This document shows, in pieces, positions 1 to 64,000 of a DNA stretch of 64,000 nt. The notes below the pieces were generated by a model, which was not told where the DNA came from, did no database searches, and saw nothing but the letters and a program-made list of their open reading frames with translations. A program made the translations under genes and the position numbers. Each line of letters starts with the position of its first letter. Position 1 is the stretch's first letter. The DNA comes from Marinicella sediminis (lineage in GTDB: Bacteria; Pseudomonadota; Gammaproteobacteria; Xanthomonadales; Marinicellaceae), in assembly GCF_002000055.1 (NCBI RefSeq), contig NZ_MVBD01000002.1:124001-188000 (forward strand), written 5' to 3'.

Positions 1-23
1 TCCTGTATGCGGTAAATAAGTGA

Positions 24-162
24 TGATCTTGGGACTTCGTTCAAGTTTGTCCTGACAAAATTGAAAGCGGCCACGGCGATCATGTATTAAATCAAACGCG
101 CGACCTCTGATTTTACTGAGTAAAACCAACCGGGTCGGCGTGTCGAGCTGATCATCAGCTCT
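24..162. repeat. Dispersed intergenic repeat, copy 1
   Basis: This stretch opens with TGATCTTGGG (near 24-33) and closes with GTCGGCGTGTCGAGCTGATC and a following ATCAGC (135-159). Both ends recur, in the same order and orientation, at about 40526-40676, and more weakly at 23263-23450. The closing part contains 8-base inverted arms, GAGCTGAT and ATCAGCTC, around a single C, so a transcript could fold there. No open reading frame is evident. The middle is poorly conserved between copies, so only the ends define the family. It lies downstream of the protease gene's terminator. Confidence 0.5.
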
Positions 163-169
163 CCTTGGT

Positions 170-205
170 TATAAAACATCCCCTGACCCACATGTCAGGG
201 GATGT
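170..205 (-). terminator. Rho-independent terminator of the tricorn-like protease gene
   Basis: A perfect 12-base stem (176-187 against 194-205, arm CATCCCCTGAC) encloses the loop CCACAT. Read on the minus strand it is followed at once by TTTTAT. It lies about 40 bases past the protease stop codon, as expected for its terminator. Confidence 0.8.
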
Positions 206-244
206 GTATTTTTCACGTTTGACGATTAAAGTCAAATAAAAACA

Positions 245-3200
245 TCACTTTTGCCCAAAATCAGTGGGTGCCGGAGGCGCGTTGATCAATGATCTTGGGT
301 TGGTTTGCAGATCCTTGAGCAGTTCTTCTACCGCCCGTTCGATTGATGGATCACGGCCCGCTGCGACCAGTTCTGGACGATCGATCACCTCAATGTCCGG
401 GGTCACACCTTCATTTTCAACCGCCCAGTTACCTTCGGTGTCCATAAAGCGAAAGGTCGATGCCAGAATCGAGCCACCATCGGCCAGATTGGGGTTGCCA
501 CTGATGCCAATCAAACCGCCCCAGGTACGGGTTCCAATGATTTTACCCAGGCCAGCTTTGCGGAAATAATACGGCAAAGCATCGCCACCAGAGCTGGATT
601 GACCATTGGTCAGCATCACTTTGGGACCGTCGTGGGCAATCAGTGGAGTGGCATTGCTGTCTAAATCCAGACCACGGCGTTTCCAGTAGTTCAATGTGGT
701 ACGGGACAAAATCTCAATCATGCGGTCAGGAATAAAACCACCGCCGTTGTAACGGTCATCGATGATCAACGCGTCTTTGCCGATTTGTGGCAGCAATTGC
801 TTGAACAACTCACGGTTGCCATCAACAGCAGTGTTGGGCAAGTGCACATAGCCAATGCGACCATCAGACAGGCGATCCACCATGGCCCGACGACTGTTCA
901 CCCAATCCAGATAACGCAACTGGCTCTCTGAAGCTATGGGTTTGACAAACACTTCTCGGGCACCGCTGGTACTGGGCTTGCTGTTCACCTGCAGACTGAT
1001 GGTGCGGCCTGCGGTATGCTCCAGTAATTGAAAAATATTCTTCACTGATTGGGTGCTTACCCCATCAATACTGATCACAAAATCACCCACTTTGGCATCC
1101 ACCCCAGACGCAGTCATCGGTGAGCGGCGTGCCGGAGTCCAGTTTTCACCGGCAAAGATTTTGGTGATTTCAAAGTAGCCACTTTTGTGGGCTTTGAATT
1201 CAGCACCCAGTAAACCATTATCCTGGCGTTTGACTGCCGGCTGATCACCTGAATTCACATAGATGTGTCCGGCGTTCATTTCACCGGCGATTTCACCAAA
1301 CACATAATCCAGGTCGGTGCGGTGCCTGGCGGCTTGGGCCAATGGCAGGTACTTGTCGTGGATTGCCTGCCAGTCCATGCCATGCATACCCGGGTCATAG
1401 AACCAATCACGCAGGATACGCCAGGCATCGGTGTACATTTGCCGCCATTCTACGGCGGGATCAACCTTCAGGGTCAGGTGGGTTAAATCCAATTTGTCAT
1501 TGAGCTTCTGTTCAGCAGCAGCTTTGATCACACCGTAATCACCGCCTTTTTGCACCAGCATGTATTCACCATTGGCGCTGAGCTGATAATTGCCAACACC
1601 TTCAATCACGGTTTGGGGGTCTTCGGGCTTTCTGAGGTCAATCATTTTCACGGTGTTACCGTTGTTGTTGTGGACCACAAACACCGCATTGCCGTTGTTT
1701 TGCAGGTTGAAATAGTTACCGGCCTGACCAGGTAAGGCATGCACCCGATTATCGAACCCGGCAAACTGAATGTTCACCTCTTCTGCAGGTTTAACTTCTT
1801 CACCATGGGCGGCACTGCCAGCAAATGGGAACAATTCAGGTGCGCTGTCATTCAGAGCGGCAGCATACACCCGCGTGGCTTCATGATACAGGTAGTTGAA
1901 CTCGTAGCTTGAGAATGACAGGTTGTAATCCCGGTTAGACAGGAAATACAGGTAATGACCATTGGTGTCAAACACCGGTGAGAAGTCATTGAACGCAGCA
2001 CTGGTCAGACGTTGGCTTTGGCCTTTGTCAAGGTTGTGAACAAATACCGAACTGAACCCGGAATTCTCTGTTTTGGTGTATACCAGCCAGTTGCTGTCCG
2101 GAGACCAGCTGTAATCATTGATGTCATTGCGGCCGGAGTGGTCGGCTTTGCGGACCTTTTTCTTGCCAAGGTCGACCACCCACAAGGTTTGGTTGGTGTC
2201 GCCATATGCCAGGCGCTGACTGTCAGGAGACCACACTGGAGCATAGCGCCAGGTATTGCCATCTGTGGTCAATTGGGTCACCGCACCGGATTCAACTGCT
2301 TTGACATACACTTCGTATTCACCTGAGGCATCACTCAGGTATGCCACGTGCTGACCATCCGGAGACCAGCTGACTTCAATTTCACGTGCAGCAGGAGTGC
2401 GGCTGAATTCACGGATTTCATTGTGTGCCGTGCTGGCTTTGAATAATTCACCCCGGGCTGCAATGATGACTTCTGTGCCATCCGGCGAGAGGGCCATTGA
2501 ATCAATCTGATCTTTGACCTCTTTGCGCATCGTCAGCATGCGCTCCTGATTGGCACTCACGGTGATGTCCAGTTTGCTGGTTTCACCGGAACCCGGATCA
2601 AAACGCCACAGGTGTCCACCATTTTCATAAACAATGGCGTCAGGACCAGCGGAAGCCCACAATGCATCAAAACCATCATGATGGGTGACTTTTACAGGCT
2701 GGCCACCTTTGACATAACGATACAAATTCAGGTAGTAGTCCCGGTCACTGAGGAAATAAATGTCCTCGCCCACCCAAACTGGTTGATGATCAGTGGCATC
2801 ATGGGTTGTTAACCGTTCACTGCTGTTGTTTTCAAGGTCATACACCCAGACGTCCTGTGCCCGGCCGCCACGGTATCGTTTCCAGGTTCTGAACTCACGA
2901 TCTTTGGGGGTGTACACATATTTTTTACCATCCGGTGACAACATCCCGCCACCGGTTTCTGGCACCGGTAACGCCTGTTCCATGCCACCATCAACTGGTA
3001 CCAGGTAAGGTTGACCCATGCGGATACCCCATGGCAACCTGTTCGCCCTGACCAATACATGCTGATCATCAGCCGACCAGTCCAGAATTCGGTAATCATA
3101 ACCGCCTCTGGGAGGCATGGCACCGACATCGTTATACCAGGTCAGTTGAGTGAGTTCACTGCCATCGGTATTCATTATATATACTTGGCGATTGCCTGTA

Positions 3201-3484
3201 TATTCAGCGCTGAAAGCGATTTTGGTACCATCTCTGGAAAACTTGGGAAAAGCTTCAAATCCTTCATGAGCGGTCAGTCTTTTGGCCATTCCGCCTTGAA
3301 CTGAAGCCACATAAATGTCCCCTCCATAGACAAATGTAACTTGCTCTTTGTGGATGTCTGCATAGCGCAGCAGTGCTGTGCTGCCTTCAGCGTGATGTTC
3401 AGCCATCACTGTGAAGGAGCCCATGCACAAAAGCGTGGCAATTACTGTCTGTAAGTGGTTTATCAGCAGTTTTTTGAAAATCAT
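245..3484 (-). CDS. Tricorn protease homologue, S41 family, secreted
   Basis: Probably a periplasmic tricorn-type serine protease that degrades peptides (1079 residues from the chosen start). The ATG at 3484 starts a good signal peptide (basic MIFKK, then a hydrophobic run ending near VMA) and has an AAGGGGA ribosome site. An upstream in-frame ATG at 3562 would bury that signal. Residues about 30-640 carry beta-propeller WD40-like/TolB repeats (SPDG, SWSPDGQ motifs). A PDZ-like segment lies near 790-880 and the S41 catalytic domain near 880-1050. The nucleophile motif NGQSSSGGDALP sits near residue 965, the charge-relay His in NAGHIY near 736 and the Glu in VENEGVTPD near 1024, close to the classical tricorn numbering. 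The residue before the His is Gly where archaeal tricorn has Ser. The family identity is clear; the substrate is unknown. Confidence 0.93.
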   Translation of the reverse strand: MIFKKLLINHLQTVIATLLCMGSFTVMAEHHAEGSTALLRYADIHKEQVTFVYGGDIYVASVQGGMAKRLTAHEGFEAFPKFSRDGTKIAFSAEYTGNRQVYIMNTDGSELTQLTWYNDVGAMPPRGGYDYRILDWSADDQHVLVRANRLPWGIRMGQPYLVPVDGGMEQALPVPETGGGMLSPDGKKYVYTPKDREFRTWKRYRGGRAQDVWVYDLENNSSERLTTHDATDHQPVWVGEDIYFLSDRDYYLNLYRYVKGGQPVKVTHHDGFDALWASAGPDAIVYENGGHLWRFDPGSGETSKLDITVSANQERMLTMRKEVKDQIDSMALSPDGTEVIIAARGELFKASTAHNEIREFSRTPAAREIEVSWSPDGQHVAYLSDASGEYEVYVKAVESGAVTQLTTDGNTWRYAPVWSPDSQRLAYGDTNQTLWVVDLGKKKVRKADHSGRNDINDYSWSPDSNWLVYTKTENSGFSSVFVHNLDKGQSQRLTSAAFNDFSPVFDTNGHYLYFLSNRDYNLSFSSYEFNYLYHEATRVYAAALNDSAPELFPFAGSAAHGEEVKPAEEVNIQFAGFDNRVHALPGQAGNYFNLQNNGNAVFVVHNNNGNTVKMIDLRKPEDPQTVIEGVGNYQLSANGEYMLVQKGGDYGVIKAAAEQKLNDKLDLTHLTLKVDPAVEWRQMYTDAWRILRDWFYDPGMHGMDWQAIHDKYLPLAQAARHRTDLDYVFGEIAGEMNAGHIYVNSGDQPAVKRQDNGLLGAEFKAHKSGYFEITKIFAGENWTPARRSPMTASGVDAKVGDFVISIDGVSTQSVKNIFQLLEHTAGRTISLQVNSKPSTSGAREVFVKPIASESQLRYLDWVNSRRAMVDRLSDGRIGYVHLPNTAVDGNRELFKQLLPQIGKDALIIDDRYNGGGFIPDRMIEILSRTTLNYWKRRGLDLDSNATPLIAHDGPKVMLTNGQSSSGGDALPYYFRKAGLGKIIGTRTWGGLIGISGNPNLADGGSILASTFRFMDTEGNWAVENEGVTPDIEVIDRPELVAAGRDPSIERAVEELLKDLQTNPRSLINAPPAPTDFGQK

Positions 3485-3583
3485 ATCAGGAGTCCCCTTG
3501 ATCAAATGAAAGCTGAAAATTTTAGCATTTCTGACCATCAATTGCTGGCCAAAACGAATCACATTTTTTTCACAACACCCATC

Positions 3584-3589
3584 TATAAT
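3584..3589 (+). promoter_or_regulatory. Possible -10 box for the first RND efflux operon
   Basis: A perfect TATAAT lies 28 bases upstream of the adaptor start, in the short divergent gap between the protease and efflux genes. No convincing -35 hexamer stands at the usual distance, so this is only a candidate. Confidence 0.35.
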
Positions 3590-3616
3590 TCAAACATTGT
3601 ACCTGCCTGAATTCTT

Positions 3617-4723
3617 ATGCTGAAAAAACTCATCGGTCCTGTCATTATCATTATCGCCGTCCTGGTTGTGCTGGTGATGATCAAAAACAAACCCCGACCA
3701 GAAACTCAGGAATCGGTGAAGGACAACACACTGAAACTATTGACTCAAGACATCACAGCGGCGACTCATCCGTTGTTGATTGAAGCCGAGGGATTCGTTT
3801 CGTCCCGGTGGCAAACAACCCTCAGCGCTGAGGTCAGCGGTACCGTCATTGCTGTGAGTGATCAATTCCTGGCAGGTCGCCGTTTTATGGCAGGCGATGT
3901 GTTGGTCAGTCTTGACCCATTGCCTTATGAAGTACAACTGGCCAGGGCCCAGGCCAATTTGAGTGATGCTGAAACCAGGCTGGTTGAAGAACAAAAACAA
4001 GCAGCCCGGGCAGAAAAAGACTGGTATCGAATCAACCCCAACCGGGAGCCTACCGATTTCAATCTCAGGAAACCACAGCTCAAAGCTGCCGAAAACAACT
4101 TGTTGGCCGCCAGGCAAGACCTCAGACTCGCGAATGACAACCTCCGCAAAACCCGCATCAGAGCGCCTTATGATGGCTTTTCCCTGTCCCGGAATGTAGA
4201 CCTGGGTGAAGCCGTTCAGATTGGCACGGTGCTGGGAGAGTTGGTTGCTGGTAAACAACTTCAGGTGAGGTCATCCCTGACCACTTCCGAAGCCAGTTTG
4301 CTTGAACAGCAAGCACCGTTTAAAATCACCTTGACTGATCAGTCCGGACAAAGCTGGCAAGCCACTGAAGTCCGGTTTGAACCATTCATTGACAGCAACA
4401 ATCGCTGGAGAACAGTGATCATCGAACTGGAAAATGATCGCCCTGCTCCTGTATATGGTGCATTTTTACAGGTTATGTTTTCGGTGCAGAACAATCAACC
4501 ACTGATGAAAATTCCAGAAACGGCGATCAGCATAGACGGCAGCGTCTGGTATATCCTTAATGGTCTGACAGCCAAACTCAATCCTCAGGTCATTTATCAG
4601 CGAGCAGGTCATTACTATATCCAGCCACCCAATGAGACCGATAAACTTGAGCTCATCAGTTCACCACCGAACAGCCTGACCTCCGGCATACCGGTTGTGA
4701 GTGCCACAGAAACAGGTGAATAA
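3617..4723 (+). CDS. RND efflux periplasmic adaptor (membrane fusion protein)
   Basis: Adaptor subunit linking an inner-membrane RND pump to an outer-membrane channel (368 residues). A single N-terminal hydrophobic segment (about residues 5-23) anchors it, with no lipobox. The rest shows the HlyD/AcrA layout: a barrel-sandwich half (SAEVSGTV), an alpha-hairpin rich in Ala, Gln and Glu (about 95-175), the second sandwich half (IRAPYDGF), then beta-barrel and membrane-proximal regions. The pump gene begins two bases after the stop codon. No outer-membrane factor gene is nearby, so a TolC encoded elsewhere is presumably used. Substrates cannot be predicted. Confidence 0.9.
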   Translation: MLKKLIGPVIIIIAVLVVLVMIKNKPRPETQESVKDNTLKLLTQDITAATHPLLIEAEGFVSSRWQTTLSAEVSGTVIAVSDQFLAGRRFMAGDVLVSLDPLPYEVQLARAQANLSDAETRLVEEQKQAARAEKDWYRINPNREPTDFNLRKPQLKAAENNLLAARQDLRLANDNLRKTRIRAPYDGFSLSRNVDLGEAVQIGTVLGELVAGKQLQVRSSLTTSEASLLEQQAPFKITLTDQSGQSWQATEVRFEPFIDSNNRWRTVIIELENDRPAPVYGAFLQVMFSVQNNQPLMKIPETAISIDGSVWYILNGLTAKLNPQVIYQRAGHYYIQPPNETDKLELISSPPNSLTSGIPVVSATETGE

Positions 4724-4724
4724 G

Positions 4725-7700
4725 GTGAAACAAATTAATCAGGGTACCACTGGATTCATTGCCTGGTTCACCCGTAACCCAGTGGCCGCTAACCTGCTGA
4801 TGGCCTTCATCCTGGTGGCAGGTTTCATGACTGCTCTGAATATCAGAACCGAAGCCTTTCCAGCCTTCCCGCCAAATTCAGTGAACATCGATGTGACCTT
4901 CATAGGTGGTACGCCGGCTGAAGTCGAAGAAGGTGTTACCATCAAAATTGAAGAAGCCCTGGAAGGGATTGAAGGGATCAAAGAGATCAGCAGCTCTGTC
5001 AGTGGTAGCGGTACGTCGGTGACAGTCACTGCCGTTGAAGGCTACGAATTAAAACGTCTTAAAGACGACATCAAACTGAACATTGATGCCATCAGTAGTT
5101 TTCCAGATCAGGCAGAGAAACCAGTGATCAAGGAACAGGTGTTTGAACGTCGGGTATTGAGTCTTGAACTGTATGGCGACAGTGATCACTCATCCATGAA
5201 AAAAGTGGCTGAGCGGGTGCGCGATGAATTGATGAAAGCCGATGGCATCAATAAAGTTGACATCACCGGAGCCAAAGCCTATGAAATCAGCATTGAAGTC
5301 AGTGAACGCACACTGCGGGAATACAACTTAACCCTGCAGGACATAGCCAGGTCCATCCAGAATAACTCGGTGAACCTGTCAGGTGGCAGCATCACATCCG
5401 ACCAAAGAACCATCAACATCAAAACCGACGAACAGGCGTATTATGGCCCTGAATTTGCCCGTCTTGTGGTTGGGCAGTCAGCCACAGGAAAGCCGTTGTT
5501 GCTTGAGGATGTGGCCGTCATCAACGATGGTTTTGCAGAGCGTCGTACCTTTTCCAGATACAATGGCAAACCATCTATTCAATTGCAAGTTAAACTCCTG
5601 AGCAGCGACAGCATCACCCGTGCGGCGGCGGATGTCAAAGCAAAAATCGCCCAAGTAAAATCTCAAAATTGGTTTCCTGAAAACATTCAGACAGCCATTT
5701 GGAACGACGAATCAGAGGTCATCAGAGATCGGTTGTCGTTGATGATGAGCAATGCCCTGACCGGTATTGTGCTGGTGTTGATCATGTTGACTTTGTTTTT
5801 GCACCTGAAAGTGGCATTCTGGGTTGCGCTGGGTATTCCCATTGCTTTTGCCGGTGCATTGTTTGTACTGGGTCCCGCTGTGGCTGACTATTCTCTGAAT
5901 GTACTGACCACATTTGGCTTCATTGTGGTGCTTGGGATTGTGGTAGATGACGCCATTGTGATCGGTGAAAATATTTATTCTGCCAAGCAAGAATCCGGAT
6001 TGGGCGACCCTGACCCGGTAGGCACCACCATCAAAGCCACCCAAAACGTTGCCATTCCTGCAACATTTGGGGTGCTCACCACGGTGGCTGCCTTTTTACC
6101 CCTGACCCTGATCAGTTCTCAATTTGGGGAAATACTGGGTTCCATTGCAGCGGTGGTGATTTTTTGTTTGCTGTTTTCACTGGTCGAATCCAAGTGGATT
6201 TTACCGGCTCACCTGGCGCACATCAAAATTGCAGAACCAGACAATCAACACAGTCATTGGTGGCAAAGGTTTCAAAACCGCATTGATGAGGGCTTACATC
6301 ATTTTATTCGACAACGATACCGTCCGTTCCTGCATCGGGCCATCACTCACAAAGCACTGACCCTCAGTTGTTTCATTGCCCTCTTCATACTCACCGTTGG
6401 ACTGGTTCCCGGAGGCCTGGTAAGAACCAGCTTCTTTCCGGATGTAGAACAAGAAACATCCGTTGCTGATCTGGAAATGCAAAGTGGCCTGGGAGCCTTG
6501 ATCACAGACGAAACAACCCGCAAAATTGAACAGGCTGCTTTGCAGGTTAATCAACAGGCCTATGATTTATTTGGCACTGACAATCCCCCCATACAATCGG
6601 TTTATGCGTTCAACACCACAGATCAGAAAAGCAAAACTTATATTCAGTTGGCAGTGGATCCAGATCGTGCGTACAGCAGCCAGGAAGTGGTCAATGCCTG
6701 GCGCAAAAACATGGGTGAATTACCCGGTGTTAAGTCACTGGAAGTCTATGCACTAGGCCCTGGCAGTGGAGTTGACATTCGCCTTGAGTTATCATCTGCG
6801 AACGATCAGGCGCTGGCCACCGCGGCCAGTGAATTACGTCAAAAACTGGCTGAATATCAAGGTGTTTATGACCTGAAAACCAACTACGATGAAGGCACTC
6901 CTGAATTTGCATTTACTTTGAATCAACTTGGTCAGTCCCTTGGTCTGAATCAAGCTGATGTGGCCCGCCAGATCCGTTATGCCTTGTTTGGATTTGAAGC
7001 ACAGCGTATCCAACGCGGTAAAGATGAAATCAGGGTCAAAGTACGGTATCCTGAAAGCGAACGGGATCAACTCACAGATTTAAACCATATTCGCATCACA
7101 ACTGCCAATGGTGCCACCATCCCCTTATACGAAATTGCTGAATTCTCTCCGCAGTTGGCCTTATCTGAAATTACCCGATACAACAAAAAACGAGTGGTTT
7201 ATGTCAGTGGCCGCGTGGATAAAATACGCACCAGCAGCAGTGAAATTCTGGCTGATCTTAATGCCACTTACCTGGACAACATGCGACAGCGTTATCCAGA
7301 CATTGACATTGATTTTGGCGGTCAATCCCGTGAACAAAGTGCTGCAACTGCGTCACTGATACAGGGGTTTGGCTTGTCCCTGATTTTGATTTATGCCCTG
7401 CTCGCCATTCCTTTGAAATCATATGTACAGCCCCTGATTATCATGAGCGTAATTCCATTCGGTATCATTGGTGCTATTTTGGGTCATTGGTTTCTGGGCA
7501 TACCTTTGGGCCTGTTATCGTTTTTTGGCATCCTCGCGCTCAGCGGAGTGGTGGTCAATGACTCATTGGTTTTGGTCAATCGATACAACGAATACAAAGC
7601 AGAAGGCCTGAATTACTACGATGCCATTAAAATGGCTGCTCAATCTCGCTTCAGAGCAATTATCCTTACTTCATTGACCACTTTCATGGGGCTTTCTCCA

Positions 7701-7859
7701 CTGGTTTTTGAACAATCTTTTCAAGCTCAGTTCTTGGTTCCCATGGCAGTTTCACTGGCGTTTGGCATATTGTTTGCCACCCTCATCACTTTGCTTATCG
7801 TGCCCACCATGGTCGGTATTGTTGAACGTTTAAACGGATCATTGCCAGCTGATCAATGA
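4725..7859 (+). CDS. RND efflux pump permease
   Basis: Inner-membrane proton-driven efflux pump of the AcrB/MexB superfamily (1044 residues). The GTG at 4725 is chosen because AGGTGAA stands five bases upstream and couples it to the preceding stop. GTG codons at 4701 and 4716 are in frame but overlap the adaptor gene and lack a good ribosome site. Twelve membrane segments in the usual 1+5, 1+5 arrangement flank two large periplasmic loops. The proton-relay Asp pair is visible in GIVVDDAIVIGENI in TM4. NPVAANLLMAF near the N-terminus is typical of a large uncharacterised RND clade found with short adaptors. It forms a two-gene operon with the adaptor. Confidence 0.93.
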   Translation: MKQINQGTTGFIAWFTRNPVAANLLMAFILVAGFMTALNIRTEAFPAFPPNSVNIDVTFIGGTPAEVEEGVTIKIEEALEGIEGIKEISSSVSGSGTSVTVTAVEGYELKRLKDDIKLNIDAISSFPDQAEKPVIKEQVFERRVLSLELYGDSDHSSMKKVAERVRDELMKADGINKVDITGAKAYEISIEVSERTLREYNLTLQDIARSIQNNSVNLSGGSITSDQRTINIKTDEQAYYGPEFARLVVGQSATGKPLLLEDVAVINDGFAERRTFSRYNGKPSIQLQVKLLSSDSITRAAADVKAKIAQVKSQNWFPENIQTAIWNDESEVIRDRLSLMMSNALTGIVLVLIMLTLFLHLKVAFWVALGIPIAFAGALFVLGPAVADYSLNVLTTFGFIVVLGIVVDDAIVIGENIYSAKQESGLGDPDPVGTTIKATQNVAIPATFGVLTTVAAFLPLTLISSQFGEILGSIAAVVIFCLLFSLVESKWILPAHLAHIKIAEPDNQHSHWWQRFQNRIDEGLHHFIRQRYRPFLHRAITHKALTLSCFIALFILTVGLVPGGLVRTSFFPDVEQETSVADLEMQSGLGALITDETTRKIEQAALQVNQQAYDLFGTDNPPIQSVYAFNTTDQKSKTYIQLAVDPDRAYSSQEVVNAWRKNMGELPGVKSLEVYALGPGSGVDIRLELSSANDQALATAASELRQKLAEYQGVYDLKTNYDEGTPEFAFTLNQLGQSLGLNQADVARQIRYALFGFEAQRIQRGKDEIRVKVRYPESERDQLTDLNHIRITTANGATIPLYEIAEFSPQLALSEITRYNKKRVVYVSGRVDKIRTSSSEILADLNATYLDNMRQRYPDIDIDFGGQSREQSAATASLIQGFGLSLILIYALLAIPLKSYVQPLIIMSVIPFGIIGAILGHWFLGIPLGLLSFFGILALSGVVVNDSLVLVNRYNEYKAEGLNYYDAIKMAAQSRFRAIILTSLTTFMGLSPLVFEQSFQAQFLVPMAVSLAFGILFATLITLLIVPTMVGIVERLNGSLPADQ

Positions 7860-7896
7860 ATGGCTGGATGAATTACTTGTTTTTTACAACCAATTG

Positions 7897-7925
7897 TTGA
7901 CCGATCGGTCAGTCAAATCTATAAT
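7897..7925 (+). promoter_or_regulatory. tetR promoter with embedded TetR-type operator
   Basis: TTGACC (7897-7902) and TATAAT (7920-7925) are 17 bases apart, a near-consensus sigma-70 promoter. The perfect 14-base palindrome TGACCGATCGGTCA (7898-7911) overlaps the -35 box and spacer, exactly where a TetR-family repressor would block transcription. The expected start point, six to seven bases past the -10, falls on the ATG at 7932, so the message would be leaderless. The palindrome and hexamers are seen directly; autoregulation is inferred. Confidence 0.85.
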
Positions 7926-7931
7926 GTACCC

Positions 7932-8510
7932 ATGGAAATTTCAAAAAAAGACAATATTCTGAATGAAGCCCTGGCTCTATTTGCCACGCATGGTTTTGCC
8001 CACGTATCAATATCGATGATTGCCAAACAAGCCAAAGTTACCAAAAGCCTGATTTTTCATCATTTTGAAAACAAAGAGCACTTATGGGAAACAGTTAAAG
8101 AAGTGTTTTTTAAAAAATACGCTGACAATCAAATGAATTTATTTGAGTCTGAATCAGACCCCATTGAACTGATCAGAAAATCGATGCGCTACTATTTTGA
8201 CTTTGTCAGAAACAATCCAATGGTTCCACGGTTTTTTGCCTACGCGCATTTGGAAAATGATGAAAACTGTGGACGTCTTGACCAACCACTCATGCAACGA
8301 GGTGGTGAACTTATTCGCCAGGCTCAGGAACATGGCCTGATGCGAAAGAACTTTAATCCGGTTGTGCTGGTGATGAACTTCATTACTGTCATCAACCAAT
8401 ATTTCATTGCTGAATGCCATTTTAAGCACTGGGACAATGGCCTCTATCAAGATCCTGATACATTCATCAACGATTTCATCGAAATCACCATCCAGGGAAT
8501 TCAACCATGA
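7932..8510 (+). CDS. TetR/AcrR family transcriptional repressor
   Basis: Predicted ligand-responsive repressor of the efflux operon it heads (192 residues). The first 50 residues form the TetR DNA-binding domain: ILNEALALFATHGF, then VSISMIAKQAKVTKSLIFHHFENKEHLW, which is the helix-turn-helix with the usual Y/F-x-HF-x-x-K ending. The rest is an alpha-helical ligand and dimerisation domain resembling TetR C-terminal families found with RND pumps. The stop overlaps the next start as ATGA. A palindrome in its own promoter makes negative autoregulation likely. No ribosome site precedes the ATG, which fits a leaderless transcript. The inducer is unknown. Confidence 0.9.
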   Translation: MEISKKDNILNEALALFATHGFAHVSISMIAKQAKVTKSLIFHHFENKEHLWETVKEVFFKKYADNQMNLFESESDPIELIRKSMRYYFDFVRNNPMVPRFFAYAHLENDENCGRLDQPLMQRGGELIRQAQEHGLMRKNFNPVVLVMNFITVINQYFIAECHFKHWDNGLYQDPDTFINDFIEITIQGIQP

Positions 8511-9562
8511 AAATCAGAACCCTTTTCATAGCCGGCATGTTTATTGTTTTACTGACAGGCTGCGATCATCAAGCGTCAGAGCAACAAGACAATGCAGAAC
8601 AAATCACTTATGGATCAGCTGAATTCAGCCCCAATGAACAATATAAAGTTCATCAGGTAGCTGCATTTGTGGTACCCACTGACCAAGCCAGTTTGTCATT
8701 TCAGGTCAGTGGCGTGATCACCAGACAGTGGATCAATATTGGCGACTCAGTAGAACCAGAGCAACCATTATTCAGCATCAGCAACCCTTCACTGGAGCCC
8801 CAAATTGCTCAATTTGAAAGTCAGATAGAAGCCATAGAAGCCACATTGGAACAAAATCGGGCGGAAGTAAAAAGGGTCAAAAACCTGAAAAAAACCAACG
8901 CGGTCAGCCAAAATGAACTGGATCGCCTGACCAATCAACAAGACAATCTGCAAGCCACCAAGAAAAGCTTGCAGGCTCAACTCGAACAAGCCCAGTCAAT
9001 GTATGATGAAACAGTACTGAAAGCGCCATTTGCTGGTAATGTGGCGGAAATTTATAAGGAAAATGGTGAAGTCATCAGTCCAGGTGAGCCCATCATGGTT
9101 TTGGGTGGGATCACATCGCTCGAAGCCCCCATCTACCTGCCCTCTTTCCTGCATAGAAACATCAGCCCTGGACAGCAATTACCCGTGCGTTATGAAAATC
9201 ATGTACTCACAGCAACCGTCAAAGAAATCAGTCAAACAGCTAATCCACAATCACAGTTATTCAAAGTCATGATTGAAGTACCCATAGCGCACCAGATTAA
9301 ATCGGGTGAAAAAGTCACTGTTCAATTAAAAGAGCACATTGGTCAGTACTACCGCTTACCCATTGAAAGCGTGATTGACGATGGCATCAATGATCCGTTT
9401 GTGTTGTTGATCGTTAATAATCAGGTCATTCAGACACACATCACACTGATAGACATCGAAAACAATGAGGTCATCGTTGAATTACCACATCAAGGCACCA
9501 TTGAAGTGGTCACTTCTGGCCAGGTAAACCTGTCACCTAATCAACGGATCAACCAGTCATGA
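8507..9562 (+). CDS. RND efflux adaptor lipoprotein
   Basis: Membrane fusion protein of the second RND system (351 residues). The N-terminus is a lipoprotein signal with lipobox LTGC (Cys near residue 19), so the protein should be lipid-anchored in the periplasm. A barrel-sandwich half (LSFQVSGVI), a coiled-coil hairpin (about residues 95-165, with repeated Gln, Glu and Lys and the segment NAVSQNELDRL), and a second half (LKAPFAGNV) follow in AcrA order. The gene overlaps tetR and the pump gene by four bases each, which implies coupled translation. Confidence 0.9.
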   Translation: MKIRTLFIAGMFIVLLTGCDHQASEQQDNAEQITYGSAEFSPNEQYKVHQVAAFVVPTDQASLSFQVSGVITRQWINIGDSVEPEQPLFSISNPSLEPQIAQFESQIEAIEATLEQNRAEVKRVKNLKKTNAVSQNELDRLTNQQDNLQATKKSLQAQLEQAQSMYDETVLKAPFAGNVAEIYKENGEVISPGEPIMVLGGITSLEAPIYLPSFLHRNISPGQQLPVRYENHVLTATVKEISQTANPQSQLFKVMIEVPIAHQIKSGEKVTVQLKEHIGQYYRLPIESVIDDGINDPFVLLIVNNQVIQTHITLIDIENNEVIVELPHQGTIEVVTSGQVNLSPNQRINQS

Positions 9563-12561
9563 GTGTGGTCAGGGTCCTGGTTGGACAAAAAAGACTGATC
9601 CTCACAACGGCCATTTTTCTGGCACTGTTCGGAATATTTTCATGGTCCAGCATGAACCGGCAGGAAGACCCATTCTTCCCCTATCGGCAGGGATTTGTGC
9701 TCGTACAGTACCCCGGGGCGGATGTAAAAAAAATCGAAAAACAAGTCCTTAAACCCCTTGAAGAAGAATTGGCACAAATCGAAGAAATTGACGAAATCAG
9801 GGCGACGGTTCGCTCTGGATTTGTCCAGGTTATCGTTAAAATGCTGGATCACATCACTGACACTGATTTGGTATGGGACCGGGTCAGGCGGGCGGTAGAT
9901 AAGGCCGAAGTACAGTTTCCGGACGGTGTTGTAAAGCCGAGCGTGGAAGATCGGTTACTGGACACGGCTGTGGCCGTTTATTCGCTTTCTGGCATCAATG
10001 ACATCATGCAATTGCGAGATGCCGCCAAGTCCATTAAAAACCGCATGTTCAACTTACCGGGCATCGGTAAAGTGTCCTTATATGGAATGCCTGAAGAACA
10101 AGTCACCATTACCCTGAAAGAATCATTCAATAACAGTGCCATCATCAACCATGAATCAGTGGCCAGACAAATCAATGAACGCACCAAAGCGCAACCGATC
10201 AATGCCTTGCATGTGGGAAACAATCGCATCAACCTGGATGCTCATACTGAGTTTCAATCCATTGAGGAAATTAAAAACACCAGCATTGAACTGACTAATG
10301 GTGAACAATTACCCTTGTCGGCACTGGCAGACATCCGCCTGGAGGCTGAAAATGTGTCCAATTCGGGGTTCTGGCACCACAGTGAGCGGGCCATTGCCTT
10401 GTCTTTGTATGTGCCCATCAATCAACTCAATGTGGTTGATTTTGGCGCTTCACTGAGGGATTACATGGATGACATCCGTGATTTATATCCTGATGTAACC
10501 ATAGAAGAAGTGTTTTTTCAGCCTGACCGGGTAAAAGACCGCATTCAGGAGCTCGGCGGTTCTTTGCTGACTGGAATGGCACTGGTGACCATAATCCTCG
10601 CCTTGTTCCTGGGTTTGCGCCCAGGTTTAGTGGTCGCCACCGTGATACCATTGGTTACCTTTTCTTCACTGGCATTATTCAATATGGGTGGTGGTGTGCT
10701 GCATCAAATGGCCATCGCTGGTATGGTCATTGGTTTGGGTATGTTGGTGGACAATGCCATTGTGATGGTAGAAAACATACAGTACCACATTGATGAGGGC
10801 ATGCGGGGCTCAGATGCCTCTGTGACTTCGGTGCGTAATCTGGCCATGTCACTGGGTTCAGCCACCGGTACCACCATTGCAGCATTCATGCCGATGCTGC
10901 TCTCCCAGGGGAATTCAGCTGATTTTACCCGGGCCATTCCGACCATGATCATTCTGTCGATCACCGTCAGTTACGTGTATGCCATTCTGGTGACCCCTGC
11001 ATTCAGTCACATGTTCCTTAAACAACACAAGGAAAATCAGGAATCATCACTCCAAAAACTGGGCCATAAACTTGGCCAGTTGGCTGTTGGTCGCACCAAC
11101 ATCATCATTGCCGGTGCGGTGGTTTTTGTGATGTTTTCAGGTTACATGTTTGGTTTTGTTCAACGTGACTTTTTCCCTGACACCGATCGAAACCAGGTGA
11201 TCATTGACATCAAGTATCCGGAAAACTCACACATCATTCAAAACACCCAGACCACCCGGGCCATTGCAGCAGAACTGGCCAAGCGTAATCATGTGGAACG
11301 CACCGTTACATTTGTCGGTAACTCAGGTCCGGTGTTTTATTACAACCTGGTAGAAAAACCCAGGGCACCTCACATTGCCCGAATTGTCACGATCATTGAT
11401 GACGTGGCCAATTCTCAGGGCATCATCGAATGGATCACCCGCGAAGTGACACCACAATACCCACAAGCAGAAATTGTGGCCAGGAGACTGGGTCAGGGTC
11501 CACCATCAGACGCCCCGATAGAAATCAAAGTCATTGCTGAGGACCGCAAAGACCTCACCGAATCGGTGCGCAAAATTCAAGACCTGCTCAGTCAGACAGA
11601 AGGTACCCGAACCCTGCGCAACACCATCGGACTGGGTATGGCCAAACTGACCCTGACACCACACGATGACCTGCTGAATAAAAATGACATCACCAGGGAT
11701 AAACTTGCCAGTGGTCTGGCACTGCGAACATCAGGACAGGTGATTGGACAATACCGGGGTGATGAAGATCCCATCAACATTGTCATGCAATCACCCGAAC
11801 ATGTGAATTTCAACATTCAGGATCTGGATGACATCTCCATTCACAATGGCGAATACCAGTTGTCGCTCAATGCCCTCACCGATAAACGCATCGAATGGTT
11901 ACCCGCCTCCATCAATCACATCAACTTACAACGAACTGCATCGGTTTACTCGGAAACCATTGACGGTTATACCTACGATGATGTGTTGGCGAAATTTCTG
12001 CCCCAAATGGCTCAGGTTGAACTACCCAAAGGCGTTGATTACTATGTGGCCGGTGCCGTTCAGGAATCCGGGAAAGCCAATCAGTCGCTGGGTAAAGCCC
12101 TGCCGATTGGTATCATCATGTTGCTGATCTTTTTATTGATTGAGTTCAACTCATTCAAAAAAATGTTGATCATTCTGATCACCGTTCCGCTGGCATTTGC
12201 TGGTGTACCCTTTGGCTTGCTGTTCACCAGCACCCCTTTTGGATTCACCGCAACCCTGGGGGTCCTGGCATTGGTCGGTATTGTGGTCAATAATGCCATT
12301 GTGTTGCTCGACCTGATACAAAAACACCAGGACCAGGGTATGGACATGAAAACCGCCATCGAGCTAGCAGTGGCACGACGTACCCGCCCCATCATCCTGA
12401 CCACACTGACCACCATCGCTGGTTTGTTGCCTTTGGTGATGACCAAATCGACTTTGTGGCCTCCTTTGGCCTGGTCAATCATTTCAGGTTTACTGGTTTC
12501 TACCGCCCTGTCATTACTGGTGGTGCCATCCATGTATCAAAAACTCATCAGATCAACATGA
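9559..12561 (+). CDS. RND efflux pump permease, second system
   Basis: Proton-driven RND pump partnered with the adaptor lipoprotein (1000 residues, somewhat short for AcrB). It has the two-fold repeat of six membrane segments and two periplasmic domains. TM4 reads GLGMLVDNAIVMVENIQ, so the second Asp of the classical Asp-Asp pair is Asn; this VDN form is known in several RND subgroups and need not mean loss of activity. The opening RVLVGQKRLILTTA and QEDPFFPYRQG are typical of a subgroup of uncharacterised pumps under TetR control. The ATGA overlaps at both ends put it in one operon with tetR, the adaptor and selO. Confidence 0.93.
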   Translation: MSVVRVLVGQKRLILTTAIFLALFGIFSWSSMNRQEDPFFPYRQGFVLVQYPGADVKKIEKQVLKPLEEELAQIEEIDEIRATVRSGFVQVIVKMLDHITDTDLVWDRVRRAVDKAEVQFPDGVVKPSVEDRLLDTAVAVYSLSGINDIMQLRDAAKSIKNRMFNLPGIGKVSLYGMPEEQVTITLKESFNNSAIINHESVARQINERTKAQPINALHVGNNRINLDAHTEFQSIEEIKNTSIELTNGEQLPLSALADIRLEAENVSNSGFWHHSERAIALSLYVPINQLNVVDFGASLRDYMDDIRDLYPDVTIEEVFFQPDRVKDRIQELGGSLLTGMALVTIILALFLGLRPGLVVATVIPLVTFSSLALFNMGGGVLHQMAIAGMVIGLGMLVDNAIVMVENIQYHIDEGMRGSDASVTSVRNLAMSLGSATGTTIAAFMPMLLSQGNSADFTRAIPTMIILSITVSYVYAILVTPAFSHMFLKQHKENQESSLQKLGHKLGQLAVGRTNIIIAGAVVFVMFSGYMFGFVQRDFFPDTDRNQVIIDIKYPENSHIIQNTQTTRAIAAELAKRNHVERTVTFVGNSGPVFYYNLVEKPRAPHIARIVTIIDDVANSQGIIEWITREVTPQYPQAEIVARRLGQGPPSDAPIEIKVIAEDRKDLTESVRKIQDLLSQTEGTRTLRNTIGLGMAKLTLTPHDDLLNKNDITRDKLASGLALRTSGQVIGQYRGDEDPINIVMQSPEHVNFNIQDLDDISIHNGEYQLSLNALTDKRIEWLPASINHINLQRTASVYSETIDGYTYDDVLAKFLPQMAQVELPKGVDYYVAGAVQESGKANQSLGKALPIGIIMLLIFLLIEFNSFKKMLIILITVPLAFAGVPFGLLFTSTPFGFTATLGVLALVGIVVNNAIVLLDLIQKHQDQGMDMKTAIELAVARRTRPIILTTLTTIAGLLPLVMTKSTLWPPLAWSIISGLLVSTALSLLVVPSMYQKLIRST

Positions 12562-13991
12562 GCATCCAACTGACACATCAATACCTCGACCTGGGTCAGG
12601 CTTTTTCCAGACCGGTTTTACCTGAGTCTTTCCCGGAGCCGAAACTGCTGCTGTGGAACACAGATCTGGCTGATGAACTTGCGATCAGCGTAACAGCATC
12701 AGAACGGGCACAGGTATTCTCCGGCCAACTCCTTGCCAGCGGCTCAAGGCCTGTGGCGATGGCTTACTCAGGCCATCAGTTTGGCCAGTTCAACCCTCAA
12801 CTTGGCGATGGCAGAGCCCACTTGCTTGGCGAGCATGAATCTGCCAACGGACAACTGGTTGATATTCATTTAAAAGGATCAGGCCGCACACCATTCTCCC
12901 GAAATGGTGATGGCAAATGTGGCATCAGACCAGCCGTCAGGGAGTACCTGATGTCAGAAGCCATGCATGCTCTGGGGGTGCCTACCTGCCGCACCCTGGC
13001 TGTGGTCAGTACAGGGGAAACAGTGTTCAGGGAACAGCCTGTACCAGGCGCAGTGGTTACCCGTACCGCTGAGTCTCATATCAGGGTCGGTACATTTGAG
13101 CATTTTGCGGCCCGGAATCAACCTGCTGAATTAAGTACTCTGGTGGATTTCTGTATCAGCAGACATGACTTTGACACGCCTGAAAGCGGACCTGAAAAAT
13201 ACTTGAGATTTTTCTCCCAAGTTATTGATAAGCAGATAAAATTACTGATCAATTGGATGCGTGTTGGTTTCATTCATGGGGTAATGAACACAGACAATTG
13301 TCTGATCTCGGGTCATACCATTGATTATGGGCCTTGTGCCATGCTGGGCGTTTATGATCCACAAACGGTTTACAGTTCCATAGATCATCAGGGACGTTAT
13401 GCGTTTGGTAATCAGCCAGCCATCACCCATTGGAACCTGGCCCGATTGGCCGAATGCTTACTGCCATTGATAGCGGATGACCAGGACCAGGCAGTGCATC
13501 TAATCATGCCATATATTGAAGGTTTCAGTGATCGCTATAATCAGGCTTATCGTCAGATGATGGCACACAAACTGGGTTTCAACACAGCCGATGAAGAAGT
13601 CTCTTCCTGCGCGGATGAATTATTGAAGCTGATGCATGCAAATCAAATGGATTACACCCATACCATGACTGCCCTGTTGGACCCGGACAAAGACAAATCG
13701 CTGTCAGCATTGAATGCATGGTTGTCAAGCTGGCAACAGTTACTGCATAAATGGAACATCAATAAAGAGCACAGTGTACAGCAGATGAAAGCAAACAACC
13801 CACTGGTCATCCCCAGAAATCATCACGTCGAACGAATTCTCAAACAGGTTGAAGAAAATGGTGACCTCAATGAATTGAAAACTTTTTTAAAAGTCCTGAA
13901 ATCTCCTTATCAAACATCAAAACACATCAGTCAATATCAGGATTTGCCTACAGATCAGGACCAGAATTACCAAACTTATTGCGGAACCTGA
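12558..13991 (+). CDS. selO: Protein adenylyltransferase SelO (YdiU family)
   Basis: SelO is a kinase-fold enzyme that transfers AMP from ATP to Ser, Thr or Tyr of target proteins, with a role in redox homeostasis. The ATG at 12558 overlaps the pump's TGA (ATGA) and gives 477 residues, the normal length for bacterial SelO. Visible motifs are GHQFGQFNPQLGDGRA, LKGSGRTPFSRNGDG (nucleotide-binding Lys near 104), HGVMNTDN near 240 (catalytic region) and TIDYGPC with the metal-binding Asp near 256. A Cys lies third from the C-terminus (YCGT), where other SelO proteins have the redox Cys or selenocysteine. The partner Cys described in E. coli does not line up, but one occurs in DYGPC. Its place as last gene of an efflux operon is unusual. 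Confidence 0.93.
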   Translation: MSIQLTHQYLDLGQAFSRPVLPESFPEPKLLLWNTDLADELAISVTASERAQVFSGQLLASGSRPVAMAYSGHQFGQFNPQLGDGRAHLLGEHESANGQLVDIHLKGSGRTPFSRNGDGKCGIRPAVREYLMSEAMHALGVPTCRTLAVVSTGETVFREQPVPGAVVTRTAESHIRVGTFEHFAARNQPAELSTLVDFCISRHDFDTPESGPEKYLRFFSQVIDKQIKLLINWMRVGFIHGVMNTDNCLISGHTIDYGPCAMLGVYDPQTVYSSIDHQGRYAFGNQPAITHWNLARLAECLLPLIADDQDQAVHLIMPYIEGFSDRYNQAYRQMMAHKLGFNTADEEVSSCADELLKLMHANQMDYTHTMTALLDPDKDKSLSALNAWLSSWQQLLHKWNINKEHSVQQMKANNPLVIPRNHHVERILKQVEENGDLNELKTFLKVLKSPYQTSKHISQYQDLPTDQDQNYQTYCGT

Positions 13992-13995
13992 TGAA

Positions 13996-15360
13996 TCAAT
14001 CAAGACCACCAATAAAAATCAGGTCTGGTTCAGGCAAATTGGGTCGCAGGATAAATACCCCCCGATTGATGTCTGACACAATCACTACGCCATTGTCAAA
14101 AAAGGGGAATACGTTCCAGGCGCCTGGAAAGCCCGGGTTGTCATTGGGCGGATAGGTGTCAAAAAAAGCCACTTCTTTCATTTCAGCATGACGCAAATCG
14201 CCCAACTCAAGGATGCGAAGTCCCCGTGAGTAATTGGCCTGGTAAGTTCGCCCATTGAGCACATATTGATTGTGATCAATGGAGGCCCCTGCAGATTCAT
14301 GATAACCACGGTCTACCGGGACATCAACGTTTCTGAAATCCATCACATATGTTCGGGTGTTGTTGCCATCCCTGAATTCATCTAACTCATCATCAATGAT
14401 GAAAAATCTTTGGTCAGCAGTTAACCAGCCCTGGTGAGTATACCGATGTCCGGTATAACTGGTTTTGGAAATTTGAGTGGGGTTGATTTTCACCGTTACA
14501 TCGACCACTGTGACCGTGTCTTCGTTACTCAAAAAACACAGTTCCCTGCCATGATAATCAGGGTCTGGACCAATATAATTGACACATTGGGCATCATGGG
14601 TGTAGCCATCACTGTCAAAACAACCGGCATATGTGGGATTGGTTGGGTTATTGATGTTCACCATGTGCAAACTGCCGGCACAGGTATTGCCACCAACCAA
14701 ATAAGCAAAACCGGTTTCCTGATTGATGATGATGTTATGGGCTTCTCTGAAGTTTTCCTGTTGATACAGCGCATCATGGGTAAAAGTGACCGGAAAATCA
14801 ACGGCTGTTAACAATCGATTCAGGTCAAACACCTGCATACCATGATTGCCTATTTCATCAGCCACAATGAAAGCGTGGTGGCCATATGTTTTGATGTCAC
14901 GCCAGGAACTGCTGGAAACGTGGCTGGGTAACTGACCGATATAAACCGGATTGGCCGGATCAGTTACTTCAACAAATGATGTGCCATTGGACCTGCCTAC
15001 CAAGGCAAAGTACCGATTGCTTTTGGGATCTTTCCAGCCCCAGGAATCAGAACCTTGCCCGCCACCGATGGTTGGTAAATCCAAATGTCCCAGTAAATCA
15101 ACATGATCACAGGGGAAGACATCAGCCATTCCACCCAAACAGGAACCACTGCCTTTGAATTGGTAGCCCGTATAAGGTTGATCATGAGCGGCATGCATCA
15201 ATTTGGCAAAATCCATGTCTGGATAGTTTTTACCAATGATGGCTGACCGGCTGGGGGTATGACACGCCTGTACCGGAATCCAGGAGATCAGTAGCACCCA
15301 CAACACCAATGCATTGAAGTTCACAGGCAAATTCGCTTCATTGTTTGACCACCTGCCCAC
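13996..15360 (-). CDS. Choice-of-anchor B family secreted protein
   Basis: Probable secreted or surface protein of the choice-of-anchor B family, built from LVIVD-type repeats that form a beta-propeller (454 residues from the GTG at 15360). Motifs include GSDSWGWKDP, YFALVGRSNGTSFVEV, HNIIINQETGFAYLVGG and YTHDAQCVNY. The N-terminus has a hydrophobic signal segment (ALVLWVLLISWIPVQA). Starts at 15360 (GTG, 23-base overlap with the upstream gene) and 15324 (GTG) are both possible; the longer form supplies an Arg ahead of the hydrophobic core. The C-terminus is a short tail, EPDLIFIGGLD, resembling the tail of the secreted protein at 54941-56293. Members of this family typically end in lineage-specific sorting signals. 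No enzyme activity is apparent. Confidence 0.88.
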   Translation of the reverse strand: MGRWSNNEANLPVNFNALVLWVLLISWIPVQACHTPSRSAIIGKNYPDMDFAKLMHAAHDQPYTGYQFKGSGSCLGGMADVFPCDHVDLLGHLDLPTIGGGQGSDSWGWKDPKSNRYFALVGRSNGTSFVEVTDPANPVYIGQLPSHVSSSSWRDIKTYGHHAFIVADEIGNHGMQVFDLNRLLTAVDFPVTFTHDALYQQENFREAHNIIINQETGFAYLVGGNTCAGSLHMVNINNPTNPTYAGCFDSDGYTHDAQCVNYIGPDPDYHGRELCFLSNEDTVTVVDVTVKINPTQISKTSYTGHRYTHQGWLTADQRFFIIDDELDEFRDGNNTRTYVMDFRNVDVPVDRGYHESAGASIDHNQYVLNGRTYQANYSRGLRILELGDLRHAEMKEVAFFDTYPPNDNPGFPGAWNVFPFFDNGVVIVSDINRGVFILRPNLPEPDLIFIGGLD

Positions 15361-16594
15361 CTTTGATCACCACTGCAATGTTTTGCATCACTGTAATGTT
15401 TTCAATTGGGTTGTCTTCAACGACCACCAAATCAGCATAATACCCAGGCTTGAGTTGTCCCAATTGACTGGCTTGTCCCAACAAGTCTGCCGCATGTAAA
15501 GTGGCTGCCTGCAACGCTTCAGCAGGACGCATGCCATTGGCCACCATCAGGGCGAATTCTTCACCATTGCGGCCATGCTCTGAGACGCCACTGTCGGTAC
15601 CAAAAGCGATCTTTACGCCAGCTTCATATGCCCGGTTAAATGACCCTGCCAGCAAAGGTCCAATGGTCGCTGCTTTGCGAGCCACCACTGCCGGGAAAAA
15701 ACCTTTAATCCTGGATTTTTCTGTCACCCAGTCTCCTGCAATCAAAGTCGGAACCAGGTATGTGCCATGTTGCTTCATCAGTTTAATGATTTCATCATCC
15801 AGGTATGTGCCATGCTCAATACTTGAAACACCAGCCACAATGGCCCGCTTCATACCGCCTTTGCCATGGGCATGGGCGGCCACTTTAAAACCATAGTCAT
15901 TGGCAGTGGCAATCAAGGCATCCAGTTCTTCATCAGAGAACTGTGCATTGTCGCCACTGGCTGCCTGACTGAGCACACCACCTGTGGCAGTGATTTTAAT
16001 CAGATCAGCACCGTCCTGGTAACGTTGCCTCACTGCTCTGCGTGCCTCGCCCGTACCGTTCAAAACACCATGCTTTGGGGTGGTGTGTGGAAACAAGCCA
16101 TCACGATATCCATTGCTGGGGTCAGCATGACCGCCAGTTGTGGCCAGCGACTTGGCGGAGGTGAAAATACGCGGACCAACTACTTTTCCTTTGTTGATGG
16201 CATTTCTCAGGGCCACCGATGCATTGAAGGCATCGCCTACATCACGGATGGTGGTAAATCCAGCATCCAGGGTGATGCGGGCATACATCACACCATTAAT
16301 GGCCACATCAGCTTCATTGTCCTGAAATTTTTCCAGGTATCTGGTGGCACTGTTTTGATGGGTGATGTGGGTGTGCATGTCCATCAACCCAGGCAAGCAG
16401 TATGCCTTACTGAAATCATGATCAGCTTCTCCACCATTGTCATCACTGACAGCAGTGATGCGGTCACCCTCGGTGGTGATCAGTTGATTGGCCTTCATTT
16501 CGCCACTGGCGGCATCAAACAAGTGACCACAACGAATGGTCTCGGCTGATACCCAGGGACTGGCCATTAACAGGATTAACAACGTTTTTTTCAT
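15338..16594 (-). CDS. Secreted amidohydrolase, dipeptidase-like
   Basis: Metal-dependent amidohydrolase with a signal peptide (MKKTLLILLMASPWVSA), 418 residues. Metal-binding features are the HxH motif in GLMDMHTHIT (about residues 73-75), the probable Lys ligand in LIKITATGG, His in VAAHAHGKG and SIEHGTY, and the Asp in FGTDSGVSEHG. This subgroup includes imidazolonepropionase-like enzymes and Xaa-Arg/Lys dipeptidases. The neighbouring pepP, two bases upstream, favours a role in dipeptide breakdown, but that is an inference. It overlaps the next gene downstream. Confidence 0.88.
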   Translation of the reverse strand: MKKTLLILLMASPWVSAETIRCGHLFDAASGEMKANQLITTEGDRITAVSDDNGGEADHDFSKAYCLPGLMDMHTHITHQNSATRYLEKFQDNEADVAINGVMYARITLDAGFTTIRDVGDAFNASVALRNAINKGKVVGPRIFTSAKSLATTGGHADPSNGYRDGLFPHTTPKHGVLNGTGEARRAVRQRYQDGADLIKITATGGVLSQAASGDNAQFSDEELDALIATANDYGFKVAAHAHGKGGMKRAIVAGVSSIEHGTYLDDEIIKLMKQHGTYLVPTLIAGDWVTEKSRIKGFFPAVVARKAATIGPLLAGSFNRAYEAGVKIAFGTDSGVSEHGRNGEEFALMVANGMRPAEALQAATLHAADLLGQASQLGQLKPGYYADLVVVEDNPIENITVMQNIAVVIKGGQVVKQ

Positions 16595-16596
16595 CT

Positions 16597-17901
16597 TTAG
16601 CCTCTCATTACAGATTCAATTTCAGCGATGGCCTTGGGCGCTTTTTTACTCAAAACCACAGGACCTTTCTTACTGACATGGATGTCATCTTCAATGCGTA
16701 TGCCCATACCTCGCCACTTTTTGGGTGCTTTGGAATGCTCACTGATATAAATCCCCGGCTCCACTGTCAGCACCATGTTCTCTTCCAACTCGACCCACAA
16801 GTCATCAACCCGGTAATCACCACAATCATGCACATCCAGACCCAACCAGTGACCAGTCATGTGCATGTAATAATTGGCATAAGCCTTTTCTTCCAACACC
16901 TGTTCCAGAGAACCTTTGAGTATCTTCAGATCCAACAATCCCTGACTGATGGTTTTGACTGCTGCATCATGAAATTCATTCCAGTGACGACCAATCTGAA
17001 CACAATCAATGGCGTCAAGCTGTGCCTGTAAAACCACCTCATACAAATCTTTTTGACGGGCTGAAAACTGACCGTTTACCGGGAATGTACGGGTGATGTC
17101 TGACGCATAAAAGTCGTACTCAGCACCCGCATCTATCAGCACCAGATCATGCTCAAGTAATTGGTGATTGTTGTTGATGTAGTGCAGGATGTTGCCATTT
17201 TCTCCACCACCAATGATGGGGGGATAGGCACTGTGTGACTGGTGACTCATCAGGTGATGTTGGTATTCTGCCTGTAAATGAAACTCATAAAGGCCTGGTT
17301 CGCAACGTTGCATCATCCTGATATGCGCTTCAGCTGCCAAATTGGCAGATTGCTGTAAACATTTGATCTCAGCACGGCTTTTGTACAGACGCATGTCATG
17401 CAAAACATGGGTAATGGAACTGAACTCTTCAGGCGCTTTGGACTTCTGACCTTTGCGTGTTTCGATGGCTTTGACCCACTGTGTGATTTTGTGATCAAAA
17501 TCATCATTGTCACCAATTTTGAAACACAGTTTTTCACATCCCTGTAACAACAGCGGCAAACGGCGGTCAATTTCCCGGATGTCATAGGCTGCATCAAAAC
17601 CAAAATCGTCCACAGCACCCTGTGTGCCAGCCATGGGACCGTCCCAAATGATTTTCTTCGGATCTGCTTCCCGGCAAAATAAAATCTGCTCAGCATCTTT
17701 TAATCCTGGGAGCAGAACCATCACTGCATCCGGTTCATTGAAACCAGACAAATAATAGAAATCACTGTCCTGACGATAGCCATGAAATACGTCACCATTA
17801 CGCAAATATTCTGGTCTGCTGGTGAGGATGGTGACGGCACCCTCGCCGGTGATTTTCATTAATTGCTGGCGTCTTTTACGGTATTCCTTTGGGGTTATCA
17901 T
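16597..17901 (-). CDS. pepP: Xaa-Pro aminopeptidase
   Basis: Cytoplasmic aminopeptidase P that removes an N-terminal residue preceding proline (434 residues; E. coli PepP has 441). The N-terminal creatinase-like domain is followed by a pita-bread domain. Dinuclear metal ligands are visible: Asp in LIDAGAEYD (about 256), Asp in SDITRTFP (about 266), His in TGHWLGLDVHD (about 349), Glu in TVEPGIY (about 380) and Glu in GIRIEDD (about 403). The start follows the upstream alkyltransferase-like gene's stop codon with no gap, and the amidohydrolase starts two bases after its stop, so the three are probably co-transcribed. Confidence 0.96.
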   Translation of the reverse strand: MITPKEYRKRRQQLMKITGEGAVTILTSRPEYLRNGDVFHGYRQDSDFYYLSGFNEPDAVMVLLPGLKDAEQILFCREADPKKIIWDGPMAGTQGAVDDFGFDAAYDIREIDRRLPLLLQGCEKLCFKIGDNDDFDHKITQWVKAIETRKGQKSKAPEEFSSITHVLHDMRLYKSRAEIKCLQQSANLAAEAHIRMMQRCEPGLYEFHLQAEYQHHLMSHQSHSAYPPIIGGGENGNILHYINNNHQLLEHDLVLIDAGAEYDFYASDITRTFPVNGQFSARQKDLYEVVLQAQLDAIDCVQIGRHWNEFHDAAVKTISQGLLDLKILKGSLEQVLEEKAYANYYMHMTGHWLGLDVHDCGDYRVDDLWVELEENMVLTVEPGIYISEHSKAPKKWRGMGIRIEDDIHVSKKGPVVLSKKAPKAIAEIESVMRG

Positions 17902-18216
17902 TCAGCCTGAACCTGACCACTGGTAAATAGAAAGATCTATTGTATCACCCAAGCCAAATTCTATGCCTTCCAATTGCAGTTTTTTCTTCTGAACCGAATG
18001 ACCAGGACGGTCAATTGGAATGGTGATTTTACCTTGTGAACCGATCACCCGATGCCAGGGCAATTGATGTTTTTCTGTGCAACTGTGTAACACCCGTGAG
18101 ACTTGCCTGGCAGCCCGGTGATTACCGGCCATGGCAGCCACCTGACCATAAGTCACCACTTTGCCGGCGGGTATCCGGCTGATGATGTCAATGATGGCCA
18201 GGGTTAATGGCTGCAC
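17902..18216 (-). CDS. Alkyltransferase-like protein (ATL, MGMT family)
   Basis: Small DNA-binding protein of the alkyltransferase-like family (104 residues), like E. coli YbaZ. The O6-methylguanine transferase motif PCHR is PWHRV here (about residues 53-57), so the methyl-accepting Cys is replaced by Trp. Such proteins bind and flip O6-alkylguanine without repairing it and recruit nucleotide excision repair. IPAGKVVTYGQVA and the arginine-finger context RAARQVSRV are as in the family. It is joined end to end with pepP, an unexpected partner for a repair protein. Confidence 0.93.
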   Translation of the reverse strand: MQPLTLAIIDIISRIPAGKVVTYGQVAAMAGNHRAARQVSRVLHSCTEKHQLPWHRVIGSQGKITIPIDRPGHSVQKKKLQLEGIEFGLGDTIDLSIYQWSGSG

Positions 18217-18253
18217 AGTCAGCAGATCCGTGTTTCAGTTGCGGCTCTCATTT

Positions 18254-19231
18254 TCATTCAGGCAATTGTTTATCGTCTTTGCCACCGACTTTGGATTTGG
18301 CCCAACCCAATGCTTTGTTTTTCATTTCTACAAATTTTTTGGAGCCCCTTTCCAGTTTGGCTTCCCATTCAGGATTTGGCTCTTGTCCCTCGGTGACTTT
18401 GAAAAACACCTGCATCAATGCAGTCATGGCAAAGGGATCAATTAAAGCCGCTTTGACGCCCCAGGCCGTAACCACAGCCAATACGAAAGGCCAGAAGCCG
18501 CCAGAATATCCACCAAAACTCATCAGGGCGGCCAACGGAGCAAATACGATGATCAACACAATCAGTGACAACACCCAGGTGATGATGGTCAAAAACAAAG
18601 CGTTTTTCAGAAATGTTTTGTAATTCTGAGCATACAACACCAATGCTTTGCGTGAATCTTCCCATGGGTTTTCAGAATTATTGCGAATGTAATAAGCCAG
18701 AATCACTTCATCAACGTAGGTCAAGGACATGTTTACCACTCCATTAATGAATTGCACCAATGGCTGTGGAATCACCGGCAGGAATGACATCACCCCGGAG
18801 AAGATGCGGTTGAAGGTCTTCAAAACCCCTTTGATCAACTGATCCACACCAAACAACACTGAAGACTCTTTGAAACGGTTTTTTACCACTTCCTGAGCGT
18901 ATTTGATCTGACCTTTACCTTCCGGCATCGGCTCACCATCCAGGTGTTTAACCACCACCGCGATGTGTCCGGCCTTAACCAAATACAACAGGTATTCACG
19001 CACGTAATACAGCACCCCGCTGACCAGTGTAAAACCACCGACCATGCCGTAAAAAACACCGGCTTCCGAATTATCTCCTACCTTGCCAAATAAATAGCCC
19101 ACACCACCACCGGTACCGGTACCCAGAATGTAAGCCAGGGTAATGCCCATATAAATCAGAAATCTGAACAACACAAACTCTTTGGTTTTCCATAAGGTGG
19201 ACATGACCTGCCCAAATTTAAAATCAACCAT
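18254..19231 (-). CDS. Multi-pass membrane protein of unknown function
   Basis: I do not recognise this 325-residue protein. It appears to have about five or six hydrophobic segments: near residues 20-50 (FRFLIYMGITLAYIL and a Gly-rich stretch), 60-85, 155-175, 205-235 (FLTIITWVLSLIVLIIVFAPLAAL) and 240-265. The C-terminus is charged and Lys-rich (FVEMKNKALGWAKSKVGG). It lies between trpS and the alkyltransferase-like gene on the same strand with gaps of about 40 bases, so it may belong to that transcript. The start has a weak AGGATAA-like site. Confidence 0.8.
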   Translation of the reverse strand: MVDFKFGQVMSTLWKTKEFVLFRFLIYMGITLAYILGTGTGGGVGYLFGKVGDNSEAGVFYGMVGGFTLVSGVLYYVREYLLYLVKAGHIAVVVKHLDGEPMPEGKGQIKYAQEVVKNRFKESSVLFGVDQLIKGVLKTFNRIFSGVMSFLPVIPQPLVQFINGVVNMSLTYVDEVILAYYIRNNSENPWEDSRKALVLYAQNYKTFLKNALFLTIITWVLSLIVLIIVFAPLAALMSFGGYSGGFWPFVLAVVTAWGVKAALIDPFAMTALMQVFFKVTEGQEPNPEWEAKLERGSKKFVEMKNKALGWAKSKVGGKDDKQLPE

Positions 19232-19275
19232 TGTTATCCTCTGTTTGTAATCGACGTCTGATACAGACGCCCTGT

Positions 19276-20280
19276 TTATTTAATCGGTCTGATACCCACA
19301 GCTTCCTTCAACCTGGCCAAAAAAGGCGAGGCGAATGCACGGGCTTTGACCGCACCCTTTTGCAGTTCCTGTTCAATTATATCGGGGTTCTCCATCAGGT
19401 CATGGTATTTTTCACGGGCAGCTTTTAATTCTGTGTTCACCATCTCAAAAAGTTGCTGCTTGGCAGTACCCCATGCGATGCCGTTGGCAAATTCGGTCTT
19501 CATTTCATTCACTTGCTGTTCAGTTGCAAAGGCTTTGTAGATGTCAAACACAAAAGAATCGTTCGGATCTTTGGGCTCGCCTGGCTCAAGCGAGTTGGTT
19601 TTGATTTTCATGATGTGCTTACGCAACTGCTTTTCTGTCAGCCACAAAGGGATGGTGTTGTTATAGGATTTGCTCATTTTACGACCATCCAGACCCGGTA
19701 AAATAGCTACATTGTCATCGACAATGGTTTTGGGCATGGTGAAATGCTCACCAAAATGATGATTGAATCGCGCCCCGATGTCACGGGCCATTTCCAAATG
19801 CTGGGTCTGATCCTTACCCACCGGCACTTCATTGGCATTGAACATCAGGATGTCTGCGGCCATCAGAACCGGATAGCTGAACAGGCCCATGGTGATGCCT
19901 TTATCAGGATCATCTTCGCCCTGGTCGGTGTTTTCTGCCACTGCCGCTTTATACGCATGTGCACGGTTCATCAGGCCCTTGGAAGTCATGCAGGTCAGCA
20001 GCCAGGTCAGTTCAGGTATTTCCGGAATGTCAGACTGACGATAAAAAATGGCTTTGTCTGTGTCCAGTCCCAGGGCCAGCCAGGTGGCGGCAATTTCTTT
20101 GGTAGACTGAGCTATGCGCTCAGGTTCCCAGCACTTGATCATGGCGTGAAAATCTGCCAGAAAGAAATAACTGTTCATGGCCTCATCCTGGCTGCGCAGA
20201 ATGGCGGGCTTGATGGCCCCCACATAATTGCCCAAATGAGGTGTTCCGGTGGTGGTAATCCCTGTCAAAACGGTGGTCAT
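19276..20280 (-). CDS. trpS: Tryptophanyl-tRNA synthetase
   Basis: Class I aminoacyl-tRNA synthetase charging tRNA-Trp (334 residues, the normal bacterial length). The HIGH-equivalent motif is [10 protein letters not shown] near residues 12-21 and the KMSKS loop is [10 protein letters not shown] near residue 200. [23 protein letters not shown] and [16 protein letters not shown] are typical TrpS segments. It is the first gene of a run of minus-strand genes that may be partly co-transcribed. No leader peptide or T-box is visible in the 93-base upstream gap. Confidence 0.97.
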
Positions 20281-20373
20281 GTTGTGTCCGCAAATTAATA
20301 AAACCGCATTATTGTATTCAACCGCCTGAACTAATTACAATGGATAATTCGATTTATCAAAACCGGAGTACCC

Positions 20374-20655
20374 ATGAAACTGTTGTTATCCTCGTTGTTT
20401 ACCTTGTTATGCCTGACTTCAGCCCCTGTTCTTGCCAAAAACGAAGCCCAGGAAGCCGCCCAAAAAGGCTTAAAAGCAGTCACTGTATACCTTGATGTCA
20501 ATTTAATTGCCCGTAAACACCGCGCTGCAAAAAACCTCACGGAGTTACATCAGGAGTTCGCCGCATATGGTTATGAACTGATTCAGGTCAATCCCTATAC
20601 AGAAAACAGTGACTTGCAGGGGTTTTATGTGTCTTATAAAAAGGCCGCAAATTGA
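20374..20655 (+). CDS. Small periplasmic protein of unknown function
   Basis: A 93-residue protein with a clear signal peptide (MKLLLSSLFTLLCLTSAPVLA, cleavage near residue 21). The mature part of about 70 residues is charged and probably alpha-beta: a helix rich in Ala, Glu and Lys, a strand VTVYLDVNL, a helix with LTELHQEFAAYG, and a strand ending GFYVSYKKA. I do not recognise the family. It lies 51 bases upstream of metJ on the same strand, but a separate metJ promoter candidate is present. Confidence 0.78.
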   Translation: MKLLLSSLFTLLCLTSAPVLAKNEAQEAAQKGLKAVTVYLDVNLIARKHRAAKNLTELHQEFAAYGYELIQVNPYTENSDLQGFYVSYKKAAN

Positions 20656-20704
20656 TTTCAGAGGTTTCCATGCTAAAATATAAATTTTCTACAAACAGAC
20701 GTTT
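20652..20704 (+). promoter_or_regulatory. Candidate metJ promoter with a single Met box
   Basis: TTGATT (20652-20657) and TAAAAT (20674-20679) are 16 bases apart ahead of metJ. AGACGTTT (20697-20704) matches the MetJ box AGACGTCT at seven of eight bases and ends two bases before the start codon. The flanking octamers do not match, and MetJ normally needs at least two adjacent boxes, so autoregulation is only a possibility. Confidence 0.35.
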
Positions 20705-20706
20705 AT

Positions 20707-20979
20707 ATGGCTTGGAATGGCAAATACATCAATCCTTATGTACCCCATGGTAAAAAAAGTGAGAAGGTCAAGAAAATCACTGTCTCCATACCGTTTGATG
20801 TATTAAAAATACTGACCGATGAACGAACCAGACGGCAAGTTTCAAACCTCAAACACGCCACCAACAGTGAATTGCTCTGCGAGGCATTCCTGCATGCCTA
20901 TACCGGACAGCCGTTACCCACAGATGAAGATCTGAGCAAATCAAACACTGCATATGATCGCAAACTGAAAGGCGAATAA
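20707..20979 (+). CDS. metJ: Methionine regulon repressor MetJ
   Basis: Ribbon-helix-helix repressor of methionine biosynthesis that uses S-adenosylmethionine as corepressor. The protein is very like E. coli Met[18 protein letters not shown] supplies the DNA-binding beta strand, and [12 protein letters not shown] and [14 protein letters not shown] supply helices A and B, with the corepressor-contact region intact. It has only 90 residues, against about 105 in E. coli. The C-terminal helix region is replaced by a short charged tail (YDRKLKGE), and no continuation is found in other frames after the stop. Tandem Met boxes occur at 26651-26666 upstream of cysG. Confidence 0.96.
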
Positions 20980-20992
20980 CCACCCCATGAGT

Positions 20993-22060
20993 TTATGGCG
21001 GAGACAAAATCCGGGTTTCACCAACTTTCATGGTGATGAAAGGTTTCAGTTCCGGCGTTGACATAACCTCACGTTCCAACCATTCTTTGGGTTCAAGGTA
21101 AGGTTCATGGGTCAACAGGAACGTCCCCCAGTGTATACCCAAAGACAAGTTGGAACGCACATCCTGATGAATCTGCACAGCCTGACTCGGGTTGACATGC
21201 TGAGGTAACATAAAATATTCAGGGCCATATGCTCCGATGGGAATCAGTGACAGATCGTGTGGCCCCAATTGTTCACCAATGCGTCGAAAATAATCGGCTT
21301 CATAACCGGTATCTCCAGCAAACCAGACTTTGAATCCATCGATGTTGACGTGCCAGCTGTTCCATAACGTTTTGTTGGTATCAAACGGCGTTCGTTTAGA
21401 CCAGTGTCGGGTTGGGGTTGCGGTAACAGTTGTGAATTCATTGTACTGATGGGTTTGCCACCAATCCATCTCTATCACCCGTTGCTCATCGATGTCACGC
21501 TTCAAAAACCACTGTTTTAACCCCCATGGCACCAGCCAGGTTACCTGATTGCCGAGTTTGATCACCGTTTCATGGTCCAGGTGATCATAGTGGTTATGGG
21601 AAATCACCACCACATCCACAGATGGCAGCTGATCAACCGATAGTGCCGGGGGTATCAGGCGCTCAGGTCCACCGAGGCCAACAGGCGATGCCAATGCACT
21701 TAAATGTGGATCAGTCAGAATTGTCACATCCTGGAACTGTATCAATACTGTGGCATGACCCAGCCAGGTAAAACGTGGCAACGCAGCAGGCGCTTGAAGC
21801 AATGCCATATCAATTGATTGCTGTTGCTTCATGACCATTTCATTTTCTGGTTGGACAAAAGTACCTTCTCGCCAGCGCATACGCAAGTATGACAGCAAAG
21901 GGGAACTGTTTTGTGCCCGTGAAATGAATTGCTTTTCTCCATGATGTGCAGCATCTCCTGGTGGTTTGAGGTATTGGGCAGATCGCCAGCATCCACTGAT
22001 CAAACCCAACACCACCAGCAAGCCAATCATCAGCCCAAGCACTTTAAGGCTTTTGATCAT
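20993..22060 (-). CDS. Metallo-beta-lactamase-fold hydrolase (NAPE-PLD/UlaG-like)
   Basis: Zinc-dependent hydrolase of the metallo-beta-lactamase superfamily (355 residues). The zinc motif HNHYDHLDH is near residue 155, with further ligand candidates in WFAGDTGYEADYF and SLGIHWGTF. The architecture (WLGHATVLIQF, TDPHLSALASP) matches proteins annotated as N-acyl-phosphatidylethanolamine phospholipase D-like. An N-terminal hydrophobic segment ending in LISGCW looks like a lipoprotein signal (Cys near residue 24), so it is probably envelope-located. It overlaps the upstream gene by four bases (ATGA). The substrate is unknown. Confidence 0.9.
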   Translation of the reverse strand: MIKSLKVLGLMIGLLVVLGLISGCWRSAQYLKPPGDAAHHGEKQFISRAQNSSPLLSYLRMRWREGTFVQPENEMVMKQQQSIDMALLQAPAALPRFTWLGHATVLIQFQDVTILTDPHLSALASPVGLGGPERLIPPALSVDQLPSVDVVVISHNHYDHLDHETVIKLGNQVTWLVPWGLKQWFLKRDIDEQRVIEMDWWQTHQYNEFTTVTATPTRHWSKRTPFDTNKTLWNSWHVNIDGFKVWFAGDTGYEADYFRRIGEQLGPHDLSLIPIGAYGPEYFMLPQHVNPSQAVQIHQDVRSNLSLGIHWGTFLLTHEPYLEPKEWLEREVMSTPELKPFITMKVGETRILSPP

Positions 22061-23181
22061 GATAACAGCTTCAGGTCTTCCAGGATCTGGTCCAAACTCG
22101 ACCGACAGGTCAGTTGTTGGTATAAATCATCCAGTTCCTGACCATTGACCATGGCCAGTATGGTGGCCAATACAAAGCCACGGTGTACATTGTCGCCACC
22201 CAGTTCGGTATTGACCTGTAATGCAGTCAGGGTATCTTCCGGGTATTTATTGGCCAGATAGAGAATTCCCGGCCAACTGTCACTGATGTAACAAGCCGAA
22301 GAATACAAGCCGCCGATGACTTGATCGTCCGCCCAGCTGGCTGCAGGACGGCGTTTAAAATGCTTGCCAGCTACCTGCATGAGCACCTTCCTAAGAAGAG
22401 TTTGACGTGATTCCAGATCATCTGATTGCCACAGGTCATGTAATAAATCCAGGTATTGAAAACACACACGGATCAACTGATTGTCCGGATGAGTGAGTTT
22501 CAGGTGCAGCGCAGCCATTGATTTGATCTCAACCAAAGAATGTCCCGTTTCCATCGCCCACAAAGCCAACGGACCAATCCTGACCAGCCCTCCGATTGAT
22601 GGTGTGTCATGGGTAACGGCGGCACATTGATGTGCGGCGCGGCCAGCGGCTAAATGGGCGAAAAAACCACGGTGATAGGATTCTGCATAAGTGTCTGGAT
22701 GATTGGCCGGATCGGCAGTCATTTGTTGGATATAGTGGTTTAAAAAAATGGATTCATCATATTGTTGCCCAGCTGCTCTGATGGCATCAAACATCCACAA
22801 TACCGTGTGTGCATTCAGGGTGTTTTCGCCAGCCTGCATGTCATGATGATAATGGATGCCGGATTGATCCCACAAGTGGGCTTTGCCTTTGAGAATCACA
22901 TTACCCACCACTTCAGGGACATTGTTTGCTTGTGAGCCTTGGCGACCGCCGTGGCGCTTGGAATGTAATGACATGATGGCACCGGGATGTCTGGCAGGAG
23001 CCGGATGAAATTGCTTGAAACCGTCAGGAAAATCCTTCCTGATGTCTGTGCGTCGGTAATACCAATGAGCTGGCATGGCCAGAGCATCGGCCACAAAAGC
23101 ATTTCTGATGGCCCTCACAGACCTCGGAACAGTTTGCAAACCCTGCTGTTGGATGCTGTATTGCTTATGAGGGATTGACAT
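22057..23181 (-). CDS. ADP-ribosylglycohydrolase family protein, atypical active site
   Basis: A 374-residue alpha-helical protein of the ADP-ribosylglycohydrolase (DraG/ARH) superfamily. Recognition rests on the opening NAFVADALAMPAHWYY, the central PSIGGLVRIGPLALWA, and the C-terminal VNTELGGDNVHRGFVLATILAMVNG. The metal-binding signatures differ from the usual form: the first motif reads ADALAMP rather than GDALGAP, no TDDT motif is visible, and the second metal motif is GGDNVHRG rather than GGDTDT. Activity on ADP-ribosylated targets is therefore uncertain. It is translationally coupled to the hydrolase downstream. No ribosome site precedes the ATG; a strong hairpin does instead. Confidence 0.85.
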   Translation of the reverse strand: MSIPHKQYSIQQQGLQTVPRSVRAIRNAFVADALAMPAHWYYRRTDIRKDFPDGFKQFHPAPARHPGAIMSLHSKRHGGRQGSQANNVPEVVGNVILKGKAHLWDQSGIHYHHDMQAGENTLNAHTVLWMFDAIRAAGQQYDESIFLNHYIQQMTADPANHPDTYAESYHRGFFAHLAAGRAAHQCAAVTHDTPSIGGLVRIGPLALWAMETGHSLVEIKSMAALHLKLTHPDNQLIRVCFQYLDLLHDLWQSDDLESRQTLLRKVLMQVAGKHFKRRPAASWADDQVIGGLYSSACYISDSWPGILYLANKYPEDTLTALQVNTELGGDNVHRGFVLATILAMVNGQELDDLYQQLTCRSSLDQILEDLKLLS

Positions 23182-23184
23182 GAG

Positions 23185-23222
23185 AAAAACGGTGTTTAAA
23201 AGACAATTATTTTAAACACCGT
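23185..23222 (-). terminator. Terminator-like hairpin at the start of the ADP-ribosylglycohydrolase gene
   Basis: A perfect 13-base stem (23189-23201 against 23210-23222, arm ACGGTGTTTAAAA) has an 8-base loop. On the minus strand it is followed by TTTT and then, three bases later, by the ATG at 23181. It could terminate the lipase-foldase transcript, act as an attenuator of the following operon, or be a protein-binding palindrome. Confidence 0.65.
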
Positions 23223-23262
23223 CAGTGAAAGTCAGATGAAACCAGGCAGTAACCGATGATAA

Positions 23263-23450
23263 AGAGTGTTCCTGGGACTCCGCCCTCCGATCCAGTCCTG
23301 CACTAAGTCATGAATCCTTACAGTTGCCAGTAAATTTTATTCCTGTCAAAATCCAATATGGCCTCGTCGATCATATCAAACGATCAAACACGCAACGTGC
23401 TGAATCGCCGTCGCTCATCAATTAAGCCAGCGTCTCGAACCGATCCCCTG
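23263..23450. repeat. Dispersed intergenic repeat, copy 2 (diverged)
   Basis: The segment near 23270-23298 (TGGGACTCC, then GATCCAGTC) matches 40533-40557 at most positions (TGGGGCTAC, then GATCCAGTC). The far end, around 23432-23452 (GTCTCGAACCGATC), weakly resembles the GTCGAGCTGATC end of the other two copies. It fills the gap between the lipase foldase stop and the hairpin at 23185-23222. I see no gene in it. Confidence 0.4.
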
Positions 23451-23453
23451 CTC

Positions 23454-24413
23454 TCAACCGTTATTCAGGTGGTGATCATACCAGGACCGCAATCGTTTCA
23501 ATGAACGTGCATCATACTGACTTTCCAATTGGGCCATGGCCTCCGGATCTCCCTGTAATTGTTGGCGTTGTTCAATGTAAGCAGAGACTTTTAACTGCCA
23601 GGCGCTCTGACGTTGATCCAGCGCCCCGAGTCTTTGTGCAACATCTTCACCATAATCAATGGTTCGCAAGATCATTTTTTGTTGATCACTGACTCCTGTA
23701 TCAGCATATTGCTGGTTTTGTAGCCAGGCATCCTGATAGGCTGTTGCCGCTTCTTCCTGCAGTAACCACTGGTGTTGTTGACTGGTCAATTCTCCAATGT
23801 CTCCAGCCTCCCGGGCAAGGAGCCAGGATGCATAAGCATGTGCTTCACCATAGAATGCTTCACTCAGGGACTTTCCCAGCAATTGCTCCCGATGATCCTG
23901 AATGGCCATGAGTTGATCTTTGAGTGACAAGTCTGATGACAAGGACAATGCAAAATTTTCTGTTTCGGCCAGGTAATTAACATACTCATCAAACAAATCC
24001 CTTACCTGTTCCAATTGATCCAGTGAGAGGAAATCACTGCTGATGCTGAGTAACCGGTGTTTGATTTGTTGTAGTGACATTTCACCTCTTGCACTGAGGT
24101 AATGATCAAATAAACGATGTAAATCTTTGTCTGCAATAACTTGACCTTGATCATCCAGATTCACCCCTCCATCAGGATGTGTACCGGACAACGAACTGAC
24201 CTGGCTGGCATATATCAGCTGTTGATTGGGCAATTGCCGTCGTTGTTCATGTTCCCAAAGCATAGCCACTGTGATGGATTGTCTTTGCGGAATTGATGAT
24301 TGCACATCCATTGTAACAGGTGCTTTCAGCTGATCGGCTTGAGCATAGGCCCAATAAGCTGCTGCTGCTGTCGTTGCCAGGATGATTGTACTTAAAGTTG
24401 TTTTACCTTTCAT
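23454..24413 (-). CDS. lifO: Lipase-specific foldase (lipase chaperone)
   Basis: Membrane-anchored steric chaperone that folds its cognate lipase in the periplasm before type II secretion (319 residues). The N-terminal hydrophobic segment (about residues 5-24) is the anchor. The foldase motif is clear: LFDHYLSARGE near residues 100-111, matching the RxxFDY(F/C)L(S/T)A consensus with His for Tyr. The rest is helical and rich in Gln, Glu and Leu, as in Pseudomonas and Burkholderia foldases, although somewhat short. It starts immediately after the lipase stop codon, the usual lip-lif order. Confidence 0.93.
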   Translation of the reverse strand: MKGKTTLSTIILATTAAAAYWAYAQADQLKAPVTMDVQSSIPQRQSITVAMLWEHEQRRQLPNQQLIYASQVSSLSGTHPDGGVNLDDQGQVIADKDLHRLFDHYLSARGEMSLQQIKHRLLSISSDFLSLDQLEQVRDLFDEYVNYLAETENFALSLSSDLSLKDQLMAIQDHREQLLGKSLSEAFYGEAHAYASWLLAREAGDIGELTSQQHQWLLQEEAATAYQDAWLQNQQYADTGVSDQQKMILRTIDYGEDVAQRLGALDQRQSAWQLKVSAYIEQRQQLQGDPEAMAQLESQYDARSLKRLRSWYDHHLNNG

Positions 24414-25364
24414 TTATAAACCCTCGTTTTTTAATCTGTTGGCATGTGCCCGGTAAACGCTTACAGGATTGGGAGTGAACAGACCCCTCAGTCCTAAGAC
24501 CTGATTCACTTCATCTCCATGATTCCATGGGTAATCGTCACGCAAGACACGGCCCAGATGTGAAGAACAACGTCCCACCAAACCGTCATTGGCTTCGCCA
24601 AAGAACAACAAACTCGTCAAGCCGAGTAAAGCATCACTGATGTCAATGACGTTACTGACTGGACGGGTTCCGCTGAAAGAATAATATTTAACCCCATTGG
24701 CTTCGTAAGCGCCTTCACCACATGTGCTCAATGGCATGCCCTCGGGATAATTTTGATTGAATGCTTCGGCACCTGCAGTGGTCAGGGCATTGAGCGAGGC
24801 CAGTGCATCCTGGGGGTCACCTGCACCACCTGAAGCCACTTCAATCAAGGTGGCCAGGGCATTGGCCATTCCGGCAAGCACAGCTTCAACAAATGATCCA
24901 GGAGGTGCCACTGTCTGTACTGCATCAGCGACCGGGCTGCCAGTATTGGGGCCGCCAACAGCAGTCACAGAAGCCACTAAATCCGGACGCACTGACGCCA
25001 CATAGCGGACAGTAGGAGAGCCATGAGAATGACCGATGAGATTAAACTTTTGATGACCATAAATGGCCTGAATGACTTCAAGCTGAGACAACAATTGTTC
25101 ACCACGCATTTCACTGGAATGTGCTGCCGATACATCAGCCACGTAAACCGTTGCCCCATCATCTGCCAATTCACCCGGAATACGATAGAAATAATTGAAT
25201 ATTCCAAAGGCCTGATCAAAGCCAAACAACCCATGAACCAGTACAATGGGATGTTTGGTTTTGGTGTAATTACTGTTCCACCAGAAGGCATTAACTGGTG
25301 AACTTAATACCATAAGCATCATCACAACGATGATCCATGGCGCAGATACTTGCGACTTGTTCAT
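24414..25364 (-). CDS. lip: Secreted triacylglycerol lipase, family I
   Basis: Extracellular lipase hydrolysing triacylglycerols (316 residues including the signal peptide). The signal segment (WIIVVMMLMVLSSPVNA) is followed by KHPIVLVHGLFGFD, the oxyanion-hole region. The nucleophile elbow is GHSHGSPTVRYVA (Ser near 113). The acid is probably the Asp in EANDGLVG (about 257) and the base the His in WNHGDEVNQVLG (about 281), which lies beside a calcium-site-like region. Two Cys (STCGEG and GRCSS) could form the conserved disulfide. A strong ribosome site (GAGGAG) precedes the ATG. The foldase is directly downstream, so this is a foldase-dependent lipase. Confidence 0.95.
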   Translation of the reverse strand: MNKSQVSAPWIIVVMMLMVLSSPVNAFWWNSNYTKTKHPIVLVHGLFGFDQAFGIFNYFYRIPGELADDGATVYVADVSAAHSSEMRGEQLLSQLEVIQAIYGHQKFNLIGHSHGSPTVRYVASVRPDLVASVTAVGGPNTGSPVADAVQTVAPPGSFVEAVLAGMANALATLIEVASGGAGDPQDALASLNALTTAGAEAFNQNYPEGMPLSTCGEGAYEANGVKYYSFSGTRPVSNVIDISDALLGLTSLLFFGEANDGLVGRCSSHLGRVLRDDYPWNHGDEVNQVLGLRGLFTPNPVSVYRAHANRLKNEGL

Positions 25365-25409
25365 AATACTCCTCTCTATTAATTCATCAGCTCTAACGGC
25401 TTTTACATT

Positions 25410-25438
25410 TTTTTAACAGAGCGGAAATGACTTGTCAA
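25410..25438 (-). promoter_or_regulatory. Promoter of the lipase-foldase operon
   Basis: On the minus strand a consensus TTGACA (25433-25438) is followed 17 bases later by TAAAAA (25410-25415). A start point near 25403 would give a leader of about 40 bases with GAGGAG ahead of the ATG. Confidence 0.6.
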
Positions 25439-25447
25439 CAATAAATT

Positions 25448-25459
25448 AAACGAACGTTT
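25448..25459. promoter_or_regulatory. Inverted repeat upstream of the lipase promoter
   Basis: AAACG and CGTTT are separated by AA. The site lies about ten bases upstream of the -35 box, the usual place for an activator. A related half (AACTTCGTTT) follows about 20 bases further upstream. The binding protein is unknown. Confidence 0.35.
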
Positions 25460-25535
25460 GAAATATCAATTAACTTCGTTTATTTTCTGTTTTTATTCAG
25501 TGATTTAGTTGATATGTTAAGCATTTTTTTTGAAT

Positions 25536-26513
25536 TCATTGCCAGGCAGAATCAATCGGTTCAACCTGCTTTTGTGGATCCACCAACAACAATTTATTAT
25601 CAATGGCTGACTGAACCTGTTCCCTTTTTACATGAGGTGCAAATAACTGAATAAACTCATGCATAAATCCACGCAGGAATAAACTTGGGCTGAATGCCAG
25701 CCACGTGGCACTCAATGGCAACAATCCGACAGTGCCCAGGGTATGCAGATCTGCATCCAGTTTTTTGTCAACCGCCATACTGGCAATGATGCCCACCCCA
25801 AGTCCTGAACGAACGTAAGTTTTAATCACATCTGAGTCACGTGCTGTGAAGACGATTTGATAGTCAAGGCCAGCTTGGTTAAAAGCCTGTACCAGTGATG
25901 AATTCTGTTGATCATTACCCACATAGACAATCAATGGATGCTTGGCCAGTTCAGCCAATGTGATGGATTCTTTTTGAGCCAGTGCATGACCTTTGGGCAC
26001 CACGATTTTACGTTGCCATTTATAAAGGTCCAACTTGACCAAGTCGGTGGCTTCTTCCGTACTGCCGGAACTGATGACAAAATCCACTTCCCCTTCTCTG
26101 AGGGATTTGAGATTTTGCTGTGACGTACCCTGTAATAAATTCACTTTGATTCCCGGGTAGACTTCATGCAACTGTTTCAACACCGATGGCAACACATACC
26201 GGGCCTGGGTGTGAGTGGTGGCAATGTTCAGCTGACCATGCCGGTCATTGGTCAGCTCATGACTGAAGGCTTTGATGTTCTCCACTTCCTTGAGAATGCG
26301 TTCAGCCCTCTTCAGTACTTCCTTACCAGCCTGGGTCAAAGCAACCAGGGCCTTGCCTTGTCTGACAAACAAACTGAATCCCAGCTCATCTTCCAGCAAG
26401 CGCACCTGACGACTGACACCAGGTTGTGAAGTGAACAACTGCTTGGCAGCTGCAGTGACATTGAGTCCATTGTGGCTGACCGCCACGAAAAACCTCAGTT
26501 GTTGTAATTTCAT
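25536..26513 (-). CDS. cysB: LysR-type regulator CysB (sulfur assimilation)
   Basis: Transcriptional activator of the cysteine regulon (325 residues; E. coli CysB has 324). The N-terminal helix-turn-helix reads MKLQQLRFFVAV, then LFTSQPGVSRQVRLLEDELG, nearly as in CysB. The effector domain keeps CysB hallmarks: IATTHTQARYVLP, VFTARDSDVIKTYVRSGLGVGIIASMAVD. The family effector is N-acetylserine or O-acetylserine, antagonised by sulfide or thiosulfate. It is transcribed away from cysG and cysK, and the 250-base gap between them holds tandem MetJ boxes. No ribosome site is obvious before the ATG. Confidence 0.93.
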   Translation of the reverse strand: MKLQQLRFFVAVSHNGLNVTAAAKQLFTSQPGVSRQVRLLEDELGFSLFVRQGKALVALTQAGKEVLKRAERILKEVENIKAFSHELTNDRHGQLNIATTHTQARYVLPSVLKQLHEVYPGIKVNLLQGTSQQNLKSLREGEVDFVISSGSTEEATDLVKLDLYKWQRKIVVPKGHALAQKESITLAELAKHPLIVYVGNDQQNSSLVQAFNQAGLDYQIVFTARDSDVIKTYVRSGLGVGIIASMAVDKKLDADLHTLGTVGLLPLSATWLAFSPSLFLRGFMHEFIQLFAPHVKREQVQSAIDNKLLLVDPQKQVEPIDSAWQ

Positions 26514-26650
26514 TTTGAAATACCGGTTAATTCATACAGTTGACCGCACATTGACGCATAAATGACATGTCTGTGTACAATCAGTTTAAGTCCCACAATC
26601 AATGGCCCTTTTGAGCGCATCATATCAGCCACATCAATAATTCGCAATAT

Positions 26651-26666
26651 GGACGTCTAAACGTCT
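26651..26666 (+). promoter_or_regulatory. Tandem MetJ operator boxes upstream of cysG
   Basis: Two contiguous octamers, GGACGTCT and AAACGTCT, each match the Met box AGACGTCT at seven of eight bases and are in exact 8-base register, as cooperative MetJ binding requires. They lie 98 bases before cysG in the divergent cysB-cysG region. A possible -10 (TTATAT, 26679-26684) lies just downstream and another (TATAGT, 26727-26732) nearer the gene. metJ itself is at 20707-20979. Confidence 0.7.
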
Positions 26667-26763
26667 GATAACTTTTTGTTATATGCCCATGCCGATTTAC
26701 TATTTTGGGAAATCAGGTCAGCTGGCTATAGTGTGCAGAACATTTACCTCAATATGACCCATC

Positions 26764-28200
26764 ATGAAACACTTGCCAATCAACATCAAATTGCACCAGC
26801 AACCCGTTTGGGTCTTAGGTGGTGGCACCGTAGCACTCAGGAAAATTCAGCCTTTGTTGTCTGCCGGTGCTGAAGTCTATTGTGTTGCCAGGCGGTTTCA
26901 CCCTGATATCAGGACTTTGACCATTGATCACAGTATTTGGCTGACCAAACATGATTTAAAGGATTTGTCGGTATTGGAACAATTACCCAGACCACGACTG
27001 GTGGTTTCAGCCACCGATGATCCACTGATTAACCGTCAGGTTTATCACTTCGCCAAAACCCATGACTTGCTGATCAATACCGTAGATGATCAGCCTTTGT
27101 GTGATTACATCACACCTGCCATTGTCGATCGCTCACCCGTGGTGGTGGCCATCAGTACCGAAGGTGCTTCACCGGTTCTGGCCAGGATGATTAAACAAAA
27201 AATCAGTTACCTGCTGCCAGCAAACCTCGGAAGTTTGGCAAGAAAAGCCAGACAGATGAGGCAAAGCATTAAAGAGAACATCCCCGATTTCAATAACCGC
27301 AGGCGGTTTTGGCAACGGTTTTTTGATTGGTCTCATGCCAGCCTGAGTTTATTCAAAGACCCCCACATGAATCCCGGAAAGGAACACATTGATGAATTGA
27401 TCTCCGAAGTCAACCAAACTGCAGGACGAGTCAGCCTGGTGGGAGCCGGTCCCGGGGACCCTGATCTACTGACCATCAAAGCCATCAAAGTCCTGCAATC
27501 AGCTGATGTGGTGCTGCATGACCATCTGATTTCCTCAGACATCATGGCCATGATACGAAAAGATGCTGAATTGATTGATGTGGGTAAACAGGCTGGTAAA
27601 CACTTGACCAAACAACAAGTCATCAATCAACTGCTGGTCGAGCACGCGCGTCAGGGATTACATGTCTGCAGACTCAAAGGGGGTGATCCATTTGTTTTTG
27701 GCCGTGGCGGTGAAGAAATCCAGCAACTGAACAAGCACCAGATACCATTTGAAATTGTTCCCGGTATCACTGCAGCAGTTGGTTGTGCGGCCTATGCGGG
27801 TATTCCGCTGACCCATCGTGACCATGCCCAGGGATTGGCATTTATCACCGCACACTGCAGTGATTCGAAAGATCGGATTGATTGGCAATTCTATGCAAAA
27901 AATCAGCAGACACTGGCGGTATACATGGGACTGATTAAAGCCGAGCACCTGGTAACACAATTGATCCTGCATGGAAAAAACCCATCAGTTCCTGTTGCAA
28001 TCATAGAAAATGGCACCCGCCATAATCAACGCACCGTCACCGGACAATTGCACCAATTAGCTGCTATGATAGATGAACACAAAATCAATTCCCCTGCCCT
28101 GATCATCATCGGTGAAGTGGCGGGCTACGCAGAACAACTGGATTGGTTCAGCCCGCACGTGGCATACCAGCCTGAAGAAGCTTACTTAAAATCAGCATAA
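26764..28200 (+). CDS. cysG: Siroheme synthase CysG (trifunctional)
   Basis: Makes siroheme for sulfite or nitrite reductase from uroporphyrinogen III (478 residues). The N-terminal Rossmann domain (WVLGGGTVALRKIQPLL, about residues 17-33) is the precorrin-2 dehydrogenase/ferrochelatase. A linker dimerisation region follows. From about residue 218 comes the SAM-dependent uroporphyrinogen methyltransferase, with VGAGPGDPDLLTIKA, CRLKGGDPFVFGRGGEE and VPGITAAVG. All three activities are thus present in one chain, as in E. coli CysG. The cysteine synthase gene begins 11 bases downstream. The upstream Met boxes suggest repression when SAM is plentiful. Confidence 0.97.
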   Translation: MKHLPINIKLHQQPVWVLGGGTVALRKIQPLLSAGAEVYCVARRFHPDIRTLTIDHSIWLTKHDLKDLSVLEQLPRPRLVVSATDDPLINRQVYHFAKTHDLLINTVDDQPLCDYITPAIVDRSPVVVAISTEGASPVLARMIKQKISYLLPANLGSLARKARQMRQSIKENIPDFNNRRRFWQRFFDWSHASLSLFKDPHMNPGKEHIDELISEVNQTAGRVSLVGAGPGDPDLLTIKAIKVLQSADVVLHDHLISSDIMAMIRKDAELIDVGKQAGKHLTKQQVINQLLVEHARQGLHVCRLKGGDPFVFGRGGEEIQQLNKHQIPFEIVPGITAAVGCAAYAGIPLTHRDHAQGLAFITAHCSDSKDRIDWQFYAKNQQTLAVYMGLIKAEHLVTQLILHGKNPSVPVAIIENGTRHNQRTVTGQLHQLAAMIDEHKINSPALIIIGEVAGYAEQLDWFSPHVAYQPEEAYLKSA

Positions 28201-28211
28201 CGAGAAACTTT

Positions 28212-29150
28212 ATGATTTATAACAACATTCTGGAAACCATCGGCAACACGCCAATCATTAAAATCAACCGACTGGCACCTGATCATGTCGACATGTATGT
28301 CAAAGCTGAATACTTTAACCCTTTGGCTTCAGTCAAAGACCGCCTGGCCCACGCCATCATCGCCGACGCTGAAGCCAAAGGCTTACTGAAACCAGGACAA
28401 ACTGTGGTGGAAGCCACTTCTGGTAACACCGGTATTGCTCTGGCCATGGTATGCGCGGCAAAGGGCCATCCATTCGTAGCCGTAATGAGTGAAACATTTT
28501 CCATAGAACGGCGTAAATTGATGCGCGCATTGGGAGCGAAAGTGGTACTGACACCCGCCGAAGCACGCGGATCTGGCATGGTGGCCAAGGCCAAAGAACT
28601 GGCGGAAGAACGTGGCTGGTTCCTGGCCCGGCAGTTTGAAAATGAAGCCAACCCGGCCTACCACCGTTCCACCACCGGACCAGAAATCCTCAAGGATTTC
28701 GCCGGCAAAAAACTGGACTATTTTGTCAGTGGTTACGGAACCGGTGGCACCATCACCGGGGTTGGTGAGATGCTGAAACTGGCCAGGCCTGACATCCAGG
28801 TGGTTGCTACTGAACCTGTCGAAGCCCAGCTGTTGGCTGGCAAGGAATGGAGCCCTCATAAATTACAAGGTTGGACCCCTGACTTTGTGGCCGATGTGAT
28901 GAACCAGGATATCTTTGATGACCTGATTCCAGTTGACGAACATCAATCCAAAGCTGCCTCGCTGGCATTGGCATCAAAAGAAGGTATCCTGTGTGGGATT
29001 TCAGCCGGAGCCACCTTTGCAGCAGCACTGGAGACTGCCCAAAAGGCCCCACAAGGATCGGTCATTCTGGCCATGTTGCCAGACACCGGGGAACGATACC
29101 TCAGCACTTATTTGTTTGAAGACTTCGAAAGCGGTTCAGACGAAATCTGA
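28212..29150 (+). CDS. cysK: Cysteine synthase (O-acetylserine sulfhydrylase)
   Basis: PLP enzyme that makes cysteine from O-acetylserine and sulfide (312 residues). The PLP Lys is in NPLASVKDR near residue 42, the substrate loop is EATSGNTGIALA, the phosphate-binding glycine loop is GYGTGGTITG, and the C-terminal signature is MLPDTGERYLST. TTGPEI and RYLST favour the CysK type, although annotation as CysM is also possible. It is co-transcribed with cysG and followed by a strong terminator, so siroheme and cysteine synthesis are expressed together. Confidence 0.93.
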   Translation: MIYNNILETIGNTPIIKINRLAPDHVDMYVKAEYFNPLASVKDRLAHAIIADAEAKGLLKPGQTVVEATSGNTGIALAMVCAAKGHPFVAVMSETFSIERRKLMRALGAKVVLTPAEARGSGMVAKAKELAEERGWFLARQFENEANPAYHRSTTGPEILKDFAGKKLDYFVSGYGTGGTITGVGEMLKLARPDIQVVATEPVEAQLLAGKEWSPHKLQGWTPDFVADVMNQDIFDDLIPVDEHQSKAASLALASKEGILCGISAGATFAAALETAQKAPQGSVILAMLPDTGERYLSTYLFEDFESGSDEI

Positions 29151-29172
29151 ACCCACTCAGGCTATGACTGAC

Positions 29173-29202
29173 AAGACAGGCTTCAATCGCCTGTCTTTTT
29201 TT
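29173..29202 (+). terminator. Rho-independent terminator after cysK
   Basis: A perfect 9-base stem (AAGACAGGC with GCCTGTCTT, loop TTCAATC) runs directly into seven T residues (29196-29202). It ends the cysG-cysK transcript. Confidence 0.93.
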
Positions 29203-29261
29203 ATGTCTGATTATCAACCACATATGCTATTCTGATAAGTCAATCAACGGTAATAATCATC

Positions 29262-30500
29262 ATGACACAACAAAGGTACGATGTGATTGTCTTTGGTGCC
29301 ACCAGTTTTGTCGGCAAAATCATTTGCCAATATCTGGTCAGCCATTTCAAATCCGGGGACATCAGCTGGGCCATGGCCGCCCGATCTGCTGACAAACTCG
29401 ATCAACTCAAAACCCAGTTGGGTCCAGCCGCTCAGGATCTGGCAGTCCTGGTGGTTGATGCCACCGATGAACAGGCCCTTGGGGCCATGTGTCGACGTAC
29501 CCGGGTATTGATGACCACGGTGGGTCCCTATGATTTATATGGTGAACCGGTATTGCGTGCTTGTGTGGAAACCGGCACTGATTACTGTGACCTGACCGGA
29601 GAGGCGCATTGGATTCGTAAGATGCTCGACCGATACGAAGAACAGGCCAAACAAACCGGTGCACGTATAGTGCATTGCACGGGTTTTGATTCCATCCCCT
29701 CTGATCTGGGTGTCCACCACCTGCAGCGCGAGGCCCGCCGAATATTTGGGACTCACTGTTGTGATGTTAAATTGCGCATACGCCGAATGAAAGGCAGTGC
29801 ATCAGGTGGCACCGTTGCCACTGCATTGAACATGGCCAAACAAATCAAGGCCGATCCATCGGTCAAAAAGATCATGGCCAACCCTTATGCACTGTGCCCT
29901 GAAGATCACGGTTTTTCTGTGCGTCAACAACGCGATAAAATCCAATATGATGCATCCTGTGACTCATGGGTAGGTCCCTTCTTCATGGCTTCCATCAACA
30001 CCCGAATCGTTCACCGGTCCAATGCCCTGAGCAAGCAAAGCTACGGTTCTGACTTCACCTATCATGAAGGTGTTATGACTGGCAAAGGCTGGTCTGGAAA
30101 AAACAAAGCCAGGGGTATTTACTGGAGTCTGGCGGCATTTTTTACGGGCGCAAGCCTGTCGCCAATCCGCTCCTTTATGGCCAAGTTTTTACTGCCTAAA
30201 CCAGGCGAAGGACCAACGCCAGAAGCCCAGGAGGCTGGGTTTTATGACTTTCGCTTCATCGGTACAACCGCAGCAGGTCAACAAATTACCACCAAAGTAT
30301 ATGGCGACAAAGATCCGGGTTACGGGTCAACCGCTCAAATCATGAGTCAGGCAGCAGTGTGCCTGGCCAATGATGTACCGGCACATACAGCAGGCGGGTT
30401 CTGGACCCCCGCTACATTGATGGGCGATGTCCTGATTGACCGATTACATCAGCATGCAGGGCTGACTTTTGAAGTTTTATCAACCCAACAGGAGGAATAA
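29262..30500 (+). CDS. Saccharopine dehydrogenase-like reductase
   Basis: NAD(P)-binding oxidoreductase of the saccharopine dehydrogenase / trans-acting enoyl reductase family (412 residues). The dinucleotide motif IVFGATSFVGKII is at residues 9-21. VGPYDLYGEPVLRACVETGTDYCDLTGE and GFDSIPSDLG are hallmarks of this group, which includes mammalian SCCPDH and mycobacterial Rv2449c-like enzymes. A true lysine-pathway role is unlikely; lipid-related reduction is the family expectation. A small membrane protein starts five bases after its stop codon, suggesting a functional pair. Confidence 0.9.
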   Translation: MTQQRYDVIVFGATSFVGKIICQYLVSHFKSGDISWAMAARSADKLDQLKTQLGPAAQDLAVLVVDATDEQALGAMCRRTRVLMTTVGPYDLYGEPVLRACVETGTDYCDLTGEAHWIRKMLDRYEEQAKQTGARIVHCTGFDSIPSDLGVHHLQREARRIFGTHCCDVKLRIRRMKGSASGGTVATALNMAKQIKADPSVKKIMANPYALCPEDHGFSVRQQRDKIQYDASCDSWVGPFFMASINTRIVHRSNALSKQSYGSDFTYHEGVMTGKGWSGKNKARGIYWSLAAFFTGASLSPIRSFMAKFLLPKPGEGPTPEAQEAGFYDFRFIGTTAAGQQITTKVYGDKDPGYGSTAQIMSQAAVCLANDVPAHTAGGFWTPATLMGDVLIDRLHQHAGLTFEVLSTQQEE

Positions 30501-30504
30501 ACGC

Positions 30505-30999
30505 ATGAACTTAACCCCCATAGGCTGGTTGCACACCATCGTCGGAATCATGGCACTGGTTGCCGGAGTCTGCGTGTTGTGGCAACACAAACGACTGAGT
30601 TACCGCCCTCGTTTGGGACAAATCTATTTACTGGCCACTGTCATCACTGCGGCCTCTTCGCTGACCATTTTTAATCATGGTGGTTTCAATGTGGCTCATG
30701 GCTTGGGAATCCTTACTGTGTTGGCTGTGCTGGCTGGTGTGATCATTGAAAAAACTGTGTTGTTTAAATCCTGGAACAAATTTTTCACCAACCTGTGTTA
30801 TTCGGCGACCATTCTGTTTCATTTGTTACCAACCACCACAGAAATCATGACCCGTTTTCCGCCTGATCATCCGCTGGTCAGTTCATTGAAAGATCCGTTG
30901 CTGCACAAAACTTTTCTGGTCATCACCGCGGTGTTTCTGATTATGCTGATCTGGCAAATGTTGTGGCTGCGAAACCAGCCCAATGAATTCAATGGCTGA
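30505..30999 (+). CDS. Small four-helix membrane protein
   Basis: A 164-residue integral membrane protein with four or five hydrophobic helices (near residues 8-26, 38-55, 63-80, 90-106 and 135-155). The start at 30505 is fixed by a perfect AGGAGG nine bases upstream (30490-30495); an in-frame ATG at 30469 lies inside the upstream gene. His residues occur at or near helix ends (GWLHTIVG, NHGGFNVAHG, LFHLLP), resembling cytochrome b561-like or DUF2306-like small membrane proteins, but I cannot assign a family. It is co-transcribed with the reductase upstream. Confidence 0.8.
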   Translation: MNLTPIGWLHTIVGIMALVAGVCVLWQHKRLSYRPRLGQIYLLATVITAASSLTIFNHGGFNVAHGLGILTVLAVLAGVIIEKTVLFKSWNKFFTNLCYSATILFHLLPTTTEIMTRFPPDHPLVSSLKDPLLHKTFLVITAVFLIMLIWQMLWLRNQPNEFNG

Positions 31000-31047
31000 C
31001 AATACGCACCGACAGAATTAACTGACCAGGCAAACACTGGGTTTTGG

Positions 31048-32184
31048 TCAAGGGTGCTGCGCTGACTGCTGCTCAATCGGTTGGTATAAACAATCCTCAG
31101 GGCTTTGCAATTCATCAGCAGGAATACCTTGTTGGATTTTTTGTTGGTGAAAATACCTGGCAGCGTGGATCAAAGCAGTCCGCTCGCCCTGCTCGCGTTT
31201 GATCTTCATATTGTCCCGCATAAAGTCCAGATCCATTTTGCCAATCACCTGAAAAGTAAATTGGTTGTTCAGGCAAGTGATTTCCTTTTGATAGGCATGG
31301 TAAGTTTGCTCCGCAAGCATGGCGGGGTCATTCTGACCAGCCAGTTTCCAGGCTGTTGACTGAATTTTGTGGCCAATAGCAGTGCTCAGGTATTGGTCAT
31401 CATTTCCAGCCAATATACGGCCAATGGTCACGCAAGCCTGACTCAGTTCTTGGTATGTATCACAGGCATCAAGCAGACCCCTGAAAGCCGGAACCGGCAT
31501 GATCATTGAGAAGTTAATCTTCATCACCAACAACAGATGACCACTGGCGTTGTCATGCAGGTACTTCAACTGTTCAGCAGAGTAATCATCCAGATCTGTT
31601 AATTGACCAACTCCAAGGTGTTCGTAAAGGTATCCGGTTGGCAAAGGGTGATCAGTGGCATATTGATCCAGGGTCTCAATAAAAAGCGGTGAATTATCCA
31701 TCTTTAGTTGAAAACTGCTCGCTTCAGCCATGCGGTTAACCCAATCAAATACTTCCCCTTCAATACCTGCCCGCATGGCCTGATTCAAAGGCCTTATATA
31801 GGGTAACAGTTGATCACCATGTTGTTTAAACATGTGATCGTTGAGCAGGTTGATGTCACAATCCGGGTACACCTGATCACTGCGACACAAATCATTGATC
31901 AGCCACATGGTGTGCAAATTGAGGTCCTGACGTTTGACCAGTGAGTTCATCACTGGCGTGAGTAATTCGACCCGTTCAGCTGCGGGTGGATCAAAAGTAT
32001 TTGGGTGAAACAAAAAGAGCCCATAAGCCTGTAATTCAGGATTTTTTTGTTCAAGCAGATGCCGGTAAAAACCATGCTCCCAGGCCAGCAATTCAAGATT
32101 GGCCTGCTCTTCACGACTCAGTCCTTGTTCAGCTTGGGTGGCAGTGGCTGATAACAGCAACAGAATCAGGTAAACTTGTTTCAT
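31048..32184 (-). CDS. Secreted helical protein of unknown function
   Basis: A 378-residue protein with a signal peptide (MKQVYLILLLLSATATQA). The start at 32184 is chosen because GGAG lies six bases upstream; the longer frame begins inside that ribosome site. The mature protein is alpha-helical, rich in Gln, Leu and Asp, with scattered Cys pairs (WLINDLCRSDQVYPDCDIN, LLDACDTYQELSQACVT) and repeated motifs resembling helical-repeat folds. I do not recognise a family. It stands alone, convergent with the small membrane protein gene. Confidence 0.75.
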   Translation of the reverse strand: MKQVYLILLLLSATATQAEQGLSREEQANLELLAWEHGFYRHLLEQKNPELQAYGLFLFHPNTFDPPAAERVELLTPVMNSLVKRQDLNLHTMWLINDLCRSDQVYPDCDINLLNDHMFKQHGDQLLPYIRPLNQAMRAGIEGEVFDWVNRMAEASSFQLKMDNSPLFIETLDQYATDHPLPTGYLYEHLGVGQLTDLDDYSAEQLKYLHDNASGHLLLVMKINFSMIMPVPAFRGLLDACDTYQELSQACVTIGRILAGNDDQYLSTAIGHKIQSTAWKLAGQNDPAMLAEQTYHAYQKEITCLNNQFTFQVIGKMDLDFMRDNMKIKREQGERTALIHAARYFHQQKIQQGIPADELQSPEDCLYQPIEQQSAQHP

Positions 32185-32283
32185 CATCAACTCCATAAAT
32201 CAGAAAACCTTTATTGTAATTGAGAAAACCGGCACTCACCAGTGAGATAAGTCCTGAATGAACAATGACCAATCAATGCCGGG

Positions 32284-33918
32284 TCAGCTGACCGGTTTAT
32301 GCTGATTCCTGAGGTCGGAAAAAACCGGTTCACTTTCTATGATGTGACTGGCAAAGCCCGCACCGGCTTCACTGAAAATATTGGCCGCCATGTCCACGCC
32401 CGCTTCTTCCAGCGCAACGATATCCTCCGGGAACTTGGCTATCGACACCAAGCGGGCTTTGTAGCCCATTTCTTTGAACATTTTCACCACTTCCAGGGTG
32501 GTGGCCACATTGGGCAGGGTCAGCACCACCAATTTCAGTTTATGCATGCGTTTGACCCGATCCCAGAAATCTGCATCACTGGGGTCTCCCAGCACCACAT
32601 GGCGATGGGCCTTTTTGTGCTTAAGGACCTTATAAATGTTCACATCGATGCCAACCACGAGTTTATGATGCAATTGCGAAAGCTGATCATAAGCACCGGT
32701 ACCAATGATGCCCATGCCCACCACAGCGACTTCAGCTTTACCGATGTTCAGTACCGGATCAAAAGGCAATCGTTGTTTACTCTGAAACCGTTTAAACCAC
32801 TTGCGCCGCTGGTTATACAAATCATTGGAAAACCGGCTGAGGATGGCTGACAAAACAAAGGAGAAAGAAATCATCATGGCCATCACAATTAACCAGCTGT
32901 CATTGATCCATTGTTGAGCCACTCCAACAGCCATCACAATCAGCCCGAATTCACTGAAATTGCTGAGGTTAATGGTAGAAAAAAGCGCGGTTCTGGAGCG
33001 TAATTGGAAACGCGTGAATAAAAAGAAAAACAAAACACCTTTGACCAGCACCAGTGGCGTTAATACGGCAGCCAGCATCAACATGTTCCAGTCGGGTTGC
33101 CCATACAGCCCTATGGAAAGGAAAAAACCCAACAAAAACAAGTCTTTGAAACCCATCATGTTTTTGACCAGCTCAATCGACTTGGCATGATTGGCCAGCA
33201 AGGCCCCCAACAACAAGGCCCCCAAATCTCCTTTGACCCCAACCATTTCAAATATTTCTGCGCCACCCAGGGCCAGTAAAAAGCCAAACAACACCAACAT
33301 TTCACCATGCCCGACCTGGTTCAACAGACGATGCAACAAAAACCGGAACGGGATCAATAACAACAAACTGAATGCCCAGATGGTGGGTATCTTGCCGTCT
33401 GAAAAAGCCAGAAATGCCACCGCGATGATGTCCTGGATGATCAGGATGCCGATGGCGATCCGGCCATGCAAGGCATCATATTCACCGCGTTCTTCCATGA
33501 CTTTTACCACAAAAACCGTACTGGAAAAACTCAGCGCAAAAGCCAACAGCAAAGCATTGTGTAAACTCAGGTCAGCAAACATGTAGACCTTCAACACCGC
33601 CAATGTCATCACCACCCCACTTAACAGTGCAACGGTGATGACAACATGCAGCAAAGTAACCCCCCATACCTGAGGCCGGATCAAATTCTTGACATTGATT
33701 TTCAAGCCAATGGTGAACAACAACAAAGTGATACCCAGTTCCGACATGAATTCAAGCAAATGACGATCAACGATGTTTTGGGTGCTCAGGATAAATCCGG
33801 AAGTCAAAAATCCAACCAGTGGAGGCAAGCCGATTTTCTGTGCAAACAAACCTAGCATGAATGTCATGCCAATCCAGATGAAGCTGTCCAAGGCCTGAAT
33901 CAACCAGCTCAATTCCAT
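32284..33918 (-). CDS. Kef-type cation:proton antiporter with RCK domain
   Basis: Monovalent cation:proton antiporter-2 family protein (544 residues), similar in layout to YbaL and KefB. About 12 membrane segments fill residues 1-370, including LVGFLTSGFILS and the GALLLGALLANHAKS segment. A cytoplasmic RCK/TrkA-N domain follows (VAVVGMGIIGTGAYDQL near 395), a Rossmann motif for NAD(H) or nucleotide sensing, with VVLGDPSDADFW as second strand signature. It probably moves K+ or Na+ in exchange for protons under nucleotide control. A strong ribosome site (GGAGGTGG) precedes the ATG. The gene appears monocistronic. Confidence 0.92.
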   Translation of the reverse strand: MELSWLIQALDSFIWIGMTFMLGLFAQKIGLPPLVGFLTSGFILSTQNIVDRHLLEFMSELGITLLLFTIGLKINVKNLIRPQVWGVTLLHVVITVALLSGVVMTLAVLKVYMFADLSLHNALLLAFALSFSSTVFVVKVMEERGEYDALHGRIAIGILIIQDIIAVAFLAFSDGKIPTIWAFSLLLLIPFRFLLHRLLNQVGHGEMLVLFGFLLALGGAEIFEMVGVKGDLGALLLGALLANHAKSIELVKNMMGFKDLFLLGFFLSIGLYGQPDWNMLMLAAVLTPLVLVKGVLFFFLFTRFQLRSRTALFSTINLSNFSEFGLIVMAVGVAQQWINDSWLIVMAMMISFSFVLSAILSRFSNDLYNQRRKWFKRFQSKQRLPFDPVLNIGKAEVAVVGMGIIGTGAYDQLSQLHHKLVVGIDVNIYKVLKHKKAHRHVVLGDPSDADFWDRVKRMHKLKLVVLTLPNVATTLEVVKMFKEMGYKARLVSIAKFPEDIVALEEAGVDMAANIFSEAGAGFASHIIESEPVFSDLRNQHKPVS

Positions 33919-34112
33919 GAAAAACCACCTCCACTGAACAAGTAGAGCGACCTCAGCTGCAGCTGCAAACTGTTGTTGGTTTTCATAAAACCTCCGCCTG
34001 ATTGCTGTTGATTAATTATCTTAACAAATCAGCTACCTGCCTGGCCACTGTAAAGTTATTTCTCAACAATACCAGCGGATCAATTCAAGAGCTGATTAAC
34101 CGATTACCCGGC

Positions 34113-36299
34113 TTAAGGGTTGTGGGCTTCGGCCCTGGCCTGACGCAGTTTCTGATAACTTTCGATCAGCCTCAGGTGTTTATCAATACCCTCCAGTTGC
34201 ATGTTGGTTTTGAACAAGCCATGAAAGCGCAACTCACCGTGCACATACCGAATCACCTCATCTGTGGTTTGCTTACCAAACATCCGGCCAAAATTCACCT
34301 TGAAATCAGCCAACTCCAGGGCATCGTCCAGTTTAACTTCCAGCACGGCCTGCACGGCCTGATAGAACAGGTTGCGTTCCACGGTGTTGTCATTGTATTG
34401 TAAGAATGCCTGCACCAGGTCCAGGGCTTCTTCGGGGTTACCCAATGCCAGACAAAGCATGATTTTCAGCTCCAGTATGGTCAATTGTCCCCACACTGTA
34501 TTTTCATCAAACTCGACACCGATCAGCGTTCTTATGTCGGTATAGTTATCCAGTTGACTGTCCTCCAGCCGTTCCAGTAAAGCGGTCAATGCCTGATCGT
34601 CCAAATCATGAATGTGTAGGATGTCTTCGCGGTAATCCAGGGCTTTATTGGTGTTATCCCAGATCAGGTCTTCAACCAAATAAACTTCGGAATAATCAGG
34701 CACCAGAATCCGGCAGGCAGAGGTTCCCAGAACATCAAAATGAGCCACATAGACTTCTTTACCCAATTTTCGCAGGATGCCAAATAACATCGTTGCTTCG
34801 GCTTCATTGGTTCCTGAGTAGTCCCATTCACAAAATTCAAAGTCAGCTTTGGCACTGAAAAAGCGCCAGGAAATCACCCCGGTTGAATCAATGAAATGCT
34901 CCACAAAGTTTTCTGGCTCAGATACCGCCAATGAATTAAAGGTCGGCTGTGGCACATCGTTCAGTCCCTCAAAGCTACGCCCCTGTAAAAGTTCAGTTAA
35001 ACTGCGCTCCAGGGCCACTTCCAGACTGGGGTGGGCGCCAAAAGAAGCAAACACGCCGCCGGTTTTGGGGTTCATCAGGGTCACGCACATCACTGGAAAC
35101 CGACCACCCAGTGAAGCGTCCTTGACCAGCACCGGAAAACCCTGGGCCTGAAGCGCTTCAATACCCGCTACAATGCCCGGATATTGATTCAGCACGTCCT
35201 GTGGTACATCAGGTAATACCAGCTCCTGTTCTATGATTTGTTTTTTAACCGCCCGCTCAAAAATTTCAGACAGACACTGCACTTCTGCTTCCGCCACATT
35301 ATTACCAGAACTCATGCCGTTACTGAGGAACAGGTTTTCGATCAGATTGGAAGGAAAATAAACCGTTGCACCGTCAGATTGCCGTACATATGGAATGCAA
35401 CATATACCCCGTTCGCGATTGCCTGAATTGGTATCAATCAGATGAGAACCACGTAATTCACCATCCGGATTGTAGATGGCCAGACAGTGGGCATCAAGGA
35501 TCTCCACTGGTATGGCATCATCCGGTCCAGGTTTGAACCATCGCTCATTTGGATAATGAACAAATTCACTGTTGGCAATGTGCTCCCCAAAATACTGATC
35601 GTTATAAAAAAAATTACAATTCAACCGTTCAATGAATTCACCCAGTGCAGAACACAATGCACTTTCACGGGAAGGCCCTTTGCCATTGGTAAAACACAAC
35701 GGTGAGGCGGCATCACGGATATTCAATGACCACACATTGGGTACCAGATTGCGCCAGGAAGTAACCTCAATTTTCATACCCAACTGTTGCAGGATGCCGG
35801 TCATGTTTCTGATGGTTTGTTCCAAAGGCAAGTCTTTTCCCTGAATAAATGTGCGTTCAGTGGCATCGATGTCTGCCATCAGCAGCGCCTGGGCGTCCTC
35901 GTCAATGTTTTCTACGACCTCAACCTTGAATTCAGGACCGGTTTGCACCACCTTTTTCACGGTGCAGCGATCGATTGAACGCAAAATACCCGCGCGGTCT
36001 TTTTCTGCCATGTCATCTGGCAGTTCCACCTGAATCTGAAAAATCTGGTTGTAGCGATTTTCCGGATCAACGATGTTATTTTGCGACAAGCGGATGTTGT
36101 CCGTGGGGATATCGCGGGCATTGCAATACACCCTTACAAAATACGCTGCACACAAGGCCGATGATGCCAAAAAATAATCAAAAGGACTGGGCGCTGACCC
36201 ATCTCCTTTGTAGCGTATCGGCTGATCAGTGATGACTTTGAAATCGTCAAACAAGGCCTCTAATCTGAGGTTGTCGAGAAAATTAACTTTGATTTCCAT
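34113..36299 (-). CDS. ycaO: OsmC-YcaO domain fusion protein
   Basis: A 728-residue protein fusing an N-terminal OsmC-like domain (about residues 1-135) to a YcaO domain (about 195-570) and a C-terminal helical repeat region. The OsmC part has YKGDGSAPSPFDYFLASSALCAAYFV; the conserved second Cys position is not obvious in the rest of the domain. The YcaO part shows ATP-binding signatures: SRESALCSALGEFIERLNCNFF and NNVAEAEVQCLSEIFERAVKK. YcaO proteins activate amide backbones with ATP, and E. coli YcaO is linked to RimO-dependent modification of ribosomal protein S12. The ATG at 36299 fits the OsmC N-terminus; an in-frame ATG at 36395 adds an unrelated stretch. No peptide precursor gene is adjacent. 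Confidence 0.9.
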   Translation of the reverse strand: MEIKVNFLDNLRLEALFDDFKVITDQPIRYKGDGSAPSPFDYFLASSALCAAYFVRVYCNARDIPTDNIRLSQNNIVDPENRYNQIFQIQVELPDDMAEKDRAGILRSIDRCTVKKVVQTGPEFKVEVVENIDEDAQALLMADIDATERTFIQGKDLPLEQTIRNMTGILQQLGMKIEVTSWRNLVPNVWSLNIRDAASPLCFTNGKGPSRESALCSALGEFIERLNCNFFYNDQYFGEHIANSEFVHYPNERWFKPGPDDAIPVEILDAHCLAIYNPDGELRGSHLIDTNSGNRERGICCIPYVRQSDGATVYFPSNLIENLFLSNGMSSGNNVAEAEVQCLSEIFERAVKKQIIEQELVLPDVPQDVLNQYPGIVAGIEALQAQGFPVLVKDASLGGRFPVMCVTLMNPKTGGVFASFGAHPSLEVALERSLTELLQGRSFEGLNDVPQPTFNSLAVSEPENFVEHFIDSTGVISWRFFSAKADFEFCEWDYSGTNEAEATMLFGILRKLGKEVYVAHFDVLGTSACRILVPDYSEVYLVEDLIWDNTNKALDYREDILHIHDLDDQALTALLERLEDSQLDNYTDIRTLIGVEFDENTVWGQLTILELKIMLCLALGNPEEALDLVQAFLQYNDNTVERNLFYQAVQAVLEVKLDDALELADFKVNFGRMFGKQTTDEVIRYVHGELRFHGLFKTNMQLEGIDKHLRLIESYQKLRQARAEAHNP

Positions 36300-36602
36300 A
36301 AGGTGCGGTGTGAAGTAGTAAATTGAGTTGTGTTGCTGATTATCGGTGTTTTTGACAGCTGAGTGTTGATATTTTATGACAAATAGCGATGACAAGTCAG
36401 CCTGATCGCTGGCGGCATTTGAGCACTGAGATATTTGTCATCAACCATACCCCTTATTTACAGATAGATTGCCAGACAACCTGATCTGACTGTACCTATT
36501 TTAATAATACCTTTGTATGCATTGGACAAATTGTTATATACATGATCAGCCATACATACTATCATTATATAAAACAATACAAACACAACCGAGGGGAATT
36601 TC
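36300..36602. other. Divergent intergenic region, AT-rich
   Basis: This 303-base gap separates the divergent ycaO-like gene and the large secreted protein gene. It is AT-rich, with several TATA-like stretches (36534-36541, 36566-36573) but no promoter I would assign. GAGGGG just before the ATG at 36603 is a good ribosome site. I see no RNA gene or terminator in it. Confidence 0.5.
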
Positions 36603-39600
36603 ATGAATCATTCTGTCAGGATTTTGATGGGCATTGCACTGCTCGCCCAAAATATTTTTAACCCACTGTACGCCAATGAAACCCCACCTGATTTCACTGA
36701 TGTTGAAGACATACTGTTGGGCCAGCGACATTTGCTGCGCAATGATGACCTGGTGATTGCCCTGGATAAAGGTACCCAGTCATCTGGCAGTGTGTTCAAC
36801 CAGGTCACTTTAGAGACCAATCTGTTACACATATCCAAACAATCCAGCCAAACCATCATAACACCCAAATGTGCGCTGGCCAGACCTGGAAGCCTGTCTC
36901 TCTCCGTGCCGATCAACAATGTCATGCACACCCGGGTTGGACGGGTATTTGAACTTGACCGGGATGTTTCGGTGACCCTGGCACCAGCCAGTCAAAACGG
37001 TCAGTTTGGTTGTGAAGGTCCATTGGCTTTGTATGTCAACGATCACCAGAATGCTGACAACAACACCAGGACTGAAGTCGATAACTCAAGTCCCATGTGG
37101 ACCCAGATGCTGTTGGCTGATTTTGACCTGGATGGCTATGCTGACGTATTCCAGAACCATGGCTATGGTTACGCGATTCACACCGCTGTGGACACCAGTG
37201 ACCCCACTCAAGGGCTGAAAAGAACCCAATTCCAGGGCATCCCAGATTCAATGGTAGCCACCACCACGCCTCCTGTGGCCGGTGATTTTAATGGTGACGG
37301 GGCGGTTGACATAGCCTGGCTGGCAAGTCAGGCCAAAGATCAGGCCGGTTTATCAATTTATGTGATCTCTGTGTGCCCACGGCAAGGCATGAAAATCAAT
37401 GGTGTTACTTGTCAGCGGCCTTTTCAGACCATTCCCAAGGTGTCCACTGAATTTGCCGCCCATTCCATCACAACCGATGCTCAATTGGAGTGGCCCAACA
37501 GCTTATGTTCCGGTTGTGGCAACTCAGTGAATAAATTCTGGTTGGCCAGTGGTAATCTTGATGGCAGATTCACTTCCACTGAAGGGGCTCAAACCGATGA
37601 GCTGGTTTTTGCCCGGGTCAATCAACAACAGCTTGAGATACACGCTTATCGATTGGGCAACGACCTCAAACCATTAGGTAAAGCCAAAAAAACCATCATT
37701 AAGGGCATGAATGTTTCGAAGTTTTTGCTCACCAGTGGGCCAATTAACCAATTCAGTGCCACTGATCAATTGGCGCTGGTGACATCCAGTGACACTGTTC
37801 TGGATAAAACCACCCTGGCAGTGGTTCATTTTGAAGCAGATTTAACGGCCAAATGGTACAGTTATGAGGTCAGTCAAAAAGCCTTTAACAGCACAGGTCG
37901 CACCCGGGCATTTCCATTTGCCACAGGCATCACAATCGGTCGATTTAATCCTCCACAGTCAGGGAACTCGAGGGATTTCAACCATCAGATTGCCGTGCTG
38001 TACAACACCGTAGATACGGTTTCTATGGATTCCAAATACAAAACCATGCTGCATATTTATACCGTGGGTGATAACGCCGATCCGGTTCCGGCTCTGAAAT
38101 CAGAACATGTGGTGGCCAATCAACAGTTTAACACCCCACATAATTTTCAGATGGTGGCACCCTTGCAGGTAGGCGATCTACGAGGGCGTTCATTGCTGCT
38201 GGGTGAGCCGGACACCTTTCAGGTGGAGAGTCATATTCAGCCCCATGTCATTCTTGGCAGCCCACCTCAGCATGTTGATTACATCACCCCATCACGCGCT
38301 GACCAACCCAAAGTCTTTAACTTCAGCGCAATCAAAAAAGATTTCCATTCCACCTATGCAGTACAGGCATCGCAGGAAAATCAGTCCAGCAACAAGTCCA
38401 CCACAAGTTCAGGTTGGGCCTTGAAAGAATCAGCCAGTTTAAAAGGCAAGGCCACCATTGGACCAGTGGAAGTCTCAGGTGAATTGAGACAATCTTTGGA
38501 TGTGGCTGAGAAGAATACGGTGAGCGAATCCTTTGATACCTTCCAAAGTAAATCCTTTGATGCGTCCACCACCACGGGTTATGGTGACCAAGTTTGGTAT
38601 TCCAGCCGGCGGATGAATGTGTTTATTTATCCTGTACTGGGAAAATACCAGTGTCCACAGAACAAAAAAACCTGTTCTGACGATGAGAAGCAACCCATGA
38701 CAGTGGTGTTCTCAGGCCCTGACAACATCCGTTCCAACATCAGTGCCACCGGGCGCAATCTGGAATGGTACCAACCTGTACATGTGCCAGGACAGTTATT
38801 CACCTACCCCTGGAATGAACAACAGCTGTTATTGCAAAACCCGGACCTGCAGTCATTGGGTCAAACCGCTACCGGGGCTTTTTTCACTGATGACTCAACC
38901 ACCACACGCAAGGTCAACTGGAAAGGCAGTTCAGGCAGTCAGAAGAGTGTGGGTTTCAACAGCTCATGGGCTTTGGGGGGTGGGGTTTCAGTGGCCGTAG
39001 GCACACCAGAAGAAACTTATAAAAAAGCTGGCGGGGTCAAAGGAGAAGTCAATTTTGACATGTCCTACAGCAACGGTTTGGAAACACTCAACACCGACAC
39101 CAGTAAAATAGGCACCTCAACCGGCGTGGCCATCAAAAAACCCGGTAGTTTTCCCAATCCCAGTTACTACCAGTACCTGTTGGAACCATTTATATTTGGC
39201 AGTGAAGATCAACTTCAACGTTCTGAGAACACCAAACCAGATGCCGACATATTGACCAGAGGGCCATTACAAACTGCCTTTGCAGCTGACCCGACCGATC
39301 CGGGCAGTGGCAGCTGGTGGTCCACAAGTCCTTACAAACAACACATTGATGTGGGCTTCGGATTTCCTGCCAGATGGGAAATCAGTAACAGCAACAGTCA
39401 GGGATTGATGGATAAGGAGACTGCCTGCCTGGGCGGTGAATGTGCCATCATGGATCAACCTGATGCAAATAACCTCTGGAACAGCAGTTTCTATTGGTTG
39501 CGTGGCTTTTACATACAGTCCAATGGCCAGGGCCCGCAAAGAACCGCCGCACATACAGGAGATCAACTGACCTTAAGTGTCCGGGTTTACAACCACAGCC

Positions 39601-40478
39601 TCAAAGACATGGCCAAAGGTGATCGGTTAAAAGTCCGTTTTTATGGCCAGCAATGGGACCCAACAATCAACCAACCCATGGCCGGGGTCAACAGTTTCCT
39701 GATCGGCCAGGATGTCTTTCAAAGTCTGCCCGGGTTTGCCACAGGCGCCGAGCCCAACTGGCGTCTGGCTCATACCCGCTTTGACACCTCACAATGTGGC
39801 TCGTCAGGTTGTGGTGATAAATATTTTGTCTTCTGGGCCATGGTTTGGGCAGAAGACAGTCAACAACAAATCATCAAATCAGAATTACCCGGTCATGGAC
39901 TGAACCAAGCGCTGTCTTCAGAGGCTTTGACAGCTCTGCTGGGTAAAACCAATCCGAGTATGAAAGCCGTTTTTGAAGTCAGCAAACAGGGCGCAATGGA
40001 ATTTTCGCAGGTTAATGACAATGACTATACGTCATTCAGCAACAACCTGGGTTACTTCCATCAGGTGTTTTTCATCCACAACCATGAAACGCCCATGCTG
40101 AAGCGAACTCAGGATACCGTTGATATTCATCGCCACAGCGTTGTCCAGCAACCAGTGATCATAGAACAGCTCACCCTCAGTGAGACACACATCAAAGCGG
40201 GTCAGGAAGTAAACCTGACAGTGAACTTGAAAGCCGGACAACACAGTAATGATGCCATGCAACTGATGGTTTACCAAGTCACAAGTTCAACATCACAGTC
40301 TTCTTTATTGGACCATGAAATGATTGCCCATATCAAATCCAACGATGTTTACCAGATCAGTTTACCGATTCGTCCTCAGGGCTGTGGTCGGCAGCAAATA
40401 AAAGCAGAGCTTGATTTGGGCGAGCCCAACCAGAATGCACAGATAGTGAGCGCAGAGTTTCTCGATATAGAATGCTGA
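36603..40478 (+). CDS. Giant secreted FG-GAP protein with Ser/Thr-rich beta region
   Basis: A 1291-residue exported protein that I cannot assign to a named family. A signal peptide (VRILMGIALLAQNIFNPLYA) is followed by a propeller-like region with FG-GAP/VCBS calcium-loop motifs: LLADFDLDGYADVF (near residue 170) and VAGDFNGDGAVDIAW (near 225). The central part (about 590-850) is rich in Ser, Thr and Gly with alternating polar and apolar residues (ATIGPVEVSGELRQSL; FDASTTTGYGDQVWYSS; GEVNFDMSYSNGLETL), suggesting long amphipathic beta hairpins. The last 300 residues look like Ig or jelly-roll domains (LTLSVRVYNHS; LTLSETHIKAGQEVNLTVNL), with paired Cys (CGSSGCG). The start is supported by GAGGGG. 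It seems to be transcribed alone. Confidence 0.85.
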   Translation: MNHSVRILMGIALLAQNIFNPLYANETPPDFTDVEDILLGQRHLLRNDDLVIALDKGTQSSGSVFNQVTLETNLLHISKQSSQTIITPKCALARPGSLSLSVPINNVMHTRVGRVFELDRDVSVTLAPASQNGQFGCEGPLALYVNDHQNADNNTRTEVDNSSPMWTQMLLADFDLDGYADVFQNHGYGYAIHTAVDTSDPTQGLKRTQFQGIPDSMVATTTPPVAGDFNGDGAVDIAWLASQAKDQAGLSIYVISVCPRQGMKINGVTCQRPFQTIPKVSTEFAAHSITTDAQLEWPNSLCSGCGNSVNKFWLASGNLDGRFTSTEGAQTDELVFARVNQQQLEIHAYRLGNDLKPLGKAKKTIIKGMNVSKFLLTSGPINQFSATDQLALVTSSDTVLDKTTLAVVHFEADLTAKWYSYEVSQKAFNSTGRTRAFPFATGITIGRFNPPQSGNSRDFNHQIAVLYNTVDTVSMDSKYKTMLHIYTVGDNADPVPALKSEHVVANQQFNTPHNFQMVAPLQVGDLRGRSLLLGEPDTFQVESHIQPHVILGSPPQHVDYITPSRADQPKVFNFSAIKKDFHSTYAVQASQENQSSNKSTTSSGWALKESASLKGKATIGPVEVSGELRQSLDVAEKNTVSESFDTFQSKSFDASTTTGYGDQVWYSSRRMNVFIYPVLGKYQCPQNKKTCSDDEKQPMTVVFSGPDNIRSNISATGRNLEWYQPVHVPGQLFTYPWNEQQLLLQNPDLQSLGQTATGAFFTDDSTTTRKVNWKGSSGSQKSVGFNSSWALGGGVSVAVGTPEETYKKAGGVKGEVNFDMSYSNGLETLNTDTSKIGTSTGVAIKKPGSFPNPSYYQYLLEPFIFGSEDQLQRSENTKPDADILTRGPLQTAFAADPTDPGSGSWWSTSPYKQHIDVGFGFPARWEISNSNSQGLMDKETACLGGECAIMDQPDANNLWNSSFYWLRGFYIQSNGQGPQRTAAHTGDQLTLSVRVYNHSLKDMAKGDRLKVRFYGQQWDPTINQPMAGVNSFLIGQDVFQSLPGFATGAEPNWRLAHTRFDTSQCGSSGCGDKYFVFWAMVWAEDSQQQIIKSELPGHGLNQALSSEALTALLGKTNPSMKAVFEVSKQGAMEFSQVNDNDYTSFSNNLGYFHQVFFIHNHETPMLKRTQDTVDIHRHSVVQQPVIIEQLTLSETHIKAGQEVNLTVNLKAGQHSNDAMQLMVYQVTSSTSQSSLLDHEMIAHIKSNDVYQISLPIRPQGCGRQQIKAELDLGEPNQNAQIVSAEFLDIEC

Positions 40479-40797
40479 AGAGGCACCCGAGAAGTACTGC
40501 AAATAATACATGATGACATGAAGGAATGATCTTGGGGCTACGGCCTCTGATCCAGTCACGTCTCAGACTTCTGTATCCATTGATAAATCGGTAAGGCTTG
40601 GTTTCCTGACTGCATCAAATCGAACACCTGCTTGCGCTGTCTAACTGAGTCGGCGGGTCGAGCTGATCATCAGCGCTTCACCGAATAATGAATGGATTCT
40701 GTCATTCTGACTGGTGTCATCACAGTTTACAGTTGTTCACCTGCAAAAAGTCTGTTTGCAGCTAACATGTACGATTGTGAATTTTTAAGGCGGGAAA
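40479..40797. other. Intergenic region holding repeat copy 3
   Basis: This 319-base gap lies between the giant secreted protein and the kinase gene. Most of it is the dispersed repeat (40526-40676). The last 120 bases are AT-rich and end in an AAGGCGGGA ribosome site for the kinase. No gene is evident. Confidence 0.5.
40526..40676. repeat. Dispersed intergenic repeat, copy 3
   Basis: It opens with TGATCTTGGGGCT and ends with GTCGGCGGGTCGAGCTGATC then ATCAGC. The ends match the window's first 160 bases almost perfectly: 25 of 27 bases agree across the closing block. The GATCCAGTC segment near 40549-40557 also matches copy 2 at 23290-23298. Copies 1 and 3 have the same orientation. Confidence 0.5.
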
Positions 40798-42714
40798 TTG
40801 AATAATAAGTCAATCATGTTCTGGGTCGTTTTGACTTTGGTGGTGCTGGGTATCACACCATTTGTGCTTTCCTGGTATCAAATCAATCAATCCAAACAGG
40901 CCATCGTTGATCAGGCTCAAAAGAATCACCTGATCATATCCCGGGCAACCGCTGATCGAATCGAAACCACCATTCAGCAATACCATGCCTTGGCTGAAGC
41001 GCTGGGTAACCAGCCCAATGTTTATCTCAGGCCTGACTCAACAGAGGCCGCAGAAGCCATCAAAAACAGCCTTTCTTCTCAACCGGATGTTGAAGTCATG
41101 GCGGTGATGCTCAACAAACAAAGTGAACGCACATTGATACAAGTGGCACGCAAAGATGCGGCCAGCCCGGCAAGCACGCAACTACTGCATCACAACACAG
41201 GATATCTGCCTGTGATTGAACACACAAACGGCAACAAATACCTCCACATAGCTGTCCCGACGGCAAGACCCCAGGTTGATTTGGTGATGCTGATAAATAT
41301 TGATTTCAGGCAAATGCTCGACCCCACCATTCTTGGCCAGGCTGCTAACATCAGCTTAGTTAACCAGCAAGGTGACATCCTGGAATTTGCCGGTGAGCAA
41401 CCAGTCAACCTGCCCGAAGAATGGCTCAATTTATTTGCCACAGCCACTGTGATGGGTGGGGCAAACAGGGCATTCCAAAATGATGAACGCATGATTGCAG
41501 CTTTTGCCAAACTAGAGGACCTGCCCTGGTTCATCGTTTCAGAACAACCTGTTCAACTGGCCGAACATTCAGCCACCAAAATGCGGCAAACCGCTTGGCT
41601 GGTTTTTGGAGTTGTGTTGCTGGTGACCTCAGGATTGATCACATTGGCCTACCTCTCCTGGGTAAAACCATTGCGTCAGATCGTTAAAGCCCAAACTTCA
41701 CTTTTAGGCAGCGATACTGACTCAGCCATATGGCGCGATGGCGAAGTGGCAGCGATCGAACACAGCTTTGAAGCATTGACCCGTCACATTATTGACCGAA
41801 ACACCCTGGGTGAGGTTTTTGTTGATCGTTATCAGGTAATCAGCCCCATTGGCAAAGGCGGCATGGGATCAGTATTTCTGGGCTGGGACCCCAGACTGAA
41901 ACGACAAGTGGCACTAAAAACCCTGCCCATTGGAGAAAACAGTGCATTTGACAGTCGCAAAATCATGAGTGAAACCTTGGTTCAGGAAGCCATCACTGCA
42001 GCCAAAATCTCACATCGCAACGTGGTATCCATTTACGATGTGGTCTCGACTGATACAACCGCATTTATAGCCATGGAATACATCAAAGGTGAATCATTAT
42101 TCAGTTTGTTGTCCAGAAAAAAACACCTTAATCTGTCATTAACACTGGCCATTGCAGTGGCCACATTGAGGGGGCTGCATTCTGCGCATAAAATGGGGTT
42201 TGTGCACCGTGATGTAAAACCAGCCAACATCCTGTTGGACGTCAATGGTGACATCAAACTCACAGATTTTGGCACAACTGCCCTGCTCAGTAGCCTGACC
42301 CATGACTCCATCACCGGAACAGCCGCTTACATGGCACCGGAAACCCTCCGTACCGGACAAGTCAGTGAACGCAGTGACCTGTTCGCTGTGGGGGTAGTCA
42401 TTGCTGAATGTTTGTTGGGGGTTAACCCATTCAAAGGAAAGAAACTGTCTCAAACAAGACAAAACATCATCAACAAAAACATTCAATTCCATAAGCAATT
42501 GATTCACAGCGGTTCACCTGAATTATTCAAGGTCATTCAACAACTGCTTAACAAAGACCCTGAAAAGAGACCAGTCAGTGCAGCCGATGCTGCACAACAG
42601 TTGGTCAAGCATATGCCTGGTGACATTCATTGGGATGCCAAATCTGCGGGTGTCATAGTCTTAAAAACTGAGAGCGATCATGAAAGCGATAAAACCCTTA
42701 TTTCCCATCATTAG
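40798..42714 (+). CDS. Transmembrane Ser/Thr protein kinase with periplasmic sensor
   Basis: Membrane receptor kinase of 638 residues. A first helix (about residues 6-28) and a second (about 264-288) bracket a periplasmic domain of about 235 residues that resembles a Cache-type sensor. A HAMP-like linker leads into a complete Hanks kinase domain (about 342-602): glycine loop GKGGMGSV, VALK Lys (about 372), HRDVKPANILLD (about 469), DFGTTAL (about 490) and GTAAYMAPE. All catalytic residues are present, so it should be active. The start is TTG with AAGGCGGGA upstream; ATG at 40816 is an alternative. The last 35 bases overlap the next gene, so the three genes to 45087 form one operon. Confidence 0.93.
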   Translation: MNNKSIMFWVVLTLVVLGITPFVLSWYQINQSKQAIVDQAQKNHLIISRATADRIETTIQQYHALAEALGNQPNVYLRPDSTEAAEAIKNSLSSQPDVEVMAVMLNKQSERTLIQVARKDAASPASTQLLHHNTGYLPVIEHTNGNKYLHIAVPTARPQVDLVMLINIDFRQMLDPTILGQAANISLVNQQGDILEFAGEQPVNLPEEWLNLFATATVMGGANRAFQNDERMIAAFAKLEDLPWFIVSEQPVQLAEHSATKMRQTAWLVFGVVLLVTSGLITLAYLSWVKPLRQIVKAQTSLLGSDTDSAIWRDGEVAAIEHSFEALTRHIIDRNTLGEVFVDRYQVISPIGKGGMGSVFLGWDPRLKRQVALKTLPIGENSAFDSRKIMSETLVQEAITAAKISHRNVVSIYDVVSTDTTAFIAMEYIKGESLFSLLSRKKHLNLSLTLAIAVATLRGLHSAHKMGFVHRDVKPANILLDVNGDIKLTDFGTTALLSSLTHDSITGTAAYMAPETLRTGQVSERSDLFAVGVVIAECLLGVNPFKGKKLSQTRQNIINKNIQFHKQLIHSGSPELFKVIQQLLNKDPEKRPVSAADAAQQLVKHMPGDIHWDAKSAGVIVLKTESDHESDKTLISHH

Positions 42715-43738
42715 TCTGGTGGTCTTTAGCCAGGTGTCACAGGCCCGGGACTGGCCGCAAAGCGTGTCACACAAAACCGGTGACCAATGGTCACTGGATG
42801 GTCAGGTATTTCAACCGTTTAAGCAATACCCACGGGTTAAATCAACCGGTCGGTATGCTTTGCTGCGACTGTCTCCAGATGGCCAGTTAAGCACTGAATG
42901 GGTCAACCTGGAAGCTTCTGATCCCCCCCCGGAAAACATGCAACTGTTGGTTGATGATGTGGGGCCTGACATCATTACCACCTGGGATTCTGTGGTCGCT
43001 GATTCAACAGCCATTGTGATTGGGCCGAATTCGGCTTTAAACATACAGACATCAGATGGAGTGCTAAGTACGGTACAACTGGATGGGCAATCAGTCCCTC
43101 AATCTGACGGCGTATTGAACTTTACCAAACCCATCTCGCACATTAACCTGACCGCAACTGATGCCTTCAACAACATCACACAATGGAATCAATCAGTAAC
43201 CAGTGATTTCCACGCACCGATTATCCACTGGCAGCCCTTGCCTCCTATGGTTAAAATCAAACAGCAATGGGTGGGGAAATCAATAGCTGACATCAAAGTA
43301 TCAGGTACTGATCAACAGGCATTGCAGTGGTCACTGAATGCACAATCCATCGACCTGCCTGAAAATGGTCACCTCAGTGTGCAACCCAATGACATCCTCA
43401 CCGCCACTGATGCACTGGGCAATTCCAGTCAACAAACCATCAACTGGCAAACAGACAACACCCCTCCACAAATTGTCATTAAAACAGCCGCCGGAGAAAG
43501 CACAGCAGAGCGCACCATTCACCTGAGTGTGAATGAATTGATGCAGGTGTATGTTCGTGATGAAGCACTGCAGGTTACAAGGCAAACTTATCAGGGCAAA
43601 AGCAGACACTGGAAACCACTACCCAAAAGCTTCAGATTCACCAGCAAAGGGCGGTACAGAATCAAAGTCAAGGCCAGTGATGAAGCTGGCAATTCGACTG
43701 AACAGACCCTCAACATCAAAGTCAAAAGGAGTCATTGA
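42680..43738 (+). CDS. Secreted Ig/OmpL47-like domain protein of the kinase operon
   Basis: A 352-residue exported protein. The signal peptide is AIKPLFPIISLVVFSQVSQA. The mature part is beta-rich, with at least two Ig-like modules in which DxxxN and TD(N)TPPQI motifs recur (LTATDAFNNITQW; ILTATDALGNSSQ; TDNTPPQIVIK; VKASDEAGNSTEQTLNIKV). This resembles the OmpL47-type and bacterial Ig-like repeats seen in surface proteins. The start lies within the kinase gene (35-base overlap), implying coupled translation. A role as sensor or ligand partner of the kinase is inferred only from context. Confidence 0.82.
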   Translation: MKAIKPLFPIISLVVFSQVSQARDWPQSVSHKTGDQWSLDGQVFQPFKQYPRVKSTGRYALLRLSPDGQLSTEWVNLEASDPPPENMQLLVDDVGPDIITTWDSVVADSTAIVIGPNSALNIQTSDGVLSTVQLDGQSVPQSDGVLNFTKPISHINLTATDAFNNITQWNQSVTSDFHAPIIHWQPLPPMVKIKQQWVGKSIADIKVSGTDQQALQWSLNAQSIDLPENGHLSVQPNDILTATDALGNSSQQTINWQTDNTPPQIVIKTAAGESTAERTIHLSVNELMQVYVRDEALQVTRQTYQGKSRHWKPLPKSFRFTSKGRYRIKVKASDEAGNSTEQTLNIKVKRSH

Positions 43739-43740
43739 TC

Positions 43741-45087
43741 ATGAAAAAATTTAAATGGATGATGCTATTGGCATTTAACACAGCCATGGGTCAGTCAGAA
43801 GTCAAAGACATCACCATCAAACATCAGGTAAAAAGTGGCGAAACCCTGCACAGCATCACCCGCCAATACCTGGGAACTGATTTCCTCTGGCAAGAAAACT
43901 GGAAATTAAACCCGCAAATTGACAACCCCAATTTGTTGACCATCGGTGAAGAGCTGACAATCATCAAAGAACGCATCATACCTGCAGAAAAAGCCCGCAT
44001 CATAGACACTGTCAACAGGGTTGAAAAGAAACCGGTAACCAGTGGCTGGAAGATCACACAACCTGGAGATGAATTGGTTCAGCAGGAAGGTGTCAGAACA
44101 TATGAGCAATCGACTGCACTGTTGTCTTTTAACGATGAGTCTACGTTGAAAGTACTGGAGTTTTCTCAGGTTTTCCTAAAAAACCGCAGCACCACATTAC
44201 GAGGAACCGACTCCGCCACCATTGAAGTGATTAAGGGGGATACCGAGTTAAACTGGGAACCCCTGGCAAAGCAACCCACAGACATCACCATCATGTTGGG
44301 TAGCACCATGTCAAAACCTCAATTGAGTCAGGGTAAAGCCACTGAATTACGGACCGGCTTAACTGCTGACGGTGATTCGGTCATCTCTGTGTACCAGGGC
44401 CAAAGTGCCGTTGAGTCTGCAGGCAATCAAGTTCAAGTTGAACAAGGCATGGGGGTGGCTGTAAAACAAGGAGAGGTGCCTCCACCGCCTCAACGCTTAT
44501 TGCCTGCTCCGGTAATGAATCCTGACAATGCGGGCAGTTATACATATACCAACCCTGTCTTAAGTTGGGAACCAGTGTCAGGTGCGCATGATTACGTGAT
44601 TGAGCTGTGTGCTGATGCCCAATGCCAGGTGGTCATTGATGAAACCAGACAAACCGAAAACAGCTGGCAGGACAAACAACCCCGAACAGCCGTTGATCAC
44701 TATTTCCGGGTTGCAGCCAGATCAGCAGAAAAGCTGGTTGGCTATCGGTCAGAACCGCAAATGCTGCGTTTCTCCACTGACCAGATGGATCACAGCCCAC
44801 CTTTGGTTGCGATCCAATTGTTGGGCCATAAAATAATCGGGGATCAGCAGATCATTATAGGTCCACAAGCCACCTGGCAAATCCACGTCATGGATGAACA
44901 ATCAGGCATCTCAACGATTGAACACCGCTGGAATGATCAAGCCTGGAAGCCATGGTCAGGAGAACCGGTCAGCATGAATGACCTGAACGGGACTTATTGG
45001 ATCAGGGTCAGTGATCAACTGAACAATGAAGCCATCAAATCTTATCACTTTGTTCGTTTATCTGAATCGCCGGATCACCAACGGTAA
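43741..45087 (+). CDS. Secreted LysM-FecR-Fn3-OmpL47-like protein of the kinase operon
   Basis: A 448-residue exported protein. After a short signal segment comes a LysM peptidoglycan-binding domain (about residues 24-72: HQVKSGETLHSITRQYLG, then NLLTIGEELTI). A FecR-type domain follows (about 100-165: GWKITQPGDELVQQEG, TALLSFNDESTLKV, ATIEVIKGDTEL). Next are a fibronectin-III-like module (PVLSWEPVSGAHDYVIELC, about 258-345) and a C-terminal OmpL47-like module (HVMDEQSGISTIEHRWNDQ). AAAGGAG is nine bases before the ATG at 43741; an in-frame TTG at 43735 is too close to it. LysM-FecR proteins are often paired with CHASE2 cyclases or kinases, so it probably senses wall state for the kinase. Confidence 0.88.
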   Translation: MKKFKWMMLLAFNTAMGQSEVKDITIKHQVKSGETLHSITRQYLGTDFLWQENWKLNPQIDNPNLLTIGEELTIIKERIIPAEKARIIDTVNRVEKKPVTSGWKITQPGDELVQQEGVRTYEQSTALLSFNDESTLKVLEFSQVFLKNRSTTLRGTDSATIEVIKGDTELNWEPLAKQPTDITIMLGSTMSKPQLSQGKATELRTGLTADGDSVISVYQGQSAVESAGNQVQVEQGMGVAVKQGEVPPPPQRLLPAPVMNPDNAGSYTYTNPVLSWEPVSGAHDYVIELCADAQCQVVIDETRQTENSWQDKQPRTAVDHYFRVAARSAEKLVGYRSEPQMLRFSTDQMDHSPPLVAIQLLGHKIIGDQQIIIGPQATWQIHVMDEQSGISTIEHRWNDQAWKPWSGEPVSMNDLNGTYWIRVSDQLNNEAIKSYHFVRLSESPDHQR

Positions 45088-45324
45088 CCAAGCATGACCT
45101 GGTGATTTTCATATGTTGATTTCATAGATTTTTAGTTCATCCATATCTACCAAACTATGAACATCAGAGCAGAAGATCATCAGGTTATCTCTGTCATTTT
45201 CCAATCAGTTTTTCACCCATATTTCAGCGCCTTCATCTAGAATAATGACAAGCCATGTATTTTTTTGCATGAAGTCTCTATTTATCCGGTCACTTGCAGA
45301 ACAGACCACTCAGGACTAACCACA

Positions 45325-46191
45325 ATGACAAAACCGAAGTATCAACCACCGAAAGTCTGGCAATGGAACAAAGCGTCAGGCGGTAAATTTGCCAACATCA
45401 ACCGTCCGGTTTCCGGTGCCACTCATGAACAGACATTGCCCGTAGGCAAACACCCTTTTCAACTCTATTCACTGGCCACCCCCAACGGTGTCAAAGTGAC
45501 CATCCTGTTTGAAGAACTGCTGGCTGCCGGTCATGCCGATGCCGAATACGATGCCTGGCTGATCGATATTTCTGAAGGTGACCAGTTCGGCAGTGGTTTT
45601 GTGGACATCAACCCCAATTCAAAAATCCCTGCACTCGTTGATCGTTCAGGAGGACAGCCTTTACGTGTGTTCGAGTCAGGCGCCATTTTGTTGCACCTGG
45701 CCGAACGCTTTGATGCTTTTATACCCAAAGATCCTGCCACCCGCACCGAATGCCTGAACTGGCTGTTCTGGCAAATGGGCAGCGCCCCCTATCTCGGCGG
45801 TGGCTTTGGACATTTCTACAGCTATGCTCCTGAGAAAATCGAATATTGCATCGATCGGTTCACCATGGAAGTCAAGCGTCAATTGGATGTGCTGGATCAA
45901 CACCTGGACGGTAAACAATTCATTTGTGGTGATGAATACAGCATCGCCGACATGGCCATCTATCCCTGGTATGGTGCCCTTGTACTGGGCCGGCTGTATG
46001 ATGCGGCTGAATTCATCGAAGCCCACGGCTACAAAAACGTGTTGCGCTGGGCCCAGGCAATCGATGACAAACCTGCCGTGGTCCGTGCGCGAAAAGTTAA
46101 CCGCAGCTGGGGCCATCCGGCCGGTCAGTTACGGGAACGACATGATGCCAGTGATTTTGAACGACGTACCCAGGATAAACTCGAATCCTGA
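45325..46191 (+). CDS. yghU: Glutathione S-transferase-like disulfide reductase YghU
   Basis: Nu-class glutathione transferase-like enzyme that reduces disulfide bonds using two glutathione molecules (288 residues, as in E. coli YghU). The start at 45325 matches the family N-terminus (MTKPKYQPPKVWQWN); an upstream in-frame ATG at 45265 adds an unrelated stretch. Thioredoxin-fold motifs include YSLATPNGVKVTILFEELL, NPNSKIPALVD and FESGAILLHLAE. The helical domain has FICGDEYSIADMAIYPW. It stands alone, 237 bases after the kinase operon, and is convergent with the next gene. Confidence 0.96.
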   Translation: MTKPKYQPPKVWQWNKASGGKFANINRPVSGATHEQTLPVGKHPFQLYSLATPNGVKVTILFEELLAAGHADAEYDAWLIDISEGDQFGSGFVDINPNSKIPALVDRSGGQPLRVFESGAILLHLAERFDAFIPKDPATRTECLNWLFWQMGSAPYLGGGFGHFYSYAPEKIEYCIDRFTMEVKRQLDVLDQHLDGKQFICGDEYSIADMAIYPWYGALVLGRLYDAAEFIEAHGYKNVLRWAQAIDDKPAVVRARKVNRSWGHPAGQLRERHDASDFERRTQDKLES

Positions 46192-46223
46192 ATTTGGGCC
46201 ATTGCAGGACCCAAATGATGAAA

Positions 46224-46240
46224 GCCCGGTAAACCCGGGC
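46224..46240. terminator. Hairpin between convergent genes
   Basis: GCCCGG and CCGGGC form a six-base GC stem around TAAAC between the ends of yghU and the orphan secreted gene. The minus-strand side is followed by TTTCATCATTT. It may be a shared, weak terminator. Confidence 0.45.
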
Positions 46241-46263
46241 CTTGATCATATTGATGGCAATAT

Positions 46264-46869
46264 TTACTTGCCGTCGTTGTGCAGTTTTACCACACTGACC
46301 GCAGGAATGATGAAGATGGCAAAATGTTCATCATCAACCCAACAATTGTTTTTCCAGGCATGAAGAATGTCAGGTGAATTTTTGTTGATAAAATAATTTT
46401 CTGCAAAGTTAACCATAAAATCATATGGTCCATAGAAATACACCGAACCACCGTACAGGTAACCGCCATCGACCTGCCCTTGATTCCATCCAGCCCAGGT
46501 ACAACTCGCGGGATCCTCTTTAACCCGCTCAAGAGGCTTGGAAAAACCACTGTGATACACTTCATGGGAATACCAGTGAGTTAATTCATTGGAACCTTTG
46601 AAATTACCTGTTGATTCAGAAATCAAGTAGACCAGGTTATCAGAAGTAAAGTATTCCGTACCAAAATGATCAATCACAAAACTGGCTGCATTACTGCGCA
46701 TGAAATCATAAGCTTCGAATTCATATAAATATGAGCTGTATTCACGCGGCCAGCCATTACTGTAATAGCGGTCCACATAATTAGCCTGGAACTGATCCAG
46801 CCTGGCTTCAGCTGAAAACGCTGACAGCACGAGCATCAGCAGCATGATGGTTTTGTTGGTATTTTTCAT
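46264..46869 (-). CDS. Orphan secreted protein
   Basis: A 201-residue protein with a signal peptide (IMLLMLVLSAFSAEA) and a good AAGGAA ribosome site. The mature protein is rich in aromatic residues, especially Tyr, Phe and Trp (YVDRYYSNGWPREYSSYLYEF; GGYLYGGSVYFYGPYDF), with His and Glu in SNELTHWYSHEVYHSG and a single Cys pair (SCTWAG and NNCWVDD). The HWYSHEVYH cluster could bind a metal, but no standard HExxH motif is present. I do not recognise a family. It stands between yghU and the VWA gene. Confidence 0.72.
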   Translation of the reverse strand: MKNTNKTIMLLMLVLSAFSAEARLDQFQANYVDRYYSNGWPREYSSYLYEFEAYDFMRSNAASFVIDHFGTEYFTSDNLVYLISESTGNFKGSNELTHWYSHEVYHSGFSKPLERVKEDPASCTWAGWNQGQVDGGYLYGGSVYFYGPYDFMVNFAENYFINKNSPDILHAWKNNCWVDDEHFAIFIIPAVSVVKLHNDGK

Positions 46870-47077
46870 TTTAATTTCCTTTTTTGTTGTGTGTTCACTT
46901 CTTAAAACGAAAAAAACGTTTGAATCTTATCAACAATATAACAATCAATGCCTCAAATCAGTCCATACTGAACACAGCCGTTTGCAAAATGTGATTGACT
47001 CAACAATTTCACAGATCTCTGTTGCAAGGCCGTTCTCACATCCATGACAATAGCCTTTTTTTAACTCAGGGGAGAAA

Positions 47078-48823
47078 ATGAAAAACATATTATGGGCCAC
47101 TTTGGCCATCACCAGCTTCAGCCAAAATGCCTTTGCAGAAAAACAAACCATGATCGTGTTTGATGCCTCAGGTTCCATGTGGGGACAAATCAATGGCCAG
47201 GCTAAAATAAGTATGGCGCGTGAAGCCATGAGCGAAATCAGTCAACAATTTACCGCTGATGATCAAGTCGGGCTGATGGTTTATGGCCATCGACAAAAAG
47301 GTGATTGTCAGGACATCGAATTGGTGGTACCCATTGGCTCTGACAATGCCAATGAGATCGTCAATCAGGTCAATCGCATCAAACCCAAAGGGAAAACACC
47401 CATCAGCCGGGCCCTGCAAATGGCCACCGATGCACTGAGAATAACCGAAAACACCGCTGAAGTTGTGCTGATCACAGATGGTCTGGAAACCTGTGACATG
47501 AACCCCTGTGAGGTGGCTGCAGAAGCCGAATCTTTGGGTATCGGTTTCACTGCCCATGTGATTGGCTTTGACCTCACCTCTGAGCAAGCTAAGCAGGTTT
47601 CATGCGTTGCCGACATCACCGGTGGTCGGTATTTACCTGCCAGTGATGCTGCCTCCCTGAATGCTGCATTGAATGCGGTGCTCATCGAAGATGAACCTCA
47701 ACAAATGGCCCCAGAGCTACCCACTGCGACAATTGATCCACCGGTAGCAACACCCGCCATTGGCGCCACCTTTAAAGTCAATTGGACCGGTCCGGCGGGC
47801 GATGAGGACTACATTGATGTGGTCAACCCCGGTGATGAGCGGACCTATGCAGAGCTCAGCTACCAATGGGTCAAAAACGGTTCAAGCGCACAGCTCAAAG
47901 CACCCGGAGAGCCCGGTGAATATGAACTACGTTATATATGGCAAGGACCGGATAACAAACGACACATCCTCACCCGCACCACTTTTGAAGTCGTTGACAG
48001 TGACGTGGTACTGGACGCACCAGCGGCGGTGATGGCTGGTGAAAACTTTATCGTAGACTGGAGGGGTCCCAATGAACAGGGAGATTATGTGGACCTGGTG
48101 AAAGAAGGCAATGACCGCACTTATGGTGAGTTGAGCTATTTTTATACCAAAGTGGGTAGCCCTGGCACCATGACCGCTCCCACTGCGGCTGGCAATTATG
48201 ACATCCGCTATGTGCTGGAAGCTGCTGATGGCCGTCAGGTTTTGCATCGGGTGTCGCTGGAAGTGAAACAACCAGCTGCCAACCTATCTTTTGAGCCGAC
48301 TGCAGAAATTGGTGCTGATTTCACCGTTTACTGGAGCGGTCCGGATAACAAGAACGGCTATGTGGATTTGGTCAAGTCAGGCGATACCCGAACTTATGGT
48401 GAACTCAGTTATTTCTATCTCAAAGACAATCCGGAAAGCGGCACCTTGAAAGCCGCCATTGTACCCGGTACCTATGATGTCAGGCTGATCATTGAAAACG
48501 GCAAAGGTCAACGCTCAGCCATCGCCACGCAAAGCATTGAAATCTTGCCAGTGACCACCCAACTGGAAGCACCAGCCTCAGGCACTGCCGGCAGCCGGAT
48601 CGATGTCAGCTGGCAGGGTCCCGGACGCGCAGGCGATTACATTGATCTGGTCAAACAAGCGGATACCAGGACTTATGGTGAGTTGAGCTATTTCTACACC
48701 AAAGACAATCCCGGTCAAGGCAGCCTCACCCTACCCGATCAACCCGGTACCTACACCATACGCTATGTCATCCAGGGTAAAACCCGCGGTATACTGACCA
48801 CCCGTGACATCGTGGTTGAGTAA
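47078..48823 (+). CDS. Secreted von Willebrand A protein with four C-terminal repeats
   Basis: A 581-residue exported protein. A signal peptide (ILWATLAITSFSQNAFA) precedes a VWA domain (about residues 22-205) with a complete metal-ion site: DASGS (about 29-33), the Thr in GKTPISRAL and the Asp in LITDGLETC. The VWA part has Cys in GDCQDIE, GLETCDMNPCE and QVSCVAD. Four tandem repeats of about 90 residues follow, each with WxGP, a D(Y/F)xDxV core, RTY(G/A)ELSY and a closing GxYxxRY. The metal site implies ligand binding; the repeats look like beta-sandwich modules. GGGGAG precedes the ATG. It is probably monocistronic. Confidence 0.9.
   Translation: MKNILWATLAITSFSQNAFAEKQTMIVFDASGSMWGQINGQAKISMAREAMSEISQQFTADDQVGLMVYGHRQKGDCQDIELVVPIGSDNANEIVNQVNRIKPKGKTPISRALQMATDALRITENTAEVVLITDGLETCDMNPCEVAAEAESLGIGFTAHVIGFDLTSEQAKQVSCVADITGGRYLPASDAASLNAALNAVLIEDEPQQMAPELPTATIDPPVATPAIGATFKVNWTGPAGDEDYIDVVNPGDERTYAELSYQWVKNGSSAQLKAPGEPGEYELRYIWQGPDNKRHILTRTTFEVVDSDVVLDAPAAVMAGENFIVDWRGPNEQGDYVDLVKEGNDRTYGELSYFYTKVGSPGTMTAPTAAGNYDIRYVLEAADGRQVLHRVSLEVKQPAANLSFEPTAEIGADFTVYWSGPDNKNGYVDLVKSGDTRTYGELSYFYLKDNPESGTLKAAIVPGTYDVRLIIENGKGQRSAIATQSIEILPVTTQLEAPASGTAGSRIDVSWQGPGRAGDYIDLVKQADTRTYGELSYFYTKDNPGQGSLTLPDQPGTYTIRYVIQGKTRGILTTRDIVVE
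47725..48820 (+). repeat. Four tandem coding repeats of about 272 bases
   Basis: The units run approximately 47725-48000, 48001-48270, 48271-48546 and 48547-48820. Each encodes WxGP, DxVxxG, RTYxELSY and YxxRY motifs. Units 2 to 4 share near-identical DNA around ACTTATGGTGA, so recent duplication or gene conversion is likely. Confidence 0.85.
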
Positions 48824-48835
48824 CGATCAATTGAC

Positions 48836-48861
48836 CACATCCGGTCTCACATCCGGATGTG
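48836..48861 (+). terminator. Hairpin after the VWA gene
   Basis: CACATCCGG and CCGGATGTG form a perfect nine-base stem around TCTCACAT, 12 bases past the stop codon. There is no T run after it, so it may act as a 3' stabiliser or a weak terminator. The rest of the 236-base gap to 49059 shows no gene. Confidence 0.5.
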
Positions 48862-49059
48862 ATCTACACATAAACACGCAGCTTTACGGAAGATTTTCCT
48901 GACTTGTAATGGCAGTGTGGCTTGGTTTGAATGACTCGGCAGTGCTCACGGATGATTCGACACCTGGGGGGATGATCTGCTTATCTGAAATGTGTTCATC
49001 ATTAGCCAAAGCCAATCAACACGGCATTTAAATGACATGCCCTGTATCTGATGTCTACT

Positions 49060-49911
49060 TCACCGCCCCACGACCCGGCCAATTAAATGGTTTGCCGGTA
49101 CCAGCCCCCAAATGCGGCTGTCCGAAGAGTTGTCACGGTTATCACCCAGCACAAAATAGTGACCCTTGGGCACTTTGACATCGGTGAATTTAAAATTCCT
49201 GAAATGGTCGGTGTTCATATACATAACCTGATATCGCCGGTCTCCCAGCACTTCTTCGTAGACCGTTGTTCTGCCCTGATCCTGGTGTACCTTCAGCCAA
49301 ACCACTTTACCATTGATGAACAGCCGGTTATCGATGAACTGTACATGATCACCGGGCAAACCGACCACTCGTTTGACATACATATCTGATGGGTTGGGCG
49401 GGTACTGAAACACCACCACATCACCGGCTTGGACCTGACAATCATCAGTGGGTTGCTGTTGCTTGATGACAAACCCAAAGTATTGATGGTTTCCACATCC
49501 CCATTTATTGACCTTAAAAATATCACCGGTATGGATGGTTGGCATCATGCTTTCTGATGGCATTCTAAAATATTGCAGCACAAAAGTATTGATCAAAAAG
49601 TGAGGAATGAACAACAGTAAAAACAGCCCTGTTATGGCATACCAATGACTGTACCAGGGACGTTCACTTTTGGATTGACCACTCAGGTAATAGGCATGTA
49701 TAGCCGCCATCAATGGCAACACCCAGGACAATGCCTTGATATCAGGTTGAAAGAAAATGCCAGGAAAGCTAAAAGCTGTTGAGATCAAGGCAGTTAAAAG
49801 TATCACATAAAATGTCAGCCAACGAAGTTTGCCTATATACATCATCCCCAAAGGAATAAACAAAAATGTCAGCAACACTGCCAGCCATCGCTTTGGTTGC
49901 CAGTCGCTCAT
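49060..49911 (-). CDS. lepB: Signal peptidase I
   Basis: Membrane serine protease that removes signal peptides from exported proteins (283 residues from the chosen start). The catalytic Ser is in MPSESMMPTIHTGD (about residue 119) and the general-base Lys in DMYVKRVVGLPGD (about 178). FVLGDNRDNSSDSRIWG is the conserved box E. Instead of the usual two helices there are about four hydrophobic segments before the catalytic domain. ATG at 49911 has AAGGAAG upstream; ATG at 49932 is in frame but has no ribosome site. The gene is not next to lepA or rnc, so it may be an additional signal peptidase. Confidence 0.92.
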   Translation of the reverse strand: MSDWQPKRWLAVLLTFLFIPLGMMYIGKLRWLTFYVILLTALISTAFSFPGIFFQPDIKALSWVLPLMAAIHAYYLSGQSKSERPWYSHWYAITGLFLLLFIPHFLINTFVLQYFRMPSESMMPTIHTGDIFKVNKWGCGNHQYFGFVIKQQQPTDDCQVQAGDVVVFQYPPNPSDMYVKRVVGLPGDHVQFIDNRLFINGKVVWLKVHQDQGRTTVYEEVLGDRRYQVMYMNTDHFRNFKFTDVKVPKGHYFVLGDNRDNSSDSRIWGLVPANHLIGRVVGR

Positions 49912-50139
49912 CACTTCTTCCTTATCATTCATATTTGTCTTGGTTAATTGTATTGGTGCTTAAATCCATGTAGAAAACAGTCATCAGGCCATCTGTCACC
50001 AGAGACATTCAATCGATATCTTTATCTGCAAGACCAGATGTGTTCTTATCATAAACGCTAACGCTGGACTTGTGTGTTCCAAAATCCATTTGATTAAGTT
50101 TGTTGCTCGATACAACATGAAACTGCTACGCTATGGGAC

Positions 50140-50391
50140 ATGGCCAAACCCAACAAAAAAGCACCCACAGCCACAGTGGACGTTTATTGCAGCCAATGCA
50201 AAACCCAGCTGTACACCTACCGCAAAGGCGGTAAAGGGTCGCTGGTCAAATGTTTCAAAGAACGCATCAGCAAGGACTTCACCAACACACCTGGCGTGTG
50301 CCCGGGCTGTGAACAAAGCTTTGCCCGGGATACGCTGATACGTGGCACCCCGGCTTTTAAGATGATTGGTGGCAAAGTGTTTTGCAAATAA
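50140..50391 (+). CDS. Small zinc-ribbon protein
   Basis: An 83-residue basic protein with two CxxC knuckles, CSQCKTQLYTYRKGGKG and CPGCEQSF, which should bind one zinc ion as a zinc ribbon. The KGGKGSLVKCFKERI stretch between them is strongly basic, suggesting nucleic-acid or ribosome contact. The pattern resembles small conserved proteobacterial zinc-ribbon proteins, but no function is known to me. It is convergent with the efflux adaptor gene. Confidence 0.8.
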   Translation: MAKPNKKAPTATVDVYCSQCKTQLYTYRKGGKGSLVKCFKERISKDFTNTPGVCPGCEQSFARDTLIRGTPAFKMIGGKVFCK

Positions 50392-50400
50392 CCGGTCAAT

Positions 50401-51627
50401 TCATCTGGATTCAATCAGTTCCTCTCGAGAAACCACCCTGACACCATCAACAATCTGATTTCCAGGATTGAGGATGATGGTGTTATTGACTTGCAAACCG
50501 GCAGTCACTTCAGCTGATAATTGATTACTCAGCCCCAATTGTATGATCTGTTGCCTGGCGACTCCGGACTGGACCTGAAACACCGCCCATTGTTCACCCA
50601 CCCTGAATAAAGCACCGATGGGTACAGTCAGGACATCATTGAGCTCAGCAATGATGATTTTCACATCAACCTGAAACCCATGACCCAGTTTATCCCAATC
50701 AGCTGGCGGGCTGAGAAAATCGGCAATCACATTGACCCGCTGTTCTTCAATACCCAACGCTGAGACTTTGGTGAAGCCGATGGGCTCAATGCGGGTCACC
50801 CGTGCCCTGAGCTGATGATCCCCGCCCCAGTTGTTGATCAGTACCAGCTGGCCAGGTTCAACCTGCACAGCATCAGAGGACAACAATTCAATGACCACTT
50901 CCAACTTACCGGTGTTACCGATTTCCATGATTGGCGTGCCCACATTCACCACCCCTTCACTTTTATGCAGGATACGCAGGATGTGACCATCCACGGGGGC
51001 TTTGATGTCCAGACAATCACATATTCCGTGTAAAATCTGGGTGGCTGTGGGCGACAGCAAGGCTGCATTGGCACGTTCTGCTTCAAAATTACGCATTTGT
51101 AGTGCGGCCTGTGCTGTGGCCACGGCAGCCCGCCTGGTTTTGTAGCCTTTTTCAGCCATTTCCAACTCCCGATCTGAAATCGCCCCGCTGATTGATAATT
51201 CACGCATTCGGGCCAGTTCATTGAAGGCAAAATCCAGTTCAGCCTGAGCCTGACTGACTTCCGCTTCAGCCAGTTGTCTGGCAGATTCTGCAGCCTGCAC
51301 ATCGGCTTTGGCCTGCGCTTCACTGCGGGGGTCCAGAAACCCAGGATCCAGGGGTTCAATCTGCGCCACAGTGGTTGCTGACATGGTCACAGCGTCACCC
51401 ACATGTGCATCCACCCGTTTCAACCTTCCGGTTACCGGAGCTGACAGGGTATAAATGTCATGCACCTGAGTTTTACCTTCTTCACGGATGCTGATGATCA
51501 ATTGTTCAGGTTCTACCACATGCCAGTCAACCATGACTGCACGGGGTTTGAAGGCATACACCAAACCAATCAGCAACACAGCTGATACGAAGCCCCAGAA
51601 CAGGGTTTTACGGTTTATATTTTTCAT
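50401..51627 (-). CDS. HlyD-family adaptor of an ABC exporter
   Basis: Periplasmic adaptor of a three-gene ABC exporter (408 residues). One N-terminal membrane helix (TLFWGFVSAVLLIGLVYAF) anchors it. The barrel-sandwich halves (TLSAPVTGRLKRV; DIKAPVDGHILRI) surround a long Ala-, Gln- and Glu-rich coiled coil (about residues 95-190). The C-terminus has a membrane-proximal domain (TVPIGALFRVG). The ATG at 51627 follows the permease stop by four bases; a GTG at 51630 is also in frame. Such adaptors link MacB/DevC-type permeases to TolC. Confidence 0.9.
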   Translation of the reverse strand: MKNINRKTLFWGFVSAVLLIGLVYAFKPRAVMVDWHVVEPEQLIISIREEGKTQVHDIYTLSAPVTGRLKRVDAHVGDAVTMSATTVAQIEPLDPGFLDPRSEAQAKADVQAAESARQLAEAEVSQAQAELDFAFNELARMRELSISGAISDRELEMAEKGYKTRRAAVATAQAALQMRNFEAERANAALLSPTATQILHGICDCLDIKAPVDGHILRILHKSEGVVNVGTPIMEIGNTGKLEVVIELLSSDAVQVEPGQLVLINNWGGDHQLRARVTRIEPIGFTKVSALGIEEQRVNVIADFLSPPADWDKLGHGFQVDVKIIIAELNDVLTVPIGALFRVGEQWAVFQVQSGVARQQIIQLGLSNQLSAEVTAGLQVNNTIILNPGNQIVDGVRVVSREELIESR

Positions 51628-51631
51628 CACA

Positions 51632-54004
51632 TCATTCTCTTGTTTTGAGTACTTTGATCAAATCAAGCCGCCGCACGCGGCCAGAGATCAGGGTAAAAGA
51701 CAACATCGCTGCCAACAGCACAATGATCATTGACCAGGCTATGGTGGCCTCACTGATAACCAGTGGTACGCGGAATAATTCGGTATCAAAGGCCGCCGCC
51801 ATTGACCACACCAGCCCCCAGCCTACCAGGCTACCCAGCAACAGACCCAGCAGAATCAACAGCGTCACTTCTCCCAGCAACACATAACTGGTCTCACCGT
51901 GGGTAAAACCCAGCACCCGCAGGGTGGCCAGTTCCCTGCCCCGTTCTGACAAAGCAATTCGTGTGCTGTTGTAGGTGACCCCAAAGGCCACCATACCAGC
52001 CAGCACGATGAACATGGTGATGAACACCATCAAGTGTTCGACCAGGGTTTCATTGAAGGCATCCAGTGCTGCTTGTTTGACCATCACCGAACTGACCATG
52101 GGGGTGTTTTTCAGGGCATAAAACAAATCAGCGGCTTGCAGTGAATCGGTTTTCAAGTTGGCAAACTGAAACAGTTCGCCATCCATCAACAGGCGATTCA
52201 TGGCTGTCAGGTTGGCATATGCAGCCATACCCAAATAGGTTTCCACTGTATCCACCACCGGGATCAACAGGCTTGGACGACGACCTTCCAGTACATCGAT
52301 CCTCACCAGATCCCCCTTACTGACCTGTAGTTTTTCAGCCAGCCGCTCAGCCAGTATCAGCCCCTCATCCGGCACCGGTACCGATTGACGCGCTGCATCA
52401 TCATAAATGCTTTGCAGCTGGTTATCCGCTGCCATCGCGGTGATGCTGCCCCGGTGGCTGCGGTGTTCAGAGCGCAGATCGGCACTGATGTAACGCACTG
52501 GCTCTGCCCGCATCACACCGGGTAAATGCTCCAGATCATGCAGGGCACGTAATTTTTTTGGTTCTGCCAGACCAACCATCAAATCCTGTTTTTGGGCCTC
52601 AAAGAAATTCACCTGAGCCAGCAAGCCCAGTGAGTCATTCCATTGCAGGGTCATCACGATCAATCCCATAGAAAAGGCCATGCCGGTGCTGGTCAGGAAT
52701 GACCGCAACGGCCAGCGACCAATCTGTCTGAAGGCAATGCGGGTGGGCTGATCCAACCATTGGGTCACCCAGCTTTTGGAAAACAAACCATGTTGATAAT
52801 TTGGCGGTGCTGGTGGCGACATGGCCACCGCGGGTGGCAGTTGCACCACTTTGCTGACCGCCCCCATGGCACCAGCCAAAGCCCCCGCCACGCTGATCAG
52901 ACCACCGAGTAAAAAGGATTGCATGCCAGGTTGGTAAACCAGTAATGGAAAACGAAACAAATCGGCGTACATTTGGGTGTTGTAACGACCCAGCATCAGG
53001 CCAAGCAGGCTGCCAAGTGTGATGCCCAACAAACAAATGACCACCACCATTTTTAAATAATGCCAGCTGACCTGCAGCTGGGAATAACCAAAGGCTTTGA
53101 GTAAGCCGATTTCGGTGCGTTCAGTGGCGATCAGCCGCGACAGAATCATGTGAGTCAGAAAAACCGAAACCGCTAAAAAGATGGATGGCAAAATGGTCGC
53201 CATGGTTTTTTGCTGGGCGATCTCATTCATCACAAACCAATTGGAAATCTGATCTTTGCGTTCAATGGCACTGATGCCACCAAAGGGTGCCAGCAAAACA
53301 TCCAGCTGGTCCAGGATCGGATTGATGCTGGCCTGATGTTCTACTGTCAGCGTCAGGTCATTGAAAGCAGATTCAAGGTCGAATGCCGACGCCATGGCTT
53401 TGCGTCCCATCCACATCACCGCAAAACGCTGATCATCGGGTAGCAACATACCGGGTCCCAGACTGTAAATGTGTTCCGGTGACAAGGCAATGGCCTTGAT
53501 TCTGAATGGTTTTTTCCGACCATTGAGGATCAGACTGATGACGTCATCGATGGCCAGCCCATGGGCTTCAGCAAAAGGCTCATTGATGATCACTTCATCG
53601 GTGGCCTGTGATGACAACCAACTGCCCTTGCGCAAAACCAATTGATTGAGGTTCGGCTGACGATCCTCAGGTACCGAACTCAACAGACCAATCACCGGTT
53701 CAGAAAATCCGGTCACATCCACGGTGGTGTAGCGGGTGATGCGGGTTTGTATGGTTTGCACCCCGGGTATGTCCCGAATTTGTGCAGTCAGCTTTTCCGG
53801 TGCGCGCTTGACCTGCGCAAACACATCAGCAAACCGATAGCGTTCATAATAAGCTGCTGACGTCTCTTCGAGTGCCTCAATGGTTGATAAGGACATCACC
53901 AGCGTGGCGATGCCTGAGGCAATCACCATGGCAATGGCAATGACCTGGCCTTTGATGGTCCACAACACGCGAAACAGTTTGCGATCCAATACCTTCATCA
54001 CCAT
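51632..54004 (-). CDS. ABC exporter permease with two FtsX domains
   Basis: Inner-membrane permease of 790 residues. An N-terminal helix ([18 protein letters not shown]) leads to a MacB-like periplasmic domain, then an FtsX-type helix set near residues 270-390. A second repeat follows with its own periplasmic domain and FtsX set near 665-780 ([23 protein letters not shown]). This duplicated layout is typical of type VII, mechanotransmission ABC systems rather than channel transporters. It overlaps the ATPase gene by seven bases, and ATG 53998 is an alternative start. Substrates could be lipids, lipoproteins or small molecules. Confidence 0.9.
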
Positions 54005-54726
54005 TCCAGTTGGCTGGCCGGCAGGCGCTGTTGATTGACGTCAATGCCGGCAATTTGGCCATCAGACAAGTAAATGATGCGGTCTGCCATCTGACCGACC
54101 ACCGCATTGTGAGTGATCACTGCAGTGGTGGTGCCTAATTCCTGATTGATGTTTTCAATGGCTTGCAACACCATGATCCCGGTTTGCATGTCCAAAGCAC
54201 CGGTTGGTTCGTCGCACAACAGAATGTCCGGTTGTTTGGCGATCGCCCGGGCAATCGCAATGCGCTGTTGTTCGCCACCTGAGAGTTGAGCCGGAAAATG
54301 ATTCATTCGCTCAGTGAGTCCCACCAGGTCCAGGGCTTTGGCCGGATCGAGTGCGTCAGGAGTGATCTCGGTGACCAGGGCCACATTTTCCAGTGCAGTC
54401 AGACTGGGAATCAAGTTGTAAAACTGAAACACAAAGCCGACATGATCCCGTCGAAAACGGGTCAGTGCTTTGTCATTGGCATGACTGATGTCGTGATCTG
54501 CGTAAATCACCTTACCTTCAGTAGGCACATCCAATCCGCCAAGGATGTTCAACAGAGTCGACTTACCACTGCCCGACGCACCTAATAACACCACCATTTC
54601 ATTGGCATATAAATCAAAATCCACCCCGCGTAACGCCCAAACATCAATCGCACCTGTGTGGTAAACCTTGGTCAGCTTTCGTGCTGACAGCACAGTTTTT
54701 GTGGATTGTTTTTTTACAGTGGTCAA
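53998..54726 (-). CDS. ABC exporter ATP-binding protein (MacB/LolD type)
   Basis: ATPase subunit of the exporter (242 residues). Walker A is GASGSGKST (about residues 48-56), the signature is [14 protein letters not shown] (about 147), Walker B is [12 protein letters not shown] and the H-loop His is in [33 protein letters not shown] is typical of the LolD/MacB subfamily. The start is TTG (54726), seven bases after GGAG. It is the first gene of the operon, followed by permease and adaptor. Confidence 0.95.
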
Positions 54727-54940
54727 GGGTCAGCTCCAGCATGATCATTGCTTTCATTGTACCCTCCTGTACTGACAGAAAACTTGATATGGCTCAATTT
54801 AGCGGCTGAAAAACTTCAGCTTCAAGCATGGATCATGCATAAGTCCTGCCATTAACCAGTGGCCATATCCAGAATGATCAAATCACTCAAATGGCCAATA
54901 TCAGCTGCTCAAGCCATCAATTGCTGAGATCAGCATCGAT

Positions 54941-56293
54941 TCAATTGTGATTAAAACCATCTGCAAAAATGAATTCGGCAGGATTGATCTCAACCACTAA
55001 TGTGCCATTCAAACCATTGGCTCCGGCATTACTCCAACGTATTTTCAAGGGGCTTAACGGGTCCAGCCTTGTAGCATTGAAAAACAGGTTTTGGGTACCG
55101 GATTCGGTGGCTGGAACATCAATCACAACTTGTTCGCCAGGAGCCAGCGAAGACAAATCGCCGGCACATCCTTCACTGGTGCAGACCGTAACCGGATACG
55201 GGCTATGGGCCACGCCGGTGTTTTCCACCGTTACGGCCAGGTGATCTGCATCCAGCCTGGCCGCTGCCCTGGCGGTGAATTTATAACCCATCAATTGAGA
55301 TGCCGCGAGCAATTGTGCCGTTGAAAACTGACCGCTGGTAAAGGCCGGTGAACCCAACATGTAATTCAAGCCAATCCGCAAAGCCTGGTCATCCAGGGAT
55401 TCTCCATTGCCACAGTCATGAGGTGGGGTGACCCAGGAACCATCACTGTTGCATCCCGTCCAGAAGGCTTCCCCTCCCCAACCATGCTGTTTATGCAAAG
55501 CCAACTGAGCAGTTGGTATCACTTCCTGTCGCCAGTTGAGCGCATCATTGTGGTTGGCGATCAACAGACTGTCGTCAAAGAAACTGAACCGTTCTCCATC
55601 CAATGAGGTATCACCACTGCCAAAAAAGCCATGCGCCTGGGTGGCATCCAGCGACAATGCCGTGAGCAGACTGTCCTGGGTATTGCCAAACCCATTGATG
55701 TATCGACTGATCATGGTTTCCTGAAAAGCTGAAGAAGGAAAACTGCTGGCAGTGTATGGCCCACCATCAAGGTGATGTTCTCCCCACAGTCCTGCCAGCC
55801 CCATTTGTATGTAAGCGATTCGCTGATCATCTTTATAGCGCACAGCAAAAGCATCAATGAATTTCAGGATACAGTTTTGCACCGTTATTTCTGCCCAATC
55901 GGGGTTTTGATATGTATCTGAGTCATAAAGAAAGTCATTGGTTAACATATCAGACGGGGCAAAATCACCGGATCCGTAACCTGGACCGAACACCACAGGA
56001 CGCAAGATGGCCTGATGACCCCGGCCATCCACCCGGCTGAGGAAATCATCCACTGATGACCAGTCAAAGCCTCCTGAACACAACGGCAATACATCACTCA
56101 AACCAATAAAAGCCCACTCCATGGACAGCACATCACTGTTCTGGCTGGTTTCCCAGGCCACGCCACCGGTGAACGGATTGACGAAATCGTGGTCGGCGAA
56201 GACCCATGGAGGTCCACCCTGGTTTGCCAATATTGGGGTCGACGTTAAAAGACACGCGATGATAAATATGAATCGATTGTGTATGGTTTTCAT
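54941..56293 (-). CDS. Secreted glycosidase-like (DUF4832-like) protein
   Basis: Exported protein of 450 residues from ATG 56293, which begins a normal signal peptide (MKTIHNRFIFIIACLLTSTPILA); longer starts at 56323 (ATG) and 56329 (TTG) are possible. The body looks like a TIM-barrel glycoside hydrolase related to DUF4832 proteins: WAFIGLSDVLP, HQAILRPVVFGPGYG, RIAYIQMGLAGLWGEHHLDGG (the Glu is a candidate catalytic acid) and ALRIGLNYMLGSP. A beta-sandwich domain follows (VTVENTGVAHSPYPVTVC). The C-terminus ends in EFIFADGFNHN, a tail like that of the choice-of-anchor B protein. Carbohydrate activity is inferred. Confidence 0.78.
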   Translation of the reverse strand: MKTIHNRFIFIIACLLTSTPILANQGGPPWVFADHDFVNPFTGGVAWETSQNSDVLSMEWAFIGLSDVLPLCSGGFDWSSVDDFLSRVDGRGHQAILRPVVFGPGYGSGDFAPSDMLTNDFLYDSDTYQNPDWAEITVQNCILKFIDAFAVRYKDDQRIAYIQMGLAGLWGEHHLDGGPYTASSFPSSAFQETMISRYINGFGNTQDSLLTALSLDATQAHGFFGSGDTSLDGERFSFFDDSLLIANHNDALNWRQEVIPTAQLALHKQHGWGGEAFWTGCNSDGSWVTPPHDCGNGESLDDQALRIGLNYMLGSPAFTSGQFSTAQLLAASQLMGYKFTARAAARLDADHLAVTVENTGVAHSPYPVTVCTSEGCAGDLSSLAPGEQVVIDVPATESGTQNLFFNATRLDPLSPLKIRWSNAGANGLNGTLVVEINPAEFIFADGFNHN

Positions 56294-56345
56294 GTCGCTC
56301 TGTTGCCGTTTAATGTTATGCATTGTCAATGAATCCTGTTGGTCG

Positions 56346-57044
56346 TCATATACCCAGTTTATTCTTCAGGTAATCACTGGTCAGGTGTTTGCTGATGTCC
56401 ATTGGATCACATTGGGTTTTACCAGACTCCACCGGAATCGGGCCCATGCGCCTGGCCACTTTCAAAGCCGCCTGATTCAGGGACTTGTTGCATTTACCCA
56501 TGCCCATCAAGGCGCTGCCCATGGACAGGTGCACCGATGGATCTTCGGTCTTAAAAGTGTCATCGATGTGATTGATATACCACATAAAATAATCCTCATC
56601 CGGAGCCGATTTTTTACTTGATTTGGACAACTCGTAAACAAACCCATAAGCACACCGACGCCGCACGGAATCTTCACTGAGGACCCACTGTCTGGCCACC
56701 TGATCCACCTCAGCCGTTTTCGCCACCGGTGCTCCACAGGCTGAATAGACATGTACCATCATACCAAAATCCACATCTTCGACCTGAGTTTCCATCTGTT
56801 CGCGGGTGATCAGTTTAGGGTCATCTGTCAACACCCCCAGCACCTTGGCATCATAATTGTCAGTATCCCAAAGCTGTTGTGCCAATGTATGGTCTTTGCC
56901 TACCTGCTTGGCCAGTTTACGCAACACCGTAAGACCAATGCCAAAACTGGAATAAGGGCTGTCAGGATACATCTCCTCCCAGTTTTTGATGCCTCGTTCA
57001 TTTTGGTACTCTTGGAGTAATGCCATCACATCGGTTTTGTTCAT
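56346..57044 (-). CDS. DNA alkylation repair protein, AlkD-like
   Basis: A 232-residue all-helical protein of the AlkD superfamily of HEAT-repeat DNA glycosylases. Recognisable segments are YGIG-like SSFGIGLTVLRKLAKQVG, LAQQLWDTDNYDAKVLGVLT, and WVLSEDSVRRRCAYGFVYEL. AlkD removes positively charged alkylated bases such as 7-methylguanine. Here the C-terminal half (VARRMGPIPVESGKTQC) is closer to a subgroup of uncharacterised relatives, so glycosylase activity is likely but not certain. It appears monocistronic. Confidence 0.85.
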   Translation of the reverse strand: MNKTDVMALLQEYQNERGIKNWEEMYPDSPYSSFGIGLTVLRKLAKQVGKDHTLAQQLWDTDNYDAKVLGVLTDDPKLITREQMETQVEDVDFGMMVHVYSACGAPVAKTAEVDQVARQWVLSEDSVRRRCAYGFVYELSKSSKKSAPDEDYFMWYINHIDDTFKTEDPSVHLSMGSALMGMGKCNKSLNQAALKVARRMGPIPVESGKTQCDPMDISKHLTSDYLKNKLGI

Positions 57045-57209
57045 CTTCAGCTTCCGGTTATCGAATATTTAAAAAGCTTATCTCAAAACACGCTGGAATG
57101 CGATGGATTGTGATTCCTGTTGTATTTTGAGTGACATCAGCCTTCTGAATGATGCCGTGGACTGAAGTCCACGCTCCCAAATCGACTGCAGCCAATATCG
57201 CTGTTAAAC

Positions 57210-58076
57210 TCAAATAATTTGATCCAGGATAAGACGCTGATCATCCCTGACCACAAAAGCGCGCGATTCACCGGTCATCGGACAGGTGAAAGAAAGACTC
57301 ACCGCCTGAAGATGTAAATCAATCCCATCCTGCTCACCTTCACCATAAAGGCGATCACCGATGATCGGGAAATCCAGCCCACGGAGGTGTTTGCGAATTT
57401 GGTGCTTGCGCCCGGTGAGCAGTTGCACATCCAGCAAGCAGGCATTCTCGGATTGTGATGCCAGCGAAAACACAGTTGTGGCTTCTTTGCCATCAACTGG
57501 TTTGTTGACCTGTAGAGGCGAGCCATGGACCGAAAAGTCACCACGAACAATGGCCTGATAGCGCTTGTCCACCTGACCTGCCGCAAACAACTCACTGAAG
57601 GCCCGGGCCGAACGCTTGGAGTGACACAGGATCATCAATCCGGTGGTCGCCCGATCCAAGCGATGGACCAGATGCACCGGACGTGGTGCATGATCGGTGA
57701 TTTCAGGTAGGTTGACTTCAACCCAGCGGGCCATGGCAGAAAAATCCCCCCAACGGCTGCCCTGACAGGCCAGCCCAAACGGCTTAAACCAAATGCTGTA
57801 ATCACCCAGGTCACTGACCAACTGAGGTTCAGGCACCCATTGATCCAAAATCCTGGGATTGTAATTCAGCAGTAATTCATCACCAACCCGCAAGGCCTTC
57901 CCTGCCCGACGCAGTCGCTTTTGTCCCTTGCCACGCCGCAACCAAACCGCTCCCTTGTGCATGGCTTCTTTGAGTTTTGCCTGAGGTAATCCTGAAGCAA
58001 CTGCCAGAATTTTTGAAGCCTTCTGATCTTGTTGCCCATCGCAGATGGTGATTTGAACCTCAATAATGTCAGTCAT
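57210..58076 (-). CDS. RNA pseudouridine synthase, RluA family
   Basis: Enzyme isomerising uridine to pseudouridine in rRNA or tRNA (288 residues). An N-terminal S4-like segment (KLKEAMHKGAVWLRRGKGQKRLRRAGKALRVG, about residues 34-70) is followed by the catalytic domain with HRLDRATTGLMIL (nucleophile Asp near 139). LLTGRKHQIRKHL and FPIIGDRLYGEG are further RluA motifs. The ATG at 58076 is taken; TTG 58079 is also in frame. The nearest E. coli relatives would be RluA/RluC/TruC, but the target site cannot be told from the sequence. Confidence 0.92.
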   Translation of the reverse strand: MTDIIEVQITICDGQQDQKASKILAVASGLPQAKLKEAMHKGAVWLRRGKGQKRLRRAGKALRVGDELLLNYNPRILDQWVPEPQLVSDLGDYSIWFKPFGLACQGSRWGDFSAMARWVEVNLPEITDHAPRPVHLVHRLDRATTGLMILCHSKRSARAFSELFAAGQVDKRYQAIVRGDFSVHGSPLQVNKPVDGKEATTVFSLASQSENACLLDVQLLTGRKHQIRKHLRGLDFPIIGDRLYGEGEQDGIDLHLQAVSLSFTCPMTGESRAFVVRDDQRLILDQII

Positions 58077-58093
58077 CAATCATTCAACAGTCA

Positions 58094-58882
58094 TCAATTC
58101 AGCACAAAATCATCCGCATCGAGATAAGCCGGAAAGCTTTCTTTGTAGCGTTCCAATTCTGAAAAATCCAGTTCAGCAACAACCACGCCGGCTTTGTCAT
58201 CAACGGCTGTAGCGACCGGTTCACCCACATAATCCAGCACCACCGTTCCACCAGAATGTGCCACCCCAAGACCATCAGCACCAACCCGGTTCACACCAAT
58301 CACAAAAGCCTGATTTTCCATCGCCCGGGCTTTGAGCAAGGTGTCCCAGACATGACGCCTGGCGGCCGGCCAATTGGCCACATTCACCAATAATTCGTAG
58401 TCCTGTTGGTTGCGTTGCCAGACTGGAAACCTGAGGTCATAACAAACTTGAGGAAATATTCTTATGCCTTTGATATCAAATACCTTTCTATCATTCCCCT
58501 GGACCACGTAATCGCCTTCATTACCCAGGCGAAACAGGTGGCGCTTGTCATAATACTCCACTGCACCATCCGGCCATACCCAGTAAAAACGGTTGGCTTT
58601 TTTATCAGCTTGTCTGACAAATACGGAACCGGCCACCACACATCCATATTGGCTGGCCATCTGTTTGAGCCAAAACAGATCTTCACCCCCGTCATCGGTG
58701 ACCGACACCGCCGGATCAGTGGTACAGAATCCGGTGGAAAAAGTTTCTGGCAACAGCAGCAGGTCAATGTGCTGATGTTCATTGAACACAGCAGAAATCA
58801 TGTGCTCGAGGGTGCTGAAGTTGGCTGACTTATCCCGCCAACTGATGTCATACTGGATGGCCGCGACTGTTAAAGTTGACAC
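58094..58882 (-). CDS. yafV: Omega-amidase, nitrilase family (YafV-like)
   Basis: Carbon-nitrogen hydrolase that hydrolyses the amide of 2-oxoglutaramate or 2-oxosuccinamate (262 residues). The catalytic triad is clear: Glu in LLPETFSTGF (about 45), Lys in YDKRHLFRLGNE (about 110) and Cys in PQVCYDLRFPVW (about 145). The RLGNEGDYVVQGN segment is typical of YafV/Nit2-like omega-amidases. It starts with GTG and overlaps the end of the aminotransferase gene by 13 bases. Together the pair forms a glutamine transaminase-omega-amidase pathway. Confidence 0.93.
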   Translation of the reverse strand: MSTLTVAAIQYDISWRDKSANFSTLEHMISAVFNEHQHIDLLLLPETFSTGFCTTDPAVSVTDDGGEDLFWLKQMASQYGCVVAGSVFVRQADKKANRFYWVWPDGAVEYYDKRHLFRLGNEGDYVVQGNDRKVFDIKGIRIFPQVCYDLRFPVWQRNQQDYELLVNVANWPAARRHVWDTLLKARAMENQAFVIGVNRVGADGLGVAHSGGTVVLDYVGEPVATAVDDKAGVVVAELDFSELERYKESFPAYLDADDFVLN

Positions 58883-60048
58883 AACAGCTCCGCCGCTTTT
58901 TGTAGGGTTGCATCATCTTTGGCAAAACACAAACGAACCACTTGGTGTTTGCGGTGGTATGCATCCAGGGTTTCAGCCTGATAAAACGGGCTCAGCGGGA
59001 TTGCCGCCACGCCAATTTCTTTGGTCAGCCAATGACAGAAATCTGTGTCTTTCAGGTCTGAAACGGCCGCATAATCCAGCAACACAAAGTAGGTACCTTT
59101 GGCCGGCAACACCTCAAATCGTGACGGTTCCAGGGCTTGAATCAGCACGTCTCGTTTGCGTTGATAAAACGGCCCCAGTTCATCGATATGCGTTGGATGG
59201 CTTTTGAGCATTTCCGTGATGGCAAATTGGGCCGGGGTGAACGAACAGAAGGTCACATATTGATGTATCTTCCTGAATTCTGCCGTCATGGCTTCGGGGG
59301 CCACACAATAACCCATTTTCCAGCCGGTACAATGAAAGGTTTTACCAAAGCTGGAGATCACAAACGCACGGGCAAACAACTCAGGATAAGCCAATACACT
59401 TTCATGCCGCTCGCCATCAAAAGTGATGTGTTCATACACTTCATCACTGATCACATAAAGATCATGGGCCAAAACAATGTTTTGTAAGCTTTCCATATCT
59501 GCCTTCGACAACAAGGTTCCTGTCGGGTTGTGTGGACTGTTGATCACAATCGCCCGGGTTCGGTCATTGATGATGGCCCTCACTTGCTGCCAATCAATCG
59601 CATAGTCCGGGGCATGCATCGCGATGTGCCGGCAATGACCCCCGGCCAGTTCCACCGCAGGTTCATAAGAGTCATAGGCCGGATCAAATACAATCACCTC
59701 ATCACCAGGTCGCACCAGGGCCTGAAATGCCACCCACAGGGCTTCAGTGGCTCCTGATGTGACGGTCACTGTCTGCATGGGATTCAACGCTTCGGCGTCT
59801 GCCTGCCGGTACCTGCGCTCAATCAGGGCACCAATTTGCTGTAACAAGTCAGGCAAACCCATCGACGGACAATATTGATTTTTACCAGCCGCAATCGCCT
59901 CACTGATGGCTTGTTTCAAAAACTCAGGTGTATCAAACTCAGGAAAACCCTGTGATAGATTAATCGCCGCATGTTTTGCTGCCAGCAGCGACATTTCGGT
60001 GAAAATACTGGTTCCCACATGGGGTAATTTGGATTGAAATTCAGCCAC
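58870..60048 (-). CDS. ybdL: Methionine/glutamine aminotransferase (YbdL-like)
   Basis: Fold-type I PLP aminotransferase (392 residues; YbdL has 386). GTG 60048, with AGGA upstream, gives the family N-terminus (FQSKLPHVGTSIFTEMSLLA); a longer frame to 60129 adds unrelated sequence. Motifs are NLSQGFPEFDTPEF, VTSGATEALWVAFQALV, NSPHNPTGT, ISDEVYEH and SSFGKTFHCTGWKMGYC with the PLP Lys near 235. YbdL prefers methionine and other sulfur or aromatic amino acids; with an omega-amidase next to it, glutamine-driven transamination of the methionine-salvage keto acid is likely. Confidence 0.95.
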   Translation of the reverse strand: MAEFQSKLPHVGTSIFTEMSLLAAKHAAINLSQGFPEFDTPEFLKQAISEAIAAGKNQYCPSMGLPDLLQQIGALIERRYRQADAEALNPMQTVTVTSGATEALWVAFQALVRPGDEVIVFDPAYDSYEPAVELAGGHCRHIAMHAPDYAIDWQQVRAIINDRTRAIVINSPHNPTGTLLSKADMESLQNIVLAHDLYVISDEVYEHITFDGERHESVLAYPELFARAFVISSFGKTFHCTGWKMGYCVAPEAMTAEFRKIHQYVTFCSFTPAQFAITEMLKSHPTHIDELGPFYQRKRDVLIQALEPSRFEVLPAKGTYFVLLDYAAVSDLKDTDFCHWLTKEIGVAAIPLSPFYQAETLDAYHRKHQVVRLCFAKDDATLQKAAELLCQL

Positions 60049-60171
60049 GCATATATCCTGCAGAAAAGTGATCAATAGTTTAACTGATTTCCAACAGCCG
60101 TGGAATCTCTCCACACAAAGCATAAACACCCGCCACCCTTGAAGATTGTTTCACGCCGTCTGCTGGATTCT

Positions 60172-60208
60172 AAAGACACTGGGTTTTGGTTTTCGCCACA
60201 ATGACAGG
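60172..60208. repeat. Left direct repeat flanking the GIY-YIG gene
   Basis: A 37-base element beginning AAAGACACTGGGTT and containing TTTCGCCACAAT. A diverged copy in the same orientation lies exactly 420 bases on at 60592-60628; about 29 of the first 34 positions agree. The pair brackets the GIY-YIG gene. Confidence 0.7.
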
Positions 60209-60286
60209 CAAAGGCCTGTTTGTGCGCTGAAAATCTATCCAACCACCGTCGGACCGAACCGGGTTCGGAAACCAGCGTCTTGCCAT

Positions 60287-60574
60287 TCAACTCAACTCAG
60301 TGTACAAATCCCGCCAAAGCGGGTTCAACTGCTCAATCAAATGAACTTTCCATGAACGCTTCCAGTTTTTAAGCTGCTTTTCACGTCTGATGGCTTTTTC
60401 AATCGAAGCATGTGCTTCGTAATAGACCAACATGTGGGTTTTGGATTGACAGGTGAAACCACTGATCACTCCCATTTTGTGTTGACATACCCGCAAGTCT
60501 AACTGGTTCGTGACGCCGATACAGATCGTACCATTCCTTCTATTGGCCATGATATACACACAAGGCTGCTTCAT
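60287..60574 (-). CDS. GIY-YIG family small nuclease-like protein
   Basis: A 95-residue single-domain GIY-YIG protein of the COG2827 type. The N-terminal VYIMANRRNGTICIGVTNQLDLRV gives the first strand motif, but the YIG Tyr is Cys here (ICIGV). AIRREKQLKNWKR and NPLWRDLY are the usual C-terminal signatures, the Glu of RREKQ being the likely metal ligand. Nuclease activity is therefore uncertain. The last codons include an inverted repeat (CCCGC, AAA, GCGGG) that also occurs in relatives. The gene lies between two direct repeats. Confidence 0.88.
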   Translation of the reverse strand: MKQPCVYIMANRRNGTICIGVTNQLDLRVCQHKMGVISGFTCQSKTHMLVYYEAHASIEKAIRREKQLKNWKRSWKVHLIEQLNPLWRDLYTELS

Positions 60575-60591
60575 TGATTACCTCCATTTTC

Positions 60592-60628
60592 AAAGACACT
60601 GGGTTGTGACTTTCACCACAATCACGAG
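60592..60628. repeat. Right direct repeat flanking the GIY-YIG gene
   Basis: Begins AAAGACACTGGGTTGTG and contains TTTCACCACAAT. It is the partner of 60172-60208 in the same orientation, just upstream of the GIY-YIG start. The remaining gap to 60855 shows no gene. Confidence 0.7.
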
Positions 60629-60855
60629 GTTAGATTTTCCATGATCAAGGTGGCTGATCGCTATGGACAATCTGAACACCCCATGTCAGATAAATTCCAT
60701 ACCAACGAATAAACACACACATCGTCATCCAGGACATCACTGCCATCACTTCATGTTCATACTGCACCATGCCATCCCTGGCAAAAATCCGGGTCTCGGT
60801 GTGTTTTATTCTCAGCGGGGGTGTTCACGCCACTGATGATCAGGCATTCATCAAC

Positions 60856-61386
60856 TCACTCAATGGACCACTGATAGGCCTTATCATACGGACTAAATAC
60901 TGCAATTTTCCAGGCCCCATCCACCCGTACCAACACATATAAAGACAAGGTTTCATAAACCACCTCACCCTGGCTGTTGGTGGCCACTCCAACGTTATTG
61001 GCCAGGATTTTGTGTTCGCTCAACGGCATGAGGTTGACTTCCTGCCAGGTCAGTTTGACTGCACCTTTGGCTTCCAGTTGTTGTACAAAACCATCAAAGC
61101 CACGGGTTAGATCAGCCCTGGTTGGCAGTAAAAACGGCGGATTATTAACCGGTAACATGATGAATGGATCATGGATCAGTGTTGACAATGACTCAATGAA
61201 TGCAGCAGTTTGTGCTGGTTTGCCAAACCGTTGATTGTAGGCATCAAGGTAATGATCAAAAAACACCCTGGCCTCCTCAATACCCGTCAGTGGTGAATCT
61301 GAACGACTGTTTGACTGAGCGTTGATACCTGGAACGGACATCAACAATGACATATATATAATTGATTTTAATGATTTAAATAACAT
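60856..61386 (-). CDS. Secreted NTF2/SnoaL-like protein
   Basis: A 176-residue exported protein with a signal peptide (IIYMSLLMSVPGINA) and AGGAA ribosome site. The mature part has the cone-shaped NTF2/SnoaL pattern: a helix (ARVFFDHYLDAYNQRFG), FIESLSTLIHDPFIMLPV, then strands VKLTWQEVNLMPLSEHKILANN and TLSLYVLVRVDGAWKIAVFS. This fold serves many small hydrolases, isomerases and binding proteins, so no reaction can be named. It is the last gene of the operon with the transporter and SDR enzyme. Confidence 0.82.
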   Translation of the reverse strand: MLFKSLKSIIYMSLLMSVPGINAQSNSRSDSPLTGIEEARVFFDHYLDAYNQRFGKPAQTAAFIESLSTLIHDPFIMLPVNNPPFLLPTRADLTRGFDGFVQQLEAKGAVKLTWQEVNLMPLSEHKILANNVGVATNSQGEVVYETLSLYVLVRVDGAWKIAVFSPYDKAYQWSIE

Positions 61387-61416
61387 GTTTTTTCCTGTAG
61401 AAATGTAAAAAGAACA

Positions 61417-62742
61417 TCAAGCCTGCTGATCAGCAACTGCCTTGACGGTGTATCCGTTTGCCTGATTGGTTTGCTGGTGTTCAAAGCACCTGCCCAGGTA
61501 AATCCCGGCACCCGCCCAGATCGCCGCCAACATCGAACCAATCAGTGACATGCCCAATAAGCCCAGGCCCAAACCATCAGTCAACAGCGCAAACAAAGAG
61601 GCACTGACCGCATCACCACCCCGATAAACCACCACATCGATCACCGGTTTGGCTTTGTATCGTTCATCTTGAGTGACCTGGGTGAAGAGCATTTCTCTGC
61701 CCGGACGGGTGATGGCATAATTACCCACCCGTCTGGTAACCTGGATCGCCAACAACACCACCACTGCCGGTGCAATCGCCAGAATCAGTAAACCCAGGCA
61801 CATCAACAGCGGCACACTGGCCAGGGTCAGGCCCATACCCAAACGACGGACCATGCGTCCGGTGAGGGCAAAGGCAAACACAAAGGTCAGTACATTGACC
61901 AACCAATCGATGCCGCCCAGAATCCGTGTCCGGTCAGCCCGGCTGAAATCAGCCAACAGGTTTTTCTGTTGAAAATACACAAAGCCATTGAGTAACACAT
62001 ACAACACAATAAAAACTGCGATCAGCAACAGATAACGGTTATTCAGCACAGCAGTAAAGCCACTCCACCAGGAATCGGTCATGCCAGGTTGATCCCGACC
62101 TTCATTGATGATCGCTCCCGTTTGTCTGGCTGAACCGGTTCGACTGAGATAAAGCACCAAAGGAATCACCATCAACAACCCCATCGCTGACAACAGCATC
62201 AGATTGGCTGCTCCCAGTGTCCCGGCAAATATGGTCGGAATCGCCGGACCGATGATGGCCCCGGCACTGGCCCCTGCCCCGATAAATGGAAACAAGCGCT
62301 TGCCTTGATTTTTGCTGAAGGTCTCACTCATGAAACTCCAGAACACCGATAAGTTCAGTAAGCTGAAAGCCGTCACCCAAAGGTAAAAAGCCTTCTCCAC
62401 CAGGATGGGATCACTCATGGTCTGGGTGATCAGATAAAACATCAGAAATGACAACGCGAACAGACCGTATACCATCGGCACCACCTGCTTGAAGCTGATC
62501 CTGGAGATGCACCAGCAGTACAGCATCACAATTCCGCTGCTGATAAAGAACTGGATGTTCCACAACAGACTCACTTCCGTATCTGACCAGTCACTGGCCA
62601 TGGCATCCCTGACCGGCCGCAACACAAAATACACCGCCATTAACAGAAACACCATGGCAAATGCGGCATAAGCAGACCGTTGTTCAGCTGGCTTCATGAG
62701 CGTCACCAAGGCAATCTTTTGTTTGATGGTTGAGCCCATCAC
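61417..62742 (-). CDS. NTP/NTP exchange transporter-like (MFS-type) protein
   Basis: Integral membrane protein of 441 residues with about 12 helices. RPVRDAMASDW near the N-terminus and RPGREMLFTQVTQDERYKAKPVIDVVVYRGGDAVSA in the second half match bacterial proteins annotated as NTP/NTP exchange transporters, relatives of the Tlc ATP/ADP translocases. In free-living bacteria the substrate is unproven. It overlaps the upstream SDR gene by four bases (ATGA), so the two are translationally coupled. Confidence 0.82.
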   Translation of the reverse strand: MMGSTIKQKIALVTLMKPAEQRSAYAAFAMVFLLMAVYFVLRPVRDAMASDWSDTEVSLLWNIQFFISSGIVMLYCWCISRISFKQVVPMVYGLFALSFLMFYLITQTMSDPILVEKAFYLWVTAFSLLNLSVFWSFMSETFSKNQGKRLFPFIGAGASAGAIIGPAIPTIFAGTLGAANLMLLSAMGLLMVIPLVLYLSRTGSARQTGAIINEGRDQPGMTDSWWSGFTAVLNNRYLLLIAVFIVLYVLLNGFVYFQQKNLLADFSRADRTRILGGIDWLVNVLTFVFAFALTGRMVRRLGMGLTLASVPLLMCLGLLILAIAPAVVVLLAIQVTRRVGNYAITRPGREMLFTQVTQDERYKAKPVIDVVVYRGGDAVSASLFALLTDGLGLGLLGMSLIGSMLAAIWAGAGIYLGRCFEHQQTNQANGYTVKAVADQQA

Positions 62743-63728
62743 TCTGCACCCAAAAACTGTTCGACGGTCTTGAGCAACACGTCTGAAGCCATTGGAAAGC
62801 GCTGGCCCTGGTTGATCTCGACCAACCGTTTGGCCAGTTGCCGGATGGTCATGTCCGCTTCGGCCTGGTTGGGCGTGACCAGATAGCGAAATTGCGGGCG
62901 CTCAGTGGTCATGAAATCCACCACTGCTTCAGCCACCGGTATAGGCGCCGCATGGTGTGAACGATCGCTTTGGGTGAATCCCGCAAAGCGCTCTATTTCA
63001 TCACGAAACCGGGTCGGATGAGCCCCCTGATCGATCTGTTCCAATCGTTTGGCCATGTTCTTCATGATGTTGGAGCGAAAATTGCCGGGCTCCACCACAC
63101 TGACCGCCACGTTGAATTTATGCAATTCACTGGCCAGGGCTTCTGAATAGGCCTCCACCGCAAATTTAGACATCCCATAGGGGCCGAACAACCGACCTGA
63201 AAACAAGCCAGCCACAGAACCAATGGTGGTGATCCGCCCTTGTCGTTCAATGATCATCGGGGCAAAGGCTTTGGTCACCCGGTAAGGACCCATGACATTG
63301 ACATCCATGATGAATCGCATGTCCTGCTCACTGACTTCAATCAGTGGGTCAAACAGAAACACCCCGGCGTTGTTCACCAGCCCATACAAACCGCGACCGC
63401 CCTGCTCAATCAAAGTCAGAGCCGCATCAATGTCACTTTGCCGTGTCACATCCAAACGAATTCCCTGCACATTATCCAACTCACTCAATACTTCGATGTC
63501 ATGGTCTTTTCTGGCACCGGCATAGACAAAAAAGCCCTGATCTGCCAGTGTCATGGTGATTTGTTTACCGATGCCTGAACTGGCCCCGGTGACCAAAACC
63601 GCCCTGCCTGCTCCAATGGGCTGGCCCTTGTGAGATGCCATATCCAATGTGTATCCATTGTCTGAATAGCTCAGCGAGAACAAAAATAATGCACACATAA
63701 ACAGTTGCAGCTTGATTAAATGATTCAT
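62739..63728 (-). CDS. Short-chain dehydrogenase with N-terminal signal or anchor
   Basis: Classical SDR oxidoreductase (329 residues). The cofactor motif is TGASSGIG near residue 47, NNAG follows, and the catalytic Ser-Tyr-Lys set is in the TIGSVAG segment and YGMSKFAVEAYSEAL. The protein begins with a hydrophobic stretch (LQLFMCALFLFSLSYS) that looks like a signal peptide or membrane anchor, and GGAG six bases before the ATG supports this long start. A start at the internal ATG (63641) would give a normal cytosolic SDR. Substrates may be steroid-, retinol- or lipid-like, as in related SDRs. Confidence 0.88.
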   Translation of the reverse strand: MNHLIKLQLFMCALFLFSLSYSDNGYTLDMASHKGQPIGAGRAVLVTGASSGIGKQITMTLADQGFFVYAGARKDHDIEVLSELDNVQGIRLDVTRQSDIDAALTLIEQGGRGLYGLVNNAGVFLFDPLIEVSEQDMRFIMDVNVMGPYRVTKAFAPMIIERQGRITTIGSVAGLFSGRLFGPYGMSKFAVEAYSEALASELHKFNVAVSVVEPGNFRSNIMKNMAKRLEQIDQGAHPTRFRDEIERFAGFTQSDRSHHAAPIPVAEAVVDFMTTERPQFRYLVTPNQAEADMTIRQLAKRLVEINQGQRFPMASDVLLKTVEQFLGAE

Positions 63729-64000
63729 GATTAACTCCGGTTATGAACGAATGAGTGTCAGCATAGCCAGCCAAAGCCCGGCGAAAGCAGAAAGTCGACC
63801 AACCCATTGAAGTCTGCTATCAACCATGAAGTTGCGTAAAAATCCGGATTCATCGACAAAAAACAACGGTTGGTCGACTTGTCCAACCTATTGATTAATT
63901 TCAACGCAGTCCTGAGGAGTTTTTCAGCTATACTTGAGTCGGTTTAAACTCTTCAGCCTGGTAAATTGATAGCCGAATACAAACCCAAATTCATGCTGCA
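63729..64000. other. Intergenic sequence at the right edge
   Basis: These 272 bases upstream of the SDR gene contain no complete reading frame that I trust. A possible -10-like TATACT (63930-63935) points right, toward a gene outside the window. Confidence 0.35.

Follow-up and report, generated by a model that had tools for sequence, protein, structure and literature searches.

The best-known role of FecR proteins is to signal to sigma factors, and relatives coupled to other kinds of output have also been described. In the BiofilmReg operon of Burkholderia contaminans, as far as the available part of its account describes it, a LysM-FecR protein (COG4254) is encoded with a CHASE2 histidine kinase (PMC5192318). 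In Campylobacterota, again according to the accessible portion of the source, a CHASE2 adenylate cyclase is found with a FecR protein, a phosphodiesterase and a TPR protein (PMC9239204). SMc02177 of Sinorhizobium is likewise described as a FecR-domain protein, and the available part of that account mentions no Ser/Thr kinase trio around it (PMC5498481). Our literature search, which covered few subscription journals, returned the CHASE2 cases and no Ser/Thr kinase trio.

We analysed a stretch of 64,000 nucleotides (the window, in whose coordinates all positions are given) from the 3.99-Mb, 44-contig genome of Marinicella sediminis. Three successive genes in it encode a receptor-type kinase and two proteins with signal-peptide-like starts, referred to below as B and C. 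A sequence-only reading had proposed that here a peptidoglycan-bound FecR protein reports wall or envelope state to a Cache-like receptor kinase; as a whole, that interpretation is partly supported. The features of the locus are as follows.

40798..42714, + strand: kinase gene, receptor-type Ser/Thr kinase of 638 aa (open reading frame with TTG start)
40813..40869, + strand: first membrane helix of the kinase, residues ~6–24 (hydropathy)
40897..41541, + strand: dCache-like sensor region, presumed periplasmic, residues 34–248 (sub-threshold dCache_1 match, profile positions 1–239)
41599..41655, + strand: second membrane helix of the kinase, residues ~268–286 (hydropathy)
41830..42612, + strand: Ser/Thr kinase domain, residues 345–605 (Pkinase, 191.5 bits, 2.4e-56)
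42680..43738, + strand: gene B, tandem Ig-like protein of 352 aa (ATG start; 35-base overlap with the kinase gene)
43469..43726, + strand: last Ig/OmpL47-like domain of B, residues 264–349 (NF047446)
43741..45087, + strand: gene C, LysM-FecR-Fn3-Ig protein of 448 aa (ATG start)
43822..43962, + strand: LysM domain of C, residues 28–74 (Pfam LysM)
44077..44475, + strand: FecR fold of C, residues ~113–245 (predicted structure)
44494..44781, + strand: Fn3-like domain of C, residues 252–347 (fold matches to Fn3 domains)
44803..45054, + strand: Ig/OmpL47-like domain of C, residues 355–438 (OmpL47-type match, hhalign, predicted structure)

The TTG start of the kinase gene lines up with the start of its relative L043 in the alignment. 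The strong Pkinase match and the hydrophobic segments that begin at residues ~6 and 268 bear out the earlier description of a kinase with two membrane helices; a weaker third hydrophobic peak, at residue 527, lies inside the kinase domain. Residues K374, E397, H470, D472, K474, N477 and D490-F491-G492 are invariant in all 13 aligned trio kinases, and the HRD arginine is replaced in one of them (L082). Judged from its sequence, the window kinase has what we take to be the catalytic lysine, the catalytic-loop (HRD) Asp and the DFG motif of active Ser/Thr (Hanks-type) kinases. Near its C terminus, Thr633 (42694–42696) is invariant in all seven aligned family-level kinases and may be a phosphosite or a site where FHA domains dock.

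The assignment of the sensor as Cache-like held in part. The match to Pfam dCache_1 spans the profile and recurs in the kinases of relatives (7/7 at E ≤ 0.1; 8/13 at E ≤ 0.01), but the score of the window sensor (27.8–30 bits) is below Pfam's cut-off of 45. At E ≤ 0.1, the sensor sequence had no match among solved structures, and Pfam listed neither CHASE2 for the trio kinases nor PASTA for the window kinase.

Gene B (42680–43738) starts before the kinase gene ends at 42714, which confirms the 35-base overlap noted previously. Its description as a secreted Ig/OmpL47-like protein also stands: the start of B resembles a signal peptide by eye, its predicted structure is all-beta and Ig-like, and the OmpL47-type family NF047446 matches at 32.6 bits (8.1e-8), below the cut-off of 40. 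The last domain of B resembles the last domain of C (hhalign, 97.1%).

The longest open reading frame of C opens at TTG 43735 (450 aa), and ATG 43741, 2 bases past the stop of B, is preferred as the start by alignment with relatives. The start of C, too, resembles a signal peptide by eye, and both B and C are presumably exported. The four modules assigned to C from its sequence are retained, with scores below the cut-offs in the window protein, recurrence in relatives and predicted folds. LysM (19.8–19.9 bits, just below the cut-off of 20.9) is N-terminal in 8/8 members of the C family at E ≤ 1, and FecR (14.6 bits; cut-off 24) follows it and is present in 7/8 at the same threshold; the OmpL47-type domain scores 19.4 bits against a cut-off of 40. 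The predicted structure of C supports a FecR fold and Fn3/Ig domains, and fold matches to this structure, obtained as the VIA second look within Foldseek's top 1000 chains, back the FecR assignment. In the Fn3-like domain, Cys290 and Cys295 are invariant in 15/15 sequences. Its LysM domain probably keeps C attached to peptidoglycan.

A Pfam FecR search of the genome (E ≤ 0.01) matched only at a sigma-linked locus and not at C. This ruled out C as an ordinary Pfam FecR protein, and the FecR assignment of C therefore draws on profile and fold. The genome's single above-cut-off FecR lies in this sigma-linked locus (L185:2591-6711) beside an ECF-type sigma factor; the locus also encodes an 821-aa protein with no Pfam match at 1e-4.

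The three genes are closely linked wherever C was found. Full-length C is present in 5 of 18 genomes of the genus, with the kinase in the same five, in 8 of 33 genomes of the family and, by profile search of an even sample, in 15 of 398 genomes of the order. A full-length sensor occurs in exactly these 15 genomes (E ≤ 1.1e-97), and none of the 398 has C alone or the full sensor alone, absences that hold at the sensitivity of whole-genome searches scoring only a handful of first-look candidates in each genome. Eight of the 15 genomes supplied the C profile and 13 the sensor profile, and these match by construction; what carries information is that neither turned up alone elsewhere and that the sensor was also detected in G028 and G056, outside the sensor-profile set. 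Nine further matches to the sensor profile had E ≥ 9.8e-8 and all began at profile position 198 or beyond.

The co-occurrence that the sequence-only reading had put forward as a check was thus found: C and the sensor have the same presence and absence across the 398 genomes, and gene order is kept in 15/15, gene B lying between C and the receptor kinase in each. The result that would have spoken against that reading, a trio not conserved among relatives, did not arise. The order kinase-B-C is seen on one contig in 13 of the 15. In G028 and G056 the contigs break inside B, one carrying the end of B with C and the other the kinase with the start of B. With gene starts picked to fit the alignment, the kinase and B genes overlap in 13/13 cases, by 4–74 bases if B of L081 starts at its ATG, and B and C overlap or sit at most 9 bases apart in 13/13. 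In a tree with outside kinases, the trio kinase domains form one group with 95/95 support; the outside rows were seven of this genome's 19 other over-cut-off kinases and one more, several of them on long branches.

The distances obtained for C, for the sensor, for B and for the kinase domain are correlated (r 0.90–0.95), as would also follow from plain shared descent. Flanking genes vary between branches. The four other Marinicella loci have one common flanking set, and the genes that flank the trio in the window were not found at those four. The unit is missing from 13 of the 18 genomes of the genus and is therefore dispensable. A PLSDB plasmid search for C gave no match at E ≤ 1e-10. No sigma-70 promoter-like site was found just upstream of the trio, and promoter and terminator sites in the region are no more frequent than in shuffles. 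Overall, the linkage of the trio is more than chance.

In the samples of the class (369 genomes) and phylum (398), which have some genomes in common, between themselves as well as with the sample of the order, the next-best match after the window C had an E-value of only 8.3e-30. Outside the trio genomes, the C profile found LysM-FecR proteins, FecR-Ig proteins and many LysM-only matches; named relatives of C came from 11 loci by profile and from none by single sequence. We inspected the neighbours at 14 loci, the best 13 of 63 non-window matches, all outside the order, and one, L145, within it. A CHASE2 receptor adjoins nine of these (a histidine kinase at four loci and a GGDEF protein at five, in four cases with EAL), which upholds the suggested kinship with CHASE2-linked LysM-FecR proteins. 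A HAMP histidine kinase adjoins four others (L147, L148, L149 and L150), with dCache_1 listed below the cut-off in two. A receptor-type protein thus stands beside 13 of the 14 inspected relatives of C. At the exception, L146, no receptor was recognised beside the 767-aa FecR-Ig protein, which follows a 1624-aa protein with 15 PKD stretches (L146:562-7751). Judged from these gene neighbourhoods, the common element of the related systems appears to be an apparently exported FecR protein encoded with a receptor of varying sensor and output.

The trio shares with BiofilmReg a LysM-FecR protein with a predicted signal peptide beside a membrane receptor whose sensor is extracytoplasmic (PMC5192318). 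The C profile scored 99.9% against LysM-FecR proteins beside CHASE2 receptors, a comparison that excludes the Burkholderia protein itself. BiofilmReg differs in its CHASE2 sensor and in its output through a histidine kinase and response regulator, and the available part of its account mentions neither a Ser/Thr kinase nor a tandem-Ig partner (PMC5192318). The Campylobacterota cluster, in so far as the accessible portion of the source describes it, likewise combines a FecR-domain protein with a receptor that has a sensory domain, whereas its output is cAMP and its other partners are different (PMC9239204).

Loci L147–L150 resemble the trio in having FecR (listed in three of the four, in one of these three just under the cut-off) and an Ig-like Glucodextran_B domain beside the receptor, but they have histidine kinase output, no listed LysM and no match to the B profile. 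By eye, a response-regulator-like gene follows the HAMP histidine kinase in this recurring pair. FecR/PupR anti-sigma regulators (6ovk; 4m0n, titled putative anti-sigma factor) differ from C, whose predicted model has no membrane-length helix after the signal-peptide-like start. The cytoplasmic anti-sigma part of FecR/PupR has no counterpart in C, which consists of that start, LysM, FecR, Fn3 and Ig, and no sigma-factor domain, as expected of an adjacent FecR/PupR-type sigma gene, was detected in the seven window proteins scanned or at 34113–36395.

PASTA receptor kinases (Stk1/PknB), whose PASTA repeats face the wall, are also membrane Ser/Thr kinases, and NCBIfam PknB_PASTA matches the kinase domain only. 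The trio kinase differs from them in the lack of a PASTA match and in its order, sensor then kinase; its wall contact would go through a separate protein.

We consider, with slightly more credence than doubt, that the three genes form one signalling unit, in which B and/or C engage the kinase sensor. C would be exported and sit on peptidoglycan via LysM, presenting its FecR domain together with the Fn3 and Ig modules, and B would be an exported rod of Ig-like domains. Either or both could engage the dCache-like domain that the kinase would expose in the periplasm, and B and C together would make up the receptor's extracytoplasmic part. Since C looks wall-holding, envelope state may be what the unit senses. 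A change in the cell wall or envelope would shift this engagement and switch the kinase dimer, and the kinase would then phosphorylate itself and, subsequently, cytoplasmic targets. More tentatively, and with doubt prevailing, we suggest a Ser/Thr kinase switched by two secreted co-receptors, a tandem-Ig rod and a wall-bound protein with the type of FecR domain known from sigma-factor signalling, with the wall being read by a separate protein and not by the kinase. The occurrence of relatives of C beside receptors with differing sensors and outputs fits a common input role. Several observations count against the signalling unit as the best explanation: the dCache, FecR, LysM and OmpL47 matches in the window are all below curated cut-offs, the Pfam FecR search of the genome gave no hit at C, and B diverges fast (relatives share 19–34% identity with the window protein), as a strict receptor partner need not. 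The patchy occurrence in the genus, the promoter result and the fact that shared descent would also yield congruent trees weigh on the same side.

Output from such a kinase could possibly pass through FHA proteins, with reset by a PP2C phosphatase, both encoded elsewhere in the genome. The genome has five FHA matches, apparently in four reading frames, and one PP2C_2 phosphatase (E ≤ 0.001), none of them in the window, in agreement with the earlier statement that no FHA or phosphatase partner lies there. In the same genome (G000, 4 Mb), 20 kinase-domain matches are over Pfam's cut-off and 22 have E ≤ 0.001. Upstream of the trio in L058 (1006-4178), at a distance of ~0.8 kb, are an ECF sigma factor gene and its own TPR-kinase gene; L042 (17393-19001) has an ECF sigma factor-Ser/Thr kinase gene pair ~6.5 kb downstream of its trio. 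These sigma-kinase pairs may count against a closed three-gene unit.

The neighbours in the window itself include, upstream, an OsmC-like and YcaO domain fusion (34113–36395) and a 1291-aa protein (36603–40478) with a signal-peptide-like start and weak FG-GAP and BatD-like matches, which had no match beside the trio in seven compared relatives at E ≤ 1e-8. At 47078–48823 there is a VWA-domain protein whose translation, by eye, continues with four similar repeats.

The reverse direction of signalling, with B and C as outputs, is in our judgement unlikely. Here the two would be co-transcribed envelope or surface proteins whose assembly, or an envelope process, is controlled by the kinase, which would sense a small ligand of its own through the dCache-like domain. 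B is built like bacterial adhesins (its first fold matches are SiiE fragments, and its sequence matches include the SiiE entry 2yn3 and a serine-rich adhesin), the kinase gene is the first of the three and runs into B, and dCache domains usually bind small molecules. However, relatives of C adjoin varied receptor-type proteins at all but one of the inspected loci, and R.WY, presumably the core of the amino-acid-binding dCache motif, is missing from 13/13 trio sensors.

It is very improbable that C, anchored in the wall, mainly gives structural help to a secretin or a pilus-like machine that the kinase regulates. That reading arises from the TsaP-like LysM, through which the C profile has its best matches among solved structures, 6ve2_O (LysM domain-containing protein) and 3jc8_Ta (TsaP), and the same genome holds a 405-aa LysM protein, TsaP-like by eye, for which Pfam lists LysM only; yet the body of C is FecR-Fn3-Ig and, inspection of the large flanking open reading frames by eye revealed no gene recognisable as pilus or secretin. 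Least probable is that the trio is merely co-transcribed, with chance and shared descent keeping the genes side by side and no function in common. Any linked genes would give congruent trees, and the unit has a patchy distribution within the genus, but the full sensor and C were not found apart in any of the 398 genomes though the flanking genes differ.

Taken with the CHASE2 cases, the Marinicella trio points to a general role for the FecR fold as a periplasmic adaptor, coupled to histidine kinases, to nucleotide enzymes and, here, to a Ser/Thr kinase. If the signalling unit is as we propose, it would offer a small, testable system for wall reading by receptor kinases that have no wall-binding repeats.
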